Source of the DNA: Rhodobacterales bacterium RIFCSPHIGHO2_02_FULL_62_130
GTDB lineage: Bacteria > Pseudomonadota > Alphaproteobacteria > Rhodobacterales > Rhodobacteraceae
Length of the DNA stretch: 64,000 bases
NCBI GenBank assembly: GCA_001828855.1
Contig: MHZT01000013.1
Coordinates: 62,001-126,000 of the forward strand
Direction of reading: 5' to 3'
Part shown: positions 1 through 64,000 of the stretch, piece after piece
Numbering within the stretch: position 1 is the first letter of the stretch
Layout: each line of letters begins with the position of its first letter
Notes under the pieces: model-generated
Database searches by the model: none
The model's input: the letters and a program-made list of their open reading frames with translations, nothing else
Told to the model about the DNA's origin: nothing
Made by a program: the position numbers and the translations under genes

Positions 1-2
1 GC

Positions 3-521
3 AACGCGCTGAAATACTTCGGCTATTCCTTCAACTCGGTGGACCCCAAAGAGTTGGCCGATGCCGAAAAACTGCTTTTGGATGTCAAGCCGCACCTGTT
101 TGCGATCAGCTCGGATTACCAGCCGTCGATGCGGTCGGGGGATGCGTGGATGACGATGTGCTGGACCGGCGATGGCAAGCAATTGCACCGTGACATACCC
201 GAGATCGAGTATGTGCTGGGCAGCGAGGGCGGCGAATTGTGGTCGGATTTCCTTGCGATTCCGAAAGGTGCGCCGCATCTGGACGCGGCCTATGCGCTGA
301 TCAACTTCCTGCTTGATCCGGCGGTGAACGTGAAAGAGGTGCTGTTCCACGGCTATCCGGTTGCCGACAAGCGCGTCGATGCGCTGCTGCCGCCGGAAAT
401 CCTGAACGATCCGATCATGTATCCGGCGGCAGAATTGCTGTCGCCGCTGGAATTCGGCGCGGCGGTGACGCTGACCGATCCGGGTCGGGCCGAGCTGATG
501 GCGCGCTTCAAATCGGCATAA
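3..521 (+). CDS. Pot-type ABC transporter solute-binding protein, C-terminal part
   Basis: The gene enters from outside the window; the visible 172 residues are the C-terminal lobe of a periplasmic extracellular solute-binding protein of the spermidine/putrescine (PotD) class. The stretch with AWMTMCWTGDG and DFLAIPKGAPHLDAAYALINFLLDP is typical of this class, where the second lobe closes over the ligand and the final helices carry the AYALINFLLDP signature. Two permease genes of the same importer type follow after a 7-bp gap, so this is the binding component of that operon. No ATPase gene is visible; it must lie upstream or elsewhere. The ligand (polyamine, other amine or small carboxylate) cannot be told from this fragment. 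Confidence 0.88.
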   Translation, partial: NALKYFGYSFNSVDPKELADAEKLLLDVKPHLFAISSDYQPSMRSGDAWMTMCWTGDGKQLHRDIPEIEYVLGSEGGELWSDFLAIPKGAPHLDAAYALINFLLDPAVNVKEVLFHGYPVADKRVDALLPPEILNDPIMYPAAELLSPLEFGAAVTLTDPGRAELMARFKSA

Positions 522-528
522 GGGGACA

Positions 529-1383
529 ATGATGCGACCACGCTACCGCACAGCGCTATTCTTGCTTCCCGCAGGTGCATGGTTCTTCACCATGCTGGTG
601 CTGCCGCTTGTGGTCGTATTCGTCTTCAGCTTTGGCGAGCGGGGGCCGGCCGGTGGCTATGTCCCCGCTTTCACCTTTGACAATTTCCTGAACCTCGGCT
701 CGCGCTGGGCGGCGTTCAAGAACACGCTGGTTCTGGCGCCGGTTGGCACCTTTGTCTGTCTGCTGATCGCCTATCCGCTGGCCTATTTTCTGGCGATCCG
801 CGCCGATGCGCGCTGGCGGACCTTGCTGCTTATTCTGGTGATCGTGCCGTTCTGGACCTCGATCCTGATCCGCAGCTATGCGTGGATTTTCCTGTTGGGC
901 GGGCAGGGCCTGCCTGCGCTGCTGAACGCCTTGGGGCTTGGCAATCCGCGCCTGATCAATACCCCTTTCGCGGTGCTGGTCGGCATCGTCTACGGCTATC
1001 TGCCGCTGATGGTGTTCCCGATCTATGTCAGCCTTGAACGGCTGGACAAGCGCCTGCTGGAAGCCTCAAGCGATCTGGGCTGCCCGCCCGCGCGGACCTT
1101 TCTGAACGTGACGCTGCCGATGTCGATGGCGGGGGTGGCGACCGGATGCATGCTGGTTTTCATCCTGCTGATGGGCGAGTTCCTGATTCCGGCGATGCTG
1201 GGCGGCGGCAAGGTGTTCTTTGTCGGCAACGCGCTGGTCGATCTGTTCCTGCAATCGCGCAACTGGGCCTTCGGGTCGGCGGTGGCGATGGCCTTGGTGC
1301 TGGTGATGCTGATCACTGTCACCGCCTATATGCGCGTCACCCGGCGCTGGGCCGGTGGCCGCGATGACGTGTCGTTGATGTGA
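529..1383 (+). CDS. Pot-type ABC transporter permease (PotB-like)
   Basis: Inner-membrane permease of 284 aa, normal length for PotB/YdcU-type subunits. About six hydrophobic segments are visible, starting with TALFLLPAGAWFFTMLVLPL. The cytoplasmic EAA loop that docks to the ATPase reads LEASSDLGCPPARTFLNVTLPMSMAGV near residue 180. It sits 7 bp behind the binding-protein gene and 4 bp before the second permease, so the three are one transcription unit. The start has two adjacent ATG codons (529 and 532) preceded by AGGGGAC. Family assignment is strong; the substrate is not. Confidence 0.9.
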   Translation: MMRPRYRTALFLLPAGAWFFTMLVLPLVVVFVFSFGERGPAGGYVPAFTFDNFLNLGSRWAAFKNTLVLAPVGTFVCLLIAYPLAYFLAIRADARWRTLLLILVIVPFWTSILIRSYAWIFLLGGQGLPALLNALGLGNPRLINTPFAVLVGIVYGYLPLMVFPIYVSLERLDKRLLEASSDLGCPPARTFLNVTLPMSMAGVATGCMLVFILLMGEFLIPAMLGGGKVFFVGNALVDLFLQSRNWAFGSAVAMALVLVMLITVTAYMRVTRRWAGGRDDVSLM

Positions 1384-1387
1384 GGGC

Positions 1388-2203
1388 GTGATGCGGATTT
1401 ATGCACTGGCCGTCTATCTGTTCCTTTATATCCCGATCGGGATTATCGCGCTGTTTTCCTTCAACGCAGGCAAGCACGCCAGCCAGTTCACCGGCTTTTC
1501 GGTGCAATGGTATGGCAAGGCGCTGGACAACCCCTTTGTCACCGAGGCGTTCCAGACCAGCCTGATCGTGGCGCTGTCTTCCGCCCTGCTGGCGACAGTC
1601 TTTGGCACCATGGCGGCGCTGGCGCTGCAATCGGTGAAGGGGCGGCTTCGTATGGCCTTCGATGCGCTGATCTATATCGCGGTGATGGTGCCGGGGATTG
1701 TGATCGGCATCGCCACGCTGATCGCGCTGGTGACGGTGTTCGACTGGCTGAACCCTATCCTTGCCGCGCTGTGGCCGATGGCCGATGCCGCGCCGCAACT
1801 GGCGCTGGGCTACGGATCATTGATCGCCGCGCACGGGCTGTTTTCGATGGCGCTGGTGATCATCATCGTGCGTGCGCGGGTTTCCGGCATGGACCGCAGC
1901 CTGATCGAGGCTTCAGCCGACCTTGGCGCAACTCCGTGGGGGACGTTCCGGCAAGTCACCCTGCCACAGATATTCCCCGGTATTCTGGCGGGGTTCCTGC
2001 TGGCCTTCACCTTCAGCTTTGACGATTTCATCATCGCCTTCTTCGTCGCCGGATCGCAGACCACGCTGCCGATCTATGTGTTCTCGTCGATCCGCCGTGG
2101 CGTGACGCCGGAGATCAATGCCATTGGCAGCATGGTTCTGGCGGTGTCGCTGATCCTGCTGATCACCGCGCAGTCGATCCTGCAACGCGGCCGCAAAGCC
2201 TGA
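1388..2203 (+). CDS. Pot-type ABC transporter permease (PotC-like)
   Basis: Second inner-membrane subunit of the importer, 271 aa if GTG 1388 is used, 270 aa from ATG 1391. The N-terminus (YALAVYLFLYIPIGIIALFSFNAGK) is the characteristic PotC start, and the EAA loop IEASADLGATPWGTFRQVTLPQI lies near residue 175, followed by the SFDDFIIAFF segment common to PotC proteins. It pairs with the preceding PotB-like permease. An SDR gene follows 12 bp downstream, so uptake and one oxidation step are probably co-transcribed. Confidence 0.9.
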   Translation: MMRIYALAVYLFLYIPIGIIALFSFNAGKHASQFTGFSVQWYGKALDNPFVTEAFQTSLIVALSSALLATVFGTMAALALQSVKGRLRMAFDALIYIAVMVPGIVIGIATLIALVTVFDWLNPILAALWPMADAAPQLALGYGSLIAAHGLFSMALVIIIVRARVSGMDRSLIEASADLGATPWGTFRQVTLPQIFPGILAGFLLAFTFSFDDFIIAFFVAGSQTTLPIYVFSSIRRGVTPEINAIGSMVLAVSLILLITAQSILQRGRKA

Positions 2204-2215
2204 ACGGAGCCTGAC

Positions 2216-2974
2216 ATGCTGCTTGCCAACCGCGTGGCCTTTGTGACCGGAGCCGGATCGGGGATCGGGCGTGCCGGAGCTTTGGCAATGGCCGCCCAAG
2301 GTGCCTTGGTGGTGGTCAGCGATCTGGACGGGCAGGCAGCCCGCAGCGTGGCCGATGCGGTTGCCGCAGCGGGGGGGCGGGCATCGGCCTTGGCGCTGGA
2401 CGTGACCGATGACAGCGCGCTGGTCGCGGCAATCCGCAGCACAGCCGCGCGGCACGGGCGGCTGGATGTGCTGCATTCGCACGCGGGGCTACAGGTGCCC
2501 GGCAGTCTGGAGCAGGTGACAGCGGCGCAGATGGATGCCTCATGGGCGCTGAATGTGCGGTCGCATTTCGTGGCGGCACAGGCAGCAATGGCCGTGATGA
2601 AGCCGCAGGGCAGCGGTTCGATCATCCTGACCGCCTCTAATTCCGGTGTGCAATATGACCGCGAGATGATCGCCTATTGCACGACCAAGCATGCTGTCAT
2701 CGCTATGGCCAAGCAGATTGCGGTGGATTACGCGCGCTTTGGTGTGCGCTGCAACGCGCTTTGCCCCGGCTTTGTGGATACGCCCTTCAACCGCGGGTTC
2801 GAGCAGCAGATGTCGGGCCGCGCGGGGCTTGAGGCCTATATTGCCACCTCTATCCCGATGAAGCGCTTTGGCACGCCCGAGGAAATCGCGCAAAGCATCG
2901 TCTATCTGGCGTCTGACCAGTCGTCTTTCATGACCGGCCATGCGTTGGTGGTCGATGGGGCAGAGTGCCTGTAG
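2216..2974 (+). CDS. SDR family NAD(P)-dependent oxidoreductase
   Basis: Classical short-chain dehydrogenase/reductase of 252 aa. The Rossmann motif VTGAGSGIG is near residue 10, and the catalytic Tyr-x3-Lys is in IAYCTTK near residue 158. The C-terminal SFMTGHALVVDGAECL is intact. It follows the permease gene by 12 bp (start supported by GGAGCC upstream), so it most likely acts on the imported compound or its derivative as an alcohol dehydrogenase or ketone reductase. The gene ends just before the transposase remnant, but no part appears lost. Substrate unknown. Confidence 0.88.
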   Translation: MLLANRVAFVTGAGSGIGRAGALAMAAQGALVVVSDLDGQAARSVADAVAAAGGRASALALDVTDDSALVAAIRSTAARHGRLDVLHSHAGLQVPGSLEQVTAAQMDASWALNVRSHFVAAQAAMAVMKPQGSGSIILTASNSGVQYDREMIAYCTTKHAVIAMAKQIAVDYARFGVRCNALCPGFVDTPFNRGFEQQMSGRAGLEAYIATSIPMKRFGTPEEIAQSIVYLASDQSSFMTGHALVVDGAECL

Positions 2975-2984
2975 CCATCATCGG

Positions 2985-3412
2985 TCAGATGATGCCACGC
3001 CGCTGTTATGCCTTGATATGGGCCAGCGTGGCGCACCACTGCGCGGGCCGTTGGCGATCTGGTCCGATCCCGAGACGCAATGGCTGGCCAAGCCGACTGG
3101 AAAGCGCGGGCGTCAGTCTGTCTTTACGGATGCGGCGATCCAGATTTGCCTGACGCTGAAGGCGCTTTTCGGTTTGCCGCAACGGCAGACCACGGAGATG
3201 GCCGCCAGCCTGCTTGACCTCACCGGTCTCGACTGGCCGGTGAGGGACTGAGGCACCCAGCGCCGTCGCCAGAAGGACGGCCCGATTTCCCGGCTGTTGC
3301 CGTGCTGCGGGTCCGTCGCAAGGGCCAACTTGCGCCAAGCCTGCACCGCTGCGGGCATCGCCCCCGACGCGCCCTTTGTGGGCATCCCCGCAGCCGCGTT
3401 CTCCGAATAGTT
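2985..3412 (+). pseudogene. IS5-family transposase remnant (N-terminal fragment, in-frame stop)
   Basis: Reading the frame that passes through 3018-3251 gives RGPLAIWSDPETQW, then TGKRGRQSVFTDAAIQICLTL and FGLPQRQTTEMAASLLDLTGLDWPV. This is the conserved N-terminal part of IS5-type transposases (WFDPE ... GRRGR ... DAAIQ ... LRQT ... LLGLDW). The frame meets TGA at 3249-3251 exactly where the family normally continues with F-S-T-L-x-RRQK; the residues after the stop (RRRQK) still fit. Beyond about 3290 the family match is lost and no DDE catalytic region is present. There is no clear terminal inverted repeat. It is a dead, truncated element whose exact ends I cannot set. Confidence 0.7.
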
Positions 3413-3493
3413 CCCGAAGTGAAGATCGCAACAACTGTCGCGCTTTCAGGCGCGGCTTTTTCTATGCTGGCGTCGTTTAAGGCTGGTTACTTC

Positions 3494-4342
3494 CTATACG
3501 GATTGAGACAAGGAAAGCTCGTCCAATTCCGAGGGGCTTGGGACTCTGCCGATTTCTACGCAACGAGATAGAAGTTGTGCCAATAGTTTAGCGGCCCCTT
3601 CGTAGCCGTCCTGTAAAGCCGTATCAGAAGTTTTACCGCCGTGAACAGCTTTTGACCGTATATTATACAGACTTTTTATAGATTTGAATCTCTCAACTTT
3701 CTCCACTTGAGTTCCGGGTATAATTATCGAAGAATACAATGCAATTCTCCGAGTCAGTTCACTATCAACTTCAAGAAGGCGTTCGATTCCAGACCAAAGA
3801 AGCATAATTCTCATATCTACATCGGGCAGAAAGTGGGCATTGCCAAAACACCTCATGGCCGAGCTAAATGTGGCGTTTCCGATAAGCTTATCAAAGTTAG
3901 ATTTATTTTGTCTTGCCCAATTGAGTTCTCCATCTTTGATGAAATCTAAGTCTTTAAAGGGTTGAGTTAAAATATTCCGGCTTGCTATCGAGTAACGTCT
4001 ATTCTCTCCTTGCGAAAGAGTAAAAAGCGAACAGACGGGGCGCTTGGTCGCAATGGCCAGCAAGTGAAAATCCCAGAGGGCATTCCATCCCTTAACCGCC
4101 AAGAGCTTGGCCGTCGGCTCGCCGTCAATACGGATGGAAAAATTGGCAAATCGCTCGCCGGTTACTAAGGCAGCGTAGTCTATGAAACCATCTACTTCAT
4201 TGGCGGCGACGGTATAATCAATTTTTGGGGTGGAATTTGTCAAAGTTATGCCGGGCGAAAGTTCAAAGTCGGACTTTACGCGAAGTCCGTGTCCCACAAC
4301 CAGAATGCTTTCGCCGCCAGTCTGCGCGAATATCTTAACCAT
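3494..4342 (-). CDS. ApeA-like HEPN domain protein (possible abortive-infection/defence gene)
   Basis: A 282-aa protein with base composition clearly more AT-rich than its surroundings. Residues about 150-270 resemble the C-terminal Apea-like HEPN domain: a helix with LLWSGIERLL, then RRIALYSSIII, then FKSIKSLYNIRSKAVHGG. The last contains R229-x4-H234, the Rx4-6H motif used by HEPN ribonucleases. The N-terminal half is beta-rich and unrecognised; it may match the ApeA N-terminal region in reduced form. Known ApeA proteins are anti-phage and usually longer. It stands alone between an IS5 remnant and tRNA-Glu, which fits horizontal gain. Defence function is inference from family and context; the HEPN motif is seen directly. 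Confidence 0.65.
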   Translation of the reverse strand: MVKIFAQTGGESILVVGHGLRVKSDFELSPGITLTNSTPKIDYTVAANEVDGFIDYAALVTGERFANFSIRIDGEPTAKLLAVKGWNALWDFHLLAIATKRPVCSLFTLSQGENRRYSIASRNILTQPFKDLDFIKDGELNWARQNKSNFDKLIGNATFSSAMRCFGNAHFLPDVDMRIMLLWSGIERLLEVDSELTRRIALYSSIIIPGTQVEKVERFKSIKSLYNIRSKAVHGGKTSDTALQDGYEGAAKLLAQLLSRCVEIGRVPSPSELDELSLSQSV

Positions 4343-4612
4343 GTCTTTGCCTCGGTGCCTTCCGGTTAGGGGTAAAGACTAGTGAAGTTATTGTACGGTT
4401 TCCACCGTCGCGGTCATCCAGTGCTTTGAAACTTTCGCAACCAGTACGAACGATGACCCAAGAACGGATAAGTTTGCTCGCTTATCACGTCTTCGTGATC
4501 CATCTGGGCCTGCGGCCAGTCAAAAACGACAGATTTTCTGCTGTAGTAGTTCTGTAGTAGGATTTTGGCACTTGGAAATTTCGCAGCAAAACCAACAAAT
4601 TACAGATGGAAG
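4343..4612. other. Gene-free, AT-richer stretch between the HEPN gene and tRNA-Glu
   Basis: No convincing coding frame is seen here. It holds the promoter regions of the minus-strand HEPN gene at its left side, a short stem-loop (ATCACG/CGTGAT, 4484-4499) without a T-tract, and an 11-bp tandem repeat at 4541-4561. I looked for a second copy of the tRNA-Glu 3' end that would mark an attachment site and did not find one here or in 3412-4342. Confidence 0.5.
4541..4561. repeat. Two tandem copies of CTGTAGTAGT with 11-bp period
   Basis: CTGTAGTAGT at 4541-4550 is followed after one base by CTGTAGTAGG at 4552-4561. The role is unknown; it lies about 50 bp beyond the 3' end of tRNA-Glu on the minus strand. 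Confidence 0.6.
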
Positions 4613-4687
4613 TGGCAGCCCGTAGGGGAGTCGAACCCCTCTTACCTGGTTGAAAACCAGGTGTCCTAACCGATAGACGAACGGGCC
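4613..4687 (-). tRNA. tRNA-Glu (anticodon TTC)
   Basis: Read on the minus strand, the 75-nt sequence folds as a cloverleaf. The acceptor arm is GGCCCGT pairing with ACGGGCT (one G-T at the end). The D-arm contains GGTTAGGA, the anticodon stem CCTGG/CCAGG encloses the loop TTTTCAA giving anticodon TTC, and the T-arm is AGGGG-TTCGACT-CCCCT. It ends with discriminator G and an encoded CCA. Its downstream side faces the HEPN/IS5 patch, a common location for acquired DNA. Confidence 0.97.
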
Positions 4688-4740
4688 ACTGGGCGGCTTA
4701 CTAGGGCAGCTTGGCGCGGGCTGCAAGAGGGAAAAGTTGA

Positions 4741-5532
4741 TTATTCGTCGATCTTTGCGCCCATGATCGCAATCGCCTGCTGATAGACCTTGGCCGCGTT
4801 CCATTCCTTGATCACGGCAAAGTTCGGCTCGCCTTCCTGAAAGCCTTTGCCCGGTTTCCAGCCCTTGGCGCGCAGGTAATTTGCGGTGGTGGCCAGCGCA
4901 TCGGCGGTGTCGGTCAGATCCAGCCTACCATCGCCATTGCCATCGACCCCGTATCTCAGCGCGTTGCCGGGCAGGAACTGGGTATGGCCCAGCTCTCCAT
5001 GCTTGGCCCCCACGGTCTGCGGCGAGATCGTGCCGGCGTCCACCAGCAACAGCGCGCCGATCAGATGGTCGGTGAAGAAATCGCTGCGCCGGCAATCCCA
5101 GGCCAGCGTCGCAATGGCCGATACGACGTTGGTATCGCCCATGAAATTGCCAAAGCCTGTCTCCATGCCGTGGATCGCCAGAATCACCCCTGACGAGACG
5201 CCATATTGGCGTTCAAGGCTGGCATAGAACTCGGGGTTCCTGGCACGGCGGCTGCGGCCCTGTTTGACGATGGCGGTGGCGCCGCGCAGCTCCATGAATT
5301 TCGACAGCGAATACTTGAAGCTTTTCTGGTTCCGGTCAGCCGCGATGGTGGTTTTGGAGTAGCTGGTCGCCATCAGCGCCGCACGGCCTTTCTTGCCCAC
5401 GCCCGATGCCTCGGCCTCGGCAGCCATGATCGGTTTCCAATCCTCAAAGCCGGAGGCGGTATCGCCACAGGGGGCGGCAAGGGCGGGAAGGGTGGAAAGG
5501 GCAAGCAAAAGGCAGGTGGTTTTGATCAACAC
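4741..5532 (-). CDS. Lytic murein transglycosylase (MltB/SLT2 type)
   Basis: Periplasmic peptidoglycan-cleaving enzyme of about 263 aa. It carries the MltB-type active-site segment AIHGMETGFGNFMGD, in which Glu is the catalytic acid, and the following WDCRRSDFF and GELGHTQFLPGNALRYGVDGNGDGRLDL segments common in alphaproteobacterial members. I choose GTG 5532 because it opens directly onto a signal peptide (VLIKTTCLLLALSTLPALA-AP); another GTG at 5565 would add 11 acidic/polar residues in front of it. It is a single gene, with the tRNA downstream and a membrane glycosyltransferase-like gene upstream. There is no C-terminal peptidoglycan-binding domain. Confidence 0.9.
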   Translation of the reverse strand: MLIKTTCLLLALSTLPALAAPCGDTASGFEDWKPIMAAEAEASGVGKKGRAALMATSYSKTTIAADRNQKSFKYSLSKFMELRGATAIVKQGRSRRARNPEFYASLERQYGVSSGVILAIHGMETGFGNFMGDTNVVSAIATLAWDCRRSDFFTDHLIGALLLVDAGTISPQTVGAKHGELGHTQFLPGNALRYGVDGNGDGRLDLTDTADALATTANYLRAKGWKPGKGFQEGEPNFAVIKEWNAAKVYQQAIAIMGAKIDE

Positions 5533-5620
5533 GGCAGATACACCATCACAGGAAATTTGGATCACTCTAGCGGCGATCCGGTTACTTGCAAGTCAGGACG
5601 GCCCAGTCAGGATGGCCCAG

Positions 5621-6781
5621 TCAGGAAGGGGCGACAGAGGGCGCGCGGTGGAAGGGCCAAAGCCTGCGCGTGATCAGCAGGATCAGCACGATGCCATTGG
5701 CGATGCCGCCGTAGCGGATCAGCGGGGCGAGATCGCCCCCCAGATAGCCCAGCAGCGTGCCGATTTGCAGCACGGCGACCCAAAGCCGGTCGCGCGGGGT
5801 CAGCAGCGCATGGATCAGGCAGAACACCTCGGCCATGTAGAAATAGCGCTGGTGCATTTTGGGCAGGGCATAGGGGACAAAAAGCGCGAAGAAGAACGCC
5901 AGCGTGATCCAGTCTTGTGGCATGAGCGGCAGGCCGCGCCGCCAGACCAGCCAGATCACCGCCACCACGGCCAGCGCGGTCAAGGCCACGCCCAGCGGCA
6001 GGATGGGCCAATAAAGGCTATCGGGAATCCATTCGTAAAGATTGGGCGCATCCGAGGACAGGCGGGGATATTGCCCGGACTGGCGGGCGTAGATCAGCAG
6101 CAGATCAGCCAGCGGGCGGCCCATGGCCCAAGCCGGCAGCATCAGCGCAAGATAGGTCAGCGGGATCAGCGCGACGCCAAGCGGTCGGCTTTGGCGTTGC
6201 AGCAGCGCGATGCACAGCAGCGGGGCCAGAAACACGCTTTGCAGCTTGAACGCAAAGGCCAGCCCAAAGCACAGATAGGCGCGCAAATAGCGGTGGCGGC
6301 ACAGATTATAGACAAAGGCCACGATGGCGGTGGTGTAGATGCCATCGCATTGCCCCCAAAGCGCCGAGTTGATCATCACCGTAGGCAGGAACAGCGTGGC
6401 CCAAAAGCCGATCCTGGCCCGCGCGCGCACTTGCGGGGCAAAATCCGGCAGACGCAGCAGGCGGTAGACATAGGAGGCCAGCAGAAAATCGGTGGCCATT
6501 GCGAAAAGCTTGATCGACAGCAGCGGCGGCAGCGCCTCGCCCCATGTGGCCGCGACAATCAGCCAATACAGATAGGGCGGGGTATAGTCGGCAAAGCCGG
6601 TTCTCAGCGCCGCCCAGCCTCCGGCGGCTTGAATATGGTCATACCACGGGCGCAGAAAGTCTTGGTAATCCCATGACTGGTTCGGCACCATCGCCAGCCG
6701 CAGCGCAATGGCCAGCCCCAGAAACAGCCAGAACCGCCTGTCATAGCTGAGGCCATCGGGGACGGGTGTGGATGCGGGCAT
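5621..6781 (-). CDS. Polytopic membrane glycosyltransferase-like protein (GT-C fold, Gpi18/mannosyltransferase-like)
   Basis: A 386-aa integral membrane protein with roughly ten hydrophobic segments. Early in the chain, after the first membrane segment, comes a loop with NQSWDYQDFLRPWY and DYTPPYLYW; later ALWGQCDGIYTTAIV and PYALPKMHQRYFYMAEV. This arrangement is typical of GT-C enzymes related to Gpi18 and bacterial mannosyltransferases, which use polyprenyl-phosphate sugars at the outer face of the membrane; acidic residues in the first loop (W-D-Y-Q-D) would be catalytic. The donor and acceptor are unknown. It ends 56 bp before the transglycosylase start in the same direction, so co-transcription is possible. 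Confidence 0.7.
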   Translation of the reverse strand: MPASTPVPDGLSYDRRFWLFLGLAIALRLAMVPNQSWDYQDFLRPWYDHIQAAGGWAALRTGFADYTPPYLYWLIVAATWGEALPPLLSIKLFAMATDFLLASYVYRLLRLPDFAPQVRARARIGFWATLFLPTVMINSALWGQCDGIYTTAIVAFVYNLCRHRYLRAYLCFGLAFAFKLQSVFLAPLLCIALLQRQSRPLGVALIPLTYLALMLPAWAMGRPLADLLLIYARQSGQYPRLSSDAPNLYEWIPDSLYWPILPLGVALTALAVVAVIWLVWRRGLPLMPQDWITLAFFFALFVPYALPKMHQRYFYMAEVFCLIHALLTPRDRLWVAVLQIGTLLGYLGGDLAPLIRYGGIANGIVLILLITRRLWPFHRAPSVAPS

Positions 6782-7000
6782 CAGGAATTGCGCCTTGGGT
6801 CTTTTGCCGAACTGTGCGGGCGGTGGTGGCCAAGGGCAAGCCCAATCTTGCGGCGGATTCGGGCAATGCGGGGGCGCGCGCAGGCGATGTCATGCCGAAT
6901 CCTCATAAGACATTGCCTGTCATGGTAAGGCGTTGTGCGTCCTTCGCTCTTTTCCTTGCCAGCGTTGCATCCTACCTTTGGGCCAAAACAGGAGGCGCGG

Positions 7001-8041
7001 ATGCAGAAGGTTCGGTTGGGTCACACGGGGATGCAGGTGTCGGCGCTATGCCTTGGCACCATGACATGGGGCAGCCAGAATACGGAAGCCGAGAGCCACG
7101 CGCAGGCCGATCTGGCGCTGGATCACGGGCTGACCTTTTGGGATACCGCCGAGATGTATCCGGTGAACCCTGTCCGCGCCGAAACGGTGGGGCGCAGCGA
7201 AGAGATCATCGGCACCTGGCTTGCTGCGCGCGGCGGACGCGACAGGCTGGTGCTGGCCAGCAAGGTGACGGGCATCGGGCAGGTCGTGCGCGGCGGCGCG
7301 GCAATAACCGGAGAGATCATGCGCGCGGCGGTCGAAGGCTCGTTGCGGCGGTTGCAGACCGACTACATCGACATCTACCAGCTGCACTGGCCCAACCGCG
7401 CCGCCTATCACTTCCGCTCTATCTGGAACTTTGATCCGCGCAAATCCGTCAAGGCCGAGGTCGATGCGCATATGCTGGAGGTTCTGCATGTCGCCGATGA
7501 TCTGATCAAGGCGGGCAAGATCCGCCACATTGCACTGTCGAACGAAAGCGTCTGGGGCGCGGCGCGCTGGCAGTCTTTGGCGGAACAGCACGGGTTGCCG
7601 CGCATGGCGACGGTGCAGAATGAATATTCGCTGCTGTGCCGGCAGTTTGACAGTGACTGGGCGGAGTTCTCGGTGATCGAGGATATGCCGCTGCTGGCCT
7701 TCTCGCCGCTGGCGGCGGGGCTTCTGACGGGTAAATACGCGGGGGATGTGATCCCCGACGGATCGCGCCGCAGCTATAACCCTACGCTCAGCGGGCGGGT
7801 GACGCCGCAGATGTTTCCGGCGGTTGCAGCCTATCTTGGGATTGCGGCGCGGCACGGGCTTGATCCCAGCCAGATGGCGATTGCGTTCTGCATGGGGCGG
7901 CCCTTCCCGACGATTCCGATCATCGGGGCGACCAATCTGGCGCAGCTTGCCACGAGTATCGGCGCGGCGGATGTGGTGCTTTCCCCCGAGGTTCTTGCGG
8001 AGATCGATGCGGCCCACCGCGCCCATCCGCAGCCTTACTAG
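7001..8041 (+). CDS. Aldo/keto reductase (Tas-like)
   Basis: NADPH-dependent aldo/keto reductase of 346 aa. The start at ATG 7001 is fixed by GGAGG at 6991 and by the typical N-terminus QKVRLGHTGMQVSALCLGTMTWG. The catalytic tetrad is visible: Asp in FWDTAEMYPV with Tyr four residues later, Lys in LASKV, and His in IYQLHWPNR. The FWDTAEMYPVNP and TVGRSEEIIG wording is that of the Tas/YajO-like subgroup. The C-terminal PFPTIPIIGATN segment forms the cofactor 2'-phosphate pocket. Monocistronic in appearance; substrate unknown. Confidence 0.92.
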   Translation: MQKVRLGHTGMQVSALCLGTMTWGSQNTEAESHAQADLALDHGLTFWDTAEMYPVNPVRAETVGRSEEIIGTWLAARGGRDRLVLASKVTGIGQVVRGGAAITGEIMRAAVEGSLRRLQTDYIDIYQLHWPNRAAYHFRSIWNFDPRKSVKAEVDAHMLEVLHVADDLIKAGKIRHIALSNESVWGAARWQSLAEQHGLPRMATVQNEYSLLCRQFDSDWAEFSVIEDMPLLAFSPLAAGLLTGKYAGDVIPDGSRRSYNPTLSGRVTPQMFPAVAAYLGIAARHGLDPSQMAIAFCMGRPFPTIPIIGATNLAQLATSIGAADVVLSPEVLAEIDAAHRAHPQPY

Positions 8042-8100
8042 GGGCTTGCGTGTCGCGCTGGGATCGGGGCTTGATGGGGAGGTAGAGCAGCGGGGGCGGG

Positions 8101-8595
8101 ATGATGCGGATTTGGACGATGCTGTGCTGCATGGTGCTGGTTGCGGGGTGCAGCCTGTCCAGACCCGAACGCGCCGAGGTGGCGGAAAATCCGGTCACGG
8201 GGGCCGAGATTGCGGTGACGACGCTGGATGCGCCGCTGCCCGCTACTGCCACCCCGCCCGAAGTTATCCCACCCGCCAAGCCCGAACCTGTTATGCCCGA
8301 ACCGGCCAAGCCCGAACCCGAAATTCTGCCGGTTCCTGCCGATCCGCCGCCGCTGGTGATGACGCCCGAAGAGCAGGCCTGCTTTGAAAAGGGCGGGCTT
8401 TGGGGCGCGGTTGGATCGGGCGGCACGGCTTGCATGTATCCGACGCGGGACGCGGGAAAGCAATGTCGCAAGGAAAGCGATTGTGACGGCTATTGCCTTG
8501 CCAGATCAGGGACTTGTGCGCCATATACCCCGATGTTTGGCTGCAACGAGATCGTGCAGGATGATGGGGTGGTGGTAACGCTGTGTATCGACTGA
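8101..8595 (+). CDS. Hypothetical Cys-rich lipoprotein
   Basis: A 164-aa protein with a signal peptide and lipobox (CMVLVAGC, Cys near residue 17), so it is probably lipid-anchored in the envelope. A proline/glutamate-rich linker (PAKPEPVMPEPAKPEPE) spans about residues 55-80. The C-terminal half has several Cys residues (ACFEKGG, TACMYPT, QCRKESDCDGYC, GTCAPYTPMFGCN) that probably form disulfides. I recognise no enzyme motif. Its stop overlaps the start of the next lipoprotein by 13 bp, so the two are translationally coupled. Confidence 0.78.
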   Translation: MMRIWTMLCCMVLVAGCSLSRPERAEVAENPVTGAEIAVTTLDAPLPATATPPEVIPPAKPEPVMPEPAKPEPEILPVPADPPPLVMTPEEQACFEKGGLWGAVGSGGTACMYPTRDAGKQCRKESDCDGYCLARSGTCAPYTPMFGCNEIVQDDGVVVTLCID

Positions 8596-9083
8596 TTTTG
8601 GCAGCCCTGCTGCTGGCTGGCTGCGCGCAGCAAACCACGGTGACAGTGGGCCGCTATCGCCCTGAATCTGCCCCGATCTATTCCAGCGCCGTGCTGGATG
8701 CCTCGCGTCTTGCGGGGCGTTGGGTGCAGGTGGCGGGCTTTGGTCCTGAAGGCGGTTGCGCGCCGGGCGGGGCCGAGATTTCTCCGACCGCAACGGGGTT
8801 GCAGGTGGCCTATCGTCTGTGCCTGTCGGGGTCCGAATCCCGTGGTGCAGGCGTGATGCAACCCGACGGGCCGGGACGCTTTGTGGTGCCGGGGCAACCG
8901 GGGCCGTGGTGGGTGCTGTGGGCCGATGCGGATTACCGCACTCTGGTCATCGGCACGCCTTCGGGGCGGCTGGGATTCATCCTGAACCGCGACGGGGCTT
9001 TGCCGCCCGACCGGATGGTGGCCGCGCGCGAGATTCTCGACTGGAACGGCTATGATCTGGCGCGGATGCAGGTCTGGAACTAA
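8583..9083 (+). CDS. Lipocalin-like lipoprotein
   Basis: A 166-aa lipoprotein starting with GTG 8583 inside the preceding gene. Lipobox LLLAGC is near residues 9-14. The segment RLAGRWVQVAGFGPEGGCAPGG is the lipocalin first strand (G-x-W motif), and FVVPGQPGPWWVLWADADYRTLVIGTPSG matches the later strand of Blc-type bacterial lipocalins, with an Arg-containing end (GFILNRDG). Such proteins bind hydrophobic ligands at the outer membrane. The coupling with the Cys-rich lipoprotein suggests a joint envelope role. Confidence 0.75.
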   Translation: MYRLILAALLLAGCAQQTTVTVGRYRPESAPIYSSAVLDASRLAGRWVQVAGFGPEGGCAPGGAEISPTATGLQVAYRLCLSGSESRGAGVMQPDGPGRFVVPGQPGPWWVLWADADYRTLVIGTPSGRLGFILNRDGALPPDRMVAAREILDWNGYDLARMQVWN

Positions 9084-9095
9084 TCCAGACGGTTG

Positions 9096-9953
9096 CTAAT
9101 CCAGACTGGCGCGCAGGTCGCGCAGATGGCCCATGACCTCACGCGCGCCCAAGGGGGCTTCGCGCACCAGCCAGTCAAAATGCTGCGAGATGGATTGCAC
9201 GCGGGCCGGGTCACGAAAGCCGATGTAATGCCGCCCCAGATAGATCACCGCCAGATGCGGGCCAAACACGGTGACGGGGCTGGAATAGACCCGATGCGCG
9301 TCAAAGAGGTAAAGGCGGAGCGCGGGGTAAAGCTCGTCATAAAGCTGGATCAGGTGATCCAGTTGCGCGCGGCGCAACGGCAGGGGCAGGCCCGCCCAAT
9401 AGCCCGTGCCACTGGCAAAGCTGGCGACTTCATGCAGGGGCAGGGCGATTTCATAATCTGACCGCGCGCCGCGCATCCAGTGCAACTGGTCCTGAAACGC
9501 GGCAATCGCCTGACCTGCGCTGCGCCCCAGATGGTCGCGGTATTCCCATGCCACCAGATCGGGCAGTTTCAGCATATCGGGCAGGCTGGCGGGAACGTGG
9601 CGGATCTTGTAGCCCGCCGCCTCTTGGTGCCAACGGAAAATCTCGGCATCGAACAGGGCGCGGGGCGCTTCGGTCAGGGTGACAGAGGCGGCCAGAAGTT
9701 CGGCCACCGGTTCGGGGCGGCCCGCCAGCCCCAGAAGCCAATCGCAAGAGACATGCAGTGCCGTGGCGCAATCGGCGGCGGCTTGGGCATTGGGCAGGCG
9801 GGTGCCGGGGGCCAGCAGCGCCGAGATGGTGGAGCGGTCCACCCCCACCGCCCGCGCAAGGGCCGCTTGGCTGATACCCTTTTCCGCCATTGCCTGCGCC
9901 AGCCTTGCGCGGAACAGGGTGGCGCGATCGCGTTTGTCGATCATATCCGGCAT
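9096..9953 (-). CDS. XRE-type helix-turn-helix regulator with C-terminal sensor-like domain
   Basis: A 285-aa regulator. Residues about 13-68 form a Cro/CI helix-turn-helix (LAQAMAEKGISQAALARAVGVDRSTISALL). The remaining ~200 residues form a conserved domain seen in rhodobacterial XRE regulators (DQLHWMRGARSDYEIALPLHEVASF, then LPLPLRRAQLDHL, LYPALRLYLFDAHRVYSSPVTVFGP), whose ligand is unknown to me. It is transcribed divergently from the fatty-acid desaturase with 106 bp between, so it plausibly controls that gene and itself. It ends 12 bp after the convergent lipocalin gene. Confidence 0.85.
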   Translation of the reverse strand: MPDMIDKRDRATLFRARLAQAMAEKGISQAALARAVGVDRSTISALLAPGTRLPNAQAAADCATALHVSCDWLLGLAGRPEPVAELLAASVTLTEAPRALFDAEIFRWHQEAAGYKIRHVPASLPDMLKLPDLVAWEYRDHLGRSAGQAIAAFQDQLHWMRGARSDYEIALPLHEVASFASGTGYWAGLPLPLRRAQLDHLIQLYDELYPALRLYLFDAHRVYSSPVTVFGPHLAVIYLGRHYIGFRDPARVQSISQHFDWLVREAPLGAREVMGHLRDLRASLD

Positions 9954-10059
9954 ATGTTGTATATAATCACCAATGTTGATCTTATGCTGCGTATCCTTGG
10001 CATTTCATCACAGCTTGGCAAGGAGTAAACTTGGCACACCCCCTTGACCGGAGACAGAG

Positions 10060-10974
10060 ATGCCAGCCCGCGCGATAGAATGGCCCACGCTTGCCCTGCT
10101 GGCGCTGACTTATGTGGTCTGGGCCACGGGAACGCTGCTGTGGGAGGTGTCGGCGCTGCTGTCGCTGGTGTTGACCTCGATTGCCATCGCGCAATATTCC
10201 TCGTTGCAGCACGAGGTTCTGCACGGCCATCCCTTTGCCAATCAACGGCTGAATGAGGCGCTGGTGTTTCCGGCGTTTTCGCTGGTGGTTCCCTATATCC
10301 GGTTCCGGGATACCCATCTGGCGCATCATTATGATCCGAACCTGACCGATCCCTATGACGATGCGGAATCGAACTATCTTGATCCGGCAGTGTGGGAGCG
10401 CACGCCGCGCGTAATGCAAAAGCTGCTGCGGATCAATAACACGCTGCTGGGGCGGATGCTGTTGGGTCCGGCGATTGGAACCTATTACTTCGTGAAATCC
10501 GATCTTGCGCTGATCCGTGCGGGGGATCGCGGGATTGCGAAGGCGTGGGTGCTGAACGGGGTCGGTGTGGCTATGGTGCTGGCGTGGCTGCTGTCCTTTG
10601 GCACCATGCCGGTGCTGGCCTATGTGCTGGCGGCCTATATCGGCTATAGCCTGCTGAAGATCCGCACCTTTCTGGAACACCGCGCCCATGTCGCCTTTCG
10701 CGCCCGCACGGTGATTATCGAGGATCGCGGCCCGCTGTCGCTGTTGTTCCTGAACAACAATCTGCATGTCGTGCATCACATGCATCCGGCGGTGCCGTGG
10801 TATCACCTGCCCCGGATGTATGCCGCCAAGCGCGCGCATTACCAGCGCCGCAACGAGGCCTATGTCTACCGCAACTACGCGGAAATCTTTGCGAAATATC
10901 TGTTCAGGGCAAAAGATCCGGTGCCGCATCCGGTCTGGCCGGTGCGGAAGTCCGAAGCGCCGGATATGGAGTGA
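10060..10974 (+). CDS. Fatty acid desaturase family protein
   Basis: Membrane di-iron enzyme of 304 aa. The three histidine boxes are present in order: HEVLHGH near residue 49, HLAHH near residue 87 (within DTHLAHHYDP), and HVVHH near residue 236 (within NNNLHVVHHMHP). Four to five hydrophobic segments separate them. The pattern fits the short acyl-lipid desaturase/alkane-hydroxylase-like group rather than cytochrome b5 fusions. It likely modifies membrane lipid acyl chains or a carotenoid-like substrate. Control by the divergent XRE regulator is inferred. Confidence 0.87.
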   Translation: MPARAIEWPTLALLALTYVVWATGTLLWEVSALLSLVLTSIAIAQYSSLQHEVLHGHPFANQRLNEALVFPAFSLVVPYIRFRDTHLAHHYDPNLTDPYDDAESNYLDPAVWERTPRVMQKLLRINNTLLGRMLLGPAIGTYYFVKSDLALIRAGDRGIAKAWVLNGVGVAMVLAWLLSFGTMPVLAYVLAAYIGYSLLKIRTFLEHRAHVAFRARTVIIEDRGPLSLLFLNNNLHVVHHMHPAVPWYHLPRMYAAKRAHYQRRNEAYVYRNYAEIFAKYLFRAKDPVPHPVWPVRKSEAPDME

Positions 10975-11610
10975 TCAGACCAGCCGCCGGAAGGTGGGGG
11001 TGTCGGTCGAATTGTCAAAGAACGGCACGCCGGGCTGATCCGCGCCGCGCAGGATCGCGGTGACTTCGGCCAGAACCACCTCGGTGATAAAGGGCAGATC
11101 CAGCGCGCGGGCCTCGGCCAGACCGATCCAGTGCAGATGCGAAAGCTCGTCCGTGGCACCGGCGAATGTCTCAAGATCGCCGGTGGCACCTTCGGCATCG
11201 GCCAGAAAGAACCGCGCGTCAAAGCGGCGGCTACGGCCGGGCGGGGTGATGGCGCGGAACACAAAGCGCAAGGGATGGGCGGCAGACAGGGCGATGCCGG
11301 TTTCCTCGACCAACTCGCGCAGGGCGGCGGCGGCAAGGGTATCGGGGGCGGGGGCATCTGCGGGGCAGTTCAGGTGCAGGCGCGCGCGGCACAGATCGGT
11401 CAGGCTGTCCGCACGGGCGGCCAGATGGTCCTGACTGTCAACGCCGCCGCCCGGAAACACGTATTTCGAGGGCATGAACACCGCGCCCGCGCCGCGCTGA
11501 CCCATCAGGATCTGCCGGCCTTGCGGGCTGCTGCGCCACAGGATCACCGTGGCGGCAGGCCGGATCGCTGTGGGGTCACTCACCTGCAACGACCGGACCG
11601 CCAAAGCCAT
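10975..11610 (-). CDS. NUDIX hydrolase
   Basis: A 211-aa Nudix protein, abutting the convergent desaturase gene. The opening ATVILWRSSPQGRQILMGQRG is the usual first strand, YVFPGGGVDSQDHLAAR gives the glycine-rich region, and AAALRELVEETGIAL is the Nudix-box helix with the R-E-x2-E-E-x-G-hydrophobic core. The long insertion between glycine loop and helix, and the later DARFFLADAEGATGDLETFAGATDELSHLHWIG, resemble the NUDT7/19-like subgroup acting on CoA-type substrates, but that is a guess. It overlaps the DUF983 gene by 35 bp on the same strand. Confidence 0.87.
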   Translation of the reverse strand: MALAVRSLQVSDPTAIRPAATVILWRSSPQGRQILMGQRGAGAVFMPSKYVFPGGGVDSQDHLAARADSLTDLCRARLHLNCPADAPAPDTLAAAALRELVEETGIALSAAHPLRFVFRAITPPGRSRRFDARFFLADAEGATGDLETFAGATDELSHLHWIGLAEARALDLPFITEVVLAEVTAILRGADQPGVPFFDNSTDTPTFRRLV

Positions 11611-11986
11611 GCATGCGCTTGGCCCATTGGATCGCCACCAGCACGCCTTTCAGGCGCGGCAGCAAATACAGCGACAAGGCCACCGTCCCCACCGAGAACA
11701 CCGCCGCCAAGGTCAAAGGCTCGGGCCGCCAATGGGTGAAGACAACCATGATCAGCGGGGCCATCAGATGCCCCACGATCAGGATGGTCAGGTAGGCGGG
11801 ACCATCGTCGGCGCGCTGGTGGTGGAATTCCTCGGCGCAGACGGGGCAGCTTTCGCGCACCTTCAGATAGCCGCGCAGCAAAGGGCCGGAACCGCAGCAG
11901 GGGCAGCGCCTCCGCCAGCCTCGCCGCAGGGCAGGCCAGAACGGGCGCTCTTCTTCGGACAAATCGACAGGGCTGGTCTGGGGCAT
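11576..11986 (-). CDS. DUF983 family membrane protein
   Basis: A 136-aa protein with an N-terminal zinc-ribbon-like part (RRCPCCGSGPLLRGYLKVRESCPVCAEEF: two Cys pairs near residues 29-55) followed by two transmembrane helices. This is the compact DUF983 architecture common in alphaproteobacteria; its function is not established. The Nudix gene starts inside its 3' end, indicating an operon of the two. Confidence 0.88.
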   Translation of the reverse strand: MPQTSPVDLSEEERPFWPALRRGWRRRCPCCGSGPLLRGYLKVRESCPVCAEEFHHQRADDGPAYLTILIVGHLMAPLIMVVFTHWRPEPLTLAAVFSVGTVALSLYLLPRLKGVLVAIQWAKRMHGFGGPVVAGE

Positions 11987-12175
11987 CGCGGTGTTTCCTT
12001 GGTGTCAGCCCGCTTTCATAAGGGGAAACGCAGCGAAAGTTGAGGGGGTTTCGTCCCCAGTGCGTCTTTGTCGCATTTTCTTTCGAAAGCAGCGACGGAA
12101 CCGGAAAGCCGTGGCGTTTATCCAGGTATGAAAGCGACGGCAGGAACGTCCGTTGCTGCAACCGGAGACATCCAG

Positions 12176-12733
12176 ATGACCCCGACTTTGAAACTGAACG
12201 TGTTGACCTTTGCCGCTGTGCTTGCGGCCAGCCTTGGCTCGGTTGCGGTGGCCGAGAATATGCCGATGGGCGGTGATATGCAGGGTGGCGGCATGCGCGA
12301 GGGTGGTCCGTTTCTGAACTTTGACCAGATCGACGCCGACAAGGATGGCAAGATCACGCTGGCCGAGATGGAGGCCTTCCGCGCCGCCCGCTTTGCTGCG
12401 GCCGATACCAATGGCGACGGCAACCTGTCGGCCGAGGAGCTGGTGGCCATGCATGCGGCCGAACGCGCGGCGCGGGAATTGCAGCGCAGCGCGGATATGA
12501 TCGCAAAGTTCGACACGAACGCCGATGGTGTGTTGAGCGCGGAGGAACTGCCGCAACCCGGCAATGCGACAAACATGTTCGAGCGCATTGATACCGACAA
12601 GGACGGGGCCATTTCCAAGGCCGAGGCCGATGCGGCCAAAGCAGCGATGGCCGAGCATCGCGGCAAAGGTAAGGGCCATGGCAAACGTCACGGCTGGATG
12701 TGGGGTTGGGGCGACGAGGGCGATGATAACTAA
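12176..12733 (+). CDS. Secreted EF-hand calcium-binding protein
   Basis: A 185-aa protein with signal peptide (LNVLTFAAVLAASLGSVAVA) and four EF-hand loops: DADKDGKITLAE, DTNGDGNLSAEE, DTNADGVLSAEE and DTDKDGAISKAE. Each keeps D-x-D/N-x-D/N-G-x-I/L-S/T-x2-E, so four Ca2+ ions could bind. The tail is basic and Gly/His/Trp-rich (HRGKGKGHGKRHGWMWGWG). Start ATG 12176 is preceded by CCGGAGA. It lies 79 bp before an ECF sigma gene, separated by a terminator-like hairpin, so it is probably its own unit. Confidence 0.88.
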   Translation: MTPTLKLNVLTFAAVLAASLGSVAVAENMPMGGDMQGGGMREGGPFLNFDQIDADKDGKITLAEMEAFRAARFAAADTNGDGNLSAEELVAMHAAERAARELQRSADMIAKFDTNADGVLSAEELPQPGNATNMFERIDTDKDGAISKAEADAAKAAMAEHRGKGKGHGKRHGWMWGWGDEGDDN

Positions 12734-12746
12734 GCCCTGATGCATC

Positions 12747-12773
12747 CCCTGTCCGGTGCCTTGCCGGACAGGG
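12747..12773 (+). terminator. Stem-loop after the EF-hand gene
   Basis: CCCTGTCCGG (12747-12756) pairs perfectly with CCGGACAGGG (12764-12773) across a 7-nt loop and is followed by only TTT, so it is terminator-like but weak in its T-tract. Confidence 0.6.
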
Positions 12774-12812
12774 TTTGCGCCAGCAGCCCGACAGGGCTAC
12801 ACCTGCGACAGG

Positions 12813-13409
12813 ATGACCATGCCCCGCGACACCCTTGCCGATCTGTCTGACGAGTCGCTTCTGGTGCTTTATGCCAACAGCGATCCCGATGCGGCACGTC
12901 TGTTGACGGGGCGGCTTTTGCCGCGTGTGCTGGGCTATGCGACGCGCCTTCTGGGCGATCGGGCCGAGGCTGAGGATGTGGCGCAAGATGCCATGATGCG
13001 GCTGTGGCGGATTGCACCCGACTGGCGGACGGGCGAGGCGGCGGTGGCGACATGGCTTTACCGCGTTGTGACCAACCTTTGCACCGACCGGCAGCGCGCG
13101 CGGATGCGCCGTCGCTCGGATGCGTTAGAGGATGTGCCGGAACCGGCGGATGATGCCGCCAGCGCCGAGGCGGGGCTGATCGAAGCCGACCGGATGGCGG
13201 CCCTTCAGACCGCGCTGGACAGTCTGCCCGACAGGCAGCGTCAGGCAGTGGTGCTGCGCCATATCGAGGGCATGACCAACCCCGAGATTGCTGCGATCCT
13301 TGAGATCGGGGTCGAGGCGGTGGAAAGTCTGACGGCGCGGGGAAAACGCGCGCTTTCGCTGGCTCTTGCGGGGCAAAGACAAGCGCTTGGCTATGAGGAG
13401 AACGTGTAA
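12813..13409 (+). CDS. ECF-type RNA polymerase sigma factor
   Basis: A 198-aa sigma-70 family factor of the ECF group. Region 2 includes ARLLGDRAEAEDVAQDAMMRLW and ATWLYRVVTNLCTDRQR; region 4 is LDSLPDRQRQAVVLRHIEGMTNPEIAAILEIGVEAVESL, an HTH that reads the -35 element. I use ATG 12813 with ACAGG just upstream; the in-frame codons further 5' lie over the terminator hairpin. The next gene begins in a TAATG overlap and encodes a small membrane protein, which could be its anti-sigma factor, and the third gene encodes a metal-sensor-like protein. Together they look like an envelope or metal stress module. Confidence 0.9.
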   Translation: MTMPRDTLADLSDESLLVLYANSDPDAARLLTGRLLPRVLGYATRLLGDRAEAEDVAQDAMMRLWRIAPDWRTGEAAVATWLYRVVTNLCTDRQRARMRRRSDALEDVPEPADDAASAEAGLIEADRMAALQTALDSLPDRQRQAVVLRHIEGMTNPEIAAILEIGVEAVESLTARGKRALSLALAGQRQALGYEENV

Positions 13410-13768
13410 TGACCGGATTTAGCGATGATCTGGACGACCTGTTCGCGCAGGCCAAGACCGGAACGATGGAGCCGTCCGGCGATCTGATGGCGCGGGTTCT
13501 GGCCGATGCGGCGCGCGTTCAGCCACAGCCCCAGACGGCCCGCCGCTTTGAACCAACCCGCAATCTTGGGGTCTGGGCCGGATTGGCGGCGCTGTTTGGC
13601 GGGGGCGGGGCGCTTGCAGGGCTTGGTTCGGCGGCGGTGGCGGGGTTGTTGATCGGCTTTGTGCAGCCGACCTCGCTGACAGCCCTTGCCGATGCGTGGT
13701 CGGGCGAAACCCAATTGGACAGTGTTGATCTGATGCCGGGCATTGATGCCCTTCTGACAGAGGAATGA
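13409..13768 (+). CDS. Small single-pass membrane protein, candidate anti-sigma factor
   Basis: A 119-aa protein starting in a TAATG overlap with the sigma gene. An N-terminal cytoplasmic part (~50 residues, FSDDLDDLFAQAKTGTMEPSGDLMARVLADA) precedes one hydrophobic glycine/alanine-rich segment (residues about 52-84) and a short acidic tail. The topology and coupling suggest membrane sequestration of the sigma factor, but it has no zinc-finger HxxxCxxC motif, so that role is inferred from position only. Confidence 0.7.
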   Translation: MTGFSDDLDDLFAQAKTGTMEPSGDLMARVLADAARVQPQPQTARRFEPTRNLGVWAGLAALFGGGGALAGLGSAAVAGLLIGFVQPTSLTALADAWSGETQLDSVDLMPGIDALLTEE

Positions 13769-13772
13769 TCGG

Positions 13773-14267
13773 ATGAGCGATCTTCAAACCCCCGATAGCA
13801 AAGCCCGCAGCGACAAGACCTCCAAACGGTTGCGTTGGGCGCTTGCCGCATCGCTTGCGGTTAACCTTGCGGTGGCGGGCATGGTGATCGGGGCGCGGTT
13901 CCATAACGATGGCCCGCGCGGCGGCTTTGCGCGCGAGTTGAACTTCGGTGCCTTTACCGAAGCCCTGTCGCACGAGGACCGCGACAAGTTGCGCGCCGCC
14001 GTGATGGCCAAGGCCCCCGACATGCGCGCGGCGCGCCGACAGATGCGCGAAGACATGGCGGCGGTGCTGGCAGCCCTGCGCGCCACGCCCTTCGACGCAA
14101 ATGCACTGGAAGCCGCGCTTTCGGTGCAAAACCGGCGTATGGCCAGCCAGTTGGAACTGGGCCAAGGCCTGCTGCGCGAATTTCTGCTGTCAATGAGCGC
14201 AGAGGCCCGCAGCGCCTTTGCCGACCGTCTGGAAGACCGGTTGCGGCGGGGCGGTGACAAGCCTTAG
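13773..14267 (+). CDS. Periplasmic heavy-metal sensor-like protein (CpxP/ZraP-like)
   Basis: A 164-aa protein anchored by an N-terminal transmembrane helix (LRWALAASLAVNLAVAGMVIGARF). The rest is helical and Arg/Gln-rich (EDRDKLRAAVMAKAPDMRAARRQMREDMAAVLAALRATPF ... LRREFLLSMSAEARSAF type), as in the Metal_resist/CpxP-like family. It follows the membrane protein by 4 bp and completes the sigma-factor operon. Its last four bases overlap the convergent cyclase gene. Periplasmic sensing is inferred from the family. Confidence 0.8.
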   Translation: MSDLQTPDSKARSDKTSKRLRWALAASLAVNLAVAGMVIGARFHNDGPRGGFARELNFGAFTEALSHEDRDKLRAAVMAKAPDMRAARRQMREDMAAVLAALRATPFDANALEAALSVQNRRMASQLELGQGLLREFLLSMSAEARSAFADRLEDRLRRGGDKP

Positions 14268-15646
14268 GCCGCACGACCCGCAATCGTGACCTGATTGCGC
14301 CCGCCGGTCTTGGATACCAGCAGCGCGCGGTCGGCGCGGTTCACGATGTCCGACACGGCATCCACCGGCAACGGCGCAGCGCCTTCGGTGCTGATGGCAA
14401 GGCCGATCGACACGGTGACCTGCAGGCTGCCACCGTCCCGCAGCATCACGGGTTTCTCCTCGACGACATGGCACAGCCGTTCGGCGACGGTGCGGGCCTC
14501 GGCCAAGGTGGTTTCGGGCAGGGCGATCAGAAATTCCTCGCCGCCGATCCGCGCCAGCACATCGCCACCGCGCAGGTTATGGGCAAGACGGTTCGCCACC
14601 TCGACCAGCACATCATCACCAGCGGCATGGCCCCAACGGTCATTGACGGATTTGAAGCGGTCCAGATCGACCACCATCACCGCAAATGCCGCCGATGCCT
14701 TGCGCGCACGCTCGCAGATTGCCGAGAGTTGCGCGATGCCATAGCGGCGGTTGTGCAATCCTGTCAGCGGATCAATAACGGCGAGCCGCAGCCCGTCCTG
14801 CACCGAGGCCCGCATCCGGTCGCCTTCGCGTTTGCGCGTCAGAAGGCGGGTGATCCGCAGCGCCAGTTCCTGCGCGGGAACCGCAGGGCTGACCATATCA
14901 TGCGCGCCCAGATCATAGGCCATTGCCGCGACCATCCCTGCCGGTTCTTGCGGGGTGTAAAGGCAGAACGCGGCGTTACGTGTGTTCAGGCGGCTGCGAA
15001 GCTCTGACATCAGATGCAGACCGCTGCCCGCCCCCGCAAGCTCTGCCTCGATCACAAAGACATCCGGTCCGCCGCCGTCCTTCAGGCCTTCGGAAAGGGC
15101 GTCATCGGCAGTCATCGTCACCACATGGTCGCGGCAATGCCCCGACAGATCGCGGCGCATCATCATGGCCGTTTCGGGCCGCGCGGTGATCAGGGCGATC
15201 AGGCCGGGCATCTCAAACGCCGTGGCCGGTTCGGCAAGGCCGATCAGCGCCAGCCCCTCTTGTCCGCCCAACGCATCCCGTGACCGCATAAAGCTGCGGA
15301 TACGTGCCAGAAGGGTTTGGTCGTCGACGGGTTTGCTCAGGAATTCATCCGCTCCGGCGCGAAATGCGGCAGCCCGCGCCGCCACATCCCGACTGGCGGA
15401 AAAGATCACCACCGGAATCGCGCGGGTGACCGGATCGGCCCGCAAGGCGGTTAAAACCTCGACGCCGGACATATCGGGCAGCGCAAGATCGAGCAGGATC
15501 AGATCGGGGTGTTCGGTCATGGCGGCCCGCAGGCATTCCGCGCCATCGGCCGCCATCACAGGCCGATAGCCAGCTGCGTTCAGCTTCACCTTCATGACGA
15601 TGCGGTTTGCCGCCACATCATCCACTATGAGGATCTTGCCAACCAT
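14264..15646 (-). CDS. PleD-like response regulator diguanylate cyclase (REC-REC-GGDEF)
   Basis: A 460-aa cytoplasmic enzyme making cyclic di-GMP. Receiver 1 (residues about 3-120) has the acidic pair in IVDDVAANR, the phospho-Asp in LILLDLALPDMSG and Lys in FLSKPVDD. Receiver 2 (about 145-265) lacks a clear phospho-acceptor, as in PleD. The GGDEF domain ends the protein with LARIGGEEFLIALPE and an inhibitory-site RGGD five residues before it, so product inhibition is expected. No cognate kinase is nearby. The order and lengths match PleD, but orthology is not proven. Confidence 0.92.
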   Translation of the reverse strand: MVGKILIVDDVAANRIVMKVKLNAAGYRPVMAADGAECLRAAMTEHPDLILLDLALPDMSGVEVLTALRADPVTRAIPVVIFSASRDVAARAAAFRAGADEFLSKPVDDQTLLARIRSFMRSRDALGGQEGLALIGLAEPATAFEMPGLIALITARPETAMMMRRDLSGHCRDHVVTMTADDALSEGLKDGGGPDVFVIEAELAGAGSGLHLMSELRSRLNTRNAAFCLYTPQEPAGMVAAMAYDLGAHDMVSPAVPAQELALRITRLLTRKREGDRMRASVQDGLRLAVIDPLTGLHNRRYGIAQLSAICERARKASAAFAVMVVDLDRFKSVNDRWGHAAGDDVLVEVANRLAHNLRGGDVLARIGGEEFLIALPETTLAEARTVAERLCHVVEEKPVMLRDGGSLQVTVSIGLAISTEGAAPLPVDAVSDIVNRADRALLVSKTGGRNQVTIAGRAA

Positions 15647-15779
15647 CCCGAAACGACCTGCTTTACCTGCCCATCCGATAGCGTCAATCTGGCGCTCAAT
15701 AGGTTAAGGAATCCTTTCCAAAACCGTAACGAAGCACATTCAATTCGAAGGTTTTCTGCGGAAAACTTGGGGAAAGCCG

Positions 15780-16061
15780 ATGAATCAGCAAGAGTCCGCC
15801 GAAACACTGGCCATTCAGGCGTTAACCTGGCTGGTCGGTCAGCCCGAGGATCTGGGGGCGTTTCTGGCGGCGTCGGGGGCCAGCGGGGCAGAATTGGGCC
15901 AGCTTGCGGCTGAGCCTGCCTTTCTGGGGGCGGTGCTGGATTTCCTGCTTGAAGCAGATAGCCGCGTGATCGCCTTTTGTGACAGCGCTGCTTTGCCTTA
16001 TACCGCGCCCATGCAGGCCAGCGCCGCCCTTCCGGGCGGGCGCGAGTGGCACTGGACTTGA
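15780..16061 (+). CDS. DUF3572 family protein
   Basis: A 93-aa acidic, helical protein: ETLAIQALTWLVGQPEDLGAFLAASGASGAELG, then LDFLLEADSRVIAFCDS. This is the full DUF3572 pattern, a small alphaproteobacterial family of unknown function usually found by itself or near response regulators. It is divergent from the PleD-like gene and 24 bp before the HAD gene. Confidence 0.88.
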   Translation: MNQQESAETLAIQALTWLVGQPEDLGAFLAASGASGAELGQLAAEPAFLGAVLDFLLEADSRVIAFCDSAALPYTAPMQASAALPGGREWHWT

Positions 16062-16085
16062 ACGAAACTGCCTGAGGGACTCCCC

Positions 16086-16781
16086 ATGCTTGATGCGCTG
16101 ATTTTTGACAAAGACGGCACGCTATTTGATTTTCGCGCCAGTTGGGGGGCGTGGACGCGCAGCCTGCTTGCGGTGCTGACAACGGACGAGGCCAGCGCGC
16201 GCGCGCTGGGGCGGGTGTTGGGGTTTGATACTGTGACAGGCGATTTTTCGCCCGACAGCCCTGTGATTGCCCAGACTGTCCCCGAGATTTCCGCCGTGAT
16301 CCTGCCGCATGTGCAGGGACACAGCCTGCAAAGCCTGACCGACTTCATGACGACGCTTTCTGCCGAGGCGCCGATGGTGCCTGCGGTCGATCTGCGGGCG
16401 GTGCTGGGCGGGCTGAAGGCGCGGGGAATGACGCTGGGTCTTGCCACCAATGACAGCGAGGTGCCTGCGCGGGCGCATCTGGCAGGGGCGGGGGTGCTGG
16501 AGTTGTTCGATTTCGTGGCGGGCTGCGATTCAGGTTGGGGGGGCAAGCCTGCGCCGGGGCAGCTTTTGGCCTTTGTCGCAGCACATGGGCTGGACCCTGC
16601 GCGCACCGCGATGGTGGGCGACAGCAAGCATGATCTGGACGCAGGCCGCGCCGCTGGCATGAAGGCGGTGGCGGTGCTGACGGGGATTGCAACCCGCGCC
16701 GATCTGGCTCCGCATGCCGATGTGGTGCTGGCCGATATCACCGGACTTGCGGGGTGGATTGACGGTTTGAACCACGGCTGA
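16086..16781 (+). CDS. HAD-superfamily hydrolase (phosphoglycolate phosphatase-like)
   Basis: A 231-aa HAD phosphatase. Motif I is LIFDKDGTLFDF, where the nucleophile Asp is followed by Lys instead of the usual x-Asp spacing (D-K-D-G-T-L is retained); motif II is the Thr in LGLATNDSE; motif III/IV is MVGDSKHDLDAGRAAGM. A helical cap domain lies between residues about 20 and 85. It resembles Gph/PhnX-type HADs and probably dephosphorylates a small metabolite. Start ATG 16086 is close behind the DUF3572 gene. Confidence 0.88.
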   Translation: MLDALIFDKDGTLFDFRASWGAWTRSLLAVLTTDEASARALGRVLGFDTVTGDFSPDSPVIAQTVPEISAVILPHVQGHSLQSLTDFMTTLSAEAPMVPAVDLRAVLGGLKARGMTLGLATNDSEVPARAHLAGAGVLELFDFVAGCDSGWGGKPAPGQLLAFVAAHGLDPARTAMVGDSKHDLDAGRAAGMKAVAVLTGIATRADLAPHADVVLADITGLAGWIDGLNHG

Positions 16782-16800
16782 GAGGGGGTGCCGCCAAAAA

Positions 16801-16816
16801 CGACGCTTTTGCGTCG
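16801..16816. terminator. Short hairpin between HAD and MttB-like genes
   Basis: CGACGC-TTTT-GCGTCG forms a perfect 6-bp stem. A run of five A lies just before it on the plus strand, so the T-tract is on the minus-strand side; for the plus-strand HAD gene it is only a weak terminator candidate. Confidence 0.4.
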
Positions 16817-16900
16817 GTAATGGAGTGCGCGTTGCCCCCTGCTTTCGTCCATCTTGCCGGTAACAGCGGTCATACCCGCCATTTGCCTATGGAGATCACG

Positions 16901-18460
16901 ATGAGCGATGACGCAAGCCCCAAACGCAGCCGCGCCGGTGGCCGTGCAGGCAACAAGGTGCGCGCTGGCACTGCCGTCATCGACCAGATGCCGTGGCGCA
17001 TTCCGGTTAACCCTGATCGCCCGACGGAACCGCTGGACGCTGACGGGGTGCAGGCGATCCATCGCGGCACCATGCGGATTCTGAAAGACATCGGGATCGA
17101 GTTTCTGAACCCCGAGGCTGTTGGCATCCTGAAAAAAGCCGGTTGCAAGGTGGATGGCACCAATATCCGCATGGACGAAGATTTCGTGATGGAGATGATC
17201 GGCCATGCCCCGGACTCCTTCACGATGACTCCGCGCAACCCGGATCGCGAGTTGATCATGGGCGGCAAGCATATGCTGTTCGTGAACGTCTCAAGCCCGC
17301 CGAACTCGTGGGATCTGGAACGCGGCAAACGCTCGGGCGATTTCGAGACGTTCAAGGACTTCATGAAGCTGACGCAGTATTTCAACTGCATCCATATCGC
17401 GGGCGGCTATCCGGTTGAACCGATCGATATTCACCCCTCGGTGCGCCATCTGGATTGCCTTTATGAAAAGCTGACGCTGACGGACAAGGTGGTTCACGCC
17501 TATTCGCTGGGCGCTGAACGGGTCGAGGACGTGATGGAGATGACCCGCATCGCCGCCGGTCTGACCGAAGAGGAATTCCAAGCCAAACCAAGGATGTATA
17601 CCAACATCAACTCGGTTTCGCCGCTAAAGCACGACTTCCCGATGCTGGACGGTGCGATGCGTCTGGCGCGGCGCGGGCAGCCTGTGGTGATCACGCCCTT
17701 TACGCTGGCGGGGGCGATGGCCCCGGTGACGATGGCAGGGGCGGTGACGTTGTCTTTGGCCGAGGGTCTGGCTGCGGCGGCGCTGTTGCAATACATCAAC
17801 CCCGGTTGCCCGATTGCGCTGGGAACCTTTACCTCGAACGTCGATATGAAGTCGGGCGCGCCTGCCTTTGGCACGCCGGAATACATGCGCGCGACGCAGA
17901 TGACCGGCCAGTTGGTGCGCCATTACGGGCTGCCGCTGCGCTCGTCTGGCGTCTGCGCGGCCAACGTGCCGGACGGGCAGGCGATGTGGGAAACCTCGAA
18001 CAGCCTGTGGGCGGCAGTGCAATCGCGCACGAATATGGTTTACCACGCGGCGGGCTGGCTGGAGGGCGGGCTGATCGCGTCTCCTGAAAAGTTCATCATG
18101 GACTGCGAAGTGCTGCAGATGATCCAGCGCTATTTCGAGCAGGCCACCTTTGCCACGACCGAGGCCGATATCGCCATCGATGCGATCCGCGAAGTTGGCC
18201 CCGGCGGACATTACTTTGGCTGCCAGCACACGCAAGACCGCTATCAGACCGCCTTCTATGCGCCCTTCGTGTCGGATTGGCGCAACTACGAGGCGTGGCA
18301 GCAGGACGGCTCGGTCTGGACGGTGGAACGCGCGCACCGGATCTACAAACAGATTCTGGCCGAGTTCGAGGCCCCTGCAATGAACGGCGACCATCAGGAA
18401 GAGCTGCGCCGCTTTGTTGCCCGCCGCAAACAAGAGGGTGGTGCGCCGACCGACTTCTGA
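16901..18460 (+). CDS. MttB family (trimethylamine/betaine-type) methyltransferase, non-pyrrolysine
   Basis: A 519-aa protein of the MttB superfamily, TIM-barrel enzymes that move a methyl group from a quaternary or tertiary amine to a corrinoid protein. Recognisable segments are GTMRILKDIGIEFLNPEAVGILKKAGC near the N-terminus, VRHLDCLYEKLTLTDKVVHAYSLG, and GVCAANVPDGQAMWETSNSLWAAVQS. ATG 16901 is chosen over codons upstream because GGAGATCACG precedes it. The frame runs through without an internal amber codon, so it is the non-pyrrolysine branch, whose characterised members use glycine betaine and relatives. No corrinoid protein or MtaA-like gene is next to it. Confidence 0.87.
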   Translation: MSDDASPKRSRAGGRAGNKVRAGTAVIDQMPWRIPVNPDRPTEPLDADGVQAIHRGTMRILKDIGIEFLNPEAVGILKKAGCKVDGTNIRMDEDFVMEMIGHAPDSFTMTPRNPDRELIMGGKHMLFVNVSSPPNSWDLERGKRSGDFETFKDFMKLTQYFNCIHIAGGYPVEPIDIHPSVRHLDCLYEKLTLTDKVVHAYSLGAERVEDVMEMTRIAAGLTEEEFQAKPRMYTNINSVSPLKHDFPMLDGAMRLARRGQPVVITPFTLAGAMAPVTMAGAVTLSLAEGLAAAALLQYINPGCPIALGTFTSNVDMKSGAPAFGTPEYMRATQMTGQLVRHYGLPLRSSGVCAANVPDGQAMWETSNSLWAAVQSRTNMVYHAAGWLEGGLIASPEKFIMDCEVLQMIQRYFEQATFATTEADIAIDAIREVGPGGHYFGCQHTQDRYQTAFYAPFVSDWRNYEAWQQDGSVWTVERAHRIYKQILAEFEAPAMNGDHQEELRRFVARRKQEGGAPTDF

Positions 18461-18527
18461 TCCGTTCTGTCTGGCCCCTTTGCCCAAGGCCGGATAGGCT
18501 GCGGAAAACAGCAACGGGGGCAGGCAG

Positions 18528-20258
18528 ATGGCAAAGATCATGCAGCAACGGGTGGCGATGGCGCTGATCGGGGCGCTGGCGGCAGCAAGCCTGTATTTTC
18601 TGGGCAAGATCATTGACCAGAATCTGTTGGCCGAACGCAGCGCGCTGGCACTGGTGGCCTTTACCGCGACATTCTTTACTGCCCTTCTCAGCACGGCTGG
18701 CCCGCTTAGTCTTGCGCGGGCGGCGCTGGGCGCTGTCGGTCTGGGCGTCGCGGTATCGGCTTTGGTCAGCCTTGCCGGTTTGCGCTATGTCACGCTGGGC
18801 GACATGACGAACCAGCCTGCAACCGGTGTGATGATTGTCGTGCTGGCCCTGTTGCCGATGCCCTTCCTGATCGCCTCGGCAGGGCAGGGCTGGCGGCATT
18901 ATCCGACGCTGTTCACCCAAGCTTGGAGCATCTTTGTCCGCACTTCGCTGGCTTGGGTCTTTGTGGGGCTGGTCTGGGGGGTGATCCTGCTTTCGACCAC
19001 GCTGTTTGGCTTGGTGGGGCTGACGCTGATCGACGATCTGCTGAATATCCCGATCATGCCTTGGCTGATCACCGGCCTGACGCTGGGTCTTGCGCTGGCG
19101 GTGGTGACCGAGCTTTCGGATTATGTCTCGCCTTTTCTGATCCTGCGGTTGTTGCGGCTGATGCTGCCGCCGGTGTTGCTGGTGTTGGCGGTGTTCCTGC
19201 TGACGCTGCCGCTGCGCGGGCTGTCGGGGTTGTTTGGCGGGCTTTCGGCAGCGGCGACCTTGCTGGCGATGGTGGCGGCAGGGGCAACCTTGGTGACATC
19301 TGCGGTCGATCAGGGTGATGCCGAGGCCACACAACCCGCTCTGATGCGGCGGGCGACCCAAGCGCTGTCGCTGATTTTGCCGCTTCCTGCGGGGCTTGCG
19401 GCTTGGGCAATCTGGCTGCGGGTTGATCAGTATGGCTGGACTCCCTCAAGGATTTTTGCCGCTTTGGTCGCCTTGATTGCGCTGGGTTACGGGCTGTCCT
19501 ATGCGCTGGCCGTGCTGCGCGGGGCGGGCTGGATGGGGCGGATTCGCCGCGCCAATGTGGGGATGGCGCTTGGCCTGATCGGGCTGGCCGCGCTGTGGCT
19601 GACCCCGGCGCTGAACGCCGACCGCATCTCGGCGCAAAGCCAATATGCGCGCTTTATCAGCAGCGGCGATGCGGCGGTTCTGGATCTGTGGCAGTTGCGG
19701 CAATGGGGTAAGGCCGGGGCGGAAGTCATTGCGACGCTTGAGAAAACCGCAACCGTGCCGGGCCAAGAGGCGCTGGCGGCCAAACTGGCCGAGTCTGATG
19801 TGGCAGCCGATCAGCCCAGCCCCGATGCAGCCGCGCTGCGGGCCACGCTGACCGCCGGAATGCCGGTGCAACCGGCCAGCGCCACCGCGACGCGCGATGC
19901 GATACTGGGCTTGGCCGATCCGTCTGATCTGGCCTATTGGGCCGACCGCTGCGCTGATCCGTTGCCGCAAGGTGGCCCCGGTTGTGTGCTGGTGGTTGCC
20001 GATTTCCTGATCGGCCTTGCGGGGGAGGAGGCGTTGCTGATCCTGCGGCAATCGGATGGCTATATCAGCTATGACGGGCTGGTGCTGGATGCCGGTCTTT
20101 TGCAGCGCCGTTCCGTGATCGCGCCTTTCGGGGCTTTGCCGGATTATGCTTCGGGGGCTGCGATGATCCGCACGTTGCAAAAAGCGCCGCCCAGCCTTGA
20201 ACCTGCGCCCTACAACCAAATCCGAAGCGGTGTTGTCAATTTGATGCTGCAACCCTGA
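18528..20258 (+). CDS. DUF4153 family polytopic membrane protein
   Basis: A 576-aa protein with about twelve hydrophobic segments over the first 370 residues, matching the DUF4153 layout (QGWRHYPTLFTQAWSIFVRTSLAWVFVGLVWG, ELSDYVSPFLILRLLRLMLPP, RVDQYGWTPSRIFAALVALIALGYGLSYA). The last ~190 residues are soluble and probably periplasmic. The R-V-D-Q-Y-G-W-T segment is the family hallmark. Function unknown. ATG 18528 is preceded by GGGGGCAGGCAG. Confidence 0.87.
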   Translation: MAKIMQQRVAMALIGALAAASLYFLGKIIDQNLLAERSALALVAFTATFFTALLSTAGPLSLARAALGAVGLGVAVSALVSLAGLRYVTLGDMTNQPATGVMIVVLALLPMPFLIASAGQGWRHYPTLFTQAWSIFVRTSLAWVFVGLVWGVILLSTTLFGLVGLTLIDDLLNIPIMPWLITGLTLGLALAVVTELSDYVSPFLILRLLRLMLPPVLLVLAVFLLTLPLRGLSGLFGGLSAAATLLAMVAAGATLVTSAVDQGDAEATQPALMRRATQALSLILPLPAGLAAWAIWLRVDQYGWTPSRIFAALVALIALGYGLSYALAVLRGAGWMGRIRRANVGMALGLIGLAALWLTPALNADRISAQSQYARFISSGDAAVLDLWQLRQWGKAGAEVIATLEKTATVPGQEALAAKLAESDVAADQPSPDAAALRATLTAGMPVQPASATATRDAILGLADPSDLAYWADRCADPLPQGGPGCVLVVADFLIGLAGEEALLILRQSDGYISYDGLVLDAGLLQRRSVIAPFGALPDYASGAAMIRTLQKAPPSLEPAPYNQIRSGVVNLMLQP

Positions 20259-20321
20259 CCGCTTTGCCATTTGTTAACGCTTGGCCACTAGCCTTGGCAG
20301 GAGTCGGGGCTTTGGTGTGTC

Positions 20322-20909
20322 ATGCATGGTTTGATCAATCGGTCTATTCAGTGCTTTCTGCGCGACACCTACGGGGCCGCGATCTGGGACCATGTCGCGC
20401 GTGAGGCGCGGCTTGGTTTCGACAGTTTCGAACCTATGCTGAACTATGATCCGGTATTGACCGAAGCCGTTGTGCAGGCGGCCTCGGTGATCTTGGGGCG
20501 ACCGCGCGAAACGCTGCTGGAAGATCTGGGAACCTATCTTGTCTCGCATCAAAACCTTGAACCGCTGCGCCGTCTGCTGCGGTTTGGCGGGGTAGGCTTT
20601 GTGGATTTCCTGCACTCGCTTGAAGATTTGCCAGAGCGCGGGCGGCTGGCCTTGCCCGATCTTGATCTGCCGAACCTTGGCATGACAGAGCAGGGCGATG
20701 GGAATTTCGTGATTTCGGTCAGCGGGTTATTTCCCGGCATCGGGCATGTGATCGTGGGGCTGCTACGGGCGATGGCCGATGATTATGGCGCGTTGGCCTT
20801 GCTTGATCATCGCGGGCAATCCGAAGAGGCAGAGCAGGTGGCGGTGCAATTGCTGGATCAACGCTTTGCGGCGGGCAGGCGGTTTGATCTGGCACAGGCT
20901 GCGGTCTAG
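20322..20909 (+). CDS. Degenerate H-NOX (heme NO-binding domain) protein
   Basis: A 195-aa protein that aligns without gaps to the H-NOX fold around the proximal helix (GFVDFLHSLEDLPERGRLALP, residues 93-112). At the position of the heme-ligating His it has Pro104; the nearest His is 98. The Y-x-S-x-R heme-propionate motif is replaced by V133-x-G-x-F137. So the usual heme contacts are missing, although the fold and N-terminus (MHGLINRSIQCFL) are retained. The next gene, 3 bp after the stop, is HNOBA-GGDEF, the natural H-NOX partner. The alignment is from memory of family sequences. Confidence 0.78.
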   Translation: MHGLINRSIQCFLRDTYGAAIWDHVAREARLGFDSFEPMLNYDPVLTEAVVQAASVILGRPRETLLEDLGTYLVSHQNLEPLRRLLRFGGVGFVDFLHSLEDLPERGRLALPDLDLPNLGMTEQGDGNFVISVSGLFPGIGHVIVGLLRAMADDYGALALLDHRGQSEEAEQVAVQLLDQRFAAGRRFDLAQAAV

Positions 20910-20912
20910 GTC

Positions 20913-21917
20913 ATGGCACAGGCAGAGACCTTCACTTTTGGTATAGCGGCACTGTCGCGGCTGATGCCGCTTTTCCTTTGTCTGGATGCCGCAGGGCGCA
21001 TCACCGCCCTTGGCCCCACATTGGCCAAGCTTTTGCCGCACAACACCCTGATCGGGCAAAAGAGTGGTGACCTGTTCGATCTGAAACGGCCAAGCCGCCG
21101 GGCTGATCTGGCGGCCATACAGGCCGTGGCGAGCGCAAGGCTGCATCTGGCTTTCAGGTCCGATCCCGCCATCACGTTTCGCGGACTCGCCATGCCGTTG
21201 CAAGGCGGCGGGCTGATGATCAACCTGTCTTTTGGCATTGGCGTGACCGAGGCGGTGCGCCGCCACGGGTTGACGGAGGCCGATTTTGCGCCCACGGATC
21301 TGACCGTCGAAATGCTTTATCTGGCCGAGGCAAAGTCGGCGGTTGTGGGAGAATTGCGGGACCTGAACTTGCGCTTGCAGGGGGCCAAGATTGCGGCCGA
21401 GGAACAGGCGCTGACCGATACGCTGACAGGGCTGCGGAACCGCCGCGCGCTGGATCTGGCACTGGGAGAATTGACCCGGCACGGGCATACGTTCGGGCTG
21501 ATGCATATCGATCTCGATTTCTTCAAACAGGTGAATGATACGCTGGGCCATGCCGCGGGGGATCATGTTCTACGGGTCGTGGCGCGGATACTGACGGCAC
21601 AAACGCGCAGTTCGGATACGGTGGCGCGGGTGGGGGGGGATGAGTTTGTGGTCATCCTGCCCGAAATGTCAGACACAGCCCGACTTGGCCAAGTGGCGCG
21701 CCGGATTATCGAGAATCTTACGCAACCGATTTATTTTGAAGGACAATCGTGTCGGATCTCTGCCTCGATCGGGGCGACGGTTTCAACCTTCTATCCCAGT
21801 CCGCAGGCTGATCGCATGCTCAGCGACGCAGACGATGCGCTTTATGCCTCAAAGCGCGCGGGCAGGGGGCGGGCGCAGTTCTTCACGCCCCCGCCCGACA
21901 GTCTGCTATCAGCATGA
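20913..21917 (+). CDS. HNOBA-GGDEF diguanylate cyclase
   Basis: A 334-aa protein. Residues about 10-160 match HNOBA, the H-NOX-associated domain of soluble guanylate cyclase: LMPLFLCLDAAGRITALGPTLAKLLP, LFDLKRP, FRGLAMPL, then a signalling helix DLTVEMLYLAEAKSAVVGELRDLN. Residues about 165-325 are a GGDEF domain with LTGLRNRR, HIDLDFFKQVND and GGDEF at 241-245, plus an I-site R232-S-S-D235. It should make cyclic di-GMP under control of the H-NOX-like protein in the same operon. All catalytic residues appear intact. Confidence 0.88.
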   Translation: MAQAETFTFGIAALSRLMPLFLCLDAAGRITALGPTLAKLLPHNTLIGQKSGDLFDLKRPSRRADLAAIQAVASARLHLAFRSDPAITFRGLAMPLQGGGLMINLSFGIGVTEAVRRHGLTEADFAPTDLTVEMLYLAEAKSAVVGELRDLNLRLQGAKIAAEEQALTDTLTGLRNRRALDLALGELTRHGHTFGLMHIDLDFFKQVNDTLGHAAGDHVLRVVARILTAQTRSSDTVARVGGDEFVVILPEMSDTARLGQVARRIIENLTQPIYFEGQSCRISASIGATVSTFYPSPQADRMLSDADDALYASKRAGRGRAQFFTPPPDSLLSA

Positions 21918-21940
21918 CCGGCGCAGCGCTGATGGCCGCA

Positions 21941-22987
21941 TTACCCCATTTCGCCAAACAGGCCTTTGTAAATTGTGCGCGGCTGGATCAGTTCGGGTTC
22001 AACCTCGATCACTCTGGCATCGTTTATGCCCCGATCAATCAATGCATAAGCCTGTTCAATCATATGGTTAGAGTTCTGTCGCACCATATGCACCGGAAAT
22101 TGCAGATAGGCGGCAAAGGGATCATAGTCATAGCAGCCGATCACCGATTGCGCGAAAGCCTCGGGTGGCAGGTTGACGAAATGGCCCAGAACGCCCTCGA
22201 ATGCAGTCAAAGAGTTCACGAACAATCCCGCAGGCAGGCCGCCCAAACGGTCCATCAGCGCCGCGATCTCGCGCATTGCGCTGCGGGGGGCGTAGCCGCA
22301 GGTGATAATCTGCTCGGGCGAAGGCGGGGTGCCGTGGCGGGTCAACGCGGCGCGAAATGCCTCGATCCGACGCGACGTCGCATGAGAGGAGCGGTTTCCC
22401 CCCAGAAAGTAAATCTTGTTGCGCGCCTCTTGCGGCAAGTCAGGTTTTTCAGCCAGAAGTTTTTCGGCAAGATCCGTCGCGCCACGGTGATTGTCCGAAA
22501 TCACCGATGGCCCACCGTTGCCTGGAAGGTCAACAAAGATATGCCGCAGCCCTGCGGCATTACAAAAGGCGCTGATCGAATCGGGGTCGGTCGCGCCTGC
22601 GACGAACAGATATTCCACCGCATAAGAGGCCAAGGTTTCGACGATCCGCATCTCTTCCGCCGGATCGCGCAGCGACGAGGCGATGACAGGGACCAGCCCA
22701 CGGTCGCGGGCCTGGGCCTCAAAGCTTTGCGACATCGACGAAAAGAAGCGGTTGTCATGCACCGGAATGATCAGCCCAACCAGACCCGAGCGTGCCTGCC
22801 GCAACCCGCGCGCCTGCATATTGGTGGCATAGCCTTGCTCGGCGGCGATTTTACGGATGGTTTCGACCGTGGACTCGCTGATCCGCCGCGCTTTCCACGC
22901 CCCGCTCAGCGCCGCACTGACCGTCGAGGGCGATGCGCCCGACAGGCGCGCGATATCGTAAATGGTGGCTTTGCGGGGCTGGGTCAT
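21941..22987 (-). CDS. LacI family transcriptional regulator
   Basis: A 348-aa repressor. The HTH is ATIYDIARLSGASPSTVSAALSG, with the minor-groove hinge helix ARGLRQARSGLVGLI; residues 60-348 are the periplasmic-binding-protein-like effector domain (IIPVHDNRFFSSMSQSFEAQA ... GLFVNSLTAFEGVLG). I place the start at ATG 22987, directly before the HTH, instead of the longer frame from 23095. It is divergent from a sugar ABC operon and the intergenic region has two matching operators, so it probably represses both sides until the imported sugar or its product binds. Confidence 0.92.
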   Translation of the reverse strand: MTQPRKATIYDIARLSGASPSTVSAALSGAWKARRISESTVETIRKIAAEQGYATNMQARGLRQARSGLVGLIIPVHDNRFFSSMSQSFEAQARDRGLVPVIASSLRDPAEEMRIVETLASYAVEYLFVAGATDPDSISAFCNAAGLRHIFVDLPGNGGPSVISDNHRGATDLAEKLLAEKPDLPQEARNKIYFLGGNRSSHATSRRIEAFRAALTRHGTPPSPEQIITCGYAPRSAMREIAALMDRLGGLPAGLFVNSLTAFEGVLGHFVNLPPEAFAQSVIGCYDYDPFAAYLQFPVHMVRQNSNHMIEQAYALIDRGINDARVIEVEPELIQPRTIYKGLFGEMG

Positions 22988-23060
22988 GGGCTGTGCATTC
23001 AGTCGGTCATCAGGGCTTCCAAGATTCTTCTTGACGAGTCTAGGGGTTTCTTGGTTCCTT

Positions 23061-23080
23061 AAGCAATATCGATTGTGCAA
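23061..23080. promoter_or_regulatory. LacI-type operator, copy 1
   Basis: AAGCAATATCGATTGTGCAA is centred on ATCGAT. Its right half, TGTGCAA, and inner left half match copy 2 at 23155; the outer left bases are less conserved. The central CG is typical for LacI-family operators. Confidence 0.75.
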
Positions 23081-23119
23081 GTGTAGCGCAGTCAATTGCG
23101 TTCGGACTCATCAAAAAAT

Positions 23120-23142
23120 GTAGACCTCTATGCAAGGTCTAC
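23120..23142. repeat. 8-bp perfect inverted repeat between the two operators
   Basis: GTAGACCT (23120-23127) and AGGTCTAC (23135-23142) flank 7 nt. It could be the operator of another regulator or a leader hairpin; it has no T-tract. Confidence 0.6.
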
Positions 23143-23154
23143 AGGCCGAAGCGG

Positions 23155-23174
23155 TTGCACAATCGATAGTGCAA
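23155..23174. promoter_or_regulatory. LacI-type operator, copy 2
   Basis: TTGCACAATCGATAGTGCAA is a near-perfect 20-bp palindrome centred on ATCGAT, 38 bp before the start of the binding-protein gene. It shares the core ATCGAT and the GTGCAA arm with copy 1, 94 bp upstream. Confidence 0.82.
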
Positions 23175-23212
23175 GAGATGCGCCCTATCGGCGCAGTCAT
23201 GGGAGGAATGAC

Positions 23213-24205
23213 ATGAAAAGAACTTTGACCGCCCTTTTGGGGGGTGTTGCCCTTGTGGCCGGCCTTGCCTTGGCGGCAGCGGCGCAGGACAAACCGACGA
23301 TGGGTATCGTGGTGAAAATCGGCGGTATTCCGTGGTTCAACGCGATGGAGACCGGCATCAAGGAAAAGGGCGAGGCGCTTGGCGTCGATGCCACTATGAT
23401 CGGCCCGACCTCGGCTGACCCCGCGCTGCAAGTCCGCGCGATCGAGGATCTGATCGCCGCCGGTGTCGATGTGATCGGTGTGGTGCCAAACGATGAGGCG
23501 GCGCTGGAGCCTGTGCTGGAAAAGGCGCGCGCGGCGGGGATCAAGGTGGTGGCGCATGAAGGGCCGGGCCTGAACAACGTCGATTGGGATTTCGAACTGG
23601 CCTCGGCCAAGGGCTTTGGCGAAACCCATGCCGAATTGCTGGCGCAAAAGATGGGCGGCAAGGGCGAATACGCCATGTTTGTGGGCAGCCTCACCGTGCC
23701 GCTGCACAACGCCTGGGCCGATGCCGCGATTGCCTATCTGGGCGAGAAATACCCCGACATGAAGCTGATCGGTGAACGCTATGGCGTGGCGGAATCGGTG
23801 GATGACAGCCGCAAGACCGCGCTTGACCTGATGGCCGCGAACCCGAACCTGACGGGCTTCCTTGCCTTTGGCAGCCAAGGCCCGATTGGCGCGGGCCGTG
23901 CCATTGAAGAGCAGCGCAAGATTGGCGCCGTGCATGTGCTTGGTCCGTTCTCGCCGGGGCAGGGGCGTGATCTGGTGAAATCCGGGGCCATTTCCGGCGG
24001 CTTCATGTGGAACCCGGCCGAAGCGGGCCGCGTGTTTGTCACCATGGGCAAGCTGCTGCTGGACGGCACCGAAATCGCGGATGGCACCGAGATCGAGGGG
24101 CTGGGCGTGGTGCATCCTGATGCTGCAGGCAAGGACATCATCACCGACAATCTGATCGCTATCAACGCCGATACGGTTGACGGTTTGGCCGATCTGGGTC
24201 TGTGA
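23213..24205 (+). CDS. Sugar ABC transporter substrate-binding protein (ribose/LsrB type)
   Basis: A 330-aa periplasmic binding protein of the PBP1 sugar group. Signal peptide MKRTLTALLGGVALVAGLALAAAA is followed by IVVKIGGIPWFNAMETGIKEKGEALG and IEDLIAAGVDVIGVVPNDEAALEPVLEKARAAGIKVV, the standard first-lobe sequence. ATG 23213 has GGGAGGA at 23201. It is first in the operon, followed by a strong hairpin, so it is expected to be expressed above the downstream genes. The binding site resembles the rhamnose/autoinducer-2/xylose-type proteins, but the sugar cannot be named. Confidence 0.9.
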   Translation: MKRTLTALLGGVALVAGLALAAAAQDKPTMGIVVKIGGIPWFNAMETGIKEKGEALGVDATMIGPTSADPALQVRAIEDLIAAGVDVIGVVPNDEAALEPVLEKARAAGIKVVAHEGPGLNNVDWDFELASAKGFGETHAELLAQKMGGKGEYAMFVGSLTVPLHNAWADAAIAYLGEKYPDMKLIGERYGVAESVDDSRKTALDLMAANPNLTGFLAFGSQGPIGAGRAIEEQRKIGAVHVLGPFSPGQGRDLVKSGAISGGFMWNPAEAGRVFVTMGKLLLDGTEIADGTEIEGLGVVHPDAAGKDIITDNLIAINADTVDGLADLGL

Positions 24206-24220
24206 CCCAAGACTGACCGC

Positions 24221-24246
24221 AAAGGGCCGCCCTGCGGCGGCCCTTT
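24221..24246 (+). terminator. Attenuator/terminator hairpin after the binding-protein gene
   Basis: AAAGGGCCGCC (24221-24231) pairs with GGCGGCCCTTT (24236-24246) over the loop CTGC. Read-through would feed the downstream isomerase and transporter genes. Confidence 0.8.
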
Positions 24247-24271
24247 CACCCCAAGCCTCAGGAAACCAAAA

Positions 24272-24823
24272 ATGAGCCTTTATCAAACCGCCCTGTCTGA
24301 ACTGGGCACCGTTTTCGCACGTCTTGACGATGCTCAGGTTGATCTGGTCGTCGAAGAAATTGCCAAGGCCCGTCGCGTGGTGGTGTTCGGCGGTGGACGC
24401 GAGCGGCTGCAGATCATGGGTTTTGCGATGCGGATGTTCCATATGGGCCTGAATGCCGCCGTTGAGGGCGACATGACGACGCCTGCCGTGGGCAAGGGCG
24501 ATCTGTTTCTGGTCACTTGCGGACCGGGCTATATCTCGACCGCGCAGGCGCTGATGGGCGTTGCGCGGGAGGCAGGAGCCAAGGTTTTGATGATTACCGC
24601 GCAACCGGATGGTCGCTGCGCCGCGCTTGCCGATCAGATTTTGCTGCTGCCCGCGCAGACCATGGCGGATGATCAGGGCGAAAAGAAATCCTCGGTGCTG
24701 CCGATGGGCAGCCTGTTCGAAGGGGCGCTTTTCGTGCTGTTCGAGGTGATGGTGCTGAAACTCAAGACGCGGCTGAACATCTCGGCGGATGCGATGCGCG
24801 CCAATCACACCAATCTGGAATGA
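24272..24823 (+). CDS. SIS-domain sugar-phosphate isomerase (6-phospho-3-hexuloisomerase-like)
   Basis: A 183-aa SIS protein of the length and layout of HxlB: KARRVVVFGGGRERLQIMGFAMRMFHMGLNAAVEGDMTTPAVGKGDLFLVTCGPG, then AKVLMITAQPDGRCAALAD and SSVLPMGSLFEGALFVLFE. HxlB interconverts 3-hexulose-6-phosphate and fructose-6-phosphate. No HxlA synthase is present, so here it more likely isomerises another ketose phosphate from the imported sugar. It shares the TGATG-type overlap with the ATPase gene. Exact substrate unknown. Confidence 0.82.
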   Translation: MSLYQTALSELGTVFARLDDAQVDLVVEEIAKARRVVVFGGGRERLQIMGFAMRMFHMGLNAAVEGDMTTPAVGKGDLFLVTCGPGYISTAQALMGVAREAGAKVLMITAQPDGRCAALADQILLLPAQTMADDQGEKKSSVLPMGSLFEGALFVLFEVMVLKLKTRLNISADAMRANHTNLE

Positions 24824-26331
24824 TCGGGACCGCGGCGATGCCCGAAGCAGAGGCTATAACTTTTCGCAATGTCTCCAAGGTGTTCGGAGGTGTGCATGCC
24901 TTGGATGCTGTAGATTTCAGCGTGGGCGCGGGTGAGGTGCATTGCCTTGCGGGCGAAAACGGCTGCGGCAAGTCAACGCTGATCAAGATCATTACTGGCG
25001 TCTATCAGCCCGAAGCGGGGGCGCAGATGCAGCTTTTCGGGCAGGCCCTGCCGCAGATCACGCCAACTTTGGCGCGCAAGGCGGGGATCGCGGTGATCTG
25101 GCAGGATTTAGCGCTGTTTGCCGAAATGACGGTGGCCGAGAATATCGCCTTTGAGACCATGCTGGGCAACCGTCCTCGACGGGTGAATTATGCGGCGATG
25201 CGGGCCAAGGCGCAGGCGGCGCTGGATCGGCTGGATGTGACGCTGGATCTGGATGCTCGGCTTGGCACCCTGCCCATCGCGCAACGGCAGGTGGTGGCGA
25301 TTGCGCGCGCCTTGGTCAGTGATGCGCGGCTGATTTTCATGGATGAGCCGACCGCCTCGCTGACCCAATCCGAAACCGATGCGCTGCTGGCTGTGGTTCG
25401 CACCTTGTCGATGCGGGGGGTGGCGGTGGTTTTCGTCAGTCACAGGCTGGCCGAGGTTCTTGAGATTTCCGCCCGCGTCACCGTTTTGCGTGATGGCAAA
25501 CTGGTGGGGGTCTATCCGACGGCGGGAATGACCCAATCGCGCTTGACCGAGTTGATGACGGGCAAGACCTTTGATCAGGTCGTGGCCGCGCGGGACACTT
25601 TGGCCAATCCGGTGGTGCTGCAGGTGGAAAACCTGTCCCGGCGCGGTGAATTTGCCGATGTTTCCTTTAGCTTGCGCGCTGGCGAGGTTCTGGGTCTGAC
25701 CGGATTGATCGGCGCGGGCCGGACCGAGTTGGGCCATGCCCTGTTCGGCATGACGCGGCCCGATGCCGGAGTGCTGCACCTGAATGGCCGGCCTGTCAGC
25801 CTGCGTTCGAACCGCGAGGCGGTGGCGCAGGGTATCGCCTATGTGTCCGAAGACCGGCTGGCCTTGGGGCTGATCCAGCCGCAATCAATTGCCGACAATA
25901 CGGTGCTTTCGGTGTTGCGAAAGGTCACGGGCCGGACGGGGTTGTTGGCCGCCGACCGGCAGCGCGATCTGGTGGCCCATTGGATCGCGGAACTGGCGGT
26001 GAAAATCGGCCAGCCCGAGGATGCGGTGTCCACCCTGTCGGGGGGCAACCAGCAGCGGGTGGTGCTGGCCAAATGGCTGGCAACCGAACCCAAGGTGCTT
26101 ATTTTGGACAGCCCGACCGTGGGCGTCGATGTCGGCGCGCGGGCGGGGATTTTCCGCATCGTGCGCGCCTTGGCTGATAAGGGTTTGGCGATCTTGCTGA
26201 TTTCCGACGAAGTGACCGAGGCACATATGAACGCGGATCGCATCCTGCACATGGCGGGGGGGCGGATCGTCGGCGAATATGACCCGCGCCAGACCTCGAT
26301 CGCCGCATTGGAGGCCGCTGTTTATGCGTAA
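24820..26331 (+). CDS. Sugar ABC transporter ATP-binding protein (RbsA/MglA type)
   Basis: A 503-aa duplicated ATPase. Domain 1 has Walker A GENGCGKST, a signature-like LPIAQRQVVAIARAL and Walker [12 protein letters not shown]. Domain 2 has a degenerate Walker A (GLIGAGRTELGHAL), signature LSGGNQQRVVLAKWL and LILDSPTVGVDVGAR, the usual asymmetric arrangement. The start overlaps the SIS gene by 4 bp (ATG 24820; ATG 24838 is an alternative). It energises the two permeases downstream. Confidence 0.93.
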   Translation: MIGTAAMPEAEAITFRNVSKVFGGVHALDAVDFSVGAGEVHCLAGENGCGKSTLIKIITGVYQPEAGAQMQLFGQALPQITPTLARKAGIAVIWQDLALFAEMTVAENIAFETMLGNRPRRVNYAAMRAKAQAALDRLDVTLDLDARLGTLPIAQRQVVAIARALVSDARLIFMDEPTASLTQSETDALLAVVRTLSMRGVAVVFVSHRLAEVLEISARVTVLRDGKLVGVYPTAGMTQSRLTELMTGKTFDQVVAARDTLANPVVLQVENLSRRGEFADVSFSLRAGEVLGLTGLIGAGRTELGHALFGMTRPDAGVLHLNGRPVSLRSNREAVAQGIAYVSEDRLALGLIQPQSIADNTVLSVLRKVTGRTGLLAADRQRDLVAHWIAELAVKIGQPEDAVSTLSGGNQQRVVLAKWLATEPKVLILDSPTVGVDVGARAGIFRIVRALADKGLAILLISDEVTEAHMNADRILHMAGGRIVGEYDPRQTSIAALEAAVYA

Positions 26332-27319
26332 TTTCCTGCGTGCCTACCCGACAGAGGCCAAGCTTCTGGCTGTGCTGATCCTGATCTGCGCAGTGCTGGC
26401 GCTGACATCGGACAGCTTTGCCACCTTGGGCAATCTGACATCGCTTTTGAACAACAACGCGGTGAATGTGATCTGGGCGGTGGGGCTGCTGGTGGTGCTG
26501 ATCGCGGGGGGGATCGATATCTCCTTCGCGGTGGCGGCTTCGGTGGTGCAATACCTGTGCGTCTATGCCTTTGCGGCCATCGGCGGCGGTAACTGGGGCA
26601 TCGGCCTGCTGTTCGCGGCCAGCATTGGGGCGGGGCTGGGGCTGATCAATGCCTTTCTGATCCACCAGTTCCGCATCATCTCCATCGTGGTGACGATCTC
26701 GACCTTCAACGCCTTTTTCGGGCTGCTGATGTTCTTCTCGTCTGGTCGGTTTCTTTACAACCTACCGTCTTGGTGGTCGCAGCGGGTGATCCTGTGGGAG
26801 CATCAGTCGCCCGATGGCACTTGGTCCGAGATTACTTTGCCGGTGGCGGTGATGGCGGTGGCGATGGCATCGACCTGGGCGCTGATCCGTCACACTACCA
26901 CGGGGCGGCAGCTTTATGCCTTTGGCGACAATGCCGAGGGCGCGCGGCGGGCGGGGATCAGCATCGGGCTGATGCAGGCCATCGCCTTTGGCTGGTGCGG
27001 GGCGATGGCGGGGATTGGCGGGCTGATGCAGGCGCATATCACCAAAGAGGTGGTGCCGAATGCGCTGGTGGGCCGCGAGTTGGACGTGCTGGCGGCGGTG
27101 GTTTTGGGCGGTGCGCGGCTGGGCGGCGGGCGCGGATCGGTCTTGGGTTGCTTTCTGGGCGTGGCTTTGGTGGCGGTCACGCAAAACGGGCTGAACCTGC
27201 TGGGCGTGTCGCCCTATGCCTTCAAGATGGTGGTGGGGGTGATCATCCTTCTGGCGATTTCCACCTCGAATATCGATCTGGCGCAGATTCTTGCGCCCAA
27301 GCGGAAGGGACGGGAATGA
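26324..27319 (+). CDS. Sugar ABC transporter permease 1 (RbsC type)
   Basis: A 331-aa permease with about nine hydrophobic segments and the family signature NVIWAVGLLVVLIAGGIDISFAVAA near residues 45-70. ATG 26324 overlaps the ATPase gene by 8 bp; I prefer it to the upstream in-frame ATG because MRNFLRAYPTEAKLL is the usual start. The loop RHTTTGRQLYAFGDNAEGARRAGIS is the conserved cytoplasmic coupling region. It forms a heterodimer with the next gene's product. Confidence 0.92.
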   Translation: MRNFLRAYPTEAKLLAVLILICAVLALTSDSFATLGNLTSLLNNNAVNVIWAVGLLVVLIAGGIDISFAVAASVVQYLCVYAFAAIGGGNWGIGLLFAASIGAGLGLINAFLIHQFRIISIVVTISTFNAFFGLLMFFSSGRFLYNLPSWWSQRVILWEHQSPDGTWSEITLPVAVMAVAMASTWALIRHTTTGRQLYAFGDNAEGARRAGISIGLMQAIAFGWCGAMAGIGGLMQAHITKEVVPNALVGRELDVLAAVVLGGARLGGGRGSVLGCFLGVALVAVTQNGLNLLGVSPYAFKMVVGVIILLAISTSNIDLAQILAPKRKGRE

Positions 27320-28311
27320 CCGTGCTTTACACCCGTCTTGCCCGTGCCTTCGGGGCCGAAGTGCCGGGGCTTCTGGGCTTTCTGGCGCTGGTTCTGGTGG
27401 TTTTTGGCATCATGGCGCCGAACTTTCTGACGGCGGCCAACTTTGGCTCGATCGCGTTCCAACTGCCCGAGCTTGGTATTCTGACGCTGGCCATGCTGAT
27501 CCCGATCATCTCGGGCGGGTTCAATCTGGCGATTATCTACACCGCCAATATGGCAGGGCTGACACTGGCCTTTGTGCTGAACCTTTATGGCGGGCCAGAG
27601 GCGGGGGTGCTGCCGTTTGTGTTTGGCTCGGTCCTTGCCATTGGCGTGGGGGCGGCGTCGGGGGCGGTGATGGGGCTGGTGATCGCCTATATCGGCGCGC
27701 ATCCGATCCTTGTGTCCTTGGCGATGATGATCTTCCTGCGGGGATTGGGTGAATTTCTGACCAAGGGCGGCGATATTTCCGGCTTTCCGCCCTATCTGGC
27801 GGTGCTGGGGCATGGCTCGGTTCTGGGGGTGCCGGTGCCGCTGATTCTGTTCGGGGTTTGTGCCGTGGTCTGGCATGTCCTGCTGACCCGCACGCGCCAC
27901 GGTTTTGCCGCGCGCATGATCGGATCGAACATCCGCGCCACCACCTATGCCGGCATCCATACCAAGCGCACGCTGACGCTGATTTACACGCTGTCGGGAG
28001 TGATGTGTGCGGTGGCGGGCATCCTGATGCTGGCGCGGTTCAACTCGGTGCGGGTGGGCCACGGCGAGGCGCTGCTGCTGGTCACGGTTCTGGCCTGTTT
28101 CCTGGGCGGGGTCGATCCGTTCGGCGGATTTGGGCGTGTGGTGCCGGTGGTGATCGCGCTGGTCGTGTTGCAAGTGCTGTCCTCGGGGCTGAACCTTTTG
28201 GGGGCCAACCAACATCTTTCCACCGCCGTTTGGGGTCTGTTCCTGATCGCGGTGATGGTCCTGCGCTGGGGTGCGGGACGCTACAGACAACGAAAACCAG
28301 GGAAGGGCTAG
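27316..28311 (+). CDS. Sugar ABC transporter permease 2 (RbsC type)
   Basis: A 331-aa permease starting in an ATGA overlap. The segment LGILTLAMLIPIISGGFNLAIIYTANMAGL is the RbsC-like motif, here with GGFNLAI instead of the common GGIDLSV. The coupling loop is TRTRHGFAARMIGSNIRATTYAGIHTKRT. Two different permeases point to a heterodimeric sugar channel. Confidence 0.92.
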   Translation: MTVLYTRLARAFGAEVPGLLGFLALVLVVFGIMAPNFLTAANFGSIAFQLPELGILTLAMLIPIISGGFNLAIIYTANMAGLTLAFVLNLYGGPEAGVLPFVFGSVLAIGVGAASGAVMGLVIAYIGAHPILVSLAMMIFLRGLGEFLTKGGDISGFPPYLAVLGHGSVLGVPVPLILFGVCAVVWHVLLTRTRHGFAARMIGSNIRATTYAGIHTKRTLTLIYTLSGVMCAVAGILMLARFNSVRVGHGEALLLVTVLACFLGGVDPFGGFGRVVPVVIALVVLQVLSSGLNLLGANQHLSTAVWGLFLIAVMVLRWGAGRYRQRKPGKG

Positions 28312-28314
28312 GCG

Positions 28315-29163
28315 ATGGAAGGTTTTGGCGTTCATACCAGCATGTGGACGATGCATTGGGACAGGGCCGGGGCCGAGCGGACGATCCCCGCCGCCGCCGC
28401 CTACAAGATGGATTTCATCGAGATCGCGCTGTTGAACGCGGCGATGATCGATCCCCCCCACACCCGCGCGCTGTTGGAAAAGCACAATATGCGGGCGGTG
28501 GCCTCGCTGGGTCTGCCGCAGCGCAACTGGGCGAGCGTGAACCCCGACGGGGCCGCCGCCCATCTGATCGAAGCGATGGATGTCGCCGCCGCGATGGGGG
28601 CCGAGGCACTTTCAGGCGTGACCTATGGCGGCATTGGAGAGCGCACGGGCCTGCCGCCGACGATGGCGGAATATGACAATATCGCGCGGGCTTTGGGGCA
28701 GGCTGCGAAACACGCCAAGAAACTGGGCATTGCCTTTGGGATCGAGCCGGTGAACCGCTATGAAAACCATCTGATCAACACCGGATGGCAGGCGAAATGG
28801 ATGATCGAAAAGGTCGGGGCGGATAACATCTTCATCCACCTTGACACCTATCACATGAATATCGAGGAAAAGGGTGCGGGCAACGGCATTCTGGATGCGC
28901 GTGAACACCTGCGCTACATCCATCTGTCGGAGTCTGATCGCGGCACCCCCGGCGAAGGCACCTGCGACTGGGACGAGGTTTACGCCACTCTTGCTGCCAT
29001 CGGATTCAAGGGCGGTCTGGCGATGGAGTCGTTCATCAACATGCCGCCCGAAGTGGGCTATGGCCTTGCCGTCTGGCGCCCCGTCGCCAATTCCTTTGAA
29101 GAGGTGATGGACAAGGGCCTGCCCTTCCTGCGGAACAAGGCGCGGCAGTACCGGCTGATATAG
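28315..29163 (+). CDS. Ketose 3-epimerase-like sugar isomerase (AP endonuclease 2 TIM barrel)
   Basis: A 282-aa TIM-barrel protein of the sugar-phosphate isomerase/epimerase class, closest in wording to D-tagatose/D-psicose 3-epimerases. Metal ligands are visible in order: Glu in GIEPVNRYE, Asp in FIHLDTYHMNIEE, His/Ser-rich strand YIHLSESDRG, and Glu in AMESFINMP. The first strand GFGVHTSMWTMHW and VTYGGIGERTG also fit. It closes the transporter operon 3 bp after the permease, so it probably converts the imported ketose before phosphorylation; no kinase is encoded here. Confidence 0.87.
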   Translation: MEGFGVHTSMWTMHWDRAGAERTIPAAAAYKMDFIEIALLNAAMIDPPHTRALLEKHNMRAVASLGLPQRNWASVNPDGAAAHLIEAMDVAAAMGAEALSGVTYGGIGERTGLPPTMAEYDNIARALGQAAKHAKKLGIAFGIEPVNRYENHLINTGWQAKWMIEKVGADNIFIHLDTYHMNIEEKGAGNGILDAREHLRYIHLSESDRGTPGEGTCDWDEVYATLAAIGFKGGLAMESFINMPPEVGYGLAVWRPVANSFEEVMDKGLPFLRNKARQYRLI

Positions 29164-29175
29164 GGCCAAGGGTGG

Positions 29176-30054
29176 CTAGAACGCTTGCGCGAAACGCTCG
29201 GGCAGTTCCAGCCGCATCTTGGGGCGGCTGGGAAAGCCAAGGGTCTTGTGCCGCAGCCATTGGCTGTCGATCACCGTGGCGCGCAGGGTTTCGCGGTAGT
29301 CGTCAATCACCTGATCCAGCGGTGCTGTGGCAAAGCTGGCGGCCTTTTCGACATAAGCATCAAACTTACGCAGCCGCTCGGCCCACCATTGTGTTGTGTG
29401 GTCGTGGCCACGGCGTATGTCGGGATTTTCGGCCAGGGTTGTGCTGCGCGACAGGGCGATGTCTTGGCAGATCCGGCGCGAGGCATAGTGCAGATGCGCC
29501 ACAAACAGCCCATCCGGCAGGCAGGGCGGATGCGGGGTTGAATGGAAGCCCACTGACCAGCCCGGCCTGTCAAACACCGCCAAGGGTTTGCTGAACAGCT
29601 CATTGGCGCGGGCATGGCGGCGTTGGCCAAGGATCGGGCGGGTCAGATCAAGCGGGGCAGACCCCTGTTCCTCGACAATATTCAGGCAAAACGCCTTCAG
29701 GGCAGCCCCCTGATGACGGTTTTGCGCCATATATTCGGGCAAGGACAGCCCAAGTGCCGGATCGACAAAGACAATCTCATCGACATCTCCCGCCACCAAA
29801 CCATCATATTGCGTCAGCAGAAAATCGGCATAGGCGTTCAGAAAGGCGAAACGGTCCTTGTCAAAGCTGCCTGACACGCGGTGGCGCGGAAGTGGGACGA
29901 TATTGCAGCCCTTGGCCAGCGCCACAACCGCCGGATCGCTGCCATGCGCCACGACATACAGGTTTTCACGCCCTAACTGCCGCTCATAATGGCGCAGCCA
30001 TAGGCCAAGGTAGTCCAACTCGGTGTGAACCATGGTCAAGGCGGCGGCGCGCAT
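29176..30054 (-). CDS. Glycosyltransferase family 2-like protein
   Basis: A 292-aa protein with the short GT-A-like fold seen in Glyco_tranf_2_4 proteins: ALTMVHTELDYLGLWLRHYERQLG at the start, then GLVAGDVDEIVFVDPALG, in which D-V-D-E is the metal-binding DxD-type motif, and VGFHSTPHPP with LFVAHLHYAS. No membrane segment is seen. It converges with the epimerase gene and has its own promoter. Typical partners make surface polysaccharides, none of which are nearby; donor and acceptor unknown. Confidence 0.8.
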   Translation of the reverse strand: MRAAALTMVHTELDYLGLWLRHYERQLGRENLYVVAHGSDPAVVALAKGCNIVPLPRHRVSGSFDKDRFAFLNAYADFLLTQYDGLVAGDVDEIVFVDPALGLSLPEYMAQNRHQGAALKAFCLNIVEEQGSAPLDLTRPILGQRRHARANELFSKPLAVFDRPGWSVGFHSTPHPPCLPDGLFVAHLHYASRRICQDIALSRSTTLAENPDIRRGHDHTTQWWAERLRKFDAYVEKAASFATAPLDQVIDDYRETLRATVIDSQWLRHKTLGFPSRPKMRLELPERFAQAF

Positions 30055-30207
30055 CAGCGTGATCCTTCATCGGTCGGCGTGGCGGCACTGTAACCGGATT
30101 GGTGTGTTTGACCAGATGACGATCCGCAACGCTATGTCCGCCCAATAGCACCGGACGGAAGACAACGGCAAACACAGGGGGCAGGATCATCCGTTGCCCG
30201 CACGGGA

Positions 30208-31551
30208 TCATAGCATGACAGGCTGCACCGGGCGCAAAACGGCCTCGAATCCGTCCTTTTGTCCGGTTGCGGGGGAGTGCAATTCCAAGGGCGTTTGCGC
30301 GCCTTTGGCAATCGCTGCCGCAATCGCCAACCCAAGGCCAGATCCTTCGGCGGCCCCGTCGCCACGGGTAAAACGGGTGGTCAACAGTGCCAGCCGGTCT
30401 GGCGCAATGATCGCTCCGCCATTGGTCACGCGCAGGGTGCCGTCAGGCTCCATCGAGACGCGCACGGGCTGGGCCGGATCGCCGTGGCGCAGGGCGTTCT
30501 CGATCAGATTGCGCGCCAGAATACCAAAGGCGTCCGGGTCCAGCCGCGACGGTGCGCAGCCTTGGGGGGGCAGGGCAAGCTGCAACCGCGCGGCCCCTCC
30601 CGCGCGCCTGCATTCGTCCACCAGAAAAGCAAGCACAGGCGACAGGTCTTGCGGGGTATCGGCCAGCACGCCGCCCCCTTCGGCCCGCGCCAGTTGCATC
30701 AGCTTTTCCGACAGCCGCGCCAGCCTGTGCAACTGCGTCTCGATCTGCCGTGCGCGATCTTGCAGCCCGCCCGCCGGGGCTTCGGCAATCAGCCGCTGCG
30801 TTTGTGCCAAGGTGGCGGCAATCGGCGTGCGGAGTTCATGCGCGGAATTGGCGGTAAAGCTGCGCTCTGCCTCCAAGGTGCGGCGCAGGCGGTCCAGCAG
30901 TTGATTGATCGCGCGGGCAATCGGCAGCACCTCGGCGGGAAGGTCTTGGGTGGTTACAGCCGACAAATGCGCGCCGTCGCGCAGGGTGACTTCGGCCCGC
31001 AGCGCCTCGACAGGGCGCAAACCGCGCCGGACCAGCCACAGCACCGCAAAAAGGCTGATCGGCACCAGCAGCAGGATCGGCGCCAGTAGCGCCAGCGTCG
31101 TGTCCAGAACCGCCTCGCGCCGATGGGCCAAAGGCTCGGCCAACTCGATCCGATACGCGCCGGAAACCGCACTGCGCGCAAATATCCTGTGGTCATGCGC
31201 GGTGTGGAACCCGTCCTGTTCTTGCGGTGTGAACACCGTCAGATCGGCATCATGCGATTGCAAAAGCACCCGCCCAGCCGTATCGCGCACCACATATTGC
31301 AGAAATTCCTCATGCTCGGTGATGCGGGCAAGCCTTTGCGAGGTGCCGTCGTCGTCGCGGTCGATCAATTCCAGAATGGCCAAAGGCAGGATGCGTTCTG
31401 CGGTTTCCTGCAGGGCCGCATCAAAGACCTGATCAATCTCGTGGCGCACCACCAGCCCCGCGCCAAGGATTGCCAGCAACCAAAAGACGGCAATGCTGGC
31501 GGTCAGCCCGACCGCCAACTGCCGACGGATGCTGGCGCTGATCCAGTTCAT
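30208..31551 (-). CDS. Two-component sensor histidine kinase (QseC/TctE type)
   Basis: A 447-aa membrane kinase. Two transmembrane helices (VGLTASIAVFWLLAILGAGLVV and LLALLAPILLLVPISLFAVLWLV) frame a periplasmic sensor of ~130 residues. The phospho-acceptor helix is FTANSAHELRTPIAATLAQTQ; the ATP domain has NLIENALRHGDP, TRGDGAAEGSGLGLAIAAAIA. It overlaps the response-regulator gene by 4 bp. The pair is divergent from the PepSY/DUF2271/flavoprotein/ApbE operon and probably controls it. Confidence 0.93.
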   Translation of the reverse strand: MNWISASIRRQLAVGLTASIAVFWLLAILGAGLVVRHEIDQVFDAALQETAERILPLAILELIDRDDDGTSQRLARITEHEEFLQYVVRDTAGRVLLQSHDADLTVFTPQEQDGFHTAHDHRIFARSAVSGAYRIELAEPLAHRREAVLDTTLALLAPILLLVPISLFAVLWLVRRGLRPVEALRAEVTLRDGAHLSAVTTQDLPAEVLPIARAINQLLDRLRRTLEAERSFTANSAHELRTPIAATLAQTQRLIAEAPAGGLQDRARQIETQLHRLARLSEKLMQLARAEGGGVLADTPQDLSPVLAFLVDECRRAGGAARLQLALPPQGCAPSRLDPDAFGILARNLIENALRHGDPAQPVRVSMEPDGTLRVTNGGAIIAPDRLALLTTRFTRGDGAAEGSGLGLAIAAAIAKGAQTPLELHSPATGQKDGFEAVLRPVQPVML

Positions 31552-32210
31552 GCCGCCAGCCCCAGACGATAGCCCAGACCGCGCTGGGTTTCGATGATAC
31601 CGGCCCCCAGCTTTTTGCGAAGTCGGCTGATATAGACCTCGATCGTGTTGCTTTCGACCTCGGCATCAAAGGCGTAAAGTCGCTCTTCCAGCGCGGATTT
31701 CGGCACCAACTGGCCGGGGCGTTGCAGCAGGCATTCCAGAATGACCCATTCGCGCTGGGTCAGGGTCACATCGCCTTGCGGCCCGAAGATCGACTTTGCG
31801 GCCAGATCGATACTATAGGGGCCAAGGTCGATCTGCGGGTTGGGATTGCCGGAATAGCGGCGTGCAACGGCGCCGATGCGCGCGGAAAGCTCTGCCAGAT
31901 CAAAGGGTTTCACCAGATAATCATCGGCCCCTGCATTCAGCCCCGCAATGCGGTCGGTGATCTGGTCGCGGGCAGTCAGGATGATTACCGGAGTCACTTC
32001 GCCCGCCCCGCGCCGCGCCCGCAGGAAATCAAGCCCGCGCCCGTCCGGCAGCATCAGGTCCAGCAGGACCAGATCATAGGGGACGGTTCGCATCGCATGG
32101 CCGGCATCCGCCAGCGTTTGCACCCAGTCGGTCGCGTGGCCTTCGCCCATGATCTGGTCGCGCACCGCAGCACCCAGACCCTGATCATCCTCGACCAGCA
32201 AAATACGCAT
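31548..32210 (-). CDS. OmpR-family response regulator
   Basis: A 220-aa regulator. The receiver has acidic residues in LVEDDQGLG, phospho-Asp in LVLLDLMLPDGRG, Thr/Ala in IILTARD and Lys in DDYLVKPFD. The winged-helix domain contains LTQREWVILECLLQRPGQLVPKSALEERLY and SNTIEVYISRLRKKLG. The start is ATG 32210 with GGAGG at about 32215 in minus-strand reading; the longer frame upstream is non-coding. Divergent promoter region of 133 bp with the PepSY gene. Confidence 0.94.
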   Translation of the reverse strand: MRILLVEDDQGLGAAVRDQIMGEGHATDWVQTLADAGHAMRTVPYDLVLLDLMLPDGRGLDFLRARRGAGEVTPVIILTARDQITDRIAGLNAGADDYLVKPFDLAELSARIGAVARRYSGNPNPQIDLGPYSIDLAAKSIFGPQGDVTLTQREWVILECLLQRPGQLVPKSALEERLYAFDAEVESNTIEVYISRLRKKLGAGIIETQRGLGYRLGLAA

Positions 32211-32343
32211 GCGGCCTCCTTTGTTGCGCCCTGTCTTGCCGCCCAACCTGACACCGGGCTGAACGCCAGCGCAACCGCTGTTCAGGTTGGTGTCAGCCTT
32301 ATGGTCTAGGTGCTTTTGCAGAAACACCGGAATGGAGGCCGTG

Positions 32344-32832
32344 ATGCGCCACAAGATCCTGTTTGCCGCCCTGTTCGGTGCGGCTTTGATGGCCGGGCCG
32401 GGTTTGGCCGACGAAGATTGCAAAGCGCCGATGTCCACGTGGCAACCGCGCGCGGCGGTGGCGGCCAAGGCCGAAAGTCTGGGCTGGAAGGTGCGCCGAA
32501 TTCGCACCGATGACGGCTGCTACAAGGTCTATGGCTATGATGCCCAAGGTCGCCGCATCGAGGCCGAGTTCGACCCCGAAACGCTGGACCTGCTGGAGTT
32601 CGAGGTCGAAACTGACGGCCCGGATCTGGATGATGGTCCGCAGGACGAAGATGAGGAAGATCATGACTTTCTGGATCAGGGGCCAGAGTTGACTCCCTTG
32701 GTTGTGACGCCAGCCAGAACCGCCGAACCTGCCACGGTGCTGACGCCGCTGGTGATCCCGCATTCAACGCAGCCTGCGCCTGCGCGTCCGGCCAATCCGC
32801 TGATTGGCACGCCCAAGGCTGTGGTGAACTGA
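32344..32832 (+). CDS. Exported PepSY-domain protein
   Basis: A 162-aa secreted protein: signal peptide MRHKILFAALFGAALMAGPGLA, then a PepSY-type unit (AVAAKAESLGWKVRRIRTDDGCYKVYGYDAQGRRIEAEFDPETLDLLE, about residues 36-85), then an acidic stretch (DLDDGPQDEDEEDHD) and a Pro/Thr-rich tail. ATG 32344 has GGAGG at 32334. Small PepSY proteins of this type accompany two-component systems and flavin-linked membrane reductases. It is the first gene of the divergent operon; a short GC hairpin (GCCCC/GGGGC, 32842-32855) follows it. Confidence 0.82.
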   Translation: MRHKILFAALFGAALMAGPGLADEDCKAPMSTWQPRAAVAAKAESLGWKVRRIRTDDGCYKVYGYDAQGRRIEAEFDPETLDLLEFEVETDGPDLDDGPQDEDEEDHDFLDQGPELTPLVVTPARTAEPATVLTPLVIPHSTQPAPARPANPLIGTPKAVVN

Positions 32833-32886
32833 CCCTATCGCGCCCCGCTTGGGGCCGGATTTTCCATGAATTGACAGGAGTTTGTC

Positions 32887-33351
32887 ATGACCCAATCCAC
32901 CAGTGCGCTTGCCCTTGCTGCGGCGTTGCTTTCTCCGGCCTTGGCCGAGGCCCGCACCGTGACCCTGACCACCGATCTGGAGTCTTACGGCGGCAACGGG
33001 GCCTATCTTGCGGTCTATCTGACCGATGCGGCGGGTGCGTTCCAAGGCACGCTTTGGCTGGCTGGTGGCAAGCGCAAATATTACAAGCACCTGTCAGACT
33101 GGTTTGCGGCCACGGGCGGCGATGGCATTGACGGCATCAGCGGGGCCAGTGTCGGGTCGGGGCGCAGCCTGACGGTGACGGTTGATCTAGCCGATGCGCT
33201 GATCGATGCGGGTTATCAGATTCACATCGATGCCGCGGTCGAGGATATGCGCGACAGCCCGTCCGAGATTGTGGTCCCGCTGACACAGGCGGGGGCAGGC
33301 ACACCGGTTGCAGGGCGCCGTTATATCCAGTCTTTCCAGTTCGATATGTGA
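32887..33351 (+). CDS. DUF2271 protein with flavinylation-like SGAS motif
   Basis: A 154-aa exported protein: short signal peptide (SALALAAALLSPALAEA) followed by a beta-rich DUF2271 domain (VTLTTDLESYGGNGAYLAVYLTDAAGAF, LWLAGGKRKYYKHLSDWF). Residues 82-92 read DGISGASVGSG, which resembles the D-x-[IV]-S-G-A-[TS] site where ApbE attaches FMN in NqrC/RnfG-type domains; Ser88 would be the acceptor. GACAGGAG precedes ATG 32887. It is followed by a flavin reductase and ApbE in the same operon, so covalent FMN is plausible but unproven. Confidence 0.82.
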   Translation: MTQSTSALALAAALLSPALAEARTVTLTTDLESYGGNGAYLAVYLTDAAGAFQGTLWLAGGKRKYYKHLSDWFAATGGDGIDGISGASVGSGRSLTVTVDLADALIDAGYQIHIDAAVEDMRDSPSEIVVPLTQAGAGTPVAGRRYIQSFQFDM

Positions 33352-33431
33352 CCGGAAACAGCCGTTCTTTTCGCGTTCGGGCTGGTCAGCCGGCCCAAAC
33401 GCAGCCCCCCTGTAGAAGAAAGTTCCCCGCG

Positions 33432-35624
33432 ATGCTGCGTCGCCTCCATTCTGTTCCGGGACTGATCCTTGGCGTCTTTGTGACCTTGCTGGCGCTAAGC
33501 GGGGCCGTGCTGTCGCTTGATCCGGCGCTGGAGAGGGCAGGGGCATTTTCGGGGGCGGATGCGATCCGGCTGGCCGATCTGGCCAGTCTGGTTGTGCAAA
33601 CCTATCCCGGTGTCGAACGGATCGACCGCCGCGAGAATGGCGCGATCGTGGTGGGTTATTCCACCGCCGACACGGTGGGATCGGTGCTGATCGATCCGCG
33701 CAGCGGGGCTGCGATTGCGGAAGACACGCCCTCGGCGCTGATGCGCTGGGTGAAAGAGTTGCATCGCTCATTCCTGCTGGGGGAAAGCGGGCGGGCGGTG
33801 GCGGGTGTTTCCGCCGGGCTGATGGCCATGATGGCGGTGACGGGGCTGTTCCTTTTGGCGGCCATGCTGGGCGGGTGGCGCAGGCTGAACCGGCCCGTGC
33901 GCGCGCAAGGGGCGGGCTGGCTGCATGGGGTTCTGGCGCGGGGGGCGGTGGTGTTTCTGGCGCTGTCGGCTGTGACTGGCGTTTATATGTCTTTGGTAAA
34001 TTTCGAATATGTCAGTGATGGCAGCGATGCCGGTCCCGACTTTCCTTTCGAGGTGGCAGGCACCCCTCCTGCGCCCGTGGGCAGCCTTGCGGCCTTTCAG
34101 GATCTGACCTTGGGCGATTTGCGCCGCCTGACCTTTCCGGTGCCGGGTGATGCGACCGATGTGTTCGGTCTGCAAACCACCACGGGCGAGGGTTATGTGG
34201 ATCAGGCCACGGGGCAGGTGCTGAGCTGGGCCGACTATACAATGGCCCAAAAGGTCTGGAACACGCTGTACATGCTGCATACCGGACAAGGGCTTTGGTG
34301 GCTGGGACTACTGCTGGGGCTGGGGGCGCTGACGGTTCCTGTGCTGTCGGTGACTGGCACGCTGATCTGGCTGAAACGTCGCCGCGCTGTGCCGCGCATC
34401 AGCCATAACGCCCGCCCCGCGCAGGCCGAGACGCTGATTCTGGTGGGCAGCGAAGGCGGATCGACATGGGGGCTTGCCCGCAGCCTGCACCTTGCGCTGC
34501 ATGCGGCGGGGCATCAGGTTCATACGGCTGCGATGAATGCGACAGGTCCGTTTCCGGCCACCAAACGGATGATAATTCTGACCGCCACCTATGGCGATGG
34601 CGCGGCCCCCGCGCAGGCCAGCCGCTTTCTGGACAATCTGGCGCAGGGGAAACTGCCTGCGGTTCCTGTGGCAATCCTCGGGTTTGGCGACCGGATGTTC
34701 CCGCGCTATTGCGGCTTTGCCGACACGGTGCAGGCGGCGATAGAGGCGCGCGCCTTGCCGGTCCTCCATCCGCTGTGCCGGATCGACCGCCAGTCAAGCG
34801 TCGATTTCGCGGCTTGGGGGCTGGCCCTTGGGCAAAGCCTTGGCATTGATCTGGTCTTGGAACACCACGCCGCAATTCCGGCCAAGCAAAGCCTGCGCCT
34901 GATCTCGCGCAGTGATTTCGGGGTCGAGGTTGGCGCACCGGCCACGATTTTCCGTTTTGCCGCGATGCCAAAGGCGGGCCTGTTCCGCACAGGTTTGCCA
35001 TCGTTTCAGGCCGGTGATCTGGTGGGCATCGTGCCGCCCGGAAGTGATCTGCCGCGGTTTTATTCGCTGGCCTCGTCGCGCGCCGATGGCTTTCTTGAAA
35101 TTGCGGTTCGCAAGATGGAGGGTGGTGTCTGCTCGGGCCATTTGCACGGGCTGCAACCGGGGCAGACCATTCAGGCCTTCATTCGCGCCAACCCCGCCTT
35201 TCGTCCGGCACCGGGGAAGGCTCCGCTGGTCATGGTTGCGGCAGGTTGCGGTGTGGGTCCGATGGCGGGGTTCTTGCGGCGGCTGAAACCGGGGCGGGCG
35301 GTCGAGCTTTACTTCGGGGCGCGCGATCCGAAGTCCGATTTTCTCTATGAGCAAGAGATCAGCCTTTGGAAATCCCAAGGCAGGCTGTCGCGGCTTGTAA
35401 CGGCGTTTTCGCGCGGCAAGGATTGCGCCTATGTGCAGGACCGCCTGCATGCCGATGCCGCCCACTTGCGCGGGTTGATCGCGATGGGCGGGCAGGTTCT
35501 GGTCTGTGGCGGCATGGCAATGGCGCGGGCCGTGGCGGTGGAAGTCGATCAGGCAGTGGCTCCCTTGGGGCTGAGTGTTGCCACCCTGAAGGCCGAGGGG
35601 CGCTATCTTGAAGATGTCTACTGA
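33432..35624 (+). CDS. PepSY-TM / flavodoxin / FNR fusion reductase
   Basis: A 730-aa membrane flavoprotein. Residues 1-320 form a PepSY-associated membrane part (LRRLHSVPGLILGVFVTLLALSGAVLSLDP; ELHRSFLLGESGRAVAGVSAGLMAMMAVTG; MLHTGQGLWWLGLLLGLGAL) with His residues suited to heme. Residues about 340-470 are flavodoxin-like (TLILVGSEGGSTWGLARSL). The rest is FNR-like with FAD motif RFYSLASS, NADPH-binding VAAGCGVGPMAGFLR and terminal RYLEDVY. ATG 33432 is preferred; GTG 33348 would overlap the previous gene. It should pass NADPH electrons across the membrane to a periplasmic acceptor. Confidence 0.88.
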   Translation: MLRRLHSVPGLILGVFVTLLALSGAVLSLDPALERAGAFSGADAIRLADLASLVVQTYPGVERIDRRENGAIVVGYSTADTVGSVLIDPRSGAAIAEDTPSALMRWVKELHRSFLLGESGRAVAGVSAGLMAMMAVTGLFLLAAMLGGWRRLNRPVRAQGAGWLHGVLARGAVVFLALSAVTGVYMSLVNFEYVSDGSDAGPDFPFEVAGTPPAPVGSLAAFQDLTLGDLRRLTFPVPGDATDVFGLQTTTGEGYVDQATGQVLSWADYTMAQKVWNTLYMLHTGQGLWWLGLLLGLGALTVPVLSVTGTLIWLKRRRAVPRISHNARPAQAETLILVGSEGGSTWGLARSLHLALHAAGHQVHTAAMNATGPFPATKRMIILTATYGDGAAPAQASRFLDNLAQGKLPAVPVAILGFGDRMFPRYCGFADTVQAAIEARALPVLHPLCRIDRQSSVDFAAWGLALGQSLGIDLVLEHHAAIPAKQSLRLISRSDFGVEVGAPATIFRFAAMPKAGLFRTGLPSFQAGDLVGIVPPGSDLPRFYSLASSRADGFLEIAVRKMEGGVCSGHLHGLQPGQTIQAFIRANPAFRPAPGKAPLVMVAAGCGVGPMAGFLRRLKPGRAVELYFGARDPKSDFLYEQEISLWKSQGRLSRLVTAFSRGKDCAYVQDRLHADAAHLRGLIAMGGQVLVCGGMAMARAVAVEVDQAVAPLGLSVATLKAEGRYLEDVY

Positions 35625-36543
35625 CACCCGCCACAGCCTGAACGGCCCGACGATGGGAACACGCTGGACGGCGGTGATCGTGGCCGATGCGGCTTTTGAC
35701 AGCGCCGCCTTGGCTGCCGATCTGGCGGCTGCCGTGGCCTGCGTCGATGAGCAGATGAGCACATGGAAACCGTCCTCGGATCTGATGCGGTTGAACCGCG
35801 CCGCGTTGGGGGAATGGCAGGCAATGCCCCCACAGATCATGGCGGTGCTGGCGGCGGCTGAGGGGATGGCCAATGCTTCCGAGGGGCTGTTCGATATCAG
35901 CGTTGGTGATCTGGTTGCGGCATGGGGTTTTGGTCCGGCGCTGGGCCGGATCGACCCCGCGCGGATCAAGGCAGGCGTCGGCAAGGCGCGTCTTGGGCCG
36001 TCTTTCGCGTTGGATATGTCCAAAGGCCAAGCCCGACGGCTGCAGGATGTCCAACTTGATCTTTCCGGCATTGCAAAGGGATACGCCGTAGATCAACTGG
36101 CGGAAACCTGCGCCCGTCACGGGATTGCGAATTATCTGGTCGGCATTGATGGCGAGATGCGCGCGGCTGGCCACCGCCCCGATGCTGCCCCTTGGGCCGT
36201 GGCACTGGAAGCGCCCCTGGTTGGCAGCCGCTCTGCCCTTGGCGTGATCGAACTGTCCGACCGTGCTGTTGCGACCTCGGGCGATTACCGCCATTTTGTC
36301 ACTTTGGGCCAAGCCCGCCTGTCCCATACCATGAACCCGCATACCGGCGGCCCGGTGCAAGGCGCGCTGGCGTCGGTTTCGGTGCTGGCAGATACTTGCA
36401 TGCAGGCGGATGCCTGGGCCACCGTGCTGCTGATCTTGGGAGAAGTTGCCGGTCCGGCCTTGGCGCGGGCGCGCGGGATTGAGGCAATTTTTCTGGTGCC
36501 GCGGGCCGATGGGGTCGAGCAGATCGTCATAAACCCGAATTAA
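35614..36543 (+). CDS. apbE: FAD:protein FMN transferase (ApbE family)
   Basis: A 309-aa ApbE-type enzyme that transfers FMN from FAD to Ser/Thr of target proteins. Motifs: PTMGTRW near residue 15, CVDEQMSTWKPSSDLMRLNR, GLFDISVGDLVAAWGFG, DLSGIAKGYAVDQLAE, VGIDGEMRAAG, ATSGDYRHF and SHTMNPHTGGPV, the last with metal ligands. ATG 35614 lies inside the reductase gene (11-bp overlap). Odd point: no signal peptide or lipobox is visible, while the likely target DUF2271 protein is exported; either flavinylation occurs before export or the acceptor is cytoplasmic. Confidence 0.92.
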   Translation: MSTDTRHSLNGPTMGTRWTAVIVADAAFDSAALAADLAAAVACVDEQMSTWKPSSDLMRLNRAALGEWQAMPPQIMAVLAAAEGMANASEGLFDISVGDLVAAWGFGPALGRIDPARIKAGVGKARLGPSFALDMSKGQARRLQDVQLDLSGIAKGYAVDQLAETCARHGIANYLVGIDGEMRAAGHRPDAAPWAVALEAPLVGSRSALGVIELSDRAVATSGDYRHFVTLGQARLSHTMNPHTGGPVQGALASVSVLADTCMQADAWATVLLILGEVAGPALARARGIEAIFLVPRADGVEQIVINPN

Positions 36544-36550
36544 GGCGGCT

Positions 36551-36571
36551 TTGCCACAATCTTGCCACAAT
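36551..36571. repeat. Tandem TTGCCACAAT repeat before the RTX gene
   Basis: TTGCCACAAT occurs at 36551-36560 and again at 36562-36571 with an 11-bp period, just after the apbE stop. One helical turn apart, the copies could be regulator half-sites; nothing else supports this. Confidence 0.55.
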
Positions 36572-36686
36572 TCCGCCGGTCCCGTCGTCAAACCCGCCCA
36601 ATTCAGGCCACATTTTCGACGCATTATCGAAAGTGAGCACTTCCGATCCGGGCGAGAGACCTGGGCGAACCCAAGGCAGGCATAGC

Positions 36687-39332
36687 GTGGCAAATATTAC
36701 CGGCACGTCAGGGAATGACACCCTGAACGGCACCAGTTCTGCGGATTCCATCACCGGTTCCAGCGGCACAGACATTCTTTACGGCGGCTTGGGCAATGAC
36801 TCGCTTTATGGCGGGACCAATGCCGACACGCTTGTCGGCGGAGGTGGCTCGGATTCGCTTTACGGCGGCTCTGGCAGTGACCTTGCCGACTATTCGGCGT
36901 CCGGTGCTGGGGTTTCTGTCAACCTGACCACAGGGGCGGGGCTGAATGGCGACGCGCAGGGCGATATCTTCAGCAGCATCGAATATGTGCTGGGGTCAGA
37001 CTTCGACGACACGCTGACCGGCAATTCCAGCGATAACATTCTGACGGGCGGGCTAGGAAATGACAGCCTTGCCGGCGGAAGCGGTGACGACAGCCTTTAC
37101 GGTGGCGATAATGCAGATACGCTGACCGGCGGCAGCGGTGCGGACCTGATCGATGGCGGTGCAGGCCGCGATATGGCGGATTATTCCGCTGCGACAGGGG
37201 CCGTGACCGTCAATCTGTCTACGGGGCTTGGGTCGGGCAGCGATGCGGGCAGCGACACGCTGACGGGGATCGAAGATGTCACCGGTTCGGGCAATGCTGA
37301 CAGCCTGACAGGCAACAGTGCCGATAACGCGCTTTATGGGGGCGGTGGGGCTGATACGCTGACGGGGGGCGAGGGGGCTGACTCTCTGGATGGCGGCTCT
37401 GGCAATGATCTGGTCAGCTATGCCGCGTCACTGGCTGGCGTCACTGTCGATCTGGCGACGGGGGTCGGGTCAGGCGGCGATGCAGCGGGCGATACGCTGA
37501 CCGGAATCGAGAACCTGACCGGCTCGGCCCTGAATGACGTGCTGACGGGCAATACCTCGGCCAACCTGTTGACGGGTGGGGATGGTTCGGACCTGCTGGA
37601 TGGTGGCTCGGGCGCGGATTCGCTTTATGGCGGCGTGGGAAATGACACGCTGAAGGGCGGCACCGGATCAGATATCCTGTCGGGCGGAACGGGGATCGAC
37701 ACAGCCGACTATTCCGCCTCGGCAACGGCAGTAAACGTTACGGTCAACGGCACGGTATCCGGAGGGGATGCGGCAGGCGACACCCTGAGCGGGATCGAGA
37801 ATTTGATCGGCTCGGCGTTGAACGACACCCTGACCGGTGACGCTGTAAGCAACTATTTGTCTGGCGGCGCAGGTCGGGACAGCCTGACGGGCGGCGACGG
37901 TGACGATACCTTGGCGGGCGGTGCGGGCATTGACACGCTGACCGGCGGCGCTGGGCTTGACTATATCGACTACAGCACTTCGTCTTCGGGGGTGTCGGTC
38001 AACCTTGCCACGGGGGCGGCGCTATACGGTGACGCGCAGGGCGATGTGCTGGCGGGGGTCGATGGTATCATCGGCTCGGCCTTTGACGATACGCTGGTCG
38101 GCTTTGATGCCCAAGGCGCGGCACCGGATGTTTATACCAACATCTTCTATGGCGGTGGCGGCAATGACGTCATGGACGGGGCTGCGGCCAACGACGTCCT
38201 GTATGGCGGGACCGAAAACGATACCATTCTCGGTGGCACAGGGGATGACACGCTTTCGGGGGGGGATGGCACAGACTCGCTTCTTGGGGGCGATGGCAAT
38301 GACTCTGCCACCGGTGATGCAGGCGATGACATCCTGTCGGGTGATGTGGGCAATGACGTTCTGGATGGCGGCACCGGCAATGACGCGGTTTACGGCGGCA
38401 CAGGCGTTGATGCTCTGTCAGGTGGCGACGGTCTGGACACGCTGGACGGTGGTGACGGCAATGACACGCTATTCGGTGGCGCGGGCGAGGATGTTCTTTA
38501 CGGCGGTGCTGGACTGGACTCGCTTGTGGGCGGGGCCGGTTCCGACACGATCTATGCGGGCGCGGGCGATACCGTTGACGGGGCCGAAAGCGGGGACGAA
38601 TTCGACGTCATCAACCTTGCCGGTCAAGGCCCCTATGTCATCGTCCGCGATCCGCTGAATCCTGAAAACGGTGTCGTCAATTTTCTGGACGAATTCGGCA
38701 ATATCACCGGCACGCTGACCTTTACCAATATCGAACAGGTGGTGTCCTGCTTTACGCCCGGCACGCTGATTGTCACCGATACCGGCCTTCGGGATGTTGC
38801 CTCCTTGCGGGTTGGGCATCTGGTGATGACGCGCGATCATGGCTTGCAGCCGATCCGCTGGGTCGGCGCACGCAGGATCAAGCCATTGGAATTGCTGGTT
38901 GATCCCAGCCTGCGGCCCATCATGATCCGGCGGGGTGCCTTGGGTTGCGGCTTGCCGGAACGTGACATGATGCTGTCGCGCCAGCATCGCATGCTGATGA
39001 ACGGTCCCCGCGCCGAATTGCTGTTTGGCACGGATGAGGTGCTGGTCCGCGCAGCGCATCTGACCTGTCTTCCCGGCGTGCATGAGGTCGAGGTGGCAAG
39101 CGTCACCTATGTCCATATCATGTTTGACCAGCACGAGGTTGTATTGGCCGATGGCGCATGGAGCGAAAGCTTCCAGCCCGGAGATCGCAGTCTGAACGGT
39201 CTTGACGGCGATCAGCGTGACGAGTTGTTGCGGATTTTCCCGGAACTGGCGCAGATGGACCAGACCCACCGCTATGACGCTGTCCGCACCACGCTGAAGG
39301 CGCATGAGGCGCGGGTCTTGTTGTCGGCATAA
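36687..39332 (+). CDS. RTX calcium-binding repeat protein with C-terminal Hint domain
   Basis: An 881-aa protein. Residues 1-660 are nearly all RTX nonapeptide units (GGxGxDxLx types such as LYGGLGNDS, LTGGEGADS, LDGGSGND) broken by beta strands like ADYSASGAGVSVNLTTGAG, forming Ca2+-bound parallel beta rolls. From CFTPGTLIVTDTGLRDVASLRVGHLVMTRDHG to about residue 850 lies a Hint_2 domain, with Cys-Phe-x-Pro-Gly at its start and SRQHRMLM near its centre. GTG 36687 with AGGCAGG upstream gives the usual opening VANITGTSGNDTLNGT. RTX proteins leave by type I secretion; no such genes are in the window. Confidence 0.9.
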   Translation: MANITGTSGNDTLNGTSSADSITGSSGTDILYGGLGNDSLYGGTNADTLVGGGGSDSLYGGSGSDLADYSASGAGVSVNLTTGAGLNGDAQGDIFSSIEYVLGSDFDDTLTGNSSDNILTGGLGNDSLAGGSGDDSLYGGDNADTLTGGSGADLIDGGAGRDMADYSAATGAVTVNLSTGLGSGSDAGSDTLTGIEDVTGSGNADSLTGNSADNALYGGGGADTLTGGEGADSLDGGSGNDLVSYAASLAGVTVDLATGVGSGGDAAGDTLTGIENLTGSALNDVLTGNTSANLLTGGDGSDLLDGGSGADSLYGGVGNDTLKGGTGSDILSGGTGIDTADYSASATAVNVTVNGTVSGGDAAGDTLSGIENLIGSALNDTLTGDAVSNYLSGGAGRDSLTGGDGDDTLAGGAGIDTLTGGAGLDYIDYSTSSSGVSVNLATGAALYGDAQGDVLAGVDGIIGSAFDDTLVGFDAQGAAPDVYTNIFYGGGGNDVMDGAAANDVLYGGTENDTILGGTGDDTLSGGDGTDSLLGGDGNDSATGDAGDDILSGDVGNDVLDGGTGNDAVYGGTGVDALSGGDGLDTLDGGDGNDTLFGGAGEDVLYGGAGLDSLVGGAGSDTIYAGAGDTVDGAESGDEFDVINLAGQGPYVIVRDPLNPENGVVNFLDEFGNITGTLTFTNIEQVVSCFTPGTLIVTDTGLRDVASLRVGHLVMTRDHGLQPIRWVGARRIKPLELLVDPSLRPIMIRRGALGCGLPERDMMLSRQHRMLMNGPRAELLFGTDEVLVRAAHLTCLPGVHEVEVASVTYVHIMFDQHEVVLADGAWSESFQPGDRSLNGLDGDQRDELLRIFPELAQMDQTHRYDAVRTTLKAHEARVLLSA

Positions 39333-39374
39333 GCCGGCCCGCAAATATCCAGCTTTGCACGATTTGGTGCTTGA

Positions 39375-39398
39375 ATTGACCGCCATCTGGCGGTCAAT
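39375..39398 (+). terminator. Rho-independent terminator after the RTX gene
   Basis: ATTGACCGCC (39375-39384) pairs fully with GGCGGTCAAT (39389-39398) over ATCT, followed by GTCTTTTG. Confidence 0.75.
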
Positions 39399-39422
39399 GT
39401 CTTTTGCACAATCGGCCTGATG

Positions 39423-39444
39423 TGGTAAGGTCATTTGACCAATT
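39423..39444. promoter_or_regulatory. Candidate GntR operator before the SDR-FAH-lactonase operon
   Basis: TGGTAAGG starts the site and CCAATT ends it, with an inner 12-bp palindrome GGTCATTTGACC at 39429-39440. TGGTAAGG and CCAATT both recur in the palindrome at 52387-52401 before the other half of this sugar-acid regulon, so one regulator, most likely the GntR protein of 44074-44796, may bind both. Confidence 0.6.
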
Positions 39445-39476
39445 CGCAGGGTGCGGCAGGGCTTGGGGGAAAGTTG

Positions 39477-40214
39477 ATGGGACGGCTGACGGGCAAAGTG
39501 GCGCTGGTAACGGCGGCGGGGCAGGGGATCGGGCGGGCCTCGGCACTGGCAATGGCACGTGAAGGCGCGCGGGTGATTGCCACCGATGTGAACGCGGCGG
39601 CCCTTGAAAGTCTTGTGGCCGAAGGGATCGAGACTCGCATCCTGAACGTGCGTGATCCGGCGGCCATCGCGGCGGCTGTGGCCGAGGTTGGACCGGTGAA
39701 CGTGCTGTTCAACTGCGCGGGCTTTGTCGCCGCTGGGTCCATTCTGGACTGTGACGAGGATCAATGGGCTTTCAGCCTCGATCTGAACATGACCGCCATG
39801 TATCGCATGTGCCGCGCCTTTTTGCCGGGGATGCTGGAGAACGGCGGCGGGTCGATCATCAATATGGCTTCGGCGGTGGGGTCGCTGATCGCGGCGCCCA
39901 ACCGCTTTGTTTACGGCGCGACCAAGGCGGGGGTGATCGGCATCACCAAGGCCATCGCGGCCGATTTCATCACGCGCGGCATCCGCGCAAACGCGATCTG
40001 CCCCGGCACGGTGGAAAGCCCGTCGCTGGAGCAGCGCCTGCGCGATACCGGCGATTACGAGGCCGCGAAGAAAGCCTTCATTGCCCGTCAACCCATTGGC
40101 CGCATTGGCAAAGCCGAAGAGATTGCGGCGCTTGTGGTTTACCTTGCATCCGACGAATCCAGCTATACCACCGGCGTCGCGCATCCGATCGACGGCGGCT
40201 GGACCAACACCTAA
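39477..40214 (+). CDS. SDR dehydrogenase, sugar-acid (2-keto-3-deoxy acid or deoxysugar) type
   Basis: A 245-aa short-chain dehydrogenase: cofactor loop VTAAGQGIGRASALA, Asp-containing strand VIATDVNAAAL (favouring NAD), NMASAVGSLIAAPNRFVYGATKAGV with catalytic Ser, Tyr and Lys, and the C-terminal SSYTTGVAHPIDGGWTNT. ATG 39477 has TGGGGGA upstream; the in-frame codons at 39435 are inside the operator. With the FAH hydrolase next door, the likely step is oxidation of 2-keto-3-deoxy-L-fuconate/rhamnonate to the 2,4-diketo acid. It could instead be the sugar 1-dehydrogenase. Confidence 0.88.
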   Translation: MGRLTGKVALVTAAGQGIGRASALAMAREGARVIATDVNAAALESLVAEGIETRILNVRDPAAIAAAVAEVGPVNVLFNCAGFVAAGSILDCDEDQWAFSLDLNMTAMYRMCRAFLPGMLENGGGSIINMASAVGSLIAAPNRFVYGATKAGVIGITKAIAADFITRGIRANAICPGTVESPSLEQRLRDTGDYEAAKKAFIARQPIGRIGKAEEIAALVVYLASDESSYTTGVAHPIDGGWTNT

Positions 40215-40223
40215 GGAGAGACC

Positions 40224-41069
40224 ATGAAACTTCTGCGCCACGGCCCTTCGGGGGCCGAAAAGCCCGGTTTGCTGCACAGCGACGGCACCATCCGCGATCT
40301 GTCGACAGTTGTGGCCGACATCGGCGGCACTGTGCTGTCGGATGCGGGGCTTGCCGCGATCCGCGCCGCCGATCCGGCCAAACTGCCCGTGGTGGATGCG
40401 GCCACGCGTCTTGGCCCTTGCGTGGCAGGCACCGGCAAATTCATCTGCATCGGTCTGAACTATTCCGACCATGCCGCAGAAACCGGCGCGACTGTCCCGC
40501 CCGAGCCGATCATCTTCATGAAGGCCACCAGCGCCATCGTTGGCCCGAACGACCCCATCATCATCCCGCGCGGATCGGAAAAGACCGACTGGGAGGTGGA
40601 ACTGGCCGTCATCATCGGCACCAAGGCGAAATATGTTTCGGTCGAGGATGCGTTTGATTACGTCGCAGGCTATGCGATTACCAATGACGTCTCGGAACGC
40701 GCCTTCCAGACTGAACGCTCGGGCCAGTGGACCAAGGGCAAATCCTGCGACAACTTTGGTCAGATCGGCCCGTGGCTGGTGACGCGTGACGAGGTGGCCG
40801 ATCCGCAGGATCTGCCGATGTGGCTGACGGTGAACGGTGAAAAGGTGCAGAACGGCAGCACCCGCACGATGGTTTACGGCGTTGCCTATCTGGTCAGCTA
40901 TCTGTCGCAATTCATGACTCTGCATCCGGGCGATGTTATTTCCACCGGCACCCCCCCCGGCGTGGGCCTTGGCATGAAGCCGCCGCGCTATCTGAAAGAG
41001 GGCGATGTGGTGGAACTGGGCATCACCGGCCTTGGCCAGCAGCGTCAGGACGTGATCGCAGACGCATGA
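40224..41069 (+). CDS. FAH-family hydrolase (2,4-diketo-3-deoxy-sugar-acid hydrolase-like)
   Basis: A 281-aa fumarylacetoacetate-hydrolase fold enzyme. Core motif KFICIGLNYSDHAAETGATVPPEPIIFMKATSAIVGPNDPI near residues 71-112, metal ligands in DWEVELAVIIG (Glu pair) and GYAITNDVSERAFQ (Asp), and STGTPPGVGLGMKPP. This sequence type is the diketo-acid hydrolase of non-phosphorylated L-fucose and L-rhamnose pathways, cutting the six-carbon acid to pyruvate plus L-lactate. GGAGAG precedes ATG 40224. Its stop overlaps the lactonase start (ATGA). Confidence 0.9.
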   Translation: MKLLRHGPSGAEKPGLLHSDGTIRDLSTVVADIGGTVLSDAGLAAIRAADPAKLPVVDAATRLGPCVAGTGKFICIGLNYSDHAAETGATVPPEPIIFMKATSAIVGPNDPIIIPRGSEKTDWEVELAVIIGTKAKYVSVEDAFDYVAGYAITNDVSERAFQTERSGQWTKGKSCDNFGQIGPWLVTRDEVADPQDLPMWLTVNGEKVQNGSTRTMVYGVAYLVSYLSQFMTLHPGDVISTGTPPGVGLGMKPPRYLKEGDVVELGITGLGQQRQDVIADA

Positions 41070-41902
41070 TCCCGCTGATCGACACCCATCAGCATTTGGT
41101 CTTCCGCAGTCAGCTTGGCTATGCGTGGACCAAGGGCATCCCGGCCTTGGCGGAGGGTGATTTCACCCCCGCCGATTACCTTGGCCTGACGGCGGGCAAG
41201 GGGATTGCGGCAAGTCTGTTCATGGAAACGGGCGTCGATGACGCGGATTACCAAGCCGAGGCCCGCCTGATCGCGGGCCTTGTGGGCCAGCACGGGATTA
41301 TCGGGCAGATCGCCTCGTGCAGGCCCGAATTGAACGGGTTCGATGCGTGGCTGGACCAGTCCGAGGCGCTGCATATCCATGGCTATCGTCGCATCCTGCA
41401 TGTGGTGCCGGATGATCTGTCGCAGTCGGAAACCTTCCGGCGGAATCTGAAAAAGATCGGGGCCAAGGGGTTGCCCTTTGATCTGTGCTTTCTGGCGCGC
41501 CAGTTGTATCTGGCGGTCGATCTGGTCAAGGCCTGCCCGGATCAGGCCTTTGTCATGGACCATTGCTGCAACCCCGACATTGCAGCCGGTGCCTTTGACG
41601 ATTGGGCGCGGGGCGTGACGGCCTTGGCTGCCCTGCCGCATGTGTCGTGCAAACTGTCCGGCATCAGCGCCTATTGCGCGCCGGGAACGGCCTCGGTCGC
41701 CACGCTGCGGCCATGGGTCGATCATATCCTGAACGCCTTTACCCCCGCGCGTATTATTTGGGGCAGTGATTGGCCAGTGGTCAATCTGGGCGCTGGCCTG
41801 CCCGACTGGATCGACATGACCCGCACCTTGATCAATGATCTGTCGCCTGATGAGCAAACCGCGATTGCATCCGGCAATGCCCGTCGCCTTTACGCCATAT
41901 AG
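41066..41902 (+). CDS. Amidohydrolase-family sugar lactonase (L-fuconolactonase-like, COG3618 type)
   Basis: A 278-aa TIM-barrel amidohydrolase. The His-x-His strand is LIDTHQHLVF, then DADYQAEARLIAGL, FVMDHCCNPDI, VSCKLSGI and the final Asp strand IIWGSDWPVVNLGAG. The layout is that of 2-pyrone-4,6-dicarboxylate lactonase relatives acting on L-fucono- or L-rhamnono-lactone. Start is in an ATGA overlap with the hydrolase gene. Its end overlaps the convergent mutarotase gene by 13 bp. Confidence 0.89.
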   Translation: MIPLIDTHQHLVFRSQLGYAWTKGIPALAEGDFTPADYLGLTAGKGIAASLFMETGVDDADYQAEARLIAGLVGQHGIIGQIASCRPELNGFDAWLDQSEALHIHGYRRILHVVPDDLSQSETFRRNLKKIGAKGLPFDLCFLARQLYLAVDLVKACPDQAFVMDHCCNPDIAAGAFDDWARGVTALAALPHVSCKLSGISAYCAPGTASVATLRPWVDHILNAFTPARIIWGSDWPVVNLGAGLPDWIDMTRTLINDLSPDEQTAIASGNARRLYAI

Positions 41903-42204
41903 AACTGTTTCGGCAGCAGATAGGGGAACTGCGTTGTCGGATCGACCTCGATCTTCATGATCGGGGCCATCCATTCCGACCATTTCGCATCGACAGGGCT
42001 GGCCCGCAGCGCGGCCTTGGTCGCCTCAAGATCATCAGTTTCGAAATAGCCAAACAGCGTCAGCCCGTGGCGGAAGATGTTGTAATTGCGGATACCCGCG
42101 CCGCGCAGGGCCTCCAGCATCTCCGGCCAGATCTCATCATGGCGCTTCAGATATTCAACCTCATATCCGGGGCGGACCTCCAGAACCCAAGCATAGCCTG
42201 TCAT
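41890..42204 (-). CDS. L-rhamnose mutarotase-like protein (RhaM/FucU family)
   Basis: A 104-aa protein with the RhaM pattern: WVLEVRPGYEVEYLKRHDEIWPEMLEALRGAGIRNYNIF near the N-terminus, LFGYFETDD in the middle and KWSEWMAPIM further on; His22 and the YNIF/FGYFE strands line the sugar pocket. It interconverts alpha and beta pyranose anomers of a 6-deoxy sugar. Last gene of the 11-gene minus-strand operon, one base after the epimerase stop. This is the best single hint that the regulon handles L-rhamnose, L-fucose or a relative. Confidence 0.9.
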   Translation of the reverse strand: MTGYAWVLEVRPGYEVEYLKRHDEIWPEMLEALRGAGIRNYNIFRHGLTLFGYFETDDLEATKAALRASPVDAKWSEWMAPIMKIEVDPTTQFPYLLPKQFYMA

Positions 42205-42205
42205 C

Positions 42206-43018
42206 TTACTCTCCGTTCCAGGCGCGGAAGCAATCGCGCATCGTGATGGTTTCGGTCAGAACATCCTCGGTCAGGGTGTTCATATAGTCCTGATGCACGT
42301 TTTCCAGCGCCAGCCAGCCCGTATAGCCTGCAGCGCGCAGGGTGGCGAACATGGCGGGAAAATTCAGCGTGCCGTGGGTGAATTTGGTTTGTAGCGCCCC
42401 CATTTTCGCCTGCCGCAGATGGACATGAACGGCATGTTTTGCCAGCGGGTCCACCTCGTCCTGACGATAGCCAAGACAGGCGAAGTGGCTGTAATCCAAG
42501 GCCAGACCGATGCCCGTCGCATCGATCAACCGCTGCACCAAGGCGGGGCTTTCGGCCCAGCTTTGAACATGCGGCTCGATGCACAGCTTGGCCTTGTGGT
42601 GGCTGGCCACCTCTAACAGCGCGCGCAGACTGTCGGCAGAAACCCGTGCGGCATCATCGCGCGACTGGCCCGGATTGACGATGCCCGGCAGGATGAACAC
42701 CGACCCGATCCCCGCTGCATCGGCAAAGCGCAAGACCTGCGCGATGTCAGCGACATTCTGCGCCGCCGTTCCGGGCAGCGACAGGTTTTGCCCGGCGATG
42801 CCTGTCCCGAACTGGTGGTAGTAATTGGGCAGATCGACGCCCAAAGATTTCACCCGCTCTGCCACCGCAAGCGGATCGGACAGAATCTCGTCCCGCGACA
42901 GGGCAGAGCGGTAGTGCAGCCCCACATCAACCGCGTTAATCCCCAAAGCTCGCGAAATCCCCGCGACTTCGGGAAGGATGCAGGCAGGCAACGACCATGA
43001 CGCCAAGGATAGTCGCAT
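42206..43018 (-). CDS. Sugar isomerase/epimerase-like TIM-barrel protein
   Basis: A 270-aa protein of the AP endonuclease 2/xylose-isomerase-like class. It starts with RLSLASWSLPACILPEVAGISRALGINAVDVGLH, keeps metal ligands in CIEPHVQSWAE, LALDYSHFA and VHVHLRQAKMG, and ends in GWLALENVHQDY, with Glu as the last ligand. ATG 43018 directly precedes this pattern; the upstream frame adds non-family residues. It is packed 1 bp behind the Gfo/Idh/MocA gene. The reaction (isomerisation, epimerisation or inositol-type dehydration) cannot be fixed. Confidence 0.85.
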   Translation of the reverse strand: MRLSLASWSLPACILPEVAGISRALGINAVDVGLHYRSALSRDEILSDPLAVAERVKSLGVDLPNYYHQFGTGIAGQNLSLPGTAAQNVADIAQVLRFADAAGIGSVFILPGIVNPGQSRDDAARVSADSLRALLEVASHHKAKLCIEPHVQSWAESPALVQRLIDATGIGLALDYSHFACLGYRQDEVDPLAKHAVHVHLRQAKMGALQTKFTHGTLNFPAMFATLRAAGYTGWLALENVHQDYMNTLTEDVLTETITMRDCFRAWNGE

Positions 43019-43019
43019 C

Positions 43020-44072
43020 TTAGCCTCCGATCTGCACAGCCGCGCCGCTGGCTGCAGACTGATACATCGCGGCAATCGCCTCGGTCACCCGCGCGCCGTT
43101 TTCGCCATTGGCTGGATTGCCGACATCGCGCCCCGCGCAAAGCGCCGCGAAATGGCTGACGGGCAGGGTGCCATCATAATCGGCCTCGCCCGCCGCCATC
43201 GGATAGACCTCGGTTGCGCCATCCATCCGCGACAGTTCCAGCCGCGCGCGGCCTGCTTCGCAATCGAACCAGATCACGCCTTCGGTGCCATAGATGCGAA
43301 TATCGGTGTGCATCCCACGATGTTTCGGCACAGTGGACGACCCCGACAGCGCAACCGTCGCGCCATTGGTGCAGCGCCCGACCGCCGCGTCATAGTAATC
43401 GACGCCGGTTTTCGATTTGCCATCAAGGCAGTAGATCGATTCAAACCGCAAATCGGCCACATGGCAGAGCCAGCCGAGCGAATGGCTCATCTGCCCCCAG
43501 GCATAGCCGCCCGCCTTGGCCGGATCGGCCCATGTGCTTGCGGGGGGGCGGAACAGGTGGGTGGTGGTTTCCAGCATCGGCTCGCCCGCCATCAGATCAT
43601 CCAGCGCCGAGCCCATCTGGCAGACTGCATGGCGCACCGTGCCGATCCGCCCCGCCCGCACCATATCTGCCGCAAAGGCGGTAAAGCGGGTGAAGTTCAG
43701 CCCCGTCGACACCACCACCTGCCTGTCATATTCCACCCCAGCCGCCGCAATCGCGCGGCCATCGGCGGCGGATGTTGCCATCGGCTTTTCCACCAGAACA
43801 TGCGCCCCCGCCTGTAACGCGGCAATCGCCGGCCGCAAATGGGCGACATGCGGGGTTGAGACGATCACCCCGTCCAGTCGTTCTGTCTGCACCATCTGCG
43901 CCACGTCATGATAGCGCGCCGCAATGTCAAACTGATCGCCCACCTGCGCCAGCCGTGCCGCATCCAGATCGCAGATGGCGACGTGGTCCACGTCCTTGCA
44001 GCCTTGCAGGGTAGGGATATGGTTAAAGCAGGCCCACCAGCCGATGCCCACAACTCCGATCCGCGCGCCCAT
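43020..44072 (-). CDS. Gfo/Idh/MocA family oxidoreductase
   Basis: A 350-aa NAD(P)-dependent dehydrogenase. Rossmann start RIGVVGIGWWACFNHIPTLQGCKDVDHVAICDLD, then DGVIVSTPHVAHLRPAIAALQAGAHVLVEKPMATSAADG, where Lys of EKP is catalytic; the C-terminal beta-sheet domain follows from about residue 130. GGAGGACTGAC sits before ATG 44072, immediately after the GntR stop. In this cluster it probably oxidises a sugar, inositol-like or lactone substrate. Whether it or an SDR performs the first pathway oxidation is open. Confidence 0.9.
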   Translation of the reverse strand: MGARIGVVGIGWWACFNHIPTLQGCKDVDHVAICDLDAARLAQVGDQFDIAARYHDVAQMVQTERLDGVIVSTPHVAHLRPAIAALQAGAHVLVEKPMATSAADGRAIAAAGVEYDRQVVVSTGLNFTRFTAFAADMVRAGRIGTVRHAVCQMGSALDDLMAGEPMLETTTHLFRPPASTWADPAKAGGYAWGQMSHSLGWLCHVADLRFESIYCLDGKSKTGVDYYDAAVGRCTNGATVALSGSSTVPKHRGMHTDIRIYGTEGVIWFDCEAGRARLELSRMDGATEVYPMAAGEADYDGTLPVSHFAALCAGRDVGNPANGENGARVTEAIAAMYQSAASGAAVQIGG

Positions 44073-44073
44073 G

Positions 44074-44796
44074 TCAGTCCTCCGCTTGGGAAATGGTCGA
44101 TTGATAGACGTTTTGCATATGCGCCTCGGCTGCTGCAGCGGCGGCATTGGCATCGCGCGCACGCAGAGCGTCCAGCAGACGGCGATGGTCGCGCAAGGAT
44201 TGCTCCAGCACGCCGGGGCGTTCCGAAGCGCGTTTGCGAAACTCCAGCCCCAGCACGTTCAGGCTTTCGCCGATGCGCTTCAGAAAGGCGTTGTTCGATC
44301 CGATCCAGATGATTTCATGGAAGGCATAATCCGATTTGCGAAAGGCAATCGGGTCGCTGATGGTTTCATGCTGTTCGGTCAGCAAGGCCTCAAGCCGGTC
44401 CAGATCGGCGTCGCTGATATTGACCGCCGCCCGCCGCGCCACATCGCTTTCGATCAGGGATCGCGCGTCGTAAAGCTCGCGGATATTCATATCCTCCAGC
44501 GACAGGTAGAACTGGATCGGTCCCAGCAGCGCATCCGGTCCCAGATCGCTGATATAGGCGCCACCGCCTTGGCGGGTGCGGACCACGCCCAGCACCGTCA
44601 GCCCGCGCATCGCCTCGCGCACGGACGGGCGCGAGACGTTCAGTGACACCGCCAGATCACGCTCGGGCGGAAGGGCGTCGCCTGCCTTCAGCACCCCCGC
44701 CTTGACCATATCCAAAATCCGCCGCACCACCATTTCGGCCACGGATTCCCGCACGATGGGGGCATCGAATTCGATGGATGTGACAGGTTCGCTCAT
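44074..44796 (-). CDS. GntR-family (FadR/FCD) transcriptional regulator
   Basis: A 240-aa regulator. The winged HTH is [49 protein letters not shown]; the FCD effector domain follows with [28 protein letters not shown] and [15 protein letters not shown], including His ligands for a metal/carboxylate site. It lies within the operon, overlapping the permease gene by 4 bp, so it autoregulates. Candidate operators are at 39423-39444 and 52387-52401. A sugar acid intermediate is the probable inducer. Confidence 0.91.
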
Positions 44797-45752
44797 GCCG
44801 ATGCCTCCTTTGGTGCCTTGGCGCGGGTCAGCCGGATACGCGGGACCACGACCGAGGCAATCAGCAGCAAGCCGATCACCCCCGTCTGGATATGCCCCGT
44901 GATGTTCAAAAGCGCCATCCCGTTGCGCAGGTTCAGCACGATCAGCACCGAAAGCAGCGTGCCAACAAGCGTGCCTTTGCCGCCAAAGATGCTGACCCCG
45001 CCCAGAAGGACGATGGTGATGACATCCAGTTCAAACCCCAAGGCCACATCACCCCGCACCGCCCCCACCCGCGCGGCATAAAGCAGCCCCGCAAAGGCCG
45101 AAACCGCGCCGGAGGCGATGAACAGGATCATTTTGTGCCGCGCCGTATCGATGCCCGCAAACTCGGCCACATCGCGGTTTGATCCGATCACATAGGTCTT
45201 GCGGCCAAAGCCGGAGCGTTCCAGCACCACATAGATGACCGCAAACAGCAGGACAAAAGCGATCAGCGCAAAGGGGATGGGGCCAAGCAAGCCCTTCTGC
45301 CCCAGTGCGTCGAACCAGTCGGGAAAATCCCCGATGCCGCGATCTTCGACCATCACCCGCGCAAGACCGCGAAACCCGATCAGCGTGGCCAGCGTGACCA
45401 CCAGCGATGGCAGCCCGACCCGCGTGATGAACCAGCCGTTCACAGCACCGCCCAGAACGCCGATGCCCAGACAGACCGCAATCGCCACGGGGGGGGCGAT
45501 GCCGTTCTGGAACAGATAGCCAAAGGCGCAGGCCGAAAGCCCCATCATCGACCCGACGGACAGGTCAATTTCGGCATTGATGATGATAAGGGTCATCACC
45601 AGTGCCACGATGATCTTTTCGATCGACAGTTGGAACAGGTTGATCTGGTTGCCGATGCCCAGAAACTCGGGCGTCATCAGGGCGTTGAAGGCAAAGATCA
45701 CCACCAGAACCGCCGCCAGCAATCCCTCCCAGCTTTGCAGACGCTTGATCAT
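44793..45752 (-). CDS. Sugar ABC transporter permease (rhamnose/ribose type) 2
   Basis: A 319-aa RbsC-like permease: [39 protein letters not shown] near residues 50-85, coupling loop [26 protein letters not shown] and the closing [36 protein letters not shown]. It overlaps its neighbours on both sides by 4 bp. With the next permease it forms the heterodimeric channel, as in RhaP/RhaQ of rhizobial rhamnose importers. Confidence 0.92.
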
Positions 45753-46786
45753 TTGGATGCTCCTTTCTCGGCCAGTGCGGCCTTGTGCGCCCGCGCCACC
45801 CGCATCGCCACCAGTTTGCGGCTAAAGACCGTGTCGGTGGCGACGGCAGCCAAGATCAGCGCGCCCAGCACCGCTTCGCGCCAGAACTCGGAGACCACCG
45901 CCCAACGGACCAGACTGGTTTCCAGCAGATCGACCATGATCGCGCCCAAGAAGGCTCCGATCACCGACCCCGATCCGCCAAAGATATTGACCCCGCCCAC
46001 CACCGAGGAGGCCACGGATTTCAACTCGAACCCTAGCCCCGCGACGACGGTGATATTGCCGAACCGCGCCAGAAACATGAACCCCGCCAGCCCCGCCATC
46101 AGCCCCGACAGCACGAATGCGGCAAAGACCACGCGCTTTGCGTCGATCCCGGCCATGTCGGCGGCTTCGGGGTTGGACCCCACGGCAAAGAATTGCCGTG
46201 CGGGGCGCAGGCGGGTCAGCGCCAGATGCACCAGCACCACGACAACCAAAGACGCCACGAAGCCTGCGCGAAACTCCATCGCGCCCACGGAAAACACCGG
46301 CATGTTGGGGAAATCTACCAGCCATGCAGGCAGGCTGTCAGAGGTGATCGATTTGGCATCCGAATATTCCACCAGAAAAGATCGGAACAAGGCCATGCTC
46401 GCCAGCGTGACAATGATCGACGGCACCCGCGCATAGGCCACCATCAGCCCGTTCACCACGCCGAAACCTGTCCCGACAAGCGCGGAATAGGTCAGCAACA
46501 GCAGCGGGTTAAGATCGGGATGATTGCTGATCAGACTGCCTGTCGCAAAGGCCGAAAATCCAACAACCGACCCCACCGACAGATCAATGTTGCGGGTCAG
46601 GATCACCAAGGTCTGCCCCGTTGCAATAAGCGCCATGATCGCCACCGAAGACGAAATCCGGTTGAACAGCCGCCCGTTCAGATAGCCTTCGATCTGCACC
46701 GCAAAGAAGGCCACGATCAGGCCCAGCACCGCCAGCAAGGCCAAGATCCGCAAACCCTGCGGGCCAATCCGGTTGAAAACTCCCAT
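45749..46786 (-). CDS. Sugar ABC transporter permease (rhamnose/ribose type) 1
   Basis: A 345-aa permease with the signature [39 protein letters not shown], coupling loop [27 protein letters not shown] and [39 protein letters not shown] 46786 sits on the ATPase stop; a GTG at 46789 is an equally close alternative. It partners the following permease. Confidence 0.92.
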
Positions 46787-48279
46787 CACGCCGCCCCCTT
46801 CTGGCCAGTGGCCAGCGCCATGATGCCTTCGGAGGTGGCAGCATCATGATCCAGAATCGCCATCTGCCGCCCCTCGCGCATCACCAGAATCCGGTCGCCC
46901 ATCGCAAGCACCTCGGGCAGATCGGACGAGATCACCAAGGCCGCACCGCCTTGTGCCACAAAGGCGCGGATCAGGGCGTGAACCTCGGCCTTTGCACCGA
47001 CGTCAATGCCGCGCGTGGGTTCATCGACGATCAGCAAATCCGGCTGCATGTTCAGCCACTTGGCCAGCATCACCTTTTGCTGGTTGCCCCCCGACAGCAT
47101 CCCCACCGGCACCTCGATGTCCGGCGTGCGGATGTTCAGCTTGCGGCGGTAATCCTCGGCCATTGCGGTTTCGGCGCGGGTATCAATCAACCCCCTTGGC
47201 GACAAAAACTGCCGCAAGGTCGCCAGCGACATGTTCCAGCGGATCGGCAGCGCCATCGCCAGACCCAGCTTGCGCCGATCTTCGGAGACATAGGCGATGC
47301 CTGCCGCAATCGCCTCGGCACTAGAGCCGATCTGCATGGGCGCGCCCTTGTAGGTGACGCGGCCCGCTGTGGCCTTCAGCATCCCGAACAGCGCCAGCGC
47401 CACATCGGTGCGCCGCGCGCCGATCAGGCCCGCCATCGCCAGCACCTCGCCCCGCCGCAGATCAAAGCTGATGTCGTCAAACACGCCATCGACGCCAAGC
47501 CCTTGCACGGAAAGCAAAACCTCATCCGTTGCGGTCGAGGGCATCTTGGTGAAGTAATTGCCCACCTCGCGCCCGACCATCTCGGCGATCAGGGTTTGCG
47601 GATCGGTCTGGCCGATCAGCTTGGTCGAGATATGCCGCCCGTCGCGGATCACCGACACGCGGTCGGCCAGCTCAAACACCTCTTCCAGACGGTGCGAGAT
47701 ATAAACCACCGACACGCCCTGATCGGCCAAGCTGCGCGCAATCCGGCGCAGTTCCGTCGCCTCATGCGCCGACAGGGACGCGGTGGGTTCGTCCATGATC
47801 AGCACCCGCACGTCTTGCGACAGGGCGCGCGCGATCTCGACCGCCTGCTGTTCGGCCAGTGTCAGGCCCGAGGCCACGCGGTCGACATCCAGCCGCATCC
47901 CCACCCGTGCAATCAGCGCCTGCGCCGCCCGCCGCATCGCGGCGCGGTTCAGGAACAGCCCTTCGGCGGAAATGAAAATATTCTCGGTGACATCCAGATC
48001 GGGAAACACCATCGGCTCCTGATAAACCGCCGCCACCCCGCGCAGCCGCGCGGCCTTGGACCCGTTCAGCACCGTCTGGGTGCCGTCAATCTCAAGCTGA
48101 CCGGTGCTGGGTTGGTGGATGCCGGTCATGATCTTGATCATGGTGGATTTTCCTGCACCATTCTCGCCCACGATGGCGTGAACCTCGCCCGGAAACAGTT
48201 CCAGCGTCATGGTGGTCAGGGCGGCGGTCATCCCGAAATGTTTCGAGACGCCTCGCAAGGCAAGGGTCGGTTGGGTCAT
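46786..48279 (-). CDS. Sugar ABC transporter ATP-binding protein (RhaT/RbsA-like)
   Basis: A 497-aa double ATPase. Domain 1: [48 protein letters not shown]. Domain 2: [15 protein letters not shown] (degenerate Walker A), [15 protein letters not shown] and [19 protein letters not shown]. Starts 66 bp after the binding-protein stop, across an attenuator-like hairpin. Confidence 0.93.
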
Positions 48280-48299
48280 CAGATCTATCCGGAAAAGGG

Positions 48300-48337
48300 G
48301 GCGCGGCCAGAGAAACGATCCCGAACTTGGCCGCGCC
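48300..48337 (-). terminator. Attenuator-like hairpin after the rhamnose-type binding-protein gene
   Basis: GGCGCGGCCA (48300-48309) pairs with TGGCCGCGCC (48328-48337). On the minus strand it is followed by CCCCTTTTCC. Its place, just behind the binding-protein gene, mirrors the hairpin at 24221-24246. Confidence 0.7.
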
Positions 48338-48345
48338 GAAAAGCC

Positions 48346-49389
48346 TTACTTCGCAGCTGCTTCCACGTTGTCCTTTGTGTAAACCGTGAACGGTCCCATC
48401 AGGATACGCTTGGAACCTGCGCGGCTCGGATCTTCCTCGATCGTGAAATCGCCCATGCGGCCAGCGGTGAAGCTTTCGCCGACCTCACCCTTCAACTGCC
48501 CCGTCGCAAGGCCGTAGGCGGTGAAATAGGTCAGATAGCCCAGATCGCGGAAATCCCACAGCGCGAATTCCGGCGCGCAACCGTTCATCGTGTAGGACAC
48601 CATTTCCGACGGCAGACCCAGACCCGAGACTTTGACCTTGTCGCACAGGCCTTCGTCCTGCATCGCCTTGGCCGAGGCCTGAATGCCAACGGTGGTGGGC
48701 GACATGATCAGGCCCAGATCGGGATATTTGTCGACCAAAGCCAGCGCGCGGTTATAAGAAACCTCGGCCTGATCGTCGCCGTAAACCACGTCGACCAGTT
48801 CAATGTCGGCGTATTTGGCATCAGCGGCCAGCGCCACCTTCATAGCCTCGATCCAAGCGTTCTGGTTGGCCGCATCCGGTGTGGCCGACAGCACCGCCAT
48901 CTGACCTTTGCCGCCAAGGATCGAATGCGCCATATCGGCCATCACCACCCCGATCGAGCCGAAATCCACCTGCGCCACGAACACGCTTTCGCCTGCGCCT
49001 GACGGCACCGGGCTATCCCATGTCACAACCTTGGTGCCAGCGGCTTGGGCAGCCTCGGCGGCGGGTGCGATCTGGTCGCCCGCGTTGTTCGACAGCATCA
49101 CCGCGCCCAGCTTTTGCGTGGCGGCGGTCGTCATGATTTCGATTTGTCCGGCGACCGAGTTTTCCGGGGTAGGTCCGGTGAATTCCAGCTTGCCGGGGTT
49201 CGCCAGTTCCGCATGTGCCTCTTGTGCGCCCTCGTTCGCCTGATCGAACACCAGAATCCCAAGGAATTTCGGCAGCAGAACCATGTCCGTGGACTTGCCG
49301 CCTTCGAGTTTCAAAGCCTCGGCATAGGCAAAGCTTGCCCCGCCCAGCATCAGCGCGGCAGCCGCGCCCAGAACGTGTTTCATCATCAT
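48346..49389 (-). CDS. Rhamnose-type sugar ABC substrate-binding protein (RhaS-like)
   Basis: A 347-aa periplasmic protein: signal peptide [23 protein letters not shown], then [94 protein letters not shown] and [18 protein letters not shown], as in RhaS proteins of alphaproteobacterial rhamnose importers. ATG 49389 (first of three) is placed 11 nt behind GGAGG; the TTG 9 bp upstream is too close to it. It supports a 6-deoxyhexose as substrate. Confidence 0.91.
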
Positions 49390-49470
49390 TTTTGTCAATC
49401 CTCCCAGATTGTTGGCACGAATCCCGTGCCGGGCCTTCCTCCCGTGCCGCCTTGGCGGACCCCGGTATCT

Positions 49471-50421
49471 TCAGCCGCGCACAGGCTTGCGCGGGTCTTC
49501 GCCGCGCAAGGCGCGGGCGATGTCTTGGGCCACCAGTTCTTGCAGCCGGTGGATGGCCGCCTCGGAATACCAAGCGGCATGGGGCGACAGCAGCACATTG
49601 GGCGCGCGGCGCAGCGGGTTGTCGGCGGGCAGCGGCTCGATATGGAATACGTCCAGCGCGGCACCGGCGATCACGCCACGGGTCAGCGCATCGGCCAGAT
49701 CGGCCTCGTTCACCAGTTGCCCACGGGCCGAGTTCACGATCATCGCGTGGGGCTGCATGGTGGCAAGGCGGGCTGCGTTTAAATATTCGGTCGTAAGCTG
49801 CGTGGCGGGGGCGTGCAGCGACAGAATGTCGGCCTTTCGCAGCAGGGTTTCGGCGTCGACCAGCACGACACCCAGTTCTGTGGCATCTTGCGCCGACAGC
49901 CCCGGATCAGCGGCCATAAAGCGAAAGCCAAAGCCGCGCAGCCGCTGCAACACCGCACGGCCAATCTGGCCAAGGCCGAAAAAGCCGAAATTCGTTTGCG
50001 AGAACGGCTTCATCGGCTTGGCAATCTTGACCGCCGCCCATTCCCCCCGCCGCACAGAGGCATCCATCGCAGGCAGTTTCCGCAACAGCGCCAAAGCCGC
50101 CGCGGCGGTATGATCTGCGACCTCATCGGCGCAATAGTCGGGGACATAGCCCACTTTCAACCCATGCGCGGCACAGGCGGCAAGGTCGATATTGTTATAA
50201 CCCACACCATAGCGGATCACGGTAGCGCCGGGTTTCACAGCCGCCGCTGCGGCTGGCCCAAAGGGCGCGAATTGCACCACCGCCACATCGGCCCCCGCAA
50301 CGGCCAGCGCCACATCCTCGGCGGTCTTGCACTGATATGCGACAAATTCGGCCCCCCCTGCGGCGGCCTGTTCCTGCGCCAGATCGGGGAAGGTGTAATC
50401 GGTGACTATAACGCGGCTCAT
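49471..50421 (-). CDS. D-isomer-specific 2-hydroxyacid dehydrogenase
   Basis: A 316-aa NAD(P)-dependent dehydrogenase. Cofactor motif FGFFGLGQIGRAVLQRL near residues 148-163; catalytic Arg in IVNSARGQLVNEADLADAL, Glu in DVFHIEPLPADNPL, His in VLLSPHAAWYSEAA. ATG 50421 overlaps the acetoacetate-decarboxylase-like gene by 4 bp. In this operon it may reduce a 2-keto acid or recycle lactate/glyoxylate-type products; the exact role is open. Confidence 0.91.
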   Translation of the reverse strand: MSRVIVTDYTFPDLAQEQAAAGGAEFVAYQCKTAEDVALAVAGADVAVVQFAPFGPAAAAAVKPGATVIRYGVGYNNIDLAACAAHGLKVGYVPDYCADEVADHTAAAALALLRKLPAMDASVRRGEWAAVKIAKPMKPFSQTNFGFFGLGQIGRAVLQRLRGFGFRFMAADPGLSAQDATELGVVLVDAETLLRKADILSLHAPATQLTTEYLNAARLATMQPHAMIVNSARGQLVNEADLADALTRGVIAGAALDVFHIEPLPADNPLRRAPNVLLSPHAAWYSEAAIHRLQELVAQDIARALRGEDPRKPVRG

Positions 50422-51194
50422 GGCTGCTCCCCCAGGTAGTCGTGAATGATTTCGCCCGGAACCAGCGTGAAATCGGCGCGCCAGTAAAAACCTTGCAGCG
50501 GCTCCAGCACCGGCAGGCGGAACACCGGCAGTTGGGCGTTGGCACGCAATTCCACCGTGCAGGGGCCTTGCCAGCATTCATGCACCACCACGTCGGCCAG
50601 CCTGCGCGAGGTCAGTTGCCGGATCGCGGGGCTGCCGTCGATATGGTCCACCGCCTTGAGGTTCAGGTTGGTGGCAAAATCGAAATAAGGCTTCAGCGCC
50701 ACCGGATCGCTGGGCCGCTGTTTGTAGGGCATCGTCGCGGTGATCACGTCGATGCCATTGCGTTCGACCACACCGACAATCAGATCGCCGCGCGACTCGA
50801 GCCTTGGCTGCCCAAGTTTCTTGGGCTGGCCGTGGATTTCGCGCCCATGCGCCACGCCAATATCCGACGACAGCACCAGATAAGGCGAATAGGCGCCTTC
50901 GCGGTCCCCCAAGCCTGCGCCGAACATCACATTGGCCTCGGCGTAAGGGCCAAGCCAATCGGTGTCGTTCATCTTGTAGATATGCACACAAGCCACATCG
51001 CCCATCGCGCGCAGGGGCGGCGGCAGCAGAAAGGCCATCGCCTCGGGATCGGTGCGCCAATAGACCGTCAGGATTTCGGCGTTGCGAAAGCGGAAGGGAA
51101 AGGGCGGGATCATCGGCGCGTCCCACGGGGTTGAAAACCCGCCGCGCCTGATGTCGTCTTCGGTGGGGCGGGTCACGCCATAGCGGGTGGTCAT
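50418..51194 (-). CDS. Acetoacetate decarboxylase-fold protein
   Basis: A 258-aa protein of the ADC superfamily. Core: YWRTDPEAMAFLLPPPLRAMGDVACVHIYKMN, GPYAEANVMFGAG, then YSPYLVLSSDIGVAHGREIHGQPKKLGQPRLE, in which the Lys pair of G-x-P-K-K corresponds to the Schiff-base Lys of ADC. It is packed between the enolase-superfamily gene and the 2-hydroxyacid dehydrogenase with 4-bp overlaps on both sides. ADC-fold proteins also include aldolase/dehydratase-like members, so the reaction in a sugar-acid path need not be acetoacetate decarboxylation. Confidence 0.86.
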   Translation of the reverse strand: MTTRYGVTRPTEDDIRRGGFSTPWDAPMIPPFPFRFRNAEILTVYWRTDPEAMAFLLPPPLRAMGDVACVHIYKMNDTDWLGPYAEANVMFGAGLGDREGAYSPYLVLSSDIGVAHGREIHGQPKKLGQPRLESRGDLIVGVVERNGIDVITATMPYKQRPSDPVALKPYFDFATNLNLKAVDHIDGSPAIRQLTSRRLADVVVHECWQGPCTVELRANAQLPVFRLPVLEPLQGFYWRADFTLVPGEIIHDYLGEQP

Positions 51195-52318
51195 GCCATT
51201 GCCAGCCGCCGCACGACCGCCTCCTGAACCTCGATCCCCAGACCCGGCCCGTGCAGCGGATAGGCCCAGCCATCCTTGTGCCAGATCTTTTCGGCGACAA
51301 GTTCATCCTGAACCACCACGCCGAAGGGTTTGAATTCAAAGACTTCCGTATTGGGCGAGGCCAAAGACAAATGCAGGCTGGCCGCCGTGGTGATCGCAGT
51401 TGACCAAGCATGGGCGTTGACGGTCTTGCCATATTGCGTGGCCAGCGCATCAACGCGGCGGAATCCGGTGATGCCTTCCACCCGCGCCGGATCGACGCCG
51501 TAGACGTCGATGGCCTGCACAAATTCCATCTGGCGGCGATAGCCTGCTTCGGTGAACTCGCGCTCACCACTCGCCAGCCGCACGGTGGTATTGGCGCGCA
51601 ACTTGCGATAGCCGGCGTCGTCGGTCACATAAAGCGGCTCTTCATACCAGCCGATGCCTAGGTCCTGCATCCGGTTTGCCACGGAAATCGCGGTGTCCAC
51701 ATCCCAGCGCACGCCGTTGCCGATATCGACCAGAATCCCCGCATCGGGACCAAGGGCAGACCGCAGCGCGCGGATGAACGACACGTCCACATCGGGATTG
51801 CCGCCAATATTGCTTTCGCCCTTCTTGGCAAAGCCCAGCTTGGTCGATCGAAAGCCAGCGGCAAAGAAACCCTCGACATCGGCCACACAAGCCGCCTCAC
51901 CTTTCTTGTTCACATGGCTGGAGGCATTGGCCAGCAGCCGGTCCTGCTTTAGCCCGCCCAGCAGCGCATAAAGCGGTTTGCCCTCGATCTTGCCCTGAAT
52001 ATCCCACAGCGCCATGTCGATGCCGGAAATCGCAAGGCTTGCCACGCCGCCTTCGCCATACCACCAGACATGGCGGCGCATCTTTTGCCAAAGTGCGGCA
52101 ATATCAATCGCTTCGCCCGTCAGGATCGGGGTCAGCCCTTCGCGGATCACCAAGTCGACAGCCTTGCAGGCCTCGGGCCACATGGCGATACATTCGCCCC
52201 AGCCAACCACGCCCTCAGACGTTTCCACCCGCACCAGCACCGTGCGGCGGATCGTGCCGAAATCATTCGGATCGGGGTATTCAATCGCAATCGGCTCGAT
52301 GCGCGCTATGGTCGTCAT
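51191..52318 (-). CDS. Enolase-superfamily sugar-acid dehydratase (mandelate racemase/MLE group)
   Basis: A 375-aa enzyme. N-terminal capping domain with IRRTVLVRVETSEGVVGWGE; barrel with GIDMALWDIQGKIEGKPLYALLGG, metal ligands Asp in ILVDIGNG, Glu in WYEEPL and Glu in LASGEREF; the His-Asp dyad is in VDPARVEGITG and VNAHAWSTA. The second-strand motif is STKLGFAKKGE: the usual K-x-K is K-x-G here. It probably dehydrates a six-carbon aldonate (L-fuconate or L-rhamnonate class) to the 2-keto-3-deoxy acid. First gene of the long minus-strand operon. Confidence 0.89.
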   Translation of the reverse strand: MTTIARIEPIAIEYPDPNDFGTIRRTVLVRVETSEGVVGWGECIAMWPEACKAVDLVIREGLTPILTGEAIDIAALWQKMRRHVWWYGEGGVASLAISGIDMALWDIQGKIEGKPLYALLGGLKQDRLLANASSHVNKKGEAACVADVEGFFAAGFRSTKLGFAKKGESNIGGNPDVDVSFIRALRSALGPDAGILVDIGNGVRWDVDTAISVANRMQDLGIGWYEEPLYVTDDAGYRKLRANTTVRLASGEREFTEAGYRRQMEFVQAIDVYGVDPARVEGITGFRRVDALATQYGKTVNAHAWSTAITTAASLHLSLASPNTEVFEFKPFGVVVQDELVAEKIWHKDGWAYPLHGPGLGIEVQEAVVRRLAMA

Positions 52319-52433
52319 GGCTCCCCCCTTCCGCGTGATTGGCCTTATTGTTTTTGACAGACTGGCCAGTCCGCGTTACTTCGATAATTGGTAAGGCCAA
52401 TTAACAACGCTTAGAAATCCGAGGTCAATAGAA
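52319..52433. promoter_or_regulatory. Divergent promoter region of the sugar-acid regulon
   Basis: This 115-bp region separates the 11-gene minus-strand operon from the plus-strand SDR. It holds ATTGGCCTTA at 52338-52347, a perfect 10-bp palindrome ACTGGCCAGT at 52361-52370, a -35-like TTGACA at 52354-52359 and the operator candidate at 52387-52401. No other coding potential is seen. Confidence 0.65.
52387..52401. promoter_or_regulatory. Candidate GntR operator (ATTGG-N5-CCAAT)
   Basis: ATTGGTAAGGCCAAT is palindromic in its five outer base pairs. The string ATTGGCCTTA, its reverse complement half, is repeated in inverted sense at 52338-52347, and TGGTAAGG is shared with the site at 39423. 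Confidence 0.65.
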
Positions 52434-53204
52434 ATGTTCAATCTTGCCCCTGTTCCCGTTCCCGACCTGTCCGGCAAAACCATTCTGATCACCGGGGCCG
52501 GGAAGGGCATCGGCGCGGAATTGGTGCGTCTTCTCAAGGCACAAGGGGCCACCGTCTATGCCGGTGTCTACCCCGCCGAGGCCGTCGAGCCGCTGCCGGC
52601 TGGCGTCATTGTCCTGCCGCTGGACGTAACCAAACAGGCCGATGTCGATGCCGCCATTGCGCGGATCACCGCCGAATCGGGTCGGCTTGATGCGCTGGTG
52701 AACAATGCAGGCATCATCAATCCCATCGGCCCGCTGGCCAGCCTGAACTCGGATGCGCTGGCCCCGGCCTTTGCGGTCAATGTGATCGGCGTGCATCGGA
52801 TGTCGGTAGCGGCGCTGCCCTTGCTGACTGCCTCGCAGGGGGCCATCGTGAACGCAGGCACAGGGGCCGCGACAACACCGATGGAGGGGTGGACAGCCTA
52901 TTGCGCCTCAAAAGCCGGAATGCACATGCTGACCCGGATGATGGCGATGGAACTAGCGGGGCAGGGGGTACGGGTGCATTTCGTCGGCATCCCGCCCACC
53001 GATACCGCCATGCAGACCTCGATCCGCGCGGCGGGCCTGAACCCGATCAGCAAGATTCCGCAAGAAAAGCTGGTGGCACCCGCCGTTCCGGCCTCGGTTC
53101 TGGCCTATATGTGCGCCGATGCCGCCCGCGCCATCAATGAAGTCTTGCTGGATGTGCGTCAGCCGGTTTTCACTGCGATGATGGACCTACCCGAAACGGA
53201 CTAA
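52434..53204 (+). CDS. SDR family oxidoreductase
   Basis: A 256-aa short-chain dehydrogenase with LITGAGKGIGAELVRLLKAQGA, the NNAG motif in LDALVNNAGIIN, and catalytic Tyr/Lys in WTAYCASKAGMHML. The C-terminal part lacks the common DGG ending and has AARAINEVLLDVRQPVFTAMMD instead. Divergent from the dehydratase operon and sharing its operator region, so it belongs to the sugar-acid regulon, as the sugar dehydrogenase or the keto-deoxy-acid dehydrogenase. The first LysR box begins 10 bp after its stop. Confidence 0.87.
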   Translation: MFNLAPVPVPDLSGKTILITGAGKGIGAELVRLLKAQGATVYAGVYPAEAVEPLPAGVIVLPLDVTKQADVDAAIARITAESGRLDALVNNAGIINPIGPLASLNSDALAPAFAVNVIGVHRMSVAALPLLTASQGAIVNAGTGAATTPMEGWTAYCASKAGMHMLTRMMAMELAGQGVRVHFVGIPPTDTAMQTSIRAAGLNPISKIPQEKLVAPAVPASVLAYMCADAARAINEVLLDVRQPVFTAMMDLPETD

Positions 53205-53213
53205 GGGCAGGGC

Positions 53214-53228
53214 TTAGGCAATCCCTAA
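53214..53228. promoter_or_regulatory. LysR box 1 (TTAGG-N5-CCTAA)
   Basis: TTAGGCAATCCCTAA lies 101 bp before the HpaB-type gene. It contains T-N11-A as TAGG-N5-CCTA. An overlapping CTAAG-N7-CTTAG repeat (53201-53217) and a half-site CCCTAAG near 53257 may extend the binding region. Confidence 0.8.
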
Positions 53229-53328
53229 CCAAAGCCGCGAAACTTTGTGCTTTCGCCCTAAGCCCACAAGGATCACTCTGCTGCCAAGGGGGCGGCCTGT
53301 TTCGCCCCCGATGCAGTAAGGGCAAGCG

Positions 53329-54837
53329 ATGATCCGCACGGGCGCAGATTACAAGGACTCGATCCGTGACGGGCGCGAGGTCTATGTGAACGGCGAAAAG
53401 GTGGCCGATGTCACCTTGCACCCGCAGTTCAAGCCCTTGGTCGATATTCGCGCCCGCATCTATGACATGGCGCATGATCCCGCCACGCGTGACGCCATGA
53501 CAGTCACGGACAGCGGCGGGGTCAATGCCATTGCCAACGCGCTGCCCTATTCGCAGGCTGACTGGTGGGCCAAACGCCGCGCCGCCGATCTGGTGATGGA
53601 CACGTTTGGCGGCGTTGTCACCCGTGTGGGTGATGAAACCGTGGGCGAGATGTGGTCGCTGTTTGACGGGGCCGAGGTGCTGTCCGAGATCGATCCGCAA
53701 TTTGCCGCCAATATCGGCCGCCATATCAACCGCGTGCTGACCGAAGACCCGTTCCATATCTCGGCCAATACTGACCCCAAGGGCGACCGCCGCCGCCCGA
53801 TGCAAGACCAAGACCCGGATATGCGCCTGCATGTGGTCAGGGAAACCGATGCCGGGATCATCGTCTGCGGCGCGAAATTCGAAACCGCCGCCGCCTATGC
53901 CAATCAGGCCTATACCAAACCCACGATAGCCAACTGGGGTGACGATGATCTGTCGCCCTATGCCGTGGGCTTTATCTGCGATCTGGGCGCGCGCGGGTTG
54001 AAATTCATCTGCCGCACCGGCTTTGCGGGCCGCGCCTCTGCCGAGGATTACCCGCTGTCGAACCGCTTCGATGAAATCGAGTCGCTGGTGGTGTTCGATA
54101 ATGTGCTGATCCCGTGGGAGAATGTGCTGTTCTACCGCCACACCCGCGCAGCAAGCTATGTCTATGCCACGCTCCACCGCTATTCCGCCTTTGCCTTTAC
54201 GCAGCGCAGCCTGAAACTTGCCGACATGCTGATCGGGGCTGCCCTGTTCAATCTGCGGCAAACCGGATTGGACCACCTGCAAGCCGTGCAGGAAAAGCTG
54301 GCCACCCTTGCCATCTACCGCGAAGGCATCAACGCCCATCTGACTGGGGCGATTGCGCTGGCCGAAAGATCCCCCGCCGGGCTAATGATGCCGAACCAGT
54401 CGTTGCTTTATGCCGGCCGCGTGCTGGCCAGCAGCCAGTTGCCGCAGATGATGCAGCTTGCGCGCGAACTTTGCGGCGGCCAGATCGGCCTGACCCCTGA
54501 TGCCGCCAGCTTTGCCCATCCCGACACCGGGCCGTGGCTGGAGAAATACTATCGGCTGAACGATGAATGGCTGGCCGAGGATCGCCGCAAACTGATGGCC
54601 TTCGCGCGCGATCTGCTGAATTCGGACTACGCCGGACATCGGTTGTCCTTCCAGCTTTTCGCGCAATCGCCGCCCTATGCCCATCTTGCCGCCGTCTATC
54701 AGAATTTCGACTGGGACGGCCCCTTGGCCTTTGTCAAACACGCGGCGGGACTGTCAGACCGCGTGATGGGCAAGGAAACCCTGACACAGCACAACAGCGA
54801 CACCTCGAAATGGTTCGCCACCCAAACCGCCCGATAA
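53329..54837 (+). CDS. 4-hydroxyphenylacetate 3-hydroxylase (HpaB) family flavin monooxygenase
   Basis: A 502-aa FADH2-using monooxygenase of the HpaB/PvcC/4-hydroxybutyryl-CoA-dehydratase fold. Matches: TGADYKDSIRDGREVYVNGEKVADVTLHPQFKPLVD at the N-terminus, MRLHVVRETDAGIIVCGAKFETAAAYANQAYTKPT, LVVFDNVLIPWENVLFYRHT and LARELCGGQIGLTPD. A flavin reductase partner is needed but not seen nearby. It leads an operon with the Rieske oxygenase (9 bp later), RidA and DUF1028 genes, behind LysR box 1. Substrate unknown, probably aromatic or N-containing. Confidence 0.9.
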   Translation: MIRTGADYKDSIRDGREVYVNGEKVADVTLHPQFKPLVDIRARIYDMAHDPATRDAMTVTDSGGVNAIANALPYSQADWWAKRRAADLVMDTFGGVVTRVGDETVGEMWSLFDGAEVLSEIDPQFAANIGRHINRVLTEDPFHISANTDPKGDRRRPMQDQDPDMRLHVVRETDAGIIVCGAKFETAAAYANQAYTKPTIANWGDDDLSPYAVGFICDLGARGLKFICRTGFAGRASAEDYPLSNRFDEIESLVVFDNVLIPWENVLFYRHTRAASYVYATLHRYSAFAFTQRSLKLADMLIGAALFNLRQTGLDHLQAVQEKLATLAIYREGINAHLTGAIALAERSPAGLMMPNQSLLYAGRVLASSQLPQMMQLARELCGGQIGLTPDAASFAHPDTGPWLEKYYRLNDEWLAEDRRKLMAFARDLLNSDYAGHRLSFQLFAQSPPYAHLAAVYQNFDWDGPLAFVKHAAGLSDRVMGKETLTQHNSDTSKWFATQTAR

Positions 54838-54846
54838 GGACACGCC

Positions 54847-55974
54847 ATGACAAAGCACACCACCCCCGCAGCCGAGTTGCACGCCAATGTCTCGGTGCCG
54901 TTCAATCAGGCCCGCGCCATGCCGAAATCGGTCTATACCAGCGCCGAGTTTCTGGAACAGGAACAGCGCCACATCTTCGCGCATGACTGGCTGTGCGCGG
55001 GCCGTGCCGAAACCCTGCCGAACGCGGGCGACTATCTGACCATGAAAATCGCGGGCGAGCCGATTCTGGTGCTGCGTGACCGTGACGGCGAAATCCGCGC
55101 CATGTCCAACGTCTGCCGCCATCGCATGTCGACCCTGCTGGAAGGGCGCGGTACGGTTCGCACCATCACCTGTCCCTATCATGCCTGGGTCTATAATCTT
55201 GACGGCACCCTGCGCGGCGCCCCCGCCATGACGCTGAACGAGGGCTTTTGCAAAGAGCAGATTGCGCTGCCAAAGGTGCGCTGCGAAATCTGGCAGGGCT
55301 GGATCATGGTTACCTTGAACACCGATGCCCCTTCACCGGAAGTAGGGCTGGCAGGGGTGCGCGATCTGATCCCCAATCTCGATATGTCGACCTATACCGA
55401 AACCTACCGCGAGACCTTCCGTTGGGCGACCAACTGGAAAGTGCTGGCCGAGAATTTCATGGAATCCTACCACCTGCCGATGTGCCACGCTGGCACCATC
55501 GGCGGGGCGTCCAAGCTTGAGGAAATGATCTGCCCCGAAGGCACGTCGGCCTTCAACTACCACTGGATCTTGAAGAACGATTCCGTGCCGTTGGCGCTGG
55601 CGCATCCTTCGAACACCACGCTGCAAGGCGATGACCGGCGCAAGACATGGCTGCTTGCGATCTATCCGTCTCTGCTGATCACCCTGACGCCGGGCTATTT
55701 CTGGTATCTGTCGCTGACACCCGACGGTGCGGGTCATGTGAACGTGTTGTTCGGCATGGGCATGTCGGCGGACTGGATTGCAGATCCCGATGCCGCCAGC
55801 CATCTGGCCGCCGTCAAAGCCCTGCTTGACGATGTGAACGTCGAGGATAAAGGCTGCACCGAAAAGGTCTATCGCGGGCTTTTGTCCGCGATGGGCGAAC
55901 CCGGCCCGCTCAGCCACCTTGAACGCCCGAATTTCGAATTCGCGCAATACCTTGCCTCGCGCATCCCCGCCTGA
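54847..55974 (+). CDS. Rieske non-heme iron oxygenase, alpha subunit
   Basis: A 375-aa terminal oxygenase. The Rieske cluster ligands are in NVCRHRMSTLLEG and ITCPYHAWVYNLDG (C-x-H ... C-x2-H). The mononuclear iron site is in NWKVLAENFMESYHLPMCHAGT (His, His), with Glu in place of the bridging Asp of aromatic dioxygenases, as in the choline/carnitine/betaine-demethylating group; the third ligand is a later Asp. No ferredoxin or reductase is adjacent. In this amine-linked regulon N-dealkylation is a fair guess but not shown. Confidence 0.9.
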   Translation: MTKHTTPAAELHANVSVPFNQARAMPKSVYTSAEFLEQEQRHIFAHDWLCAGRAETLPNAGDYLTMKIAGEPILVLRDRDGEIRAMSNVCRHRMSTLLEGRGTVRTITCPYHAWVYNLDGTLRGAPAMTLNEGFCKEQIALPKVRCEIWQGWIMVTLNTDAPSPEVGLAGVRDLIPNLDMSTYTETYRETFRWATNWKVLAENFMESYHLPMCHAGTIGGASKLEEMICPEGTSAFNYHWILKNDSVPLALAHPSNTTLQGDDRRKTWLLAIYPSLLITLTPGYFWYLSLTPDGAGHVNVLFGMGMSADWIADPDAASHLAAVKALLDDVNVEDKGCTEKVYRGLLSAMGEPGPLSHLERPNFEFAQYLASRIPA

Positions 55975-55998
55975 ACCTACAGAAAAGCAGGAAACGAC

Positions 55999-56421
55999 AT
56001 GTCCACCACCATCACCCGCTACCGCAAGTTCAACACCAAGGTCACCTACCCGGAACAGAACCTTGACAACGACCTGTGCCATCTGGTCGCCACGCGCGGC
56101 GGCACCACGCTTTATTTCCGGGGCGCCTGCCCGCAGGATTTGAACACCGCAGAAAACCTTGGCAGCCACGATCCTGTCGCCCAAACCCACAAGGTGATGG
56201 GCAACATCAAGCAATTGATCGAAGAGGCCGGTGGCCGGATGGAGCATCTGGTCAAACTGGTGGTTTACCTGACTGACGTGCGCCACCGCGAACCGGTCTA
56301 CCGCACCATGGGCGAGTACATCAAAGGCGTGCATCCGGTCTGCACCGGCCTGACGGTCGTGGCGCTTGCCCGCCCCGACTGGCTGGTTGAAATCGACGCC
56401 ACCGCTGTGATCCCCGACTAA
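55999..56421 (+). CDS. RidA family protein (enamine/imine deaminase-like)
   Basis: A 140-aa YjgF/YER057c/UK114 protein: TLYFRGACPQDLNTAENLGSHDPVAQTHKVMGNIKQLIEEAGGRMEHLVKLVVYLTDVRHREPVYRTMGEYI, ending in LVEIDATAVIPD. The active-site Arg common in RidA (in C-T-x-L-x-V-x-x-L-A-x-P region: CTGLTVVALARPDWLVEID) is not at its usual place, so it may be a non-archetypal subgroup. It would hydrolyse reactive imines formed by amine oxidation in this regulon. Confidence 0.88.
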   Translation: MSTTITRYRKFNTKVTYPEQNLDNDLCHLVATRGGTTLYFRGACPQDLNTAENLGSHDPVAQTHKVMGNIKQLIEEAGGRMEHLVKLVVYLTDVRHREPVYRTMGEYIKGVHPVCTGLTVVALARPDWLVEIDATAVIPD

Positions 56422-56438
56422 CCCCCGGGGGTTTCACA

Positions 56439-56523
56439 CCCCCGGACCCCCGTGGAGTATTTGGACCAAGATGAAGGCAAAGCCGTGTTCATCTTGGCAA
56501 AAATACTCTCGGGGGTCCGGGGG
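56439..56523. repeat. Imperfect palindromic intergenic element (85 bp)
   Basis: CCCCCGGACCCCCG begins the element and its complement CGGGGGTCCGGGGG ends it. Inside, GAGTATTT pairs with AAATACTC and CCAAGATGAA with TTCATCTTGG, around a short GC centre. Elements of this composition are spread through rhodobacterial genomes in my experience. Between RidA and DUF1028 genes it could act as a bidirectional terminator or mRNA-stability hairpin. Confidence 0.8.
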
Positions 56524-56558
56524 CAGACGGCCCCCGGCGCTTGCCAAAAGGATGCCCT

Positions 56559-57230
56559 ATGACATTTTCGCTTATCGGCCGCTGCACCAAGACCGGCCAG
56601 TTCGGCATGGTGATTTCGTCCTCGTCTCCGGCCGTGGCCGCACGCTGCGCCCATGTGCGTGCAGGGGTGGGGGCGGTGGCCAGCCAGAACATCACGGACC
56701 CCGCTTTGGGGCCGCTGCTGCTGGATCAGCTTGCTACGGGCAAGGCGGCAAATCAGGCGCTTGCGGCACTTACCACGGGCCGGCCTCATATCGAGTACCG
56801 CCAGCTTCTGGTGATTGACGCGGCGGGGCGCACGGCAATCCATTCGGGGGGGCAGGTGCTTGGCATCTGGGGCGAAGCGCAGGGTGTGGACTGTGCGGCA
56901 GGCGGAAATCTGCTGGCAAATGACAGCATTCCTGCGCACATGATCGCGGCCTTTGAATCCGCTACTGGCCATCTTGGCGACCGCCTTATGGCTGCGCTTG
57001 ATGCCGGACTGGCCGCAGGCGGCGAGGCGGGGCCGGTGCATTCGGCAGGTCTGAAAATTGCCGACAAGCTCGACTGGCCGTTGGTTGATCTGCGGATCGA
57101 CTGGTCCGAAAGCCCGATCCGGGATCTTGGCACCGCTTGGCAGGTTTACCGACCGCAAATGGCTGCTTATGTCCAGCGCGCAACCGACCCGACCCAAGCC
57201 CCGTCTTACGGCGTGCCGGGCGACGAATAG
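56559..57230 (+). CDS. DUF1028 family protein
   Basis: A 223-aa Ntn-hydrolase-like DUF1028 protein: TFSLIGRCTKTGQFGMVISSSSPAVAARCAHVRAGVGAVASQNITDPALGPLLLD, RQLLVIDAAGRTAIHSGG, GNLLANDSIPAHMIAAFES. ATG 56559 has AAAAGGA just upstream. Members often sit beside RidA and amine- or amide-degrading genes, and a deamidase/hydrolase role has been supposed. Here it continues the HpaB-Rieske-RidA direction after the palindromic element. Confidence 0.89.
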   Translation: MTFSLIGRCTKTGQFGMVISSSSPAVAARCAHVRAGVGAVASQNITDPALGPLLLDQLATGKAANQALAALTTGRPHIEYRQLLVIDAAGRTAIHSGGQVLGIWGEAQGVDCAAGGNLLANDSIPAHMIAAFESATGHLGDRLMAALDAGLAAGGEAGPVHSAGLKIADKLDWPLVDLRIDWSESPIRDLGTAWQVYRPQMAAYVQRATDPTQAPSYGVPGDE

Positions 57231-57265
57231 CGGATCGAAGTCTAGCCAAGCCGGCGCGGCGCGGG

Positions 57266-57280
57266 TTAGGATCACCCTAA
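57266..57280. promoter_or_regulatory. LysR box 2 (TTAGG-N5-CCTAA)
   Basis: TTAGGATCACCCTAA is 18 bp before the start of the LysR gene, so the regulator probably represses or tunes itself. Confidence 0.8.
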
Positions 57281-57298
57281 GCCAGAACAGGATCGACC

Positions 57299-58252
57299 AT
57301 GCCTTTGCGCTTTACCCTGCGCCATCTGGAATATCTGGTCGCGGTTGGCGAATGCGGATCGATTGCGCTGGCATCCGAACGGGTCAACGTCTCCTCCCCC
57401 TCGATTTCGGCCGCAATCTCGCAGCTTGAGGCCGAATTCGGCCTGCCGCTTTTTGTCCGCAAACACGCGCACGGCCTTTCGTTGACCCAAGGCGGGCGGC
57501 AGTTCATGGAGCAGGCCCGCATCGTTCTGGCACAGGCGGCGAAACTGAACGATCTGGCGAATGACATCACCGGCAAGGTGCGTGGTCCGTTGAATGTTGG
57601 CTGCCTTTTGACCTTCGCCCAGATCATCGTGCCGCAGTTGCGTCGCAGCTTTTCGCAGCACTTCCCCGATGTGGATTTCCGTCAGTTCGAGTGTAATCAG
57701 GCCGAGATTTTCGAAGGCATCCGTGCCGCCAAGCTGGATGTGGCGCTAACTTATGATCTTGATATTCCGTCTGATCTTCGCTTCGTCGGTCTTGTCAGCC
57801 TGCCGCCTTACGCGGTGATGGATGCAGGCCACACGTTGGCCCATCGTGAAAGTGTCTCTGCCGAGGATCTGGCCGAACATCCCATGGTTTTGCTGGATCT
57901 GCCGCTTAGTGCCGATTATTTCCTGTCGTTTTTCACCAGCCTTGGTCTGCGCCCCAAGATCGCCGAGCGGACACGGGATATGGCGGTGATGCGGTCTTTG
58001 GTGGCGAATGGTTTTGGTTACTCCATCGCCAATATCCGCCCGCTGTCCGATGTTGCCCCTGATGGCCGCCGCTTGCGTTTTGTGCCGCTGACGGGACCGG
58101 TGCGGTCGATGCGGATGGGATTGGTTCTGGCGGAAGGTGCGAGTGCATCGCTGACCGTCCGCAGTTTTGTGGATCACTGTCGCGCCGTCATCACGCCGGA
58201 AAACGCCCCCGGCCTGCATTTGCGGCTACCGGGACCGGTGCGTGATTTCTGA
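57299..58252 (+). CDS. LysR family transcriptional regulator
   Basis: A 317-aa LTTR. The winged HTH is LRHLEYLVAVGECGSIALASERVNVSSPSISAAISQLEAEFGLPLFVRKHAHGLSLTQGGRQFMEQA; residues about 95-300 are the co-inducer domain (VGCLLTFAQIIVPQLRRSFSQHFPDVDFRQFECNQAEIFEGIRAAKLDVALTYDLD). It has LysR boxes before itself and before the operons on both sides, so it is the local regulator of the amine/aromatic degradation genes. Confidence 0.93.
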   Translation: MPLRFTLRHLEYLVAVGECGSIALASERVNVSSPSISAAISQLEAEFGLPLFVRKHAHGLSLTQGGRQFMEQARIVLAQAAKLNDLANDITGKVRGPLNVGCLLTFAQIIVPQLRRSFSQHFPDVDFRQFECNQAEIFEGIRAAKLDVALTYDLDIPSDLRFVGLVSLPPYAVMDAGHTLAHRESVSAEDLAEHPMVLLDLPLSADYFLSFFTSLGLRPKIAERTRDMAVMRSLVANGFGYSIANIRPLSDVAPDGRRLRFVPLTGPVRSMRMGLVLAEGASASLTVRSFVDHCRAVITPENAPGLHLRLPGPVRDF

Positions 58253-58257
58253 ATGGC

Positions 58258-58272
58258 TTAGGCATTTCCTAA
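58258..58272. promoter_or_regulatory. LysR box 3 (TTAGG-N5-CCTAA)
   Basis: TTAGGCATTTCCTAA lies 94 bp before the amine-dehydrogenase-like gene. Confidence 0.8.
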
Positions 58273-58365
58273 GTCAAGCTTTCGGAACGCGTCATTTACG
58301 CCAATGCCACCAAGGCGGACAGTTTGGTGCATAAGCCCGCTGCGGGCATCCGGAAGAGGCCTCCT

Positions 58366-60432
58366 TTGCGCGATCCCCGTTACGATATTCTGTTTGAGCC
58401 CCAAGCCATCGGCCCGCTGGTCGCCAAGAACCGCTTTTATCAGGTGCCGCATTGCAACGGCGCGGGCTATCGCGATCCGTCCGCCGCCGCAGCCATGCGC
58501 GGGATCAAGGCCGAGGGCGGCTGGGGAGTGATCTTTACCGAACAGACCGAGATGCACCACACCTCGGAAATCACGCCCTTTATCGAGCTGCGGCTGTGGG
58601 AGGATCAGGACATTCCCGCCCTGCGGAAGATGTCGGATGCGATGAAAACCCACGGCGCGCTGGCGGGGATTCAATTGGCCTATTCCGGCATCAACGGGCC
58701 GAATTTCTACACCAAAGAGGTGCCTTTGGCGGTCTCGGCTGGCCCGATCCGCACCTTTACCAATGATCCGGTTCAGGCCCGCGCCTTGGACAAGACTGAC
58801 ATCAGGAACCTCCGGCGCTGGTTCGTGAATGCGGCAAAGCGGTCAAAGCTGGCAGGGTTCGATCTGATCTGCCTTTACGGAGCGCATGGTTTCGGGATTT
58901 TCCAGCACTTCCTGTCGCGGGCAACGAACCAGCGCGGCGACGAATACGGCGGATCGCTGGAGAACCGGTCGCGTTTCGCGCGCGAGGTGGTGGCCGATAT
59001 GCGCGATGCGGTGGGCGATACGATGGGCATCACCATGCGGGTGTCTTTGGACGAAACCATTGGCGAAATGGGCTTTTCCAACGCCGAGGTCCGCGATTTC
59101 ATCGAGATGAACCGCGATCTGCCCGACCTGTGGGACTTGGCGCATGGCGCGTGGGAGGATTGCTCGGGGCCAAGCCGGTTCAAGGAAGAGGCCGCACAGG
59201 AACAGCTTGTGCGCGGCATCCGCGAGTTGTCGGACAAGCCCGTGGTGGGCGTGGGCCGCTTTACCAGCCCCGACGTGATGGCGCGGATGATCCGCTCTGG
59301 CACGCTGGACTTCATCGGCTGCGCGCGGCCCTCGATTGCCGATCCATTCCTGCCGCAGAAGATCGAGCAGGGCCGGATTGAGGATATCCGCGAATGTATC
59401 GGCTGCAATATCTGCGTGACCGGCGACATGACGCAATCCATCAGCCGCTGCACCCAGAACCCGACCTTCATGGAGGAATGGCGCAAGGGCTGGCATCCGG
59501 AAAAGATGAACGCCAAGGGCGAGTCCCAGTCGGTGCTGGTGGTCGGCGCGGGGCCAGCGGGGCTGGAGGCGGCGCGGGCGCTGTCCTTGCGCGGCTATGA
59601 TGTGGCGCTGGCCGAGGCGGGGACGGCGCTGGGGGGCCGTGTGGCGAAAGAGCGCCTGCTGCCGGGCCTGTCGGCTTGGGGCCGCGTGGCCGATTATCGC
59701 GCCTATCAACTGTCACAGCGCCCGAATGTGCAGACCTATTTCAACAGCGCCCTGTCGGCCGAAGATATTCTGGGGTTTGGATTCCAGAACGTCGCCATTG
59801 CCACGGGCGCGACGTGGCGCGCCGATGGGGTGGCGCGGATGCATGTCACGCCTATTCCCAACAGCGGCATGCCGGTGTTCACGCCGGATGATCTGATGGC
59901 GGGGCGACTGCCTTCGGGCAAGGTCGTGGTGTTCGATGATGACCACTACTACATGGGTGGCGTGCTGGCGGAACTCTGCGCGCAGAAGGGCTGCGATGTG
60001 ACTTTGGTCACGCCTTCGGCCTATGTCTCGGACTGGACGCTGAACACGTTGGAGCAAGGCGCTATCCACCGGCGGCTGGTGGCGGCGGGCGTGAAGATCG
60101 TGTTGAACCAAGGGATTGCGGCGCTTACCTCAAGTGGAGTCTCAACATCCTGCGTTTATACGGGGGCAGCTTCGGAAATTGGCTGCGATGCGGTGGTGAT
60201 GGTCGCCAGCCGCATCTCTAACGACGGGCTATTCCTTGACCTTCAGGCGCGGGCTGCCGATTGGGCCGATGCCGGTATCCGCAGCGTCAAGGTGATTGGT
60301 GACGCCTGCGCGCCGGGGCCGATTGCTTGGGCGACCTATGCCGGCCACCGCTATGCGCGCGAGTTGGACATGCCTGATATCGGCGACGCGCTGCCCTTCC
60401 GGCGCGAAGTGACCGCGCTGGCGGTGGATTGA
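58366..60432 (+). CDS. Trimethylamine/histamine dehydrogenase-family FMN-4Fe4S-ADP flavoprotein
   Basis: A 688-aa enzyme. TTG 58366 behind AGAGG gives the family start RDPRYDILFEPQAIGP; GTG 58327 is an alternative. Cys30 in FYQVPHCNGAG matches the 6-S-cysteinyl-FMN Cys of trimethylamine dehydrogenase; Y171 and H174 (LYGAHGFG) match its Tyr169/His172. The 4Fe4S Cys are 344, 347, 350 and 362. The C-terminal ADP/FAD-binding part starts at VLVVGAGPAGLEAARALSLRGYDV. At the aromatic-bowl positions it has Gln60 and Asp354, as I recall for histamine dehydrogenase, instead of Tyr and Trp. It likely deaminates an amine taken up by the adjacent importer. Confidence 0.88.
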   Translation: MRDPRYDILFEPQAIGPLVAKNRFYQVPHCNGAGYRDPSAAAAMRGIKAEGGWGVIFTEQTEMHHTSEITPFIELRLWEDQDIPALRKMSDAMKTHGALAGIQLAYSGINGPNFYTKEVPLAVSAGPIRTFTNDPVQARALDKTDIRNLRRWFVNAAKRSKLAGFDLICLYGAHGFGIFQHFLSRATNQRGDEYGGSLENRSRFAREVVADMRDAVGDTMGITMRVSLDETIGEMGFSNAEVRDFIEMNRDLPDLWDLAHGAWEDCSGPSRFKEEAAQEQLVRGIRELSDKPVVGVGRFTSPDVMARMIRSGTLDFIGCARPSIADPFLPQKIEQGRIEDIRECIGCNICVTGDMTQSISRCTQNPTFMEEWRKGWHPEKMNAKGESQSVLVVGAGPAGLEAARALSLRGYDVALAEAGTALGGRVAKERLLPGLSAWGRVADYRAYQLSQRPNVQTYFNSALSAEDILGFGFQNVAIATGATWRADGVARMHVTPIPNSGMPVFTPDDLMAGRLPSGKVVVFDDDHYYMGGVLAELCAQKGCDVTLVTPSAYVSDWTLNTLEQGAIHRRLVAAGVKIVLNQGIAALTSSGVSTSCVYTGAASEIGCDAVVMVASRISNDGLFLDLQARAADWADAGIRSVKVIGDACAPGPIAWATYAGHRYARELDMPDIGDALPFRREVTALAVD

Positions 60433-60435
60433 CCC

Positions 60436-61512
60436 ATGACCTCACGCGGCAAGGCGATTGAAGTGGAGGGCGTGACGAAGGATTTCGGCACCTTCCGCGC
60501 GCTGGATGGGGTCAGTTTCGACATCTATGACAACGAGTTTTTCACTCTGCTGGGGCCGTCGGGCTGCGGCAAGACCACGCTGTTGCGGATGCTGGCGGGC
60601 TTTGATGCGCCGACCTCGGGCGCGATCCGCCTGCATGGCAAGCCAATCCTTGACCTGCCACCGCACAAGCGCCGCGTGAACACGGTGTTCCAGTCCTACG
60701 CGCTGTTCCCGCATATGACAGTGGAGCAGAACATCGCCTTCGGGCTGGAGAACCTTGGCTGGCCCAAGGATCGCCGCAGCGCCCGCACCGCGCAGATGTT
60801 GGAGATGGTGCATATGGCGCAATTCGCCCGCCGCCGCCCCGATCAGCTTTCGGGCGGGCAGCGACAGCGGGTGGCACTTGCGCGCGCCTTGGCACCCGAG
60901 CCAGAGGTGCTGTTGCTCGATGAACCCCTCTCCGCGCTGGACCTGAAGCTGCGTCAGGCCATGCGGGACGAGTTGCGCACCCTGCAGCGCCAGACCGGCA
61001 TCACCTTTGTCTTTGTGACCCACGATCAGGAAGAAGCCCTTGATATGTCGGATCGCATCTGCGTGCTGGGGCAGGGCCGCATCCAGCATCTTGGCACCCC
61101 GAACGAGATTTACGAAGACCCTGCGAACCGCTTTGTGGCTGATTTCATCGGGGAAACCAATTTCCTGCCCGTTCAGGTGATCTCGGTCGATGGCGATATG
61201 GCCTCGGTGAAAACCCCGATGGGGCAGGTTGTGACCACCTTGCAGAAAGCAGCGACGGCTGGGCAGGCGGCCACCCTGTCCTTGCGTCCCGAAAAGATCG
61301 GGATGGAGGATCAGGCGGTGGGCGAGATCATGCAGGGTCGCGTTACCAACAAGAACTACATGGGCGGCTATACCCATTACACGGTCGATGTCGGCGGCAC
61401 CGAATTACGGGTGTCAAAACGCAACGCCATCTCGCACAGCCAAAGCTTCGAGATCGGGCGCGAGGTGCGGTTGGGCTTCCGGCACGACTCGGCGCGGGTA
61501 TTGGGCGCATGA
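60436..61512 (+). CDS. Pot-type ABC transporter ATP-binding protein (PotA-like)
   Basis: A 358-aa ATPase: Walker A LLGPSGCGKTTLLRMLAG, Q-loop TVFQSYALFPHMTVEQN, signature LSGGQRQRVALARALAPEPEVLLLDEPLSALDLKLR, switch His in FVTHDQEEALDM. From about residue 240 the TOBE domain begins (FIGETNFLPVQVISVDGD). It starts 3 bp after the dehydrogenase and overlaps the permease by 4 bp, linking uptake to the amine-oxidising enzyme. Confidence 0.93.
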   Translation: MTSRGKAIEVEGVTKDFGTFRALDGVSFDIYDNEFFTLLGPSGCGKTTLLRMLAGFDAPTSGAIRLHGKPILDLPPHKRRVNTVFQSYALFPHMTVEQNIAFGLENLGWPKDRRSARTAQMLEMVHMAQFARRRPDQLSGGQRQRVALARALAPEPEVLLLDEPLSALDLKLRQAMRDELRTLQRQTGITFVFVTHDQEEALDMSDRICVLGQGRIQHLGTPNEIYEDPANRFVADFIGETNFLPVQVISVDGDMASVKTPMGQVVTTLQKAATAGQAATLSLRPEKIGMEDQAVGEIMQGRVTNKNYMGGYTHYTVDVGGTELRVSKRNAISHSQSFEIGREVRLGFRHDSARVLGA

Positions 61513-62384
61513 GAGCGGATTTCCGCATCTGGGGCCTGCTGCCTGCGTGGGTTATCATGGGCTTTACCCTGATCATCCCCATCGGCATCGTCATCGCCGT
61601 GTCCTTCGCCGCGCGCGGGGCTTACGGCGGCTTTGACTGGGCGCTGAGTGGGGAACCTTACGTCCAGATCCTTTATCAGGTCGGCTGGACGGACGAGCTG
61701 GAGTTCAACCCGCAATATCTTTACATCATCGCCCGAACGCTGTGGCTCGCGGCGATAACCACGCTGATCTGCATGGCCGTCAGCCTTCCGGTGGCATATT
61801 ACATCGCCCGCCAACCCCGCGCGGTGAAGGCGGCGCTGGTTTATCTGGTGACGCTGCCCTTCTGGGTGTCGATGATCGTGCGGGTCTATGCCTGGCTGAT
61901 GATCCTTGGCAATGACGGGGTTATCGAAAAGGCACTGGTGGCGACGGGGCTGACCTCGGGCATCGACAGCCTGCTGTTCAACGATGGCGCGATGCTGGTG
62001 GGGATGGTTTACAGCTATCTGCCACTGATGATCCTGCCGGTTTTCGCCTCGGTTGAAAAGCTGGACGGCGCGCTGATCGAGGCCTCGCATGACCTTTACG
62101 CCAACCGCTGGGTTACCTTGCGCCGCGTGATCCTGCCACTGGCTTGGCCGGGCCTGATGGCGGGGGCGATCCTGGTGTTTGTCCCGTGCCTTGGCGCGGT
62201 GCTAGAGCCGATCCTCTTGGGCGGCGGCAAGCAGCTCTTGATGGGCAACCTGATCCAGACCCAGTTCGGCGGCGGGCGCAACTGGCCCTTCGGGGCGGCG
62301 ATTGCGGTGGTGCTGATGGGGCTGGTGATGATCGTGCTGATGGCGCGGGCGTTGCGCGACGGGGGGCGGCATGACGCGGCATGA
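61509..62384 (+). CDS. Pot-type ABC transporter permease (PotB-like)
   Basis: A 291-aa permease: FRIWGLLPAWVIMGFTLIIPIGIVIAVSFAARGAYGGFDWAL at the N-terminus, LPFWVSMIVRVYAWLMILGNDGVIEKAL, EAA loop ALIEASHDLYANRWVTLRRVILPLAWPGLMAG. Coupled by ATGA overlap to PotA-like and by 14 bp to the next permease. Confidence 0.92.
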   Translation: MRADFRIWGLLPAWVIMGFTLIIPIGIVIAVSFAARGAYGGFDWALSGEPYVQILYQVGWTDELEFNPQYLYIIARTLWLAAITTLICMAVSLPVAYYIARQPRAVKAALVYLVTLPFWVSMIVRVYAWLMILGNDGVIEKALVATGLTSGIDSLLFNDGAMLVGMVYSYLPLMILPVFASVEKLDGALIEASHDLYANRWVTLRRVILPLAWPGLMAGAILVFVPCLGAVLEPILLGGGKQLLMGNLIQTQFGGGRNWPFGAAIAVVLMGLVMIVLMARALRDGGRHDAA

Positions 62385-63165
62385 CGTGCGGCATTATCCG
62401 GGGCTTGGGCTGCTGACGGCGGCTTTCTTTGCCTATCTTTACCTGCCCATCGCGGTGGTGGTGTTCTTTTCCTTCAATGAAAACCGGCTGGTCTCTGTCT
62501 GGACCGGCTTTTCGCTGAAATGGTATGACTCGGCGCTGTCCAACCGCGCGCTGCTGGATGCGGTGAAAACCTCGCTGACGCTGGCGGTGATTGCGATGGT
62601 GCTTAGCACGACCGTGGCCCTGATGGCGGCGCTGGTGCTGGTGCGCGCCAAAGGGGTGAAGGGGCGCCGGATTTCCGAAACCGTGGTCAACCTGCCGCTT
62701 TTGCTGCCCGAGATCGTCTCGGCCGTGGCGGTGCTGATCCTGTTCAGCCAGTTGGGCCTGACCAATGGCCTTGCGAAACTGGTGCTGGCCCATACCGCCT
62801 TTTGCATCCCCTTTGCCTTCTTGCCGATCCGCGCCCGCCTGCAAGGTATGGCACCGGATTACGAGGAGGCAGCGCAAGACCTCTATGCGACGCCTTGGGT
62901 CACCTTCCGCCGTGTCACCCTGCCGCTGATCCTGCCGGGGGTGTTTGCGGGGGCGATGCTGGCTTTCGTGATGTCGATGGATGATTTCATCACCTCGAAC
63001 ATGCTCGCTTCGGGCGGGAATACCACGCTGCCCGTCTATATCTTCGGATTGATAAAACAGGGCACAACGCCTGAATTGAATGCAATTTCCACGCTGATCA
63101 TCGTGGCCTCGCTGATTATCGCCACAACGGCCCTTGTGCTGACCTTCCGCCGTCGCATCCCATAA
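62371..63165 (+). CDS. Pot-type ABC transporter permease (PotC-like)
   Basis: A 264-aa permease: FFAYLYLPIAVVVFFSFNENRLVSVWTGFSLKWYDSALSNR, then EAAQDLYATPWVTFRRVTLPLILPGVFAGAMLAFVMSMDDFITSNMLASGGNTTLPVYIFGLIKQGTTPELNA, the typical PotC C-terminal half. Pairs with the preceding permease. Confidence 0.93.
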   Translation: MTRHDVRHYPGLGLLTAAFFAYLYLPIAVVVFFSFNENRLVSVWTGFSLKWYDSALSNRALLDAVKTSLTLAVIAMVLSTTVALMAALVLVRAKGVKGRRISETVVNLPLLLPEIVSAVAVLILFSQLGLTNGLAKLVLAHTAFCIPFAFLPIRARLQGMAPDYEEAAQDLYATPWVTFRRVTLPLILPGVFAGAMLAFVMSMDDFITSNMLASGGNTTLPVYIFGLIKQGTTPELNAISTLIIVASLIIATTALVLTFRRRIP

Positions 63166-63185
63166 CACACCAACAGGAGAGAGAC

Positions 63186-64000
63186 ATGACCCTAAAGACC
63201 ACGCTTCTTGCCAGCGCCGCCCTTCTGGCCCTGTCCACCGCCGCCCGCGCCGAGGGCGAGTTGCACCTTTACATCTGGTCGGATTCCATCGCCCCCGAAC
63301 TGATCACCAAGTTCGAGGCCGAGACCGGCACCAAGGTCACCGTCGATGGCTATAACTCGAACGAGGACCTGCTGACCAAGCTGCAGGCGGGGGCCACGGG
63401 CTATGATCTGGTGATGCCCTCGCAGCACTTTGTCCGCATTATGATCGATCAGGGGCTGCTGGAAGACATTGACGCCGCCAGCCTTGCCGCCTTCCAGCAG
63501 GTCGATCCGAAATGGCGCGGCCAGTGGTGGGATGAGACGAATGACTATTCCATCCCCGTCGCCTACGGCACCGCAGGCTATACCGTGAACCGCGACCAGT
63601 ATAAGGGCGCGGTGGATAGCTGGTCGGTGTTCTTTGAACCCTCTGCCGAGTTGCAAGGCAAGATTGCCCTGCTGTCCTATCCGGATGAAGTGGTGGGCGC
63701 GGCCCAACTTTATCTCGGCGTGCCGTTCTGCTCGGAAAACCCCGACGAGATGAAAAAGGTGCTGGACCTTCTGATGGCGCAAAAGCCATCGGTTGCCGCC
63801 TATACCTCTGATAACATTGAAAACCGCATCGGCGGTGGCGAGGTTGCGGCGCATTTCTGGTGGGATGGTAACTCGATGAAAACCCGCGCCAATGACGGGG
63901 CGAATATCGAATATGCGATGCCGAAAGAGGGGCTTGTGGGCTGGATCGACAGCCTTGCCGTGCCGAAAGGGGCCGCGAATATCGACAACGCTAAGGCCTT
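63186..64000 (+). CDS. Pot-type ABC transporter solute-binding protein (PotD-like), 3' end outside window
   Basis: The first 271 residues of a periplasmic binding protein: signal peptide MTLKTTLLASAALLALSTAARA, then GELHLYIWSDSIAPELITKFEAETGTKVTVDGYNSNEDLLTKLQAGATGYDLVMPSQHFVRIMIDQGLLEDID, DYSIPVAYGTAGYTVNRDQY, and FWWDGNSMKTRANDGANIEYAMPKEGLVGWID. GGAGAGAG precedes ATG 63186. It completes the A-B-C-D importer; acidic and aromatic residues typical of polyamine sites are present but the ligand is not determined. Confidence 0.92.
   Translation, partial: MTLKTTLLASAALLALSTAARAEGELHLYIWSDSIAPELITKFEAETGTKVTVDGYNSNEDLLTKLQAGATGYDLVMPSQHFVRIMIDQGLLEDIDAASLAAFQQVDPKWRGQWWDETNDYSIPVAYGTAGYTVNRDQYKGAVDSWSVFFEPSAELQGKIALLSYPDEVVGAAQLYLGVPFCSENPDEMKKVLDLLMAQKPSVAAYTSDNIENRIGGGEVAAHFWWDGNSMKTRANDGANIEYAMPKEGLVGWIDSLAVPKGAANIDNAKA

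Follow-up and report, generated by a model that had tools for sequence, protein, structure and literature searches.

A Rhizobium-type histamine dehydrogenase homolog in a Rhodobacterales genome, and its gene group as a candidate histamine-breakdown set with a predicted importer

The 64,000-nucleotide stretch of a Rhodobacterales genome analysed here (the window) carries a gene for a flavoprotein of the trimethylamine dehydrogenase (TMADH) family (58366..60432, + strand), with genes for a polyamine-type importer directly behind it. Which amine does the enzyme oxidize, and which compound does the importer carry? The initial annotation had proposed that a cation larger or more polar than trimethylamine, such as a primary amine, agmatine or a polyamine, is imported and oxidatively deaminated. 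We compared the protein, its neighbours and the importer with those of relatives, and argue below that the enzyme is very probably a histamine dehydrogenase (HDH); we call its gene hdh.

The hdh gene and the active site of its product

The hdh frame runs from a TTG codon at 58366 to a stop at 60430–60432 and gives a protein of 688 aa. A probable Shine-Dalgarno element, read from the sequence (GGAAGAGG, 58352..58359, + strand), lies six bases upstream of this TTG, and the alignment with the Rhizobium sp. HDH structure 6DE6 begins at the same residue as the chosen start. An upstream TTG at 58324 is a possible alternative start. A promoter scan of 55900–64000 found no sigma-70-like promoter (0, versus 2.4 in shuffles). 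Alignment of the product with Rhizobium sp. HDH (6DE6) over 690 columns gives 81.3% identity; the values are 56.7% for N. simplex HDH (3K30) and 41.7% for TMADH. In a FastTree phylogeny of 46 sequences it falls with both solved HDHs in a clade with a support of 1.0, and TMADH and the other paralogs lie outside.

Comparison places the protein firmly in this family, and it has the residues read by the initial annotation: Cys30, Tyr171/His174 and the four 4Fe4S cysteines are all there, and the last four (Cys344, Cys347, Cys350 and Cys362) are also present in four solved relatives. Conservation was judged on the best 80 of 578 HDH loci, which by title are mostly Rhodobacterales, so that counts of loci among them are not independent. 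Cys30, the 6-S-cysteinyl FMN cysteine, is Cys in 79 of these 80 orthologs, the remaining row being incomplete. All 11 of the published Rhizobium sp. HDH (Rsp HDH) active-site residues that we checked are identical in 6DE6 and the hdh product (Gln60, Ile69, Phe72, Glu74, Asn110, Tyr171, His174, Phe176, Trp263, Asp265 and Asp354), and among the best 80 of 578 orthologs all are invariant except Phe72, kept in 78, and Asp265, kept in 72 and replaced by Glu in the other 8.

Gln60 (codon 58543..58545, + strand) and Asp354 (codon 59425..59427, + strand) occupy positions of the TMADH aromatic bowl, which we take to be Tyr60/Trp264/Trp355. That bowl is unmatched in the hdh product, which has Gln60, Trp263 and Asp354. 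Neither 60 nor 354 is aromatic; the latter is aligned at a one-residue indel relative to TMADH (CISRWEI versus CVTG-DMT), so that it is published structural work, and not this alignment, that equates Asp354 with Trp355 of TMADH. The initial annotation had placed Gln and Asp at these positions in HDH, which agrees with Gln65 and Asp358 of N. simplex HDH (PMC10180351). Its use of the pair as a pointer to the substrate fared less well: Gln is found at the first position in 5 of 20 non-HDH paralogs and Asp at the second in 17 of 20, so the pair alone is not diagnostic of histamine, and we rejected it as an HDH signature because it is unspecific.

One feature absent from the initial annotation is Cys266 (codon 59161..59163, + strand), which the alignment puts at the place of the catalytic triad residue Asp267 of TMADH, three residues after the Trp. 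This position is Cys in all of the best 80 of 578 orthologs and in 8 of 8 further relatives; 18 of 20 paralogs have Asp, as do TMADH, N. simplex HDH and 6L6J. To the idea that hdh encodes a trimethylamine or dimethylamine dehydrogenase we give practically no credence; the family and cofactor residues are common to both and the identity to TMADH is 41.7%, but the hdh product has Gln for TMADH Tyr60 and Cys at the triad Asp, and it groups with the HDHs in their separate clade. Trimethylamine was rejected as substrate on the clade and the active site, and to this extent the expectation of a different amine is borne out. From these likenesses we infer, with high confidence, that the hdh product is a Rhizobium-type HDH (EC 1.4.9.1 by homology) with histamine as its main substrate.

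Genes around hdh and their recurrence in relatives

Upstream of hdh on the same (+) strand lie genes for a RidA-family protein (55999..56421; PF01042, 64.5 bits against a cut-off of 27.3), a DUF1028 protein (56559..57230; PF06267, 218 bits) and a LysR regulator (57299..58252). The best PDB sequence matches of the regulator are 6m5f (E 6e-57) and 3fzv (E 6.8e-57). The former, titled HinK of P. aeruginosa, is the solved protein nearest to it in both sequence and fold, with 105 of 293 aligned residues identical; HinK regulates the histamine pathway. The RidA protein may be called HinL-like by product type, and the DUF1028 protein putatively HinH-like by gene order. Only one solved relative of the latter was found (2imh, titled hypothetical protein), and no function was obtained from solved relatives of either protein. 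The cluster in the window, with RidA and DUF1028 inside it, is without the monooxygenase, aldehyde dehydrogenase (ALDH) and M20 genes of relatives. An FAD monooxygenase, so labelled only from Pfam and weak PDB matches, is encoded on another contig of the same genome (G000:C48; 65%); no close ALDH or M20 was found in the genome, where the best matches (50% and 52%, respectively) are distant homologs elsewhere.

Two possible accessory genes precede ridA on the + strand, for an HpaB-type monooxygenase (53329..54837; PF11794, PF03241) and a Rieske oxygenase (54847..55974; PF00355, PF00848), and they recur at 8 and 13, respectively, of the best 80 of 578 HDH loci. The notion that they replace the FAD monooxygenase is unsupported, since that gene is also present at 7 of those 8 HpaB loci and 12 of those 13 Rieske loci and exists elsewhere in the present genome. 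The Rieske gene ends only 24 bp ahead of ridA and has glycine betaine monooxygenase as its best NCBIfam match (far under the cut-off), as might suit a true substrate that is a methylated amine or another ring amine, e.g. N-methylhistamine, and is N-demethylated by the Rieske protein; we consider this very unlikely, as the available stretch of 67 of the best 80 of 578 loci holds no Rieske gene.

Histamine as the substrate is favoured by the company that hdh keeps, evidence on which the initial annotation had not drawn, and the gene linkage and co-occurrence are plain from comparison. Relatives' loci (including L134) have fuller gene sets: near HDH, the best 80 of 578 loci have the monooxygenase at 72, LysR at 71, RidA (counted at at least 50% identity) and DUF1028 at 69 each, M20 at 54, ALDH at 46 and PotA at 45. 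The monooxygenase, RidA, DUF1028 and HinK-like LysR genes occur at 0 of 20 paralog loci. The monooxygenase gene is present in 40 of 40 genomes with HDH and in 36 of the remaining 252 (Fisher P 2e-28, uncorrected for relatedness). Four Shinella HDHs, 93–95% identical to 6DE6, lie in clusters with an orthologous importer, monooxygenase, LysR, ALDH, RidA, DUF1028 and M20. Two actinobacterial plasmids carry monooxygenase, RidA, DUF1028 and M20 in series, in a stretch that has no annotated HDH, and this row has the order of the hinFLHG products (PMC8231116; PMC6467879). The original study reported hin genes to be absent from Gram-positive genomes (PMC8231116), which clashes with reading the plasmid row as an actinobacterial module; hin genes are reported from Brevibacterium (PMC6467879). 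The monooxygenase gene alone is no marker and was rejected as such, since on one Klebsiella plasmid neither RidA nor DUF1028 adjoins the gene for a 59% monooxygenase. The neighbourhood as a whole (HinK-like LysR, RidA, DUF1028 and FAD monooxygenase) fits imidazoleacetate/histamine catabolism.

The Pot-type importer and its possible ligands

A PotABCD-type importer indeed begins 3 bp behind hdh, as the initial annotation had said. Its genes, all on the + strand, encode a PotA-type ATPase (60436..61512), PotB-type (61509..62384) and PotC-type (62371..63165) permeases and a PotD/PotF-type periplasmic binding protein of 341 aa (63186..64000, continuing to 64211 beyond the window); potA and potB overlap by 4 bp and potB and potC by 14 bp. 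The range given in the initial annotation, 58366–63165, ends at potC and leaves out potD. The ATPase passes the broader subfamily model TIGR01187 (371.8 bits, cut-off 355.6), and all four proteins score below their equivalog cut-offs (PotA 385.6 against 482, PotB 194 against 348 with NF007044, PotC 208 against 326 with NF007047, PotD 167 against 582).

The structure model of the binding protein (pLDDT 94) has polyamine receptors or their relatives as its first 30 fold matches, and it keeps the aromatic box and the places of PotF Asp39 (here Asp33), Glu185 and Asp278 (numbers transferred via SpuE, 3ttl). These likenesses, together with the agmatine side activity of Rsp and N. simplex HDH (PMC10180351), are what one would expect if hdh encoded a general diamine/agmatine dehydrogenase served by an agmatine or polyamine importer. 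We judge this unlikely. The active site is that of Rsp HDH, which accepts agmatine and 1,3-diaminopropane at 10–13%, its rate with agmatine being about 10% of that with histamine (PMC10180351); the HinK-like regulator and neighbours match imidazoleacetate breakdown; and Asn229 of the binding protein stands where PotF has the amine-binding Asp247. The neighbours and the identity to Rsp HDH thus make a polyamine unlikely as the main substrate of the enzyme. Of the initial proposal, oxidative deamination of a primary amine would be expected of an HDH and may stand, but agmatine or a polyamine is not the likeliest choice.

The pocket was not counted as proof of histamine, because the PotF 247 place varies among 17 type-1 binding proteins (Asn in 9, Asp in 4, Glu in 3 and Ser in 1) and is Ser in E. 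coli PotD. Adjacency too had been taken as a clue to the ligand, and says little on its own, since a Pot importer near the enzyme is a habit of the wider family: 13 of 20 non-HDH paralogs have a PotA homolog of at least 43% identity no more than 8 kb away. The enzyme could be an HDH with an importer for another ligand (GABA, imidazoleacetate or a polyamine), and this we regard as a real, if lesser, possibility. The P. aeruginosa binding protein encoded beside the histamine genes binds GABA, not histamine (PMC8231116). Against another ligand, potA follows hdh so closely, and two importer types recur with HDH among the best 80 of 578 loci, type 1 at 15 (at most 80 bases behind hdh in 14) and type 2 at 30. 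Within the same best 80, PotA of at least 48% is absent from 25 of the 65 loci of at least 20 kb, some of which have other Pot genes.

Histamine itself as the ligand of the importer behind hdh is a proposition on which we are evenly divided. We are equally balanced on the fuller version of it, in which the potABCD-like genes specify a dedicated histamine importer. Its receptor would re-use the aromatic box known from polyamine receptors, with Asn229 replacing Asp in the proximal site and His81 and Tyr165 in the distal one, and importer and HDH together would make up a variant of the hin system present in 40 of the 292 genomes sampled from the order. Against this version, Asp is retained at the proximal place by those Shinella receptors that are closest to the proven enzyme. 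A targeted literature search found no report of a histamine ABC importer.

A candidate histamine route and its known counterparts

We think it probable that the gene group specifies a histamine-to-aspartate pathway, and we infer its transport, order of steps and regulator ligand as follows. Histamine would be brought in by the Pot-type ABC importer encoded behind hdh. In HDH, the 6-S-cysteinyl-FMN would draw two electrons from the amine carbon, which would reach an acceptor by way of the [4Fe-4S] cluster, and hydrolysis of the imine would give imidazole acetaldehyde and ammonia. Aldehyde dehydrogenase would convert the aldehyde to imidazole-4-acetate, which the HinF-like FAD monooxygenase, RidA, DUF1028 and M20 deacylase proteins may take to aspartate. 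The LysR protein is probably an imidazoleacetate sensor, like HinK.

If this is true, 40 of 292 sampled genomes of the order, Rhodobacterales by its named relatives, encode the means to import and degrade histamine, by a route unlike that of Pseudomonas in the first enzyme and the transporter. The literature searched treats HDH chiefly as a biosensor enzyme and gives no description of its genomic setting. The enzyme is of a known, ordinary kind; the layout around it, a candidate recurring histamine-breakdown set with predicted uptake, is less described and apparently new. HDH, monooxygenase, RidA, DUF1028 and HinK-like LysR together can be offered as an annotation rule, and DUF1028, a term absent from the literature searched, would gain a testable place in imidazoleacetate breakdown.

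Among known systems, Rhizobium sp. 4-9 HDH (6DE6, Q60I59) is closest to the hdh product: 15 of 16 compared active-site positions are equal, its Thr262 being Ala here, while about 18% of the sequence differs; the gene context compared is that of its 93–95% identical Shinella relatives. Equivalents of Gln65, Ile74, Phe77, Glu79, Asn115, Trp267 and Asp358 of N. simplex HDH (3K30) are kept, but the hdh product has Phe131 for Asp, Phe176 for Tyr and Asp265-Cys266 for Gly269-Asp270. Pno, the 6-hydroxypseudooxynicotine oxidase of Agrobacterium S33, shares the family, FMN and 4Fe4S; its identity to the two HDHs is 48% and 46% (PMC5500553), and it would presumably lie outside the HDH clade. The importer is like PotABCD and PotFGHI in architecture and binding-protein fold but scores under the PotA, PotB, PotC and PotD equivalog cut-offs, and its pocket differs from that of PotF at 247 (Asn here), 182 (Tyr here) and 87 (His here; numbering via SpuE). 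The layout as a whole resembles the hin route of P. putida U and P. aeruginosa PAO1, with a LysR regulator HinK-like by sequence and, in relatives, RidA, FAD monooxygenase, ALDH, M20 hydrolase and DUF1028 genes matched by product type or order only. The first step there is made by the aminotransferase HinC, and here by HDH; transport there is by the APC permease HinA, and here by a predicted ABC importer; and HinFLHG and HinCDA lie apart in Pseudomonas, whereas many HDH relatives have a single compact cluster.

Enzyme identity and active site

The protein encoded at 58366-60432 on the forward strand (688 aa, with a TTG start and GGAAGAGG six bases upstream of it) is a known enzyme, histamine dehydrogenase (HDH). 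Its top match among solved structures in a sequence search was 6DE6, the HDH of Rhizobium sp. 4-9 (Rsp HDH), at 1295 bits, far ahead of Nocardioides simplex HDH (844), 6L6J (663) and trimethylamine dehydrogenase (TMADH; 514). Identities to these four proteins are 81.3, 56.7, 47.7 and 41.7% by blastp (aligned rows); the multiple alignment gives 81.5, 57.4, 48.2 and 43.3%. In a 46-sequence family tree, rooted on TMADH by choice, the window HDH and 6DE6 share one clade with N. simplex HDH deeper in it (support 1.0). The accessible text of PMC10180351 includes Gln60, Ile69, Phe72, Glu74, Asn110, Tyr171, His174, Phe176, Trp263, Asp265 and Asp354 in the Rsp HDH active site, and all 11 are kept in the window protein; nine are invariant across 80 orthologs (at least 77% identity; the best 80 of 578), with Phe72 replaced by Tyr in two and Asp265 by Glu in eight. 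The initial annotation had correctly recognized an HDH-like enzyme, and the residues it named, Gln60 and Asp354 among them, are at the positions it gave; its guess of agmatine or a polyamine as substrate gives way to histamine as the probable one in view of the gene neighbourhood and the identity to HDH.

We rejected the Gln60/Asp354 pair as a histamine signature, because its residues are also present among 20 paralogs (non-HDH family members 40-57% identical to the window HDH): Asp354 in 17 and Gln60 in five, all from the 53-57% identity group. Phe72 occurs in four of these 20 paralogs, and Ile69, Asn110 and Phe176 in none. Near hdh, Xanthobacter has another HDH-like protein (58%; locus L102, 3558-5675), which keeps Gln60/Asp354 and has Lys at His174.

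The triad Asp of TMADH is Asp267, three residues past a conserved Trp. That of N. simplex HDH is also three residues past this Trp (residue number from the available part of PMC10180351), whereas the window protein and 6DE6 have Cys266 there, aligned to the N. simplex Asp without a gap. Cys266 is present in 80 of 80 orthologs (best 80 of 578) and in all eight further HDH relatives (66-78%); the paralogs have Asp (18/20) or Glu (2/20). Either the triad Asp has moved by one residue, to Asp265, or Cys266 itself performs the triad role. PMC10180351, in its accessible part, names Asp265 as an Rsp HDH triad member and describes an Asp265 library that gave no active substituted clone, which argues against Cys266 doing the triad work. 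Residue 265 is Asp or Glu in all 80 orthologs (best 80 of 578). In five HDH relatives at 66-70% (L155-L159) it is Gln, Ala, Asn or Ser with Cys266 kept, and this variation does not fit Asp265 as a general triad residue. The corresponding N. simplex residues have been mutated by others, according to the same portion of PMC10180351, and the triad difference is therefore known in part.

Genes around hdh

Flanking stretches of at most 10 kb were collected on both sides of the best 80 of 578 confirmed matches in named genomes, and neighbours were counted with set identity limits. Among these best 80 of 578, an FAD monooxygenase (named from Pfam and weak PDB matches) accompanies hdh at 72 loci, a window-type LysR at 71, RidA and DUF1028 at 69 each, M20 deacylase at 54, aldehyde dehydrogenase (ALDH) at 46 and PotA at 45; the 65 loci of at least 20 kb give 60, 60, 58, 57, 45, 38 and 40, respectively. 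Near the 20 paralogs, in stretches of 8 kb per side or less when the contig ended sooner, no monooxygenase, RidA, DUF1028 or window-type LysR was found at E 1e-15; PotA homologs of at least 43% lie near 13 of them. Of the eight extra HDH relatives (66-78%), five have the module whole or in part, and the other three (L155, L158 and L160) lack it in the stretch covered.

A PLP decarboxylase gene (PF00282) lies directly behind hdh at five of the best 80 of 578 (L075, L085, L093, L096 and L101) and might be the source of the amine removed by HDH; for the L085 protein, the closest relatives of known structure include diaminobutyrate and DOPA decarboxylases, and histidine decarboxylase ranks lower. 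At L039 (4882-6045) a flavin reductase domain (PF01613) and a LysR ligand-binding domain (PF03466) are joined in a single ORF, which has the Rieske gene on one side and ridA on the other, a position often taken by the monooxygenase in other HDH clusters.

Among 292 genomes drawn from the order, 40, spread over 29 genera, have an HDH ortholog (at least 67%); G251, with only a fragment containing an internal stop, was left out of these and is not among the monooxygenase genomes. The monooxygenase (E 1e-120 or better) is present in 40 of 40 HDH genomes versus 36 of 252 others, kinship being ignored. The two genes are within 10 kb in 33 of the 40 and on separate contigs in seven, the window's own genome included. 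The 36 genomes with monooxygenase and without HDH would fit a free-standing imidazoleacetate module.

The window's own cluster runs SDR, HpaB, Rieske, RidA, DUF1028, LysR, HDH, PotABCD; monooxygenase, ALDH and M20 are absent from the window and from the 14 kb that follow. On another contig the genome carries one monooxygenase (65%); the reading-frame list of that region, inspected by eye, has no recognisable module neighbours. The genome's best ALDH and M20 matches are at 50 and 52%. The pathway may be complete yet scattered in this organism, and these scattered or missing genes are where the case for the pathway is weakest here. The HpaB-type monooxygenase and Rieske oxygenase genes before ridA (53329-55974) recur at eight and 13, respectively, of the best 80 of 578 HDH loci. 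Between ridA and the DUF1028 gene is an inverted repeat (56455-56508), the two arms of which are the sole occurrences of its 21-base motif in the window (chance mean 0.11).

Importer and binding protein

The potA start lies 3 bp behind the hdh stop, as initially annotated, and potA, potB and potC overlap in turn; the binding-protein gene (63186-64211) extends past the window end, and the rest of it comes from further along that contig. Importers of this type 1 (PotA at least 62% identical to the window's) occur at 15 of the best 80 of 578 loci, at 14 of those loci no more than 80 bases downstream of hdh; a type 2 (PotA 48-62%) occurs at 30. PotA of at least 48% is absent at 25 of the 65 loci of at least 20 kb (within the best 80 of 578), some of which have other Pot genes, partly at the stretch edge. 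Further PotB, PotC and PotD homologs, 31-38% identical to those behind hdh, lie at the window start (15-2194).

The first 30 fold matches of the binding-protein model (pLDDT 94) are polyamine receptors or their relatives. Aligned to SpuE and PotD, with PotF numbering transferred via SpuE (PotF itself being outside the alignment), the protein keeps the positions of PotF Trp37, Ser38, Asp39, Ser85, Glu185 and Asp278, has Trp at the remaining two box positions, and has Asn at 247, Tyr at 182 and His at 87; residue roles are from the accessible text of PMC8666671. Position 247 is Asn in nine of 17 type-1 proteins, Asp in four (those of Shinella, the closest to the proven enzyme), Glu in three and Ser in one. 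Because it varies within type 1 and is Ser in E. coli PotD, the pocket suggests, and does not show, a changed ligand. By analogy, the P. aeruginosa binding protein beside the hin genes, which binds GABA and not histamine according to the available part of PMC8231116, is a warning for histamine as the importer ligand.

Relation to hin histamine catabolism

In Pseudomonas, as described in the accessible parts of PMC8231116 and PMC6467879, HinC and HinD convert histamine to imidazoleacetate, HinF, HinL, HinH and HinG take this to aspartate, HinA is an APC permease and HinK is a LysR responding to imidazoleacetate. The best solved relatives of the window LysR by sequence search are 6m5f and 3fzv, and the first fold match of its model is 6m5f, titled HinK; the domain arrangement of this model is uncertain because its pTM is 0.64. 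Plasmids of Mycolicibacterium and Streptomyces carry monooxygenase, RidA, DUF1028 and M20 in that order, with no HDH annotated in those stretches, and the product types of hinF-L-H-G match this order. HinH would then be the DUF1028 protein and HinG the M20 enzyme, judging from gene order and product names. Extending the hin reading to actinobacteria runs against a statement in the available text of a review (PMC8231116) that hin genes are absent from Gram-positive bacteria, and is favoured by the accessible part of a Brevibacterium paper (PMC6467879). Module variants are found on plasmids of Rhizobium, Neorhizobium, Acetobacter and Paraburkholderia, and a Klebsiella plasmid has the monooxygenase and lacks the rest.

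Rsp HDH is 93-95% identical to four Shinella HDHs (L062, L080, L106 and L108), and all four loci have monooxygenase, LysR, ALDH, hdh, type-1 importer, RidA, DUF1028 and M20 close together; an annotated plasmid (L134) also has a fuller cluster. Among the papers listed in a literature search, mostly outside subscription titles, none described an HDH-based, ABC-importer cluster. The newer part of these findings is this proposed variant of the hin cluster, built on HDH and a predicted ABC importer.
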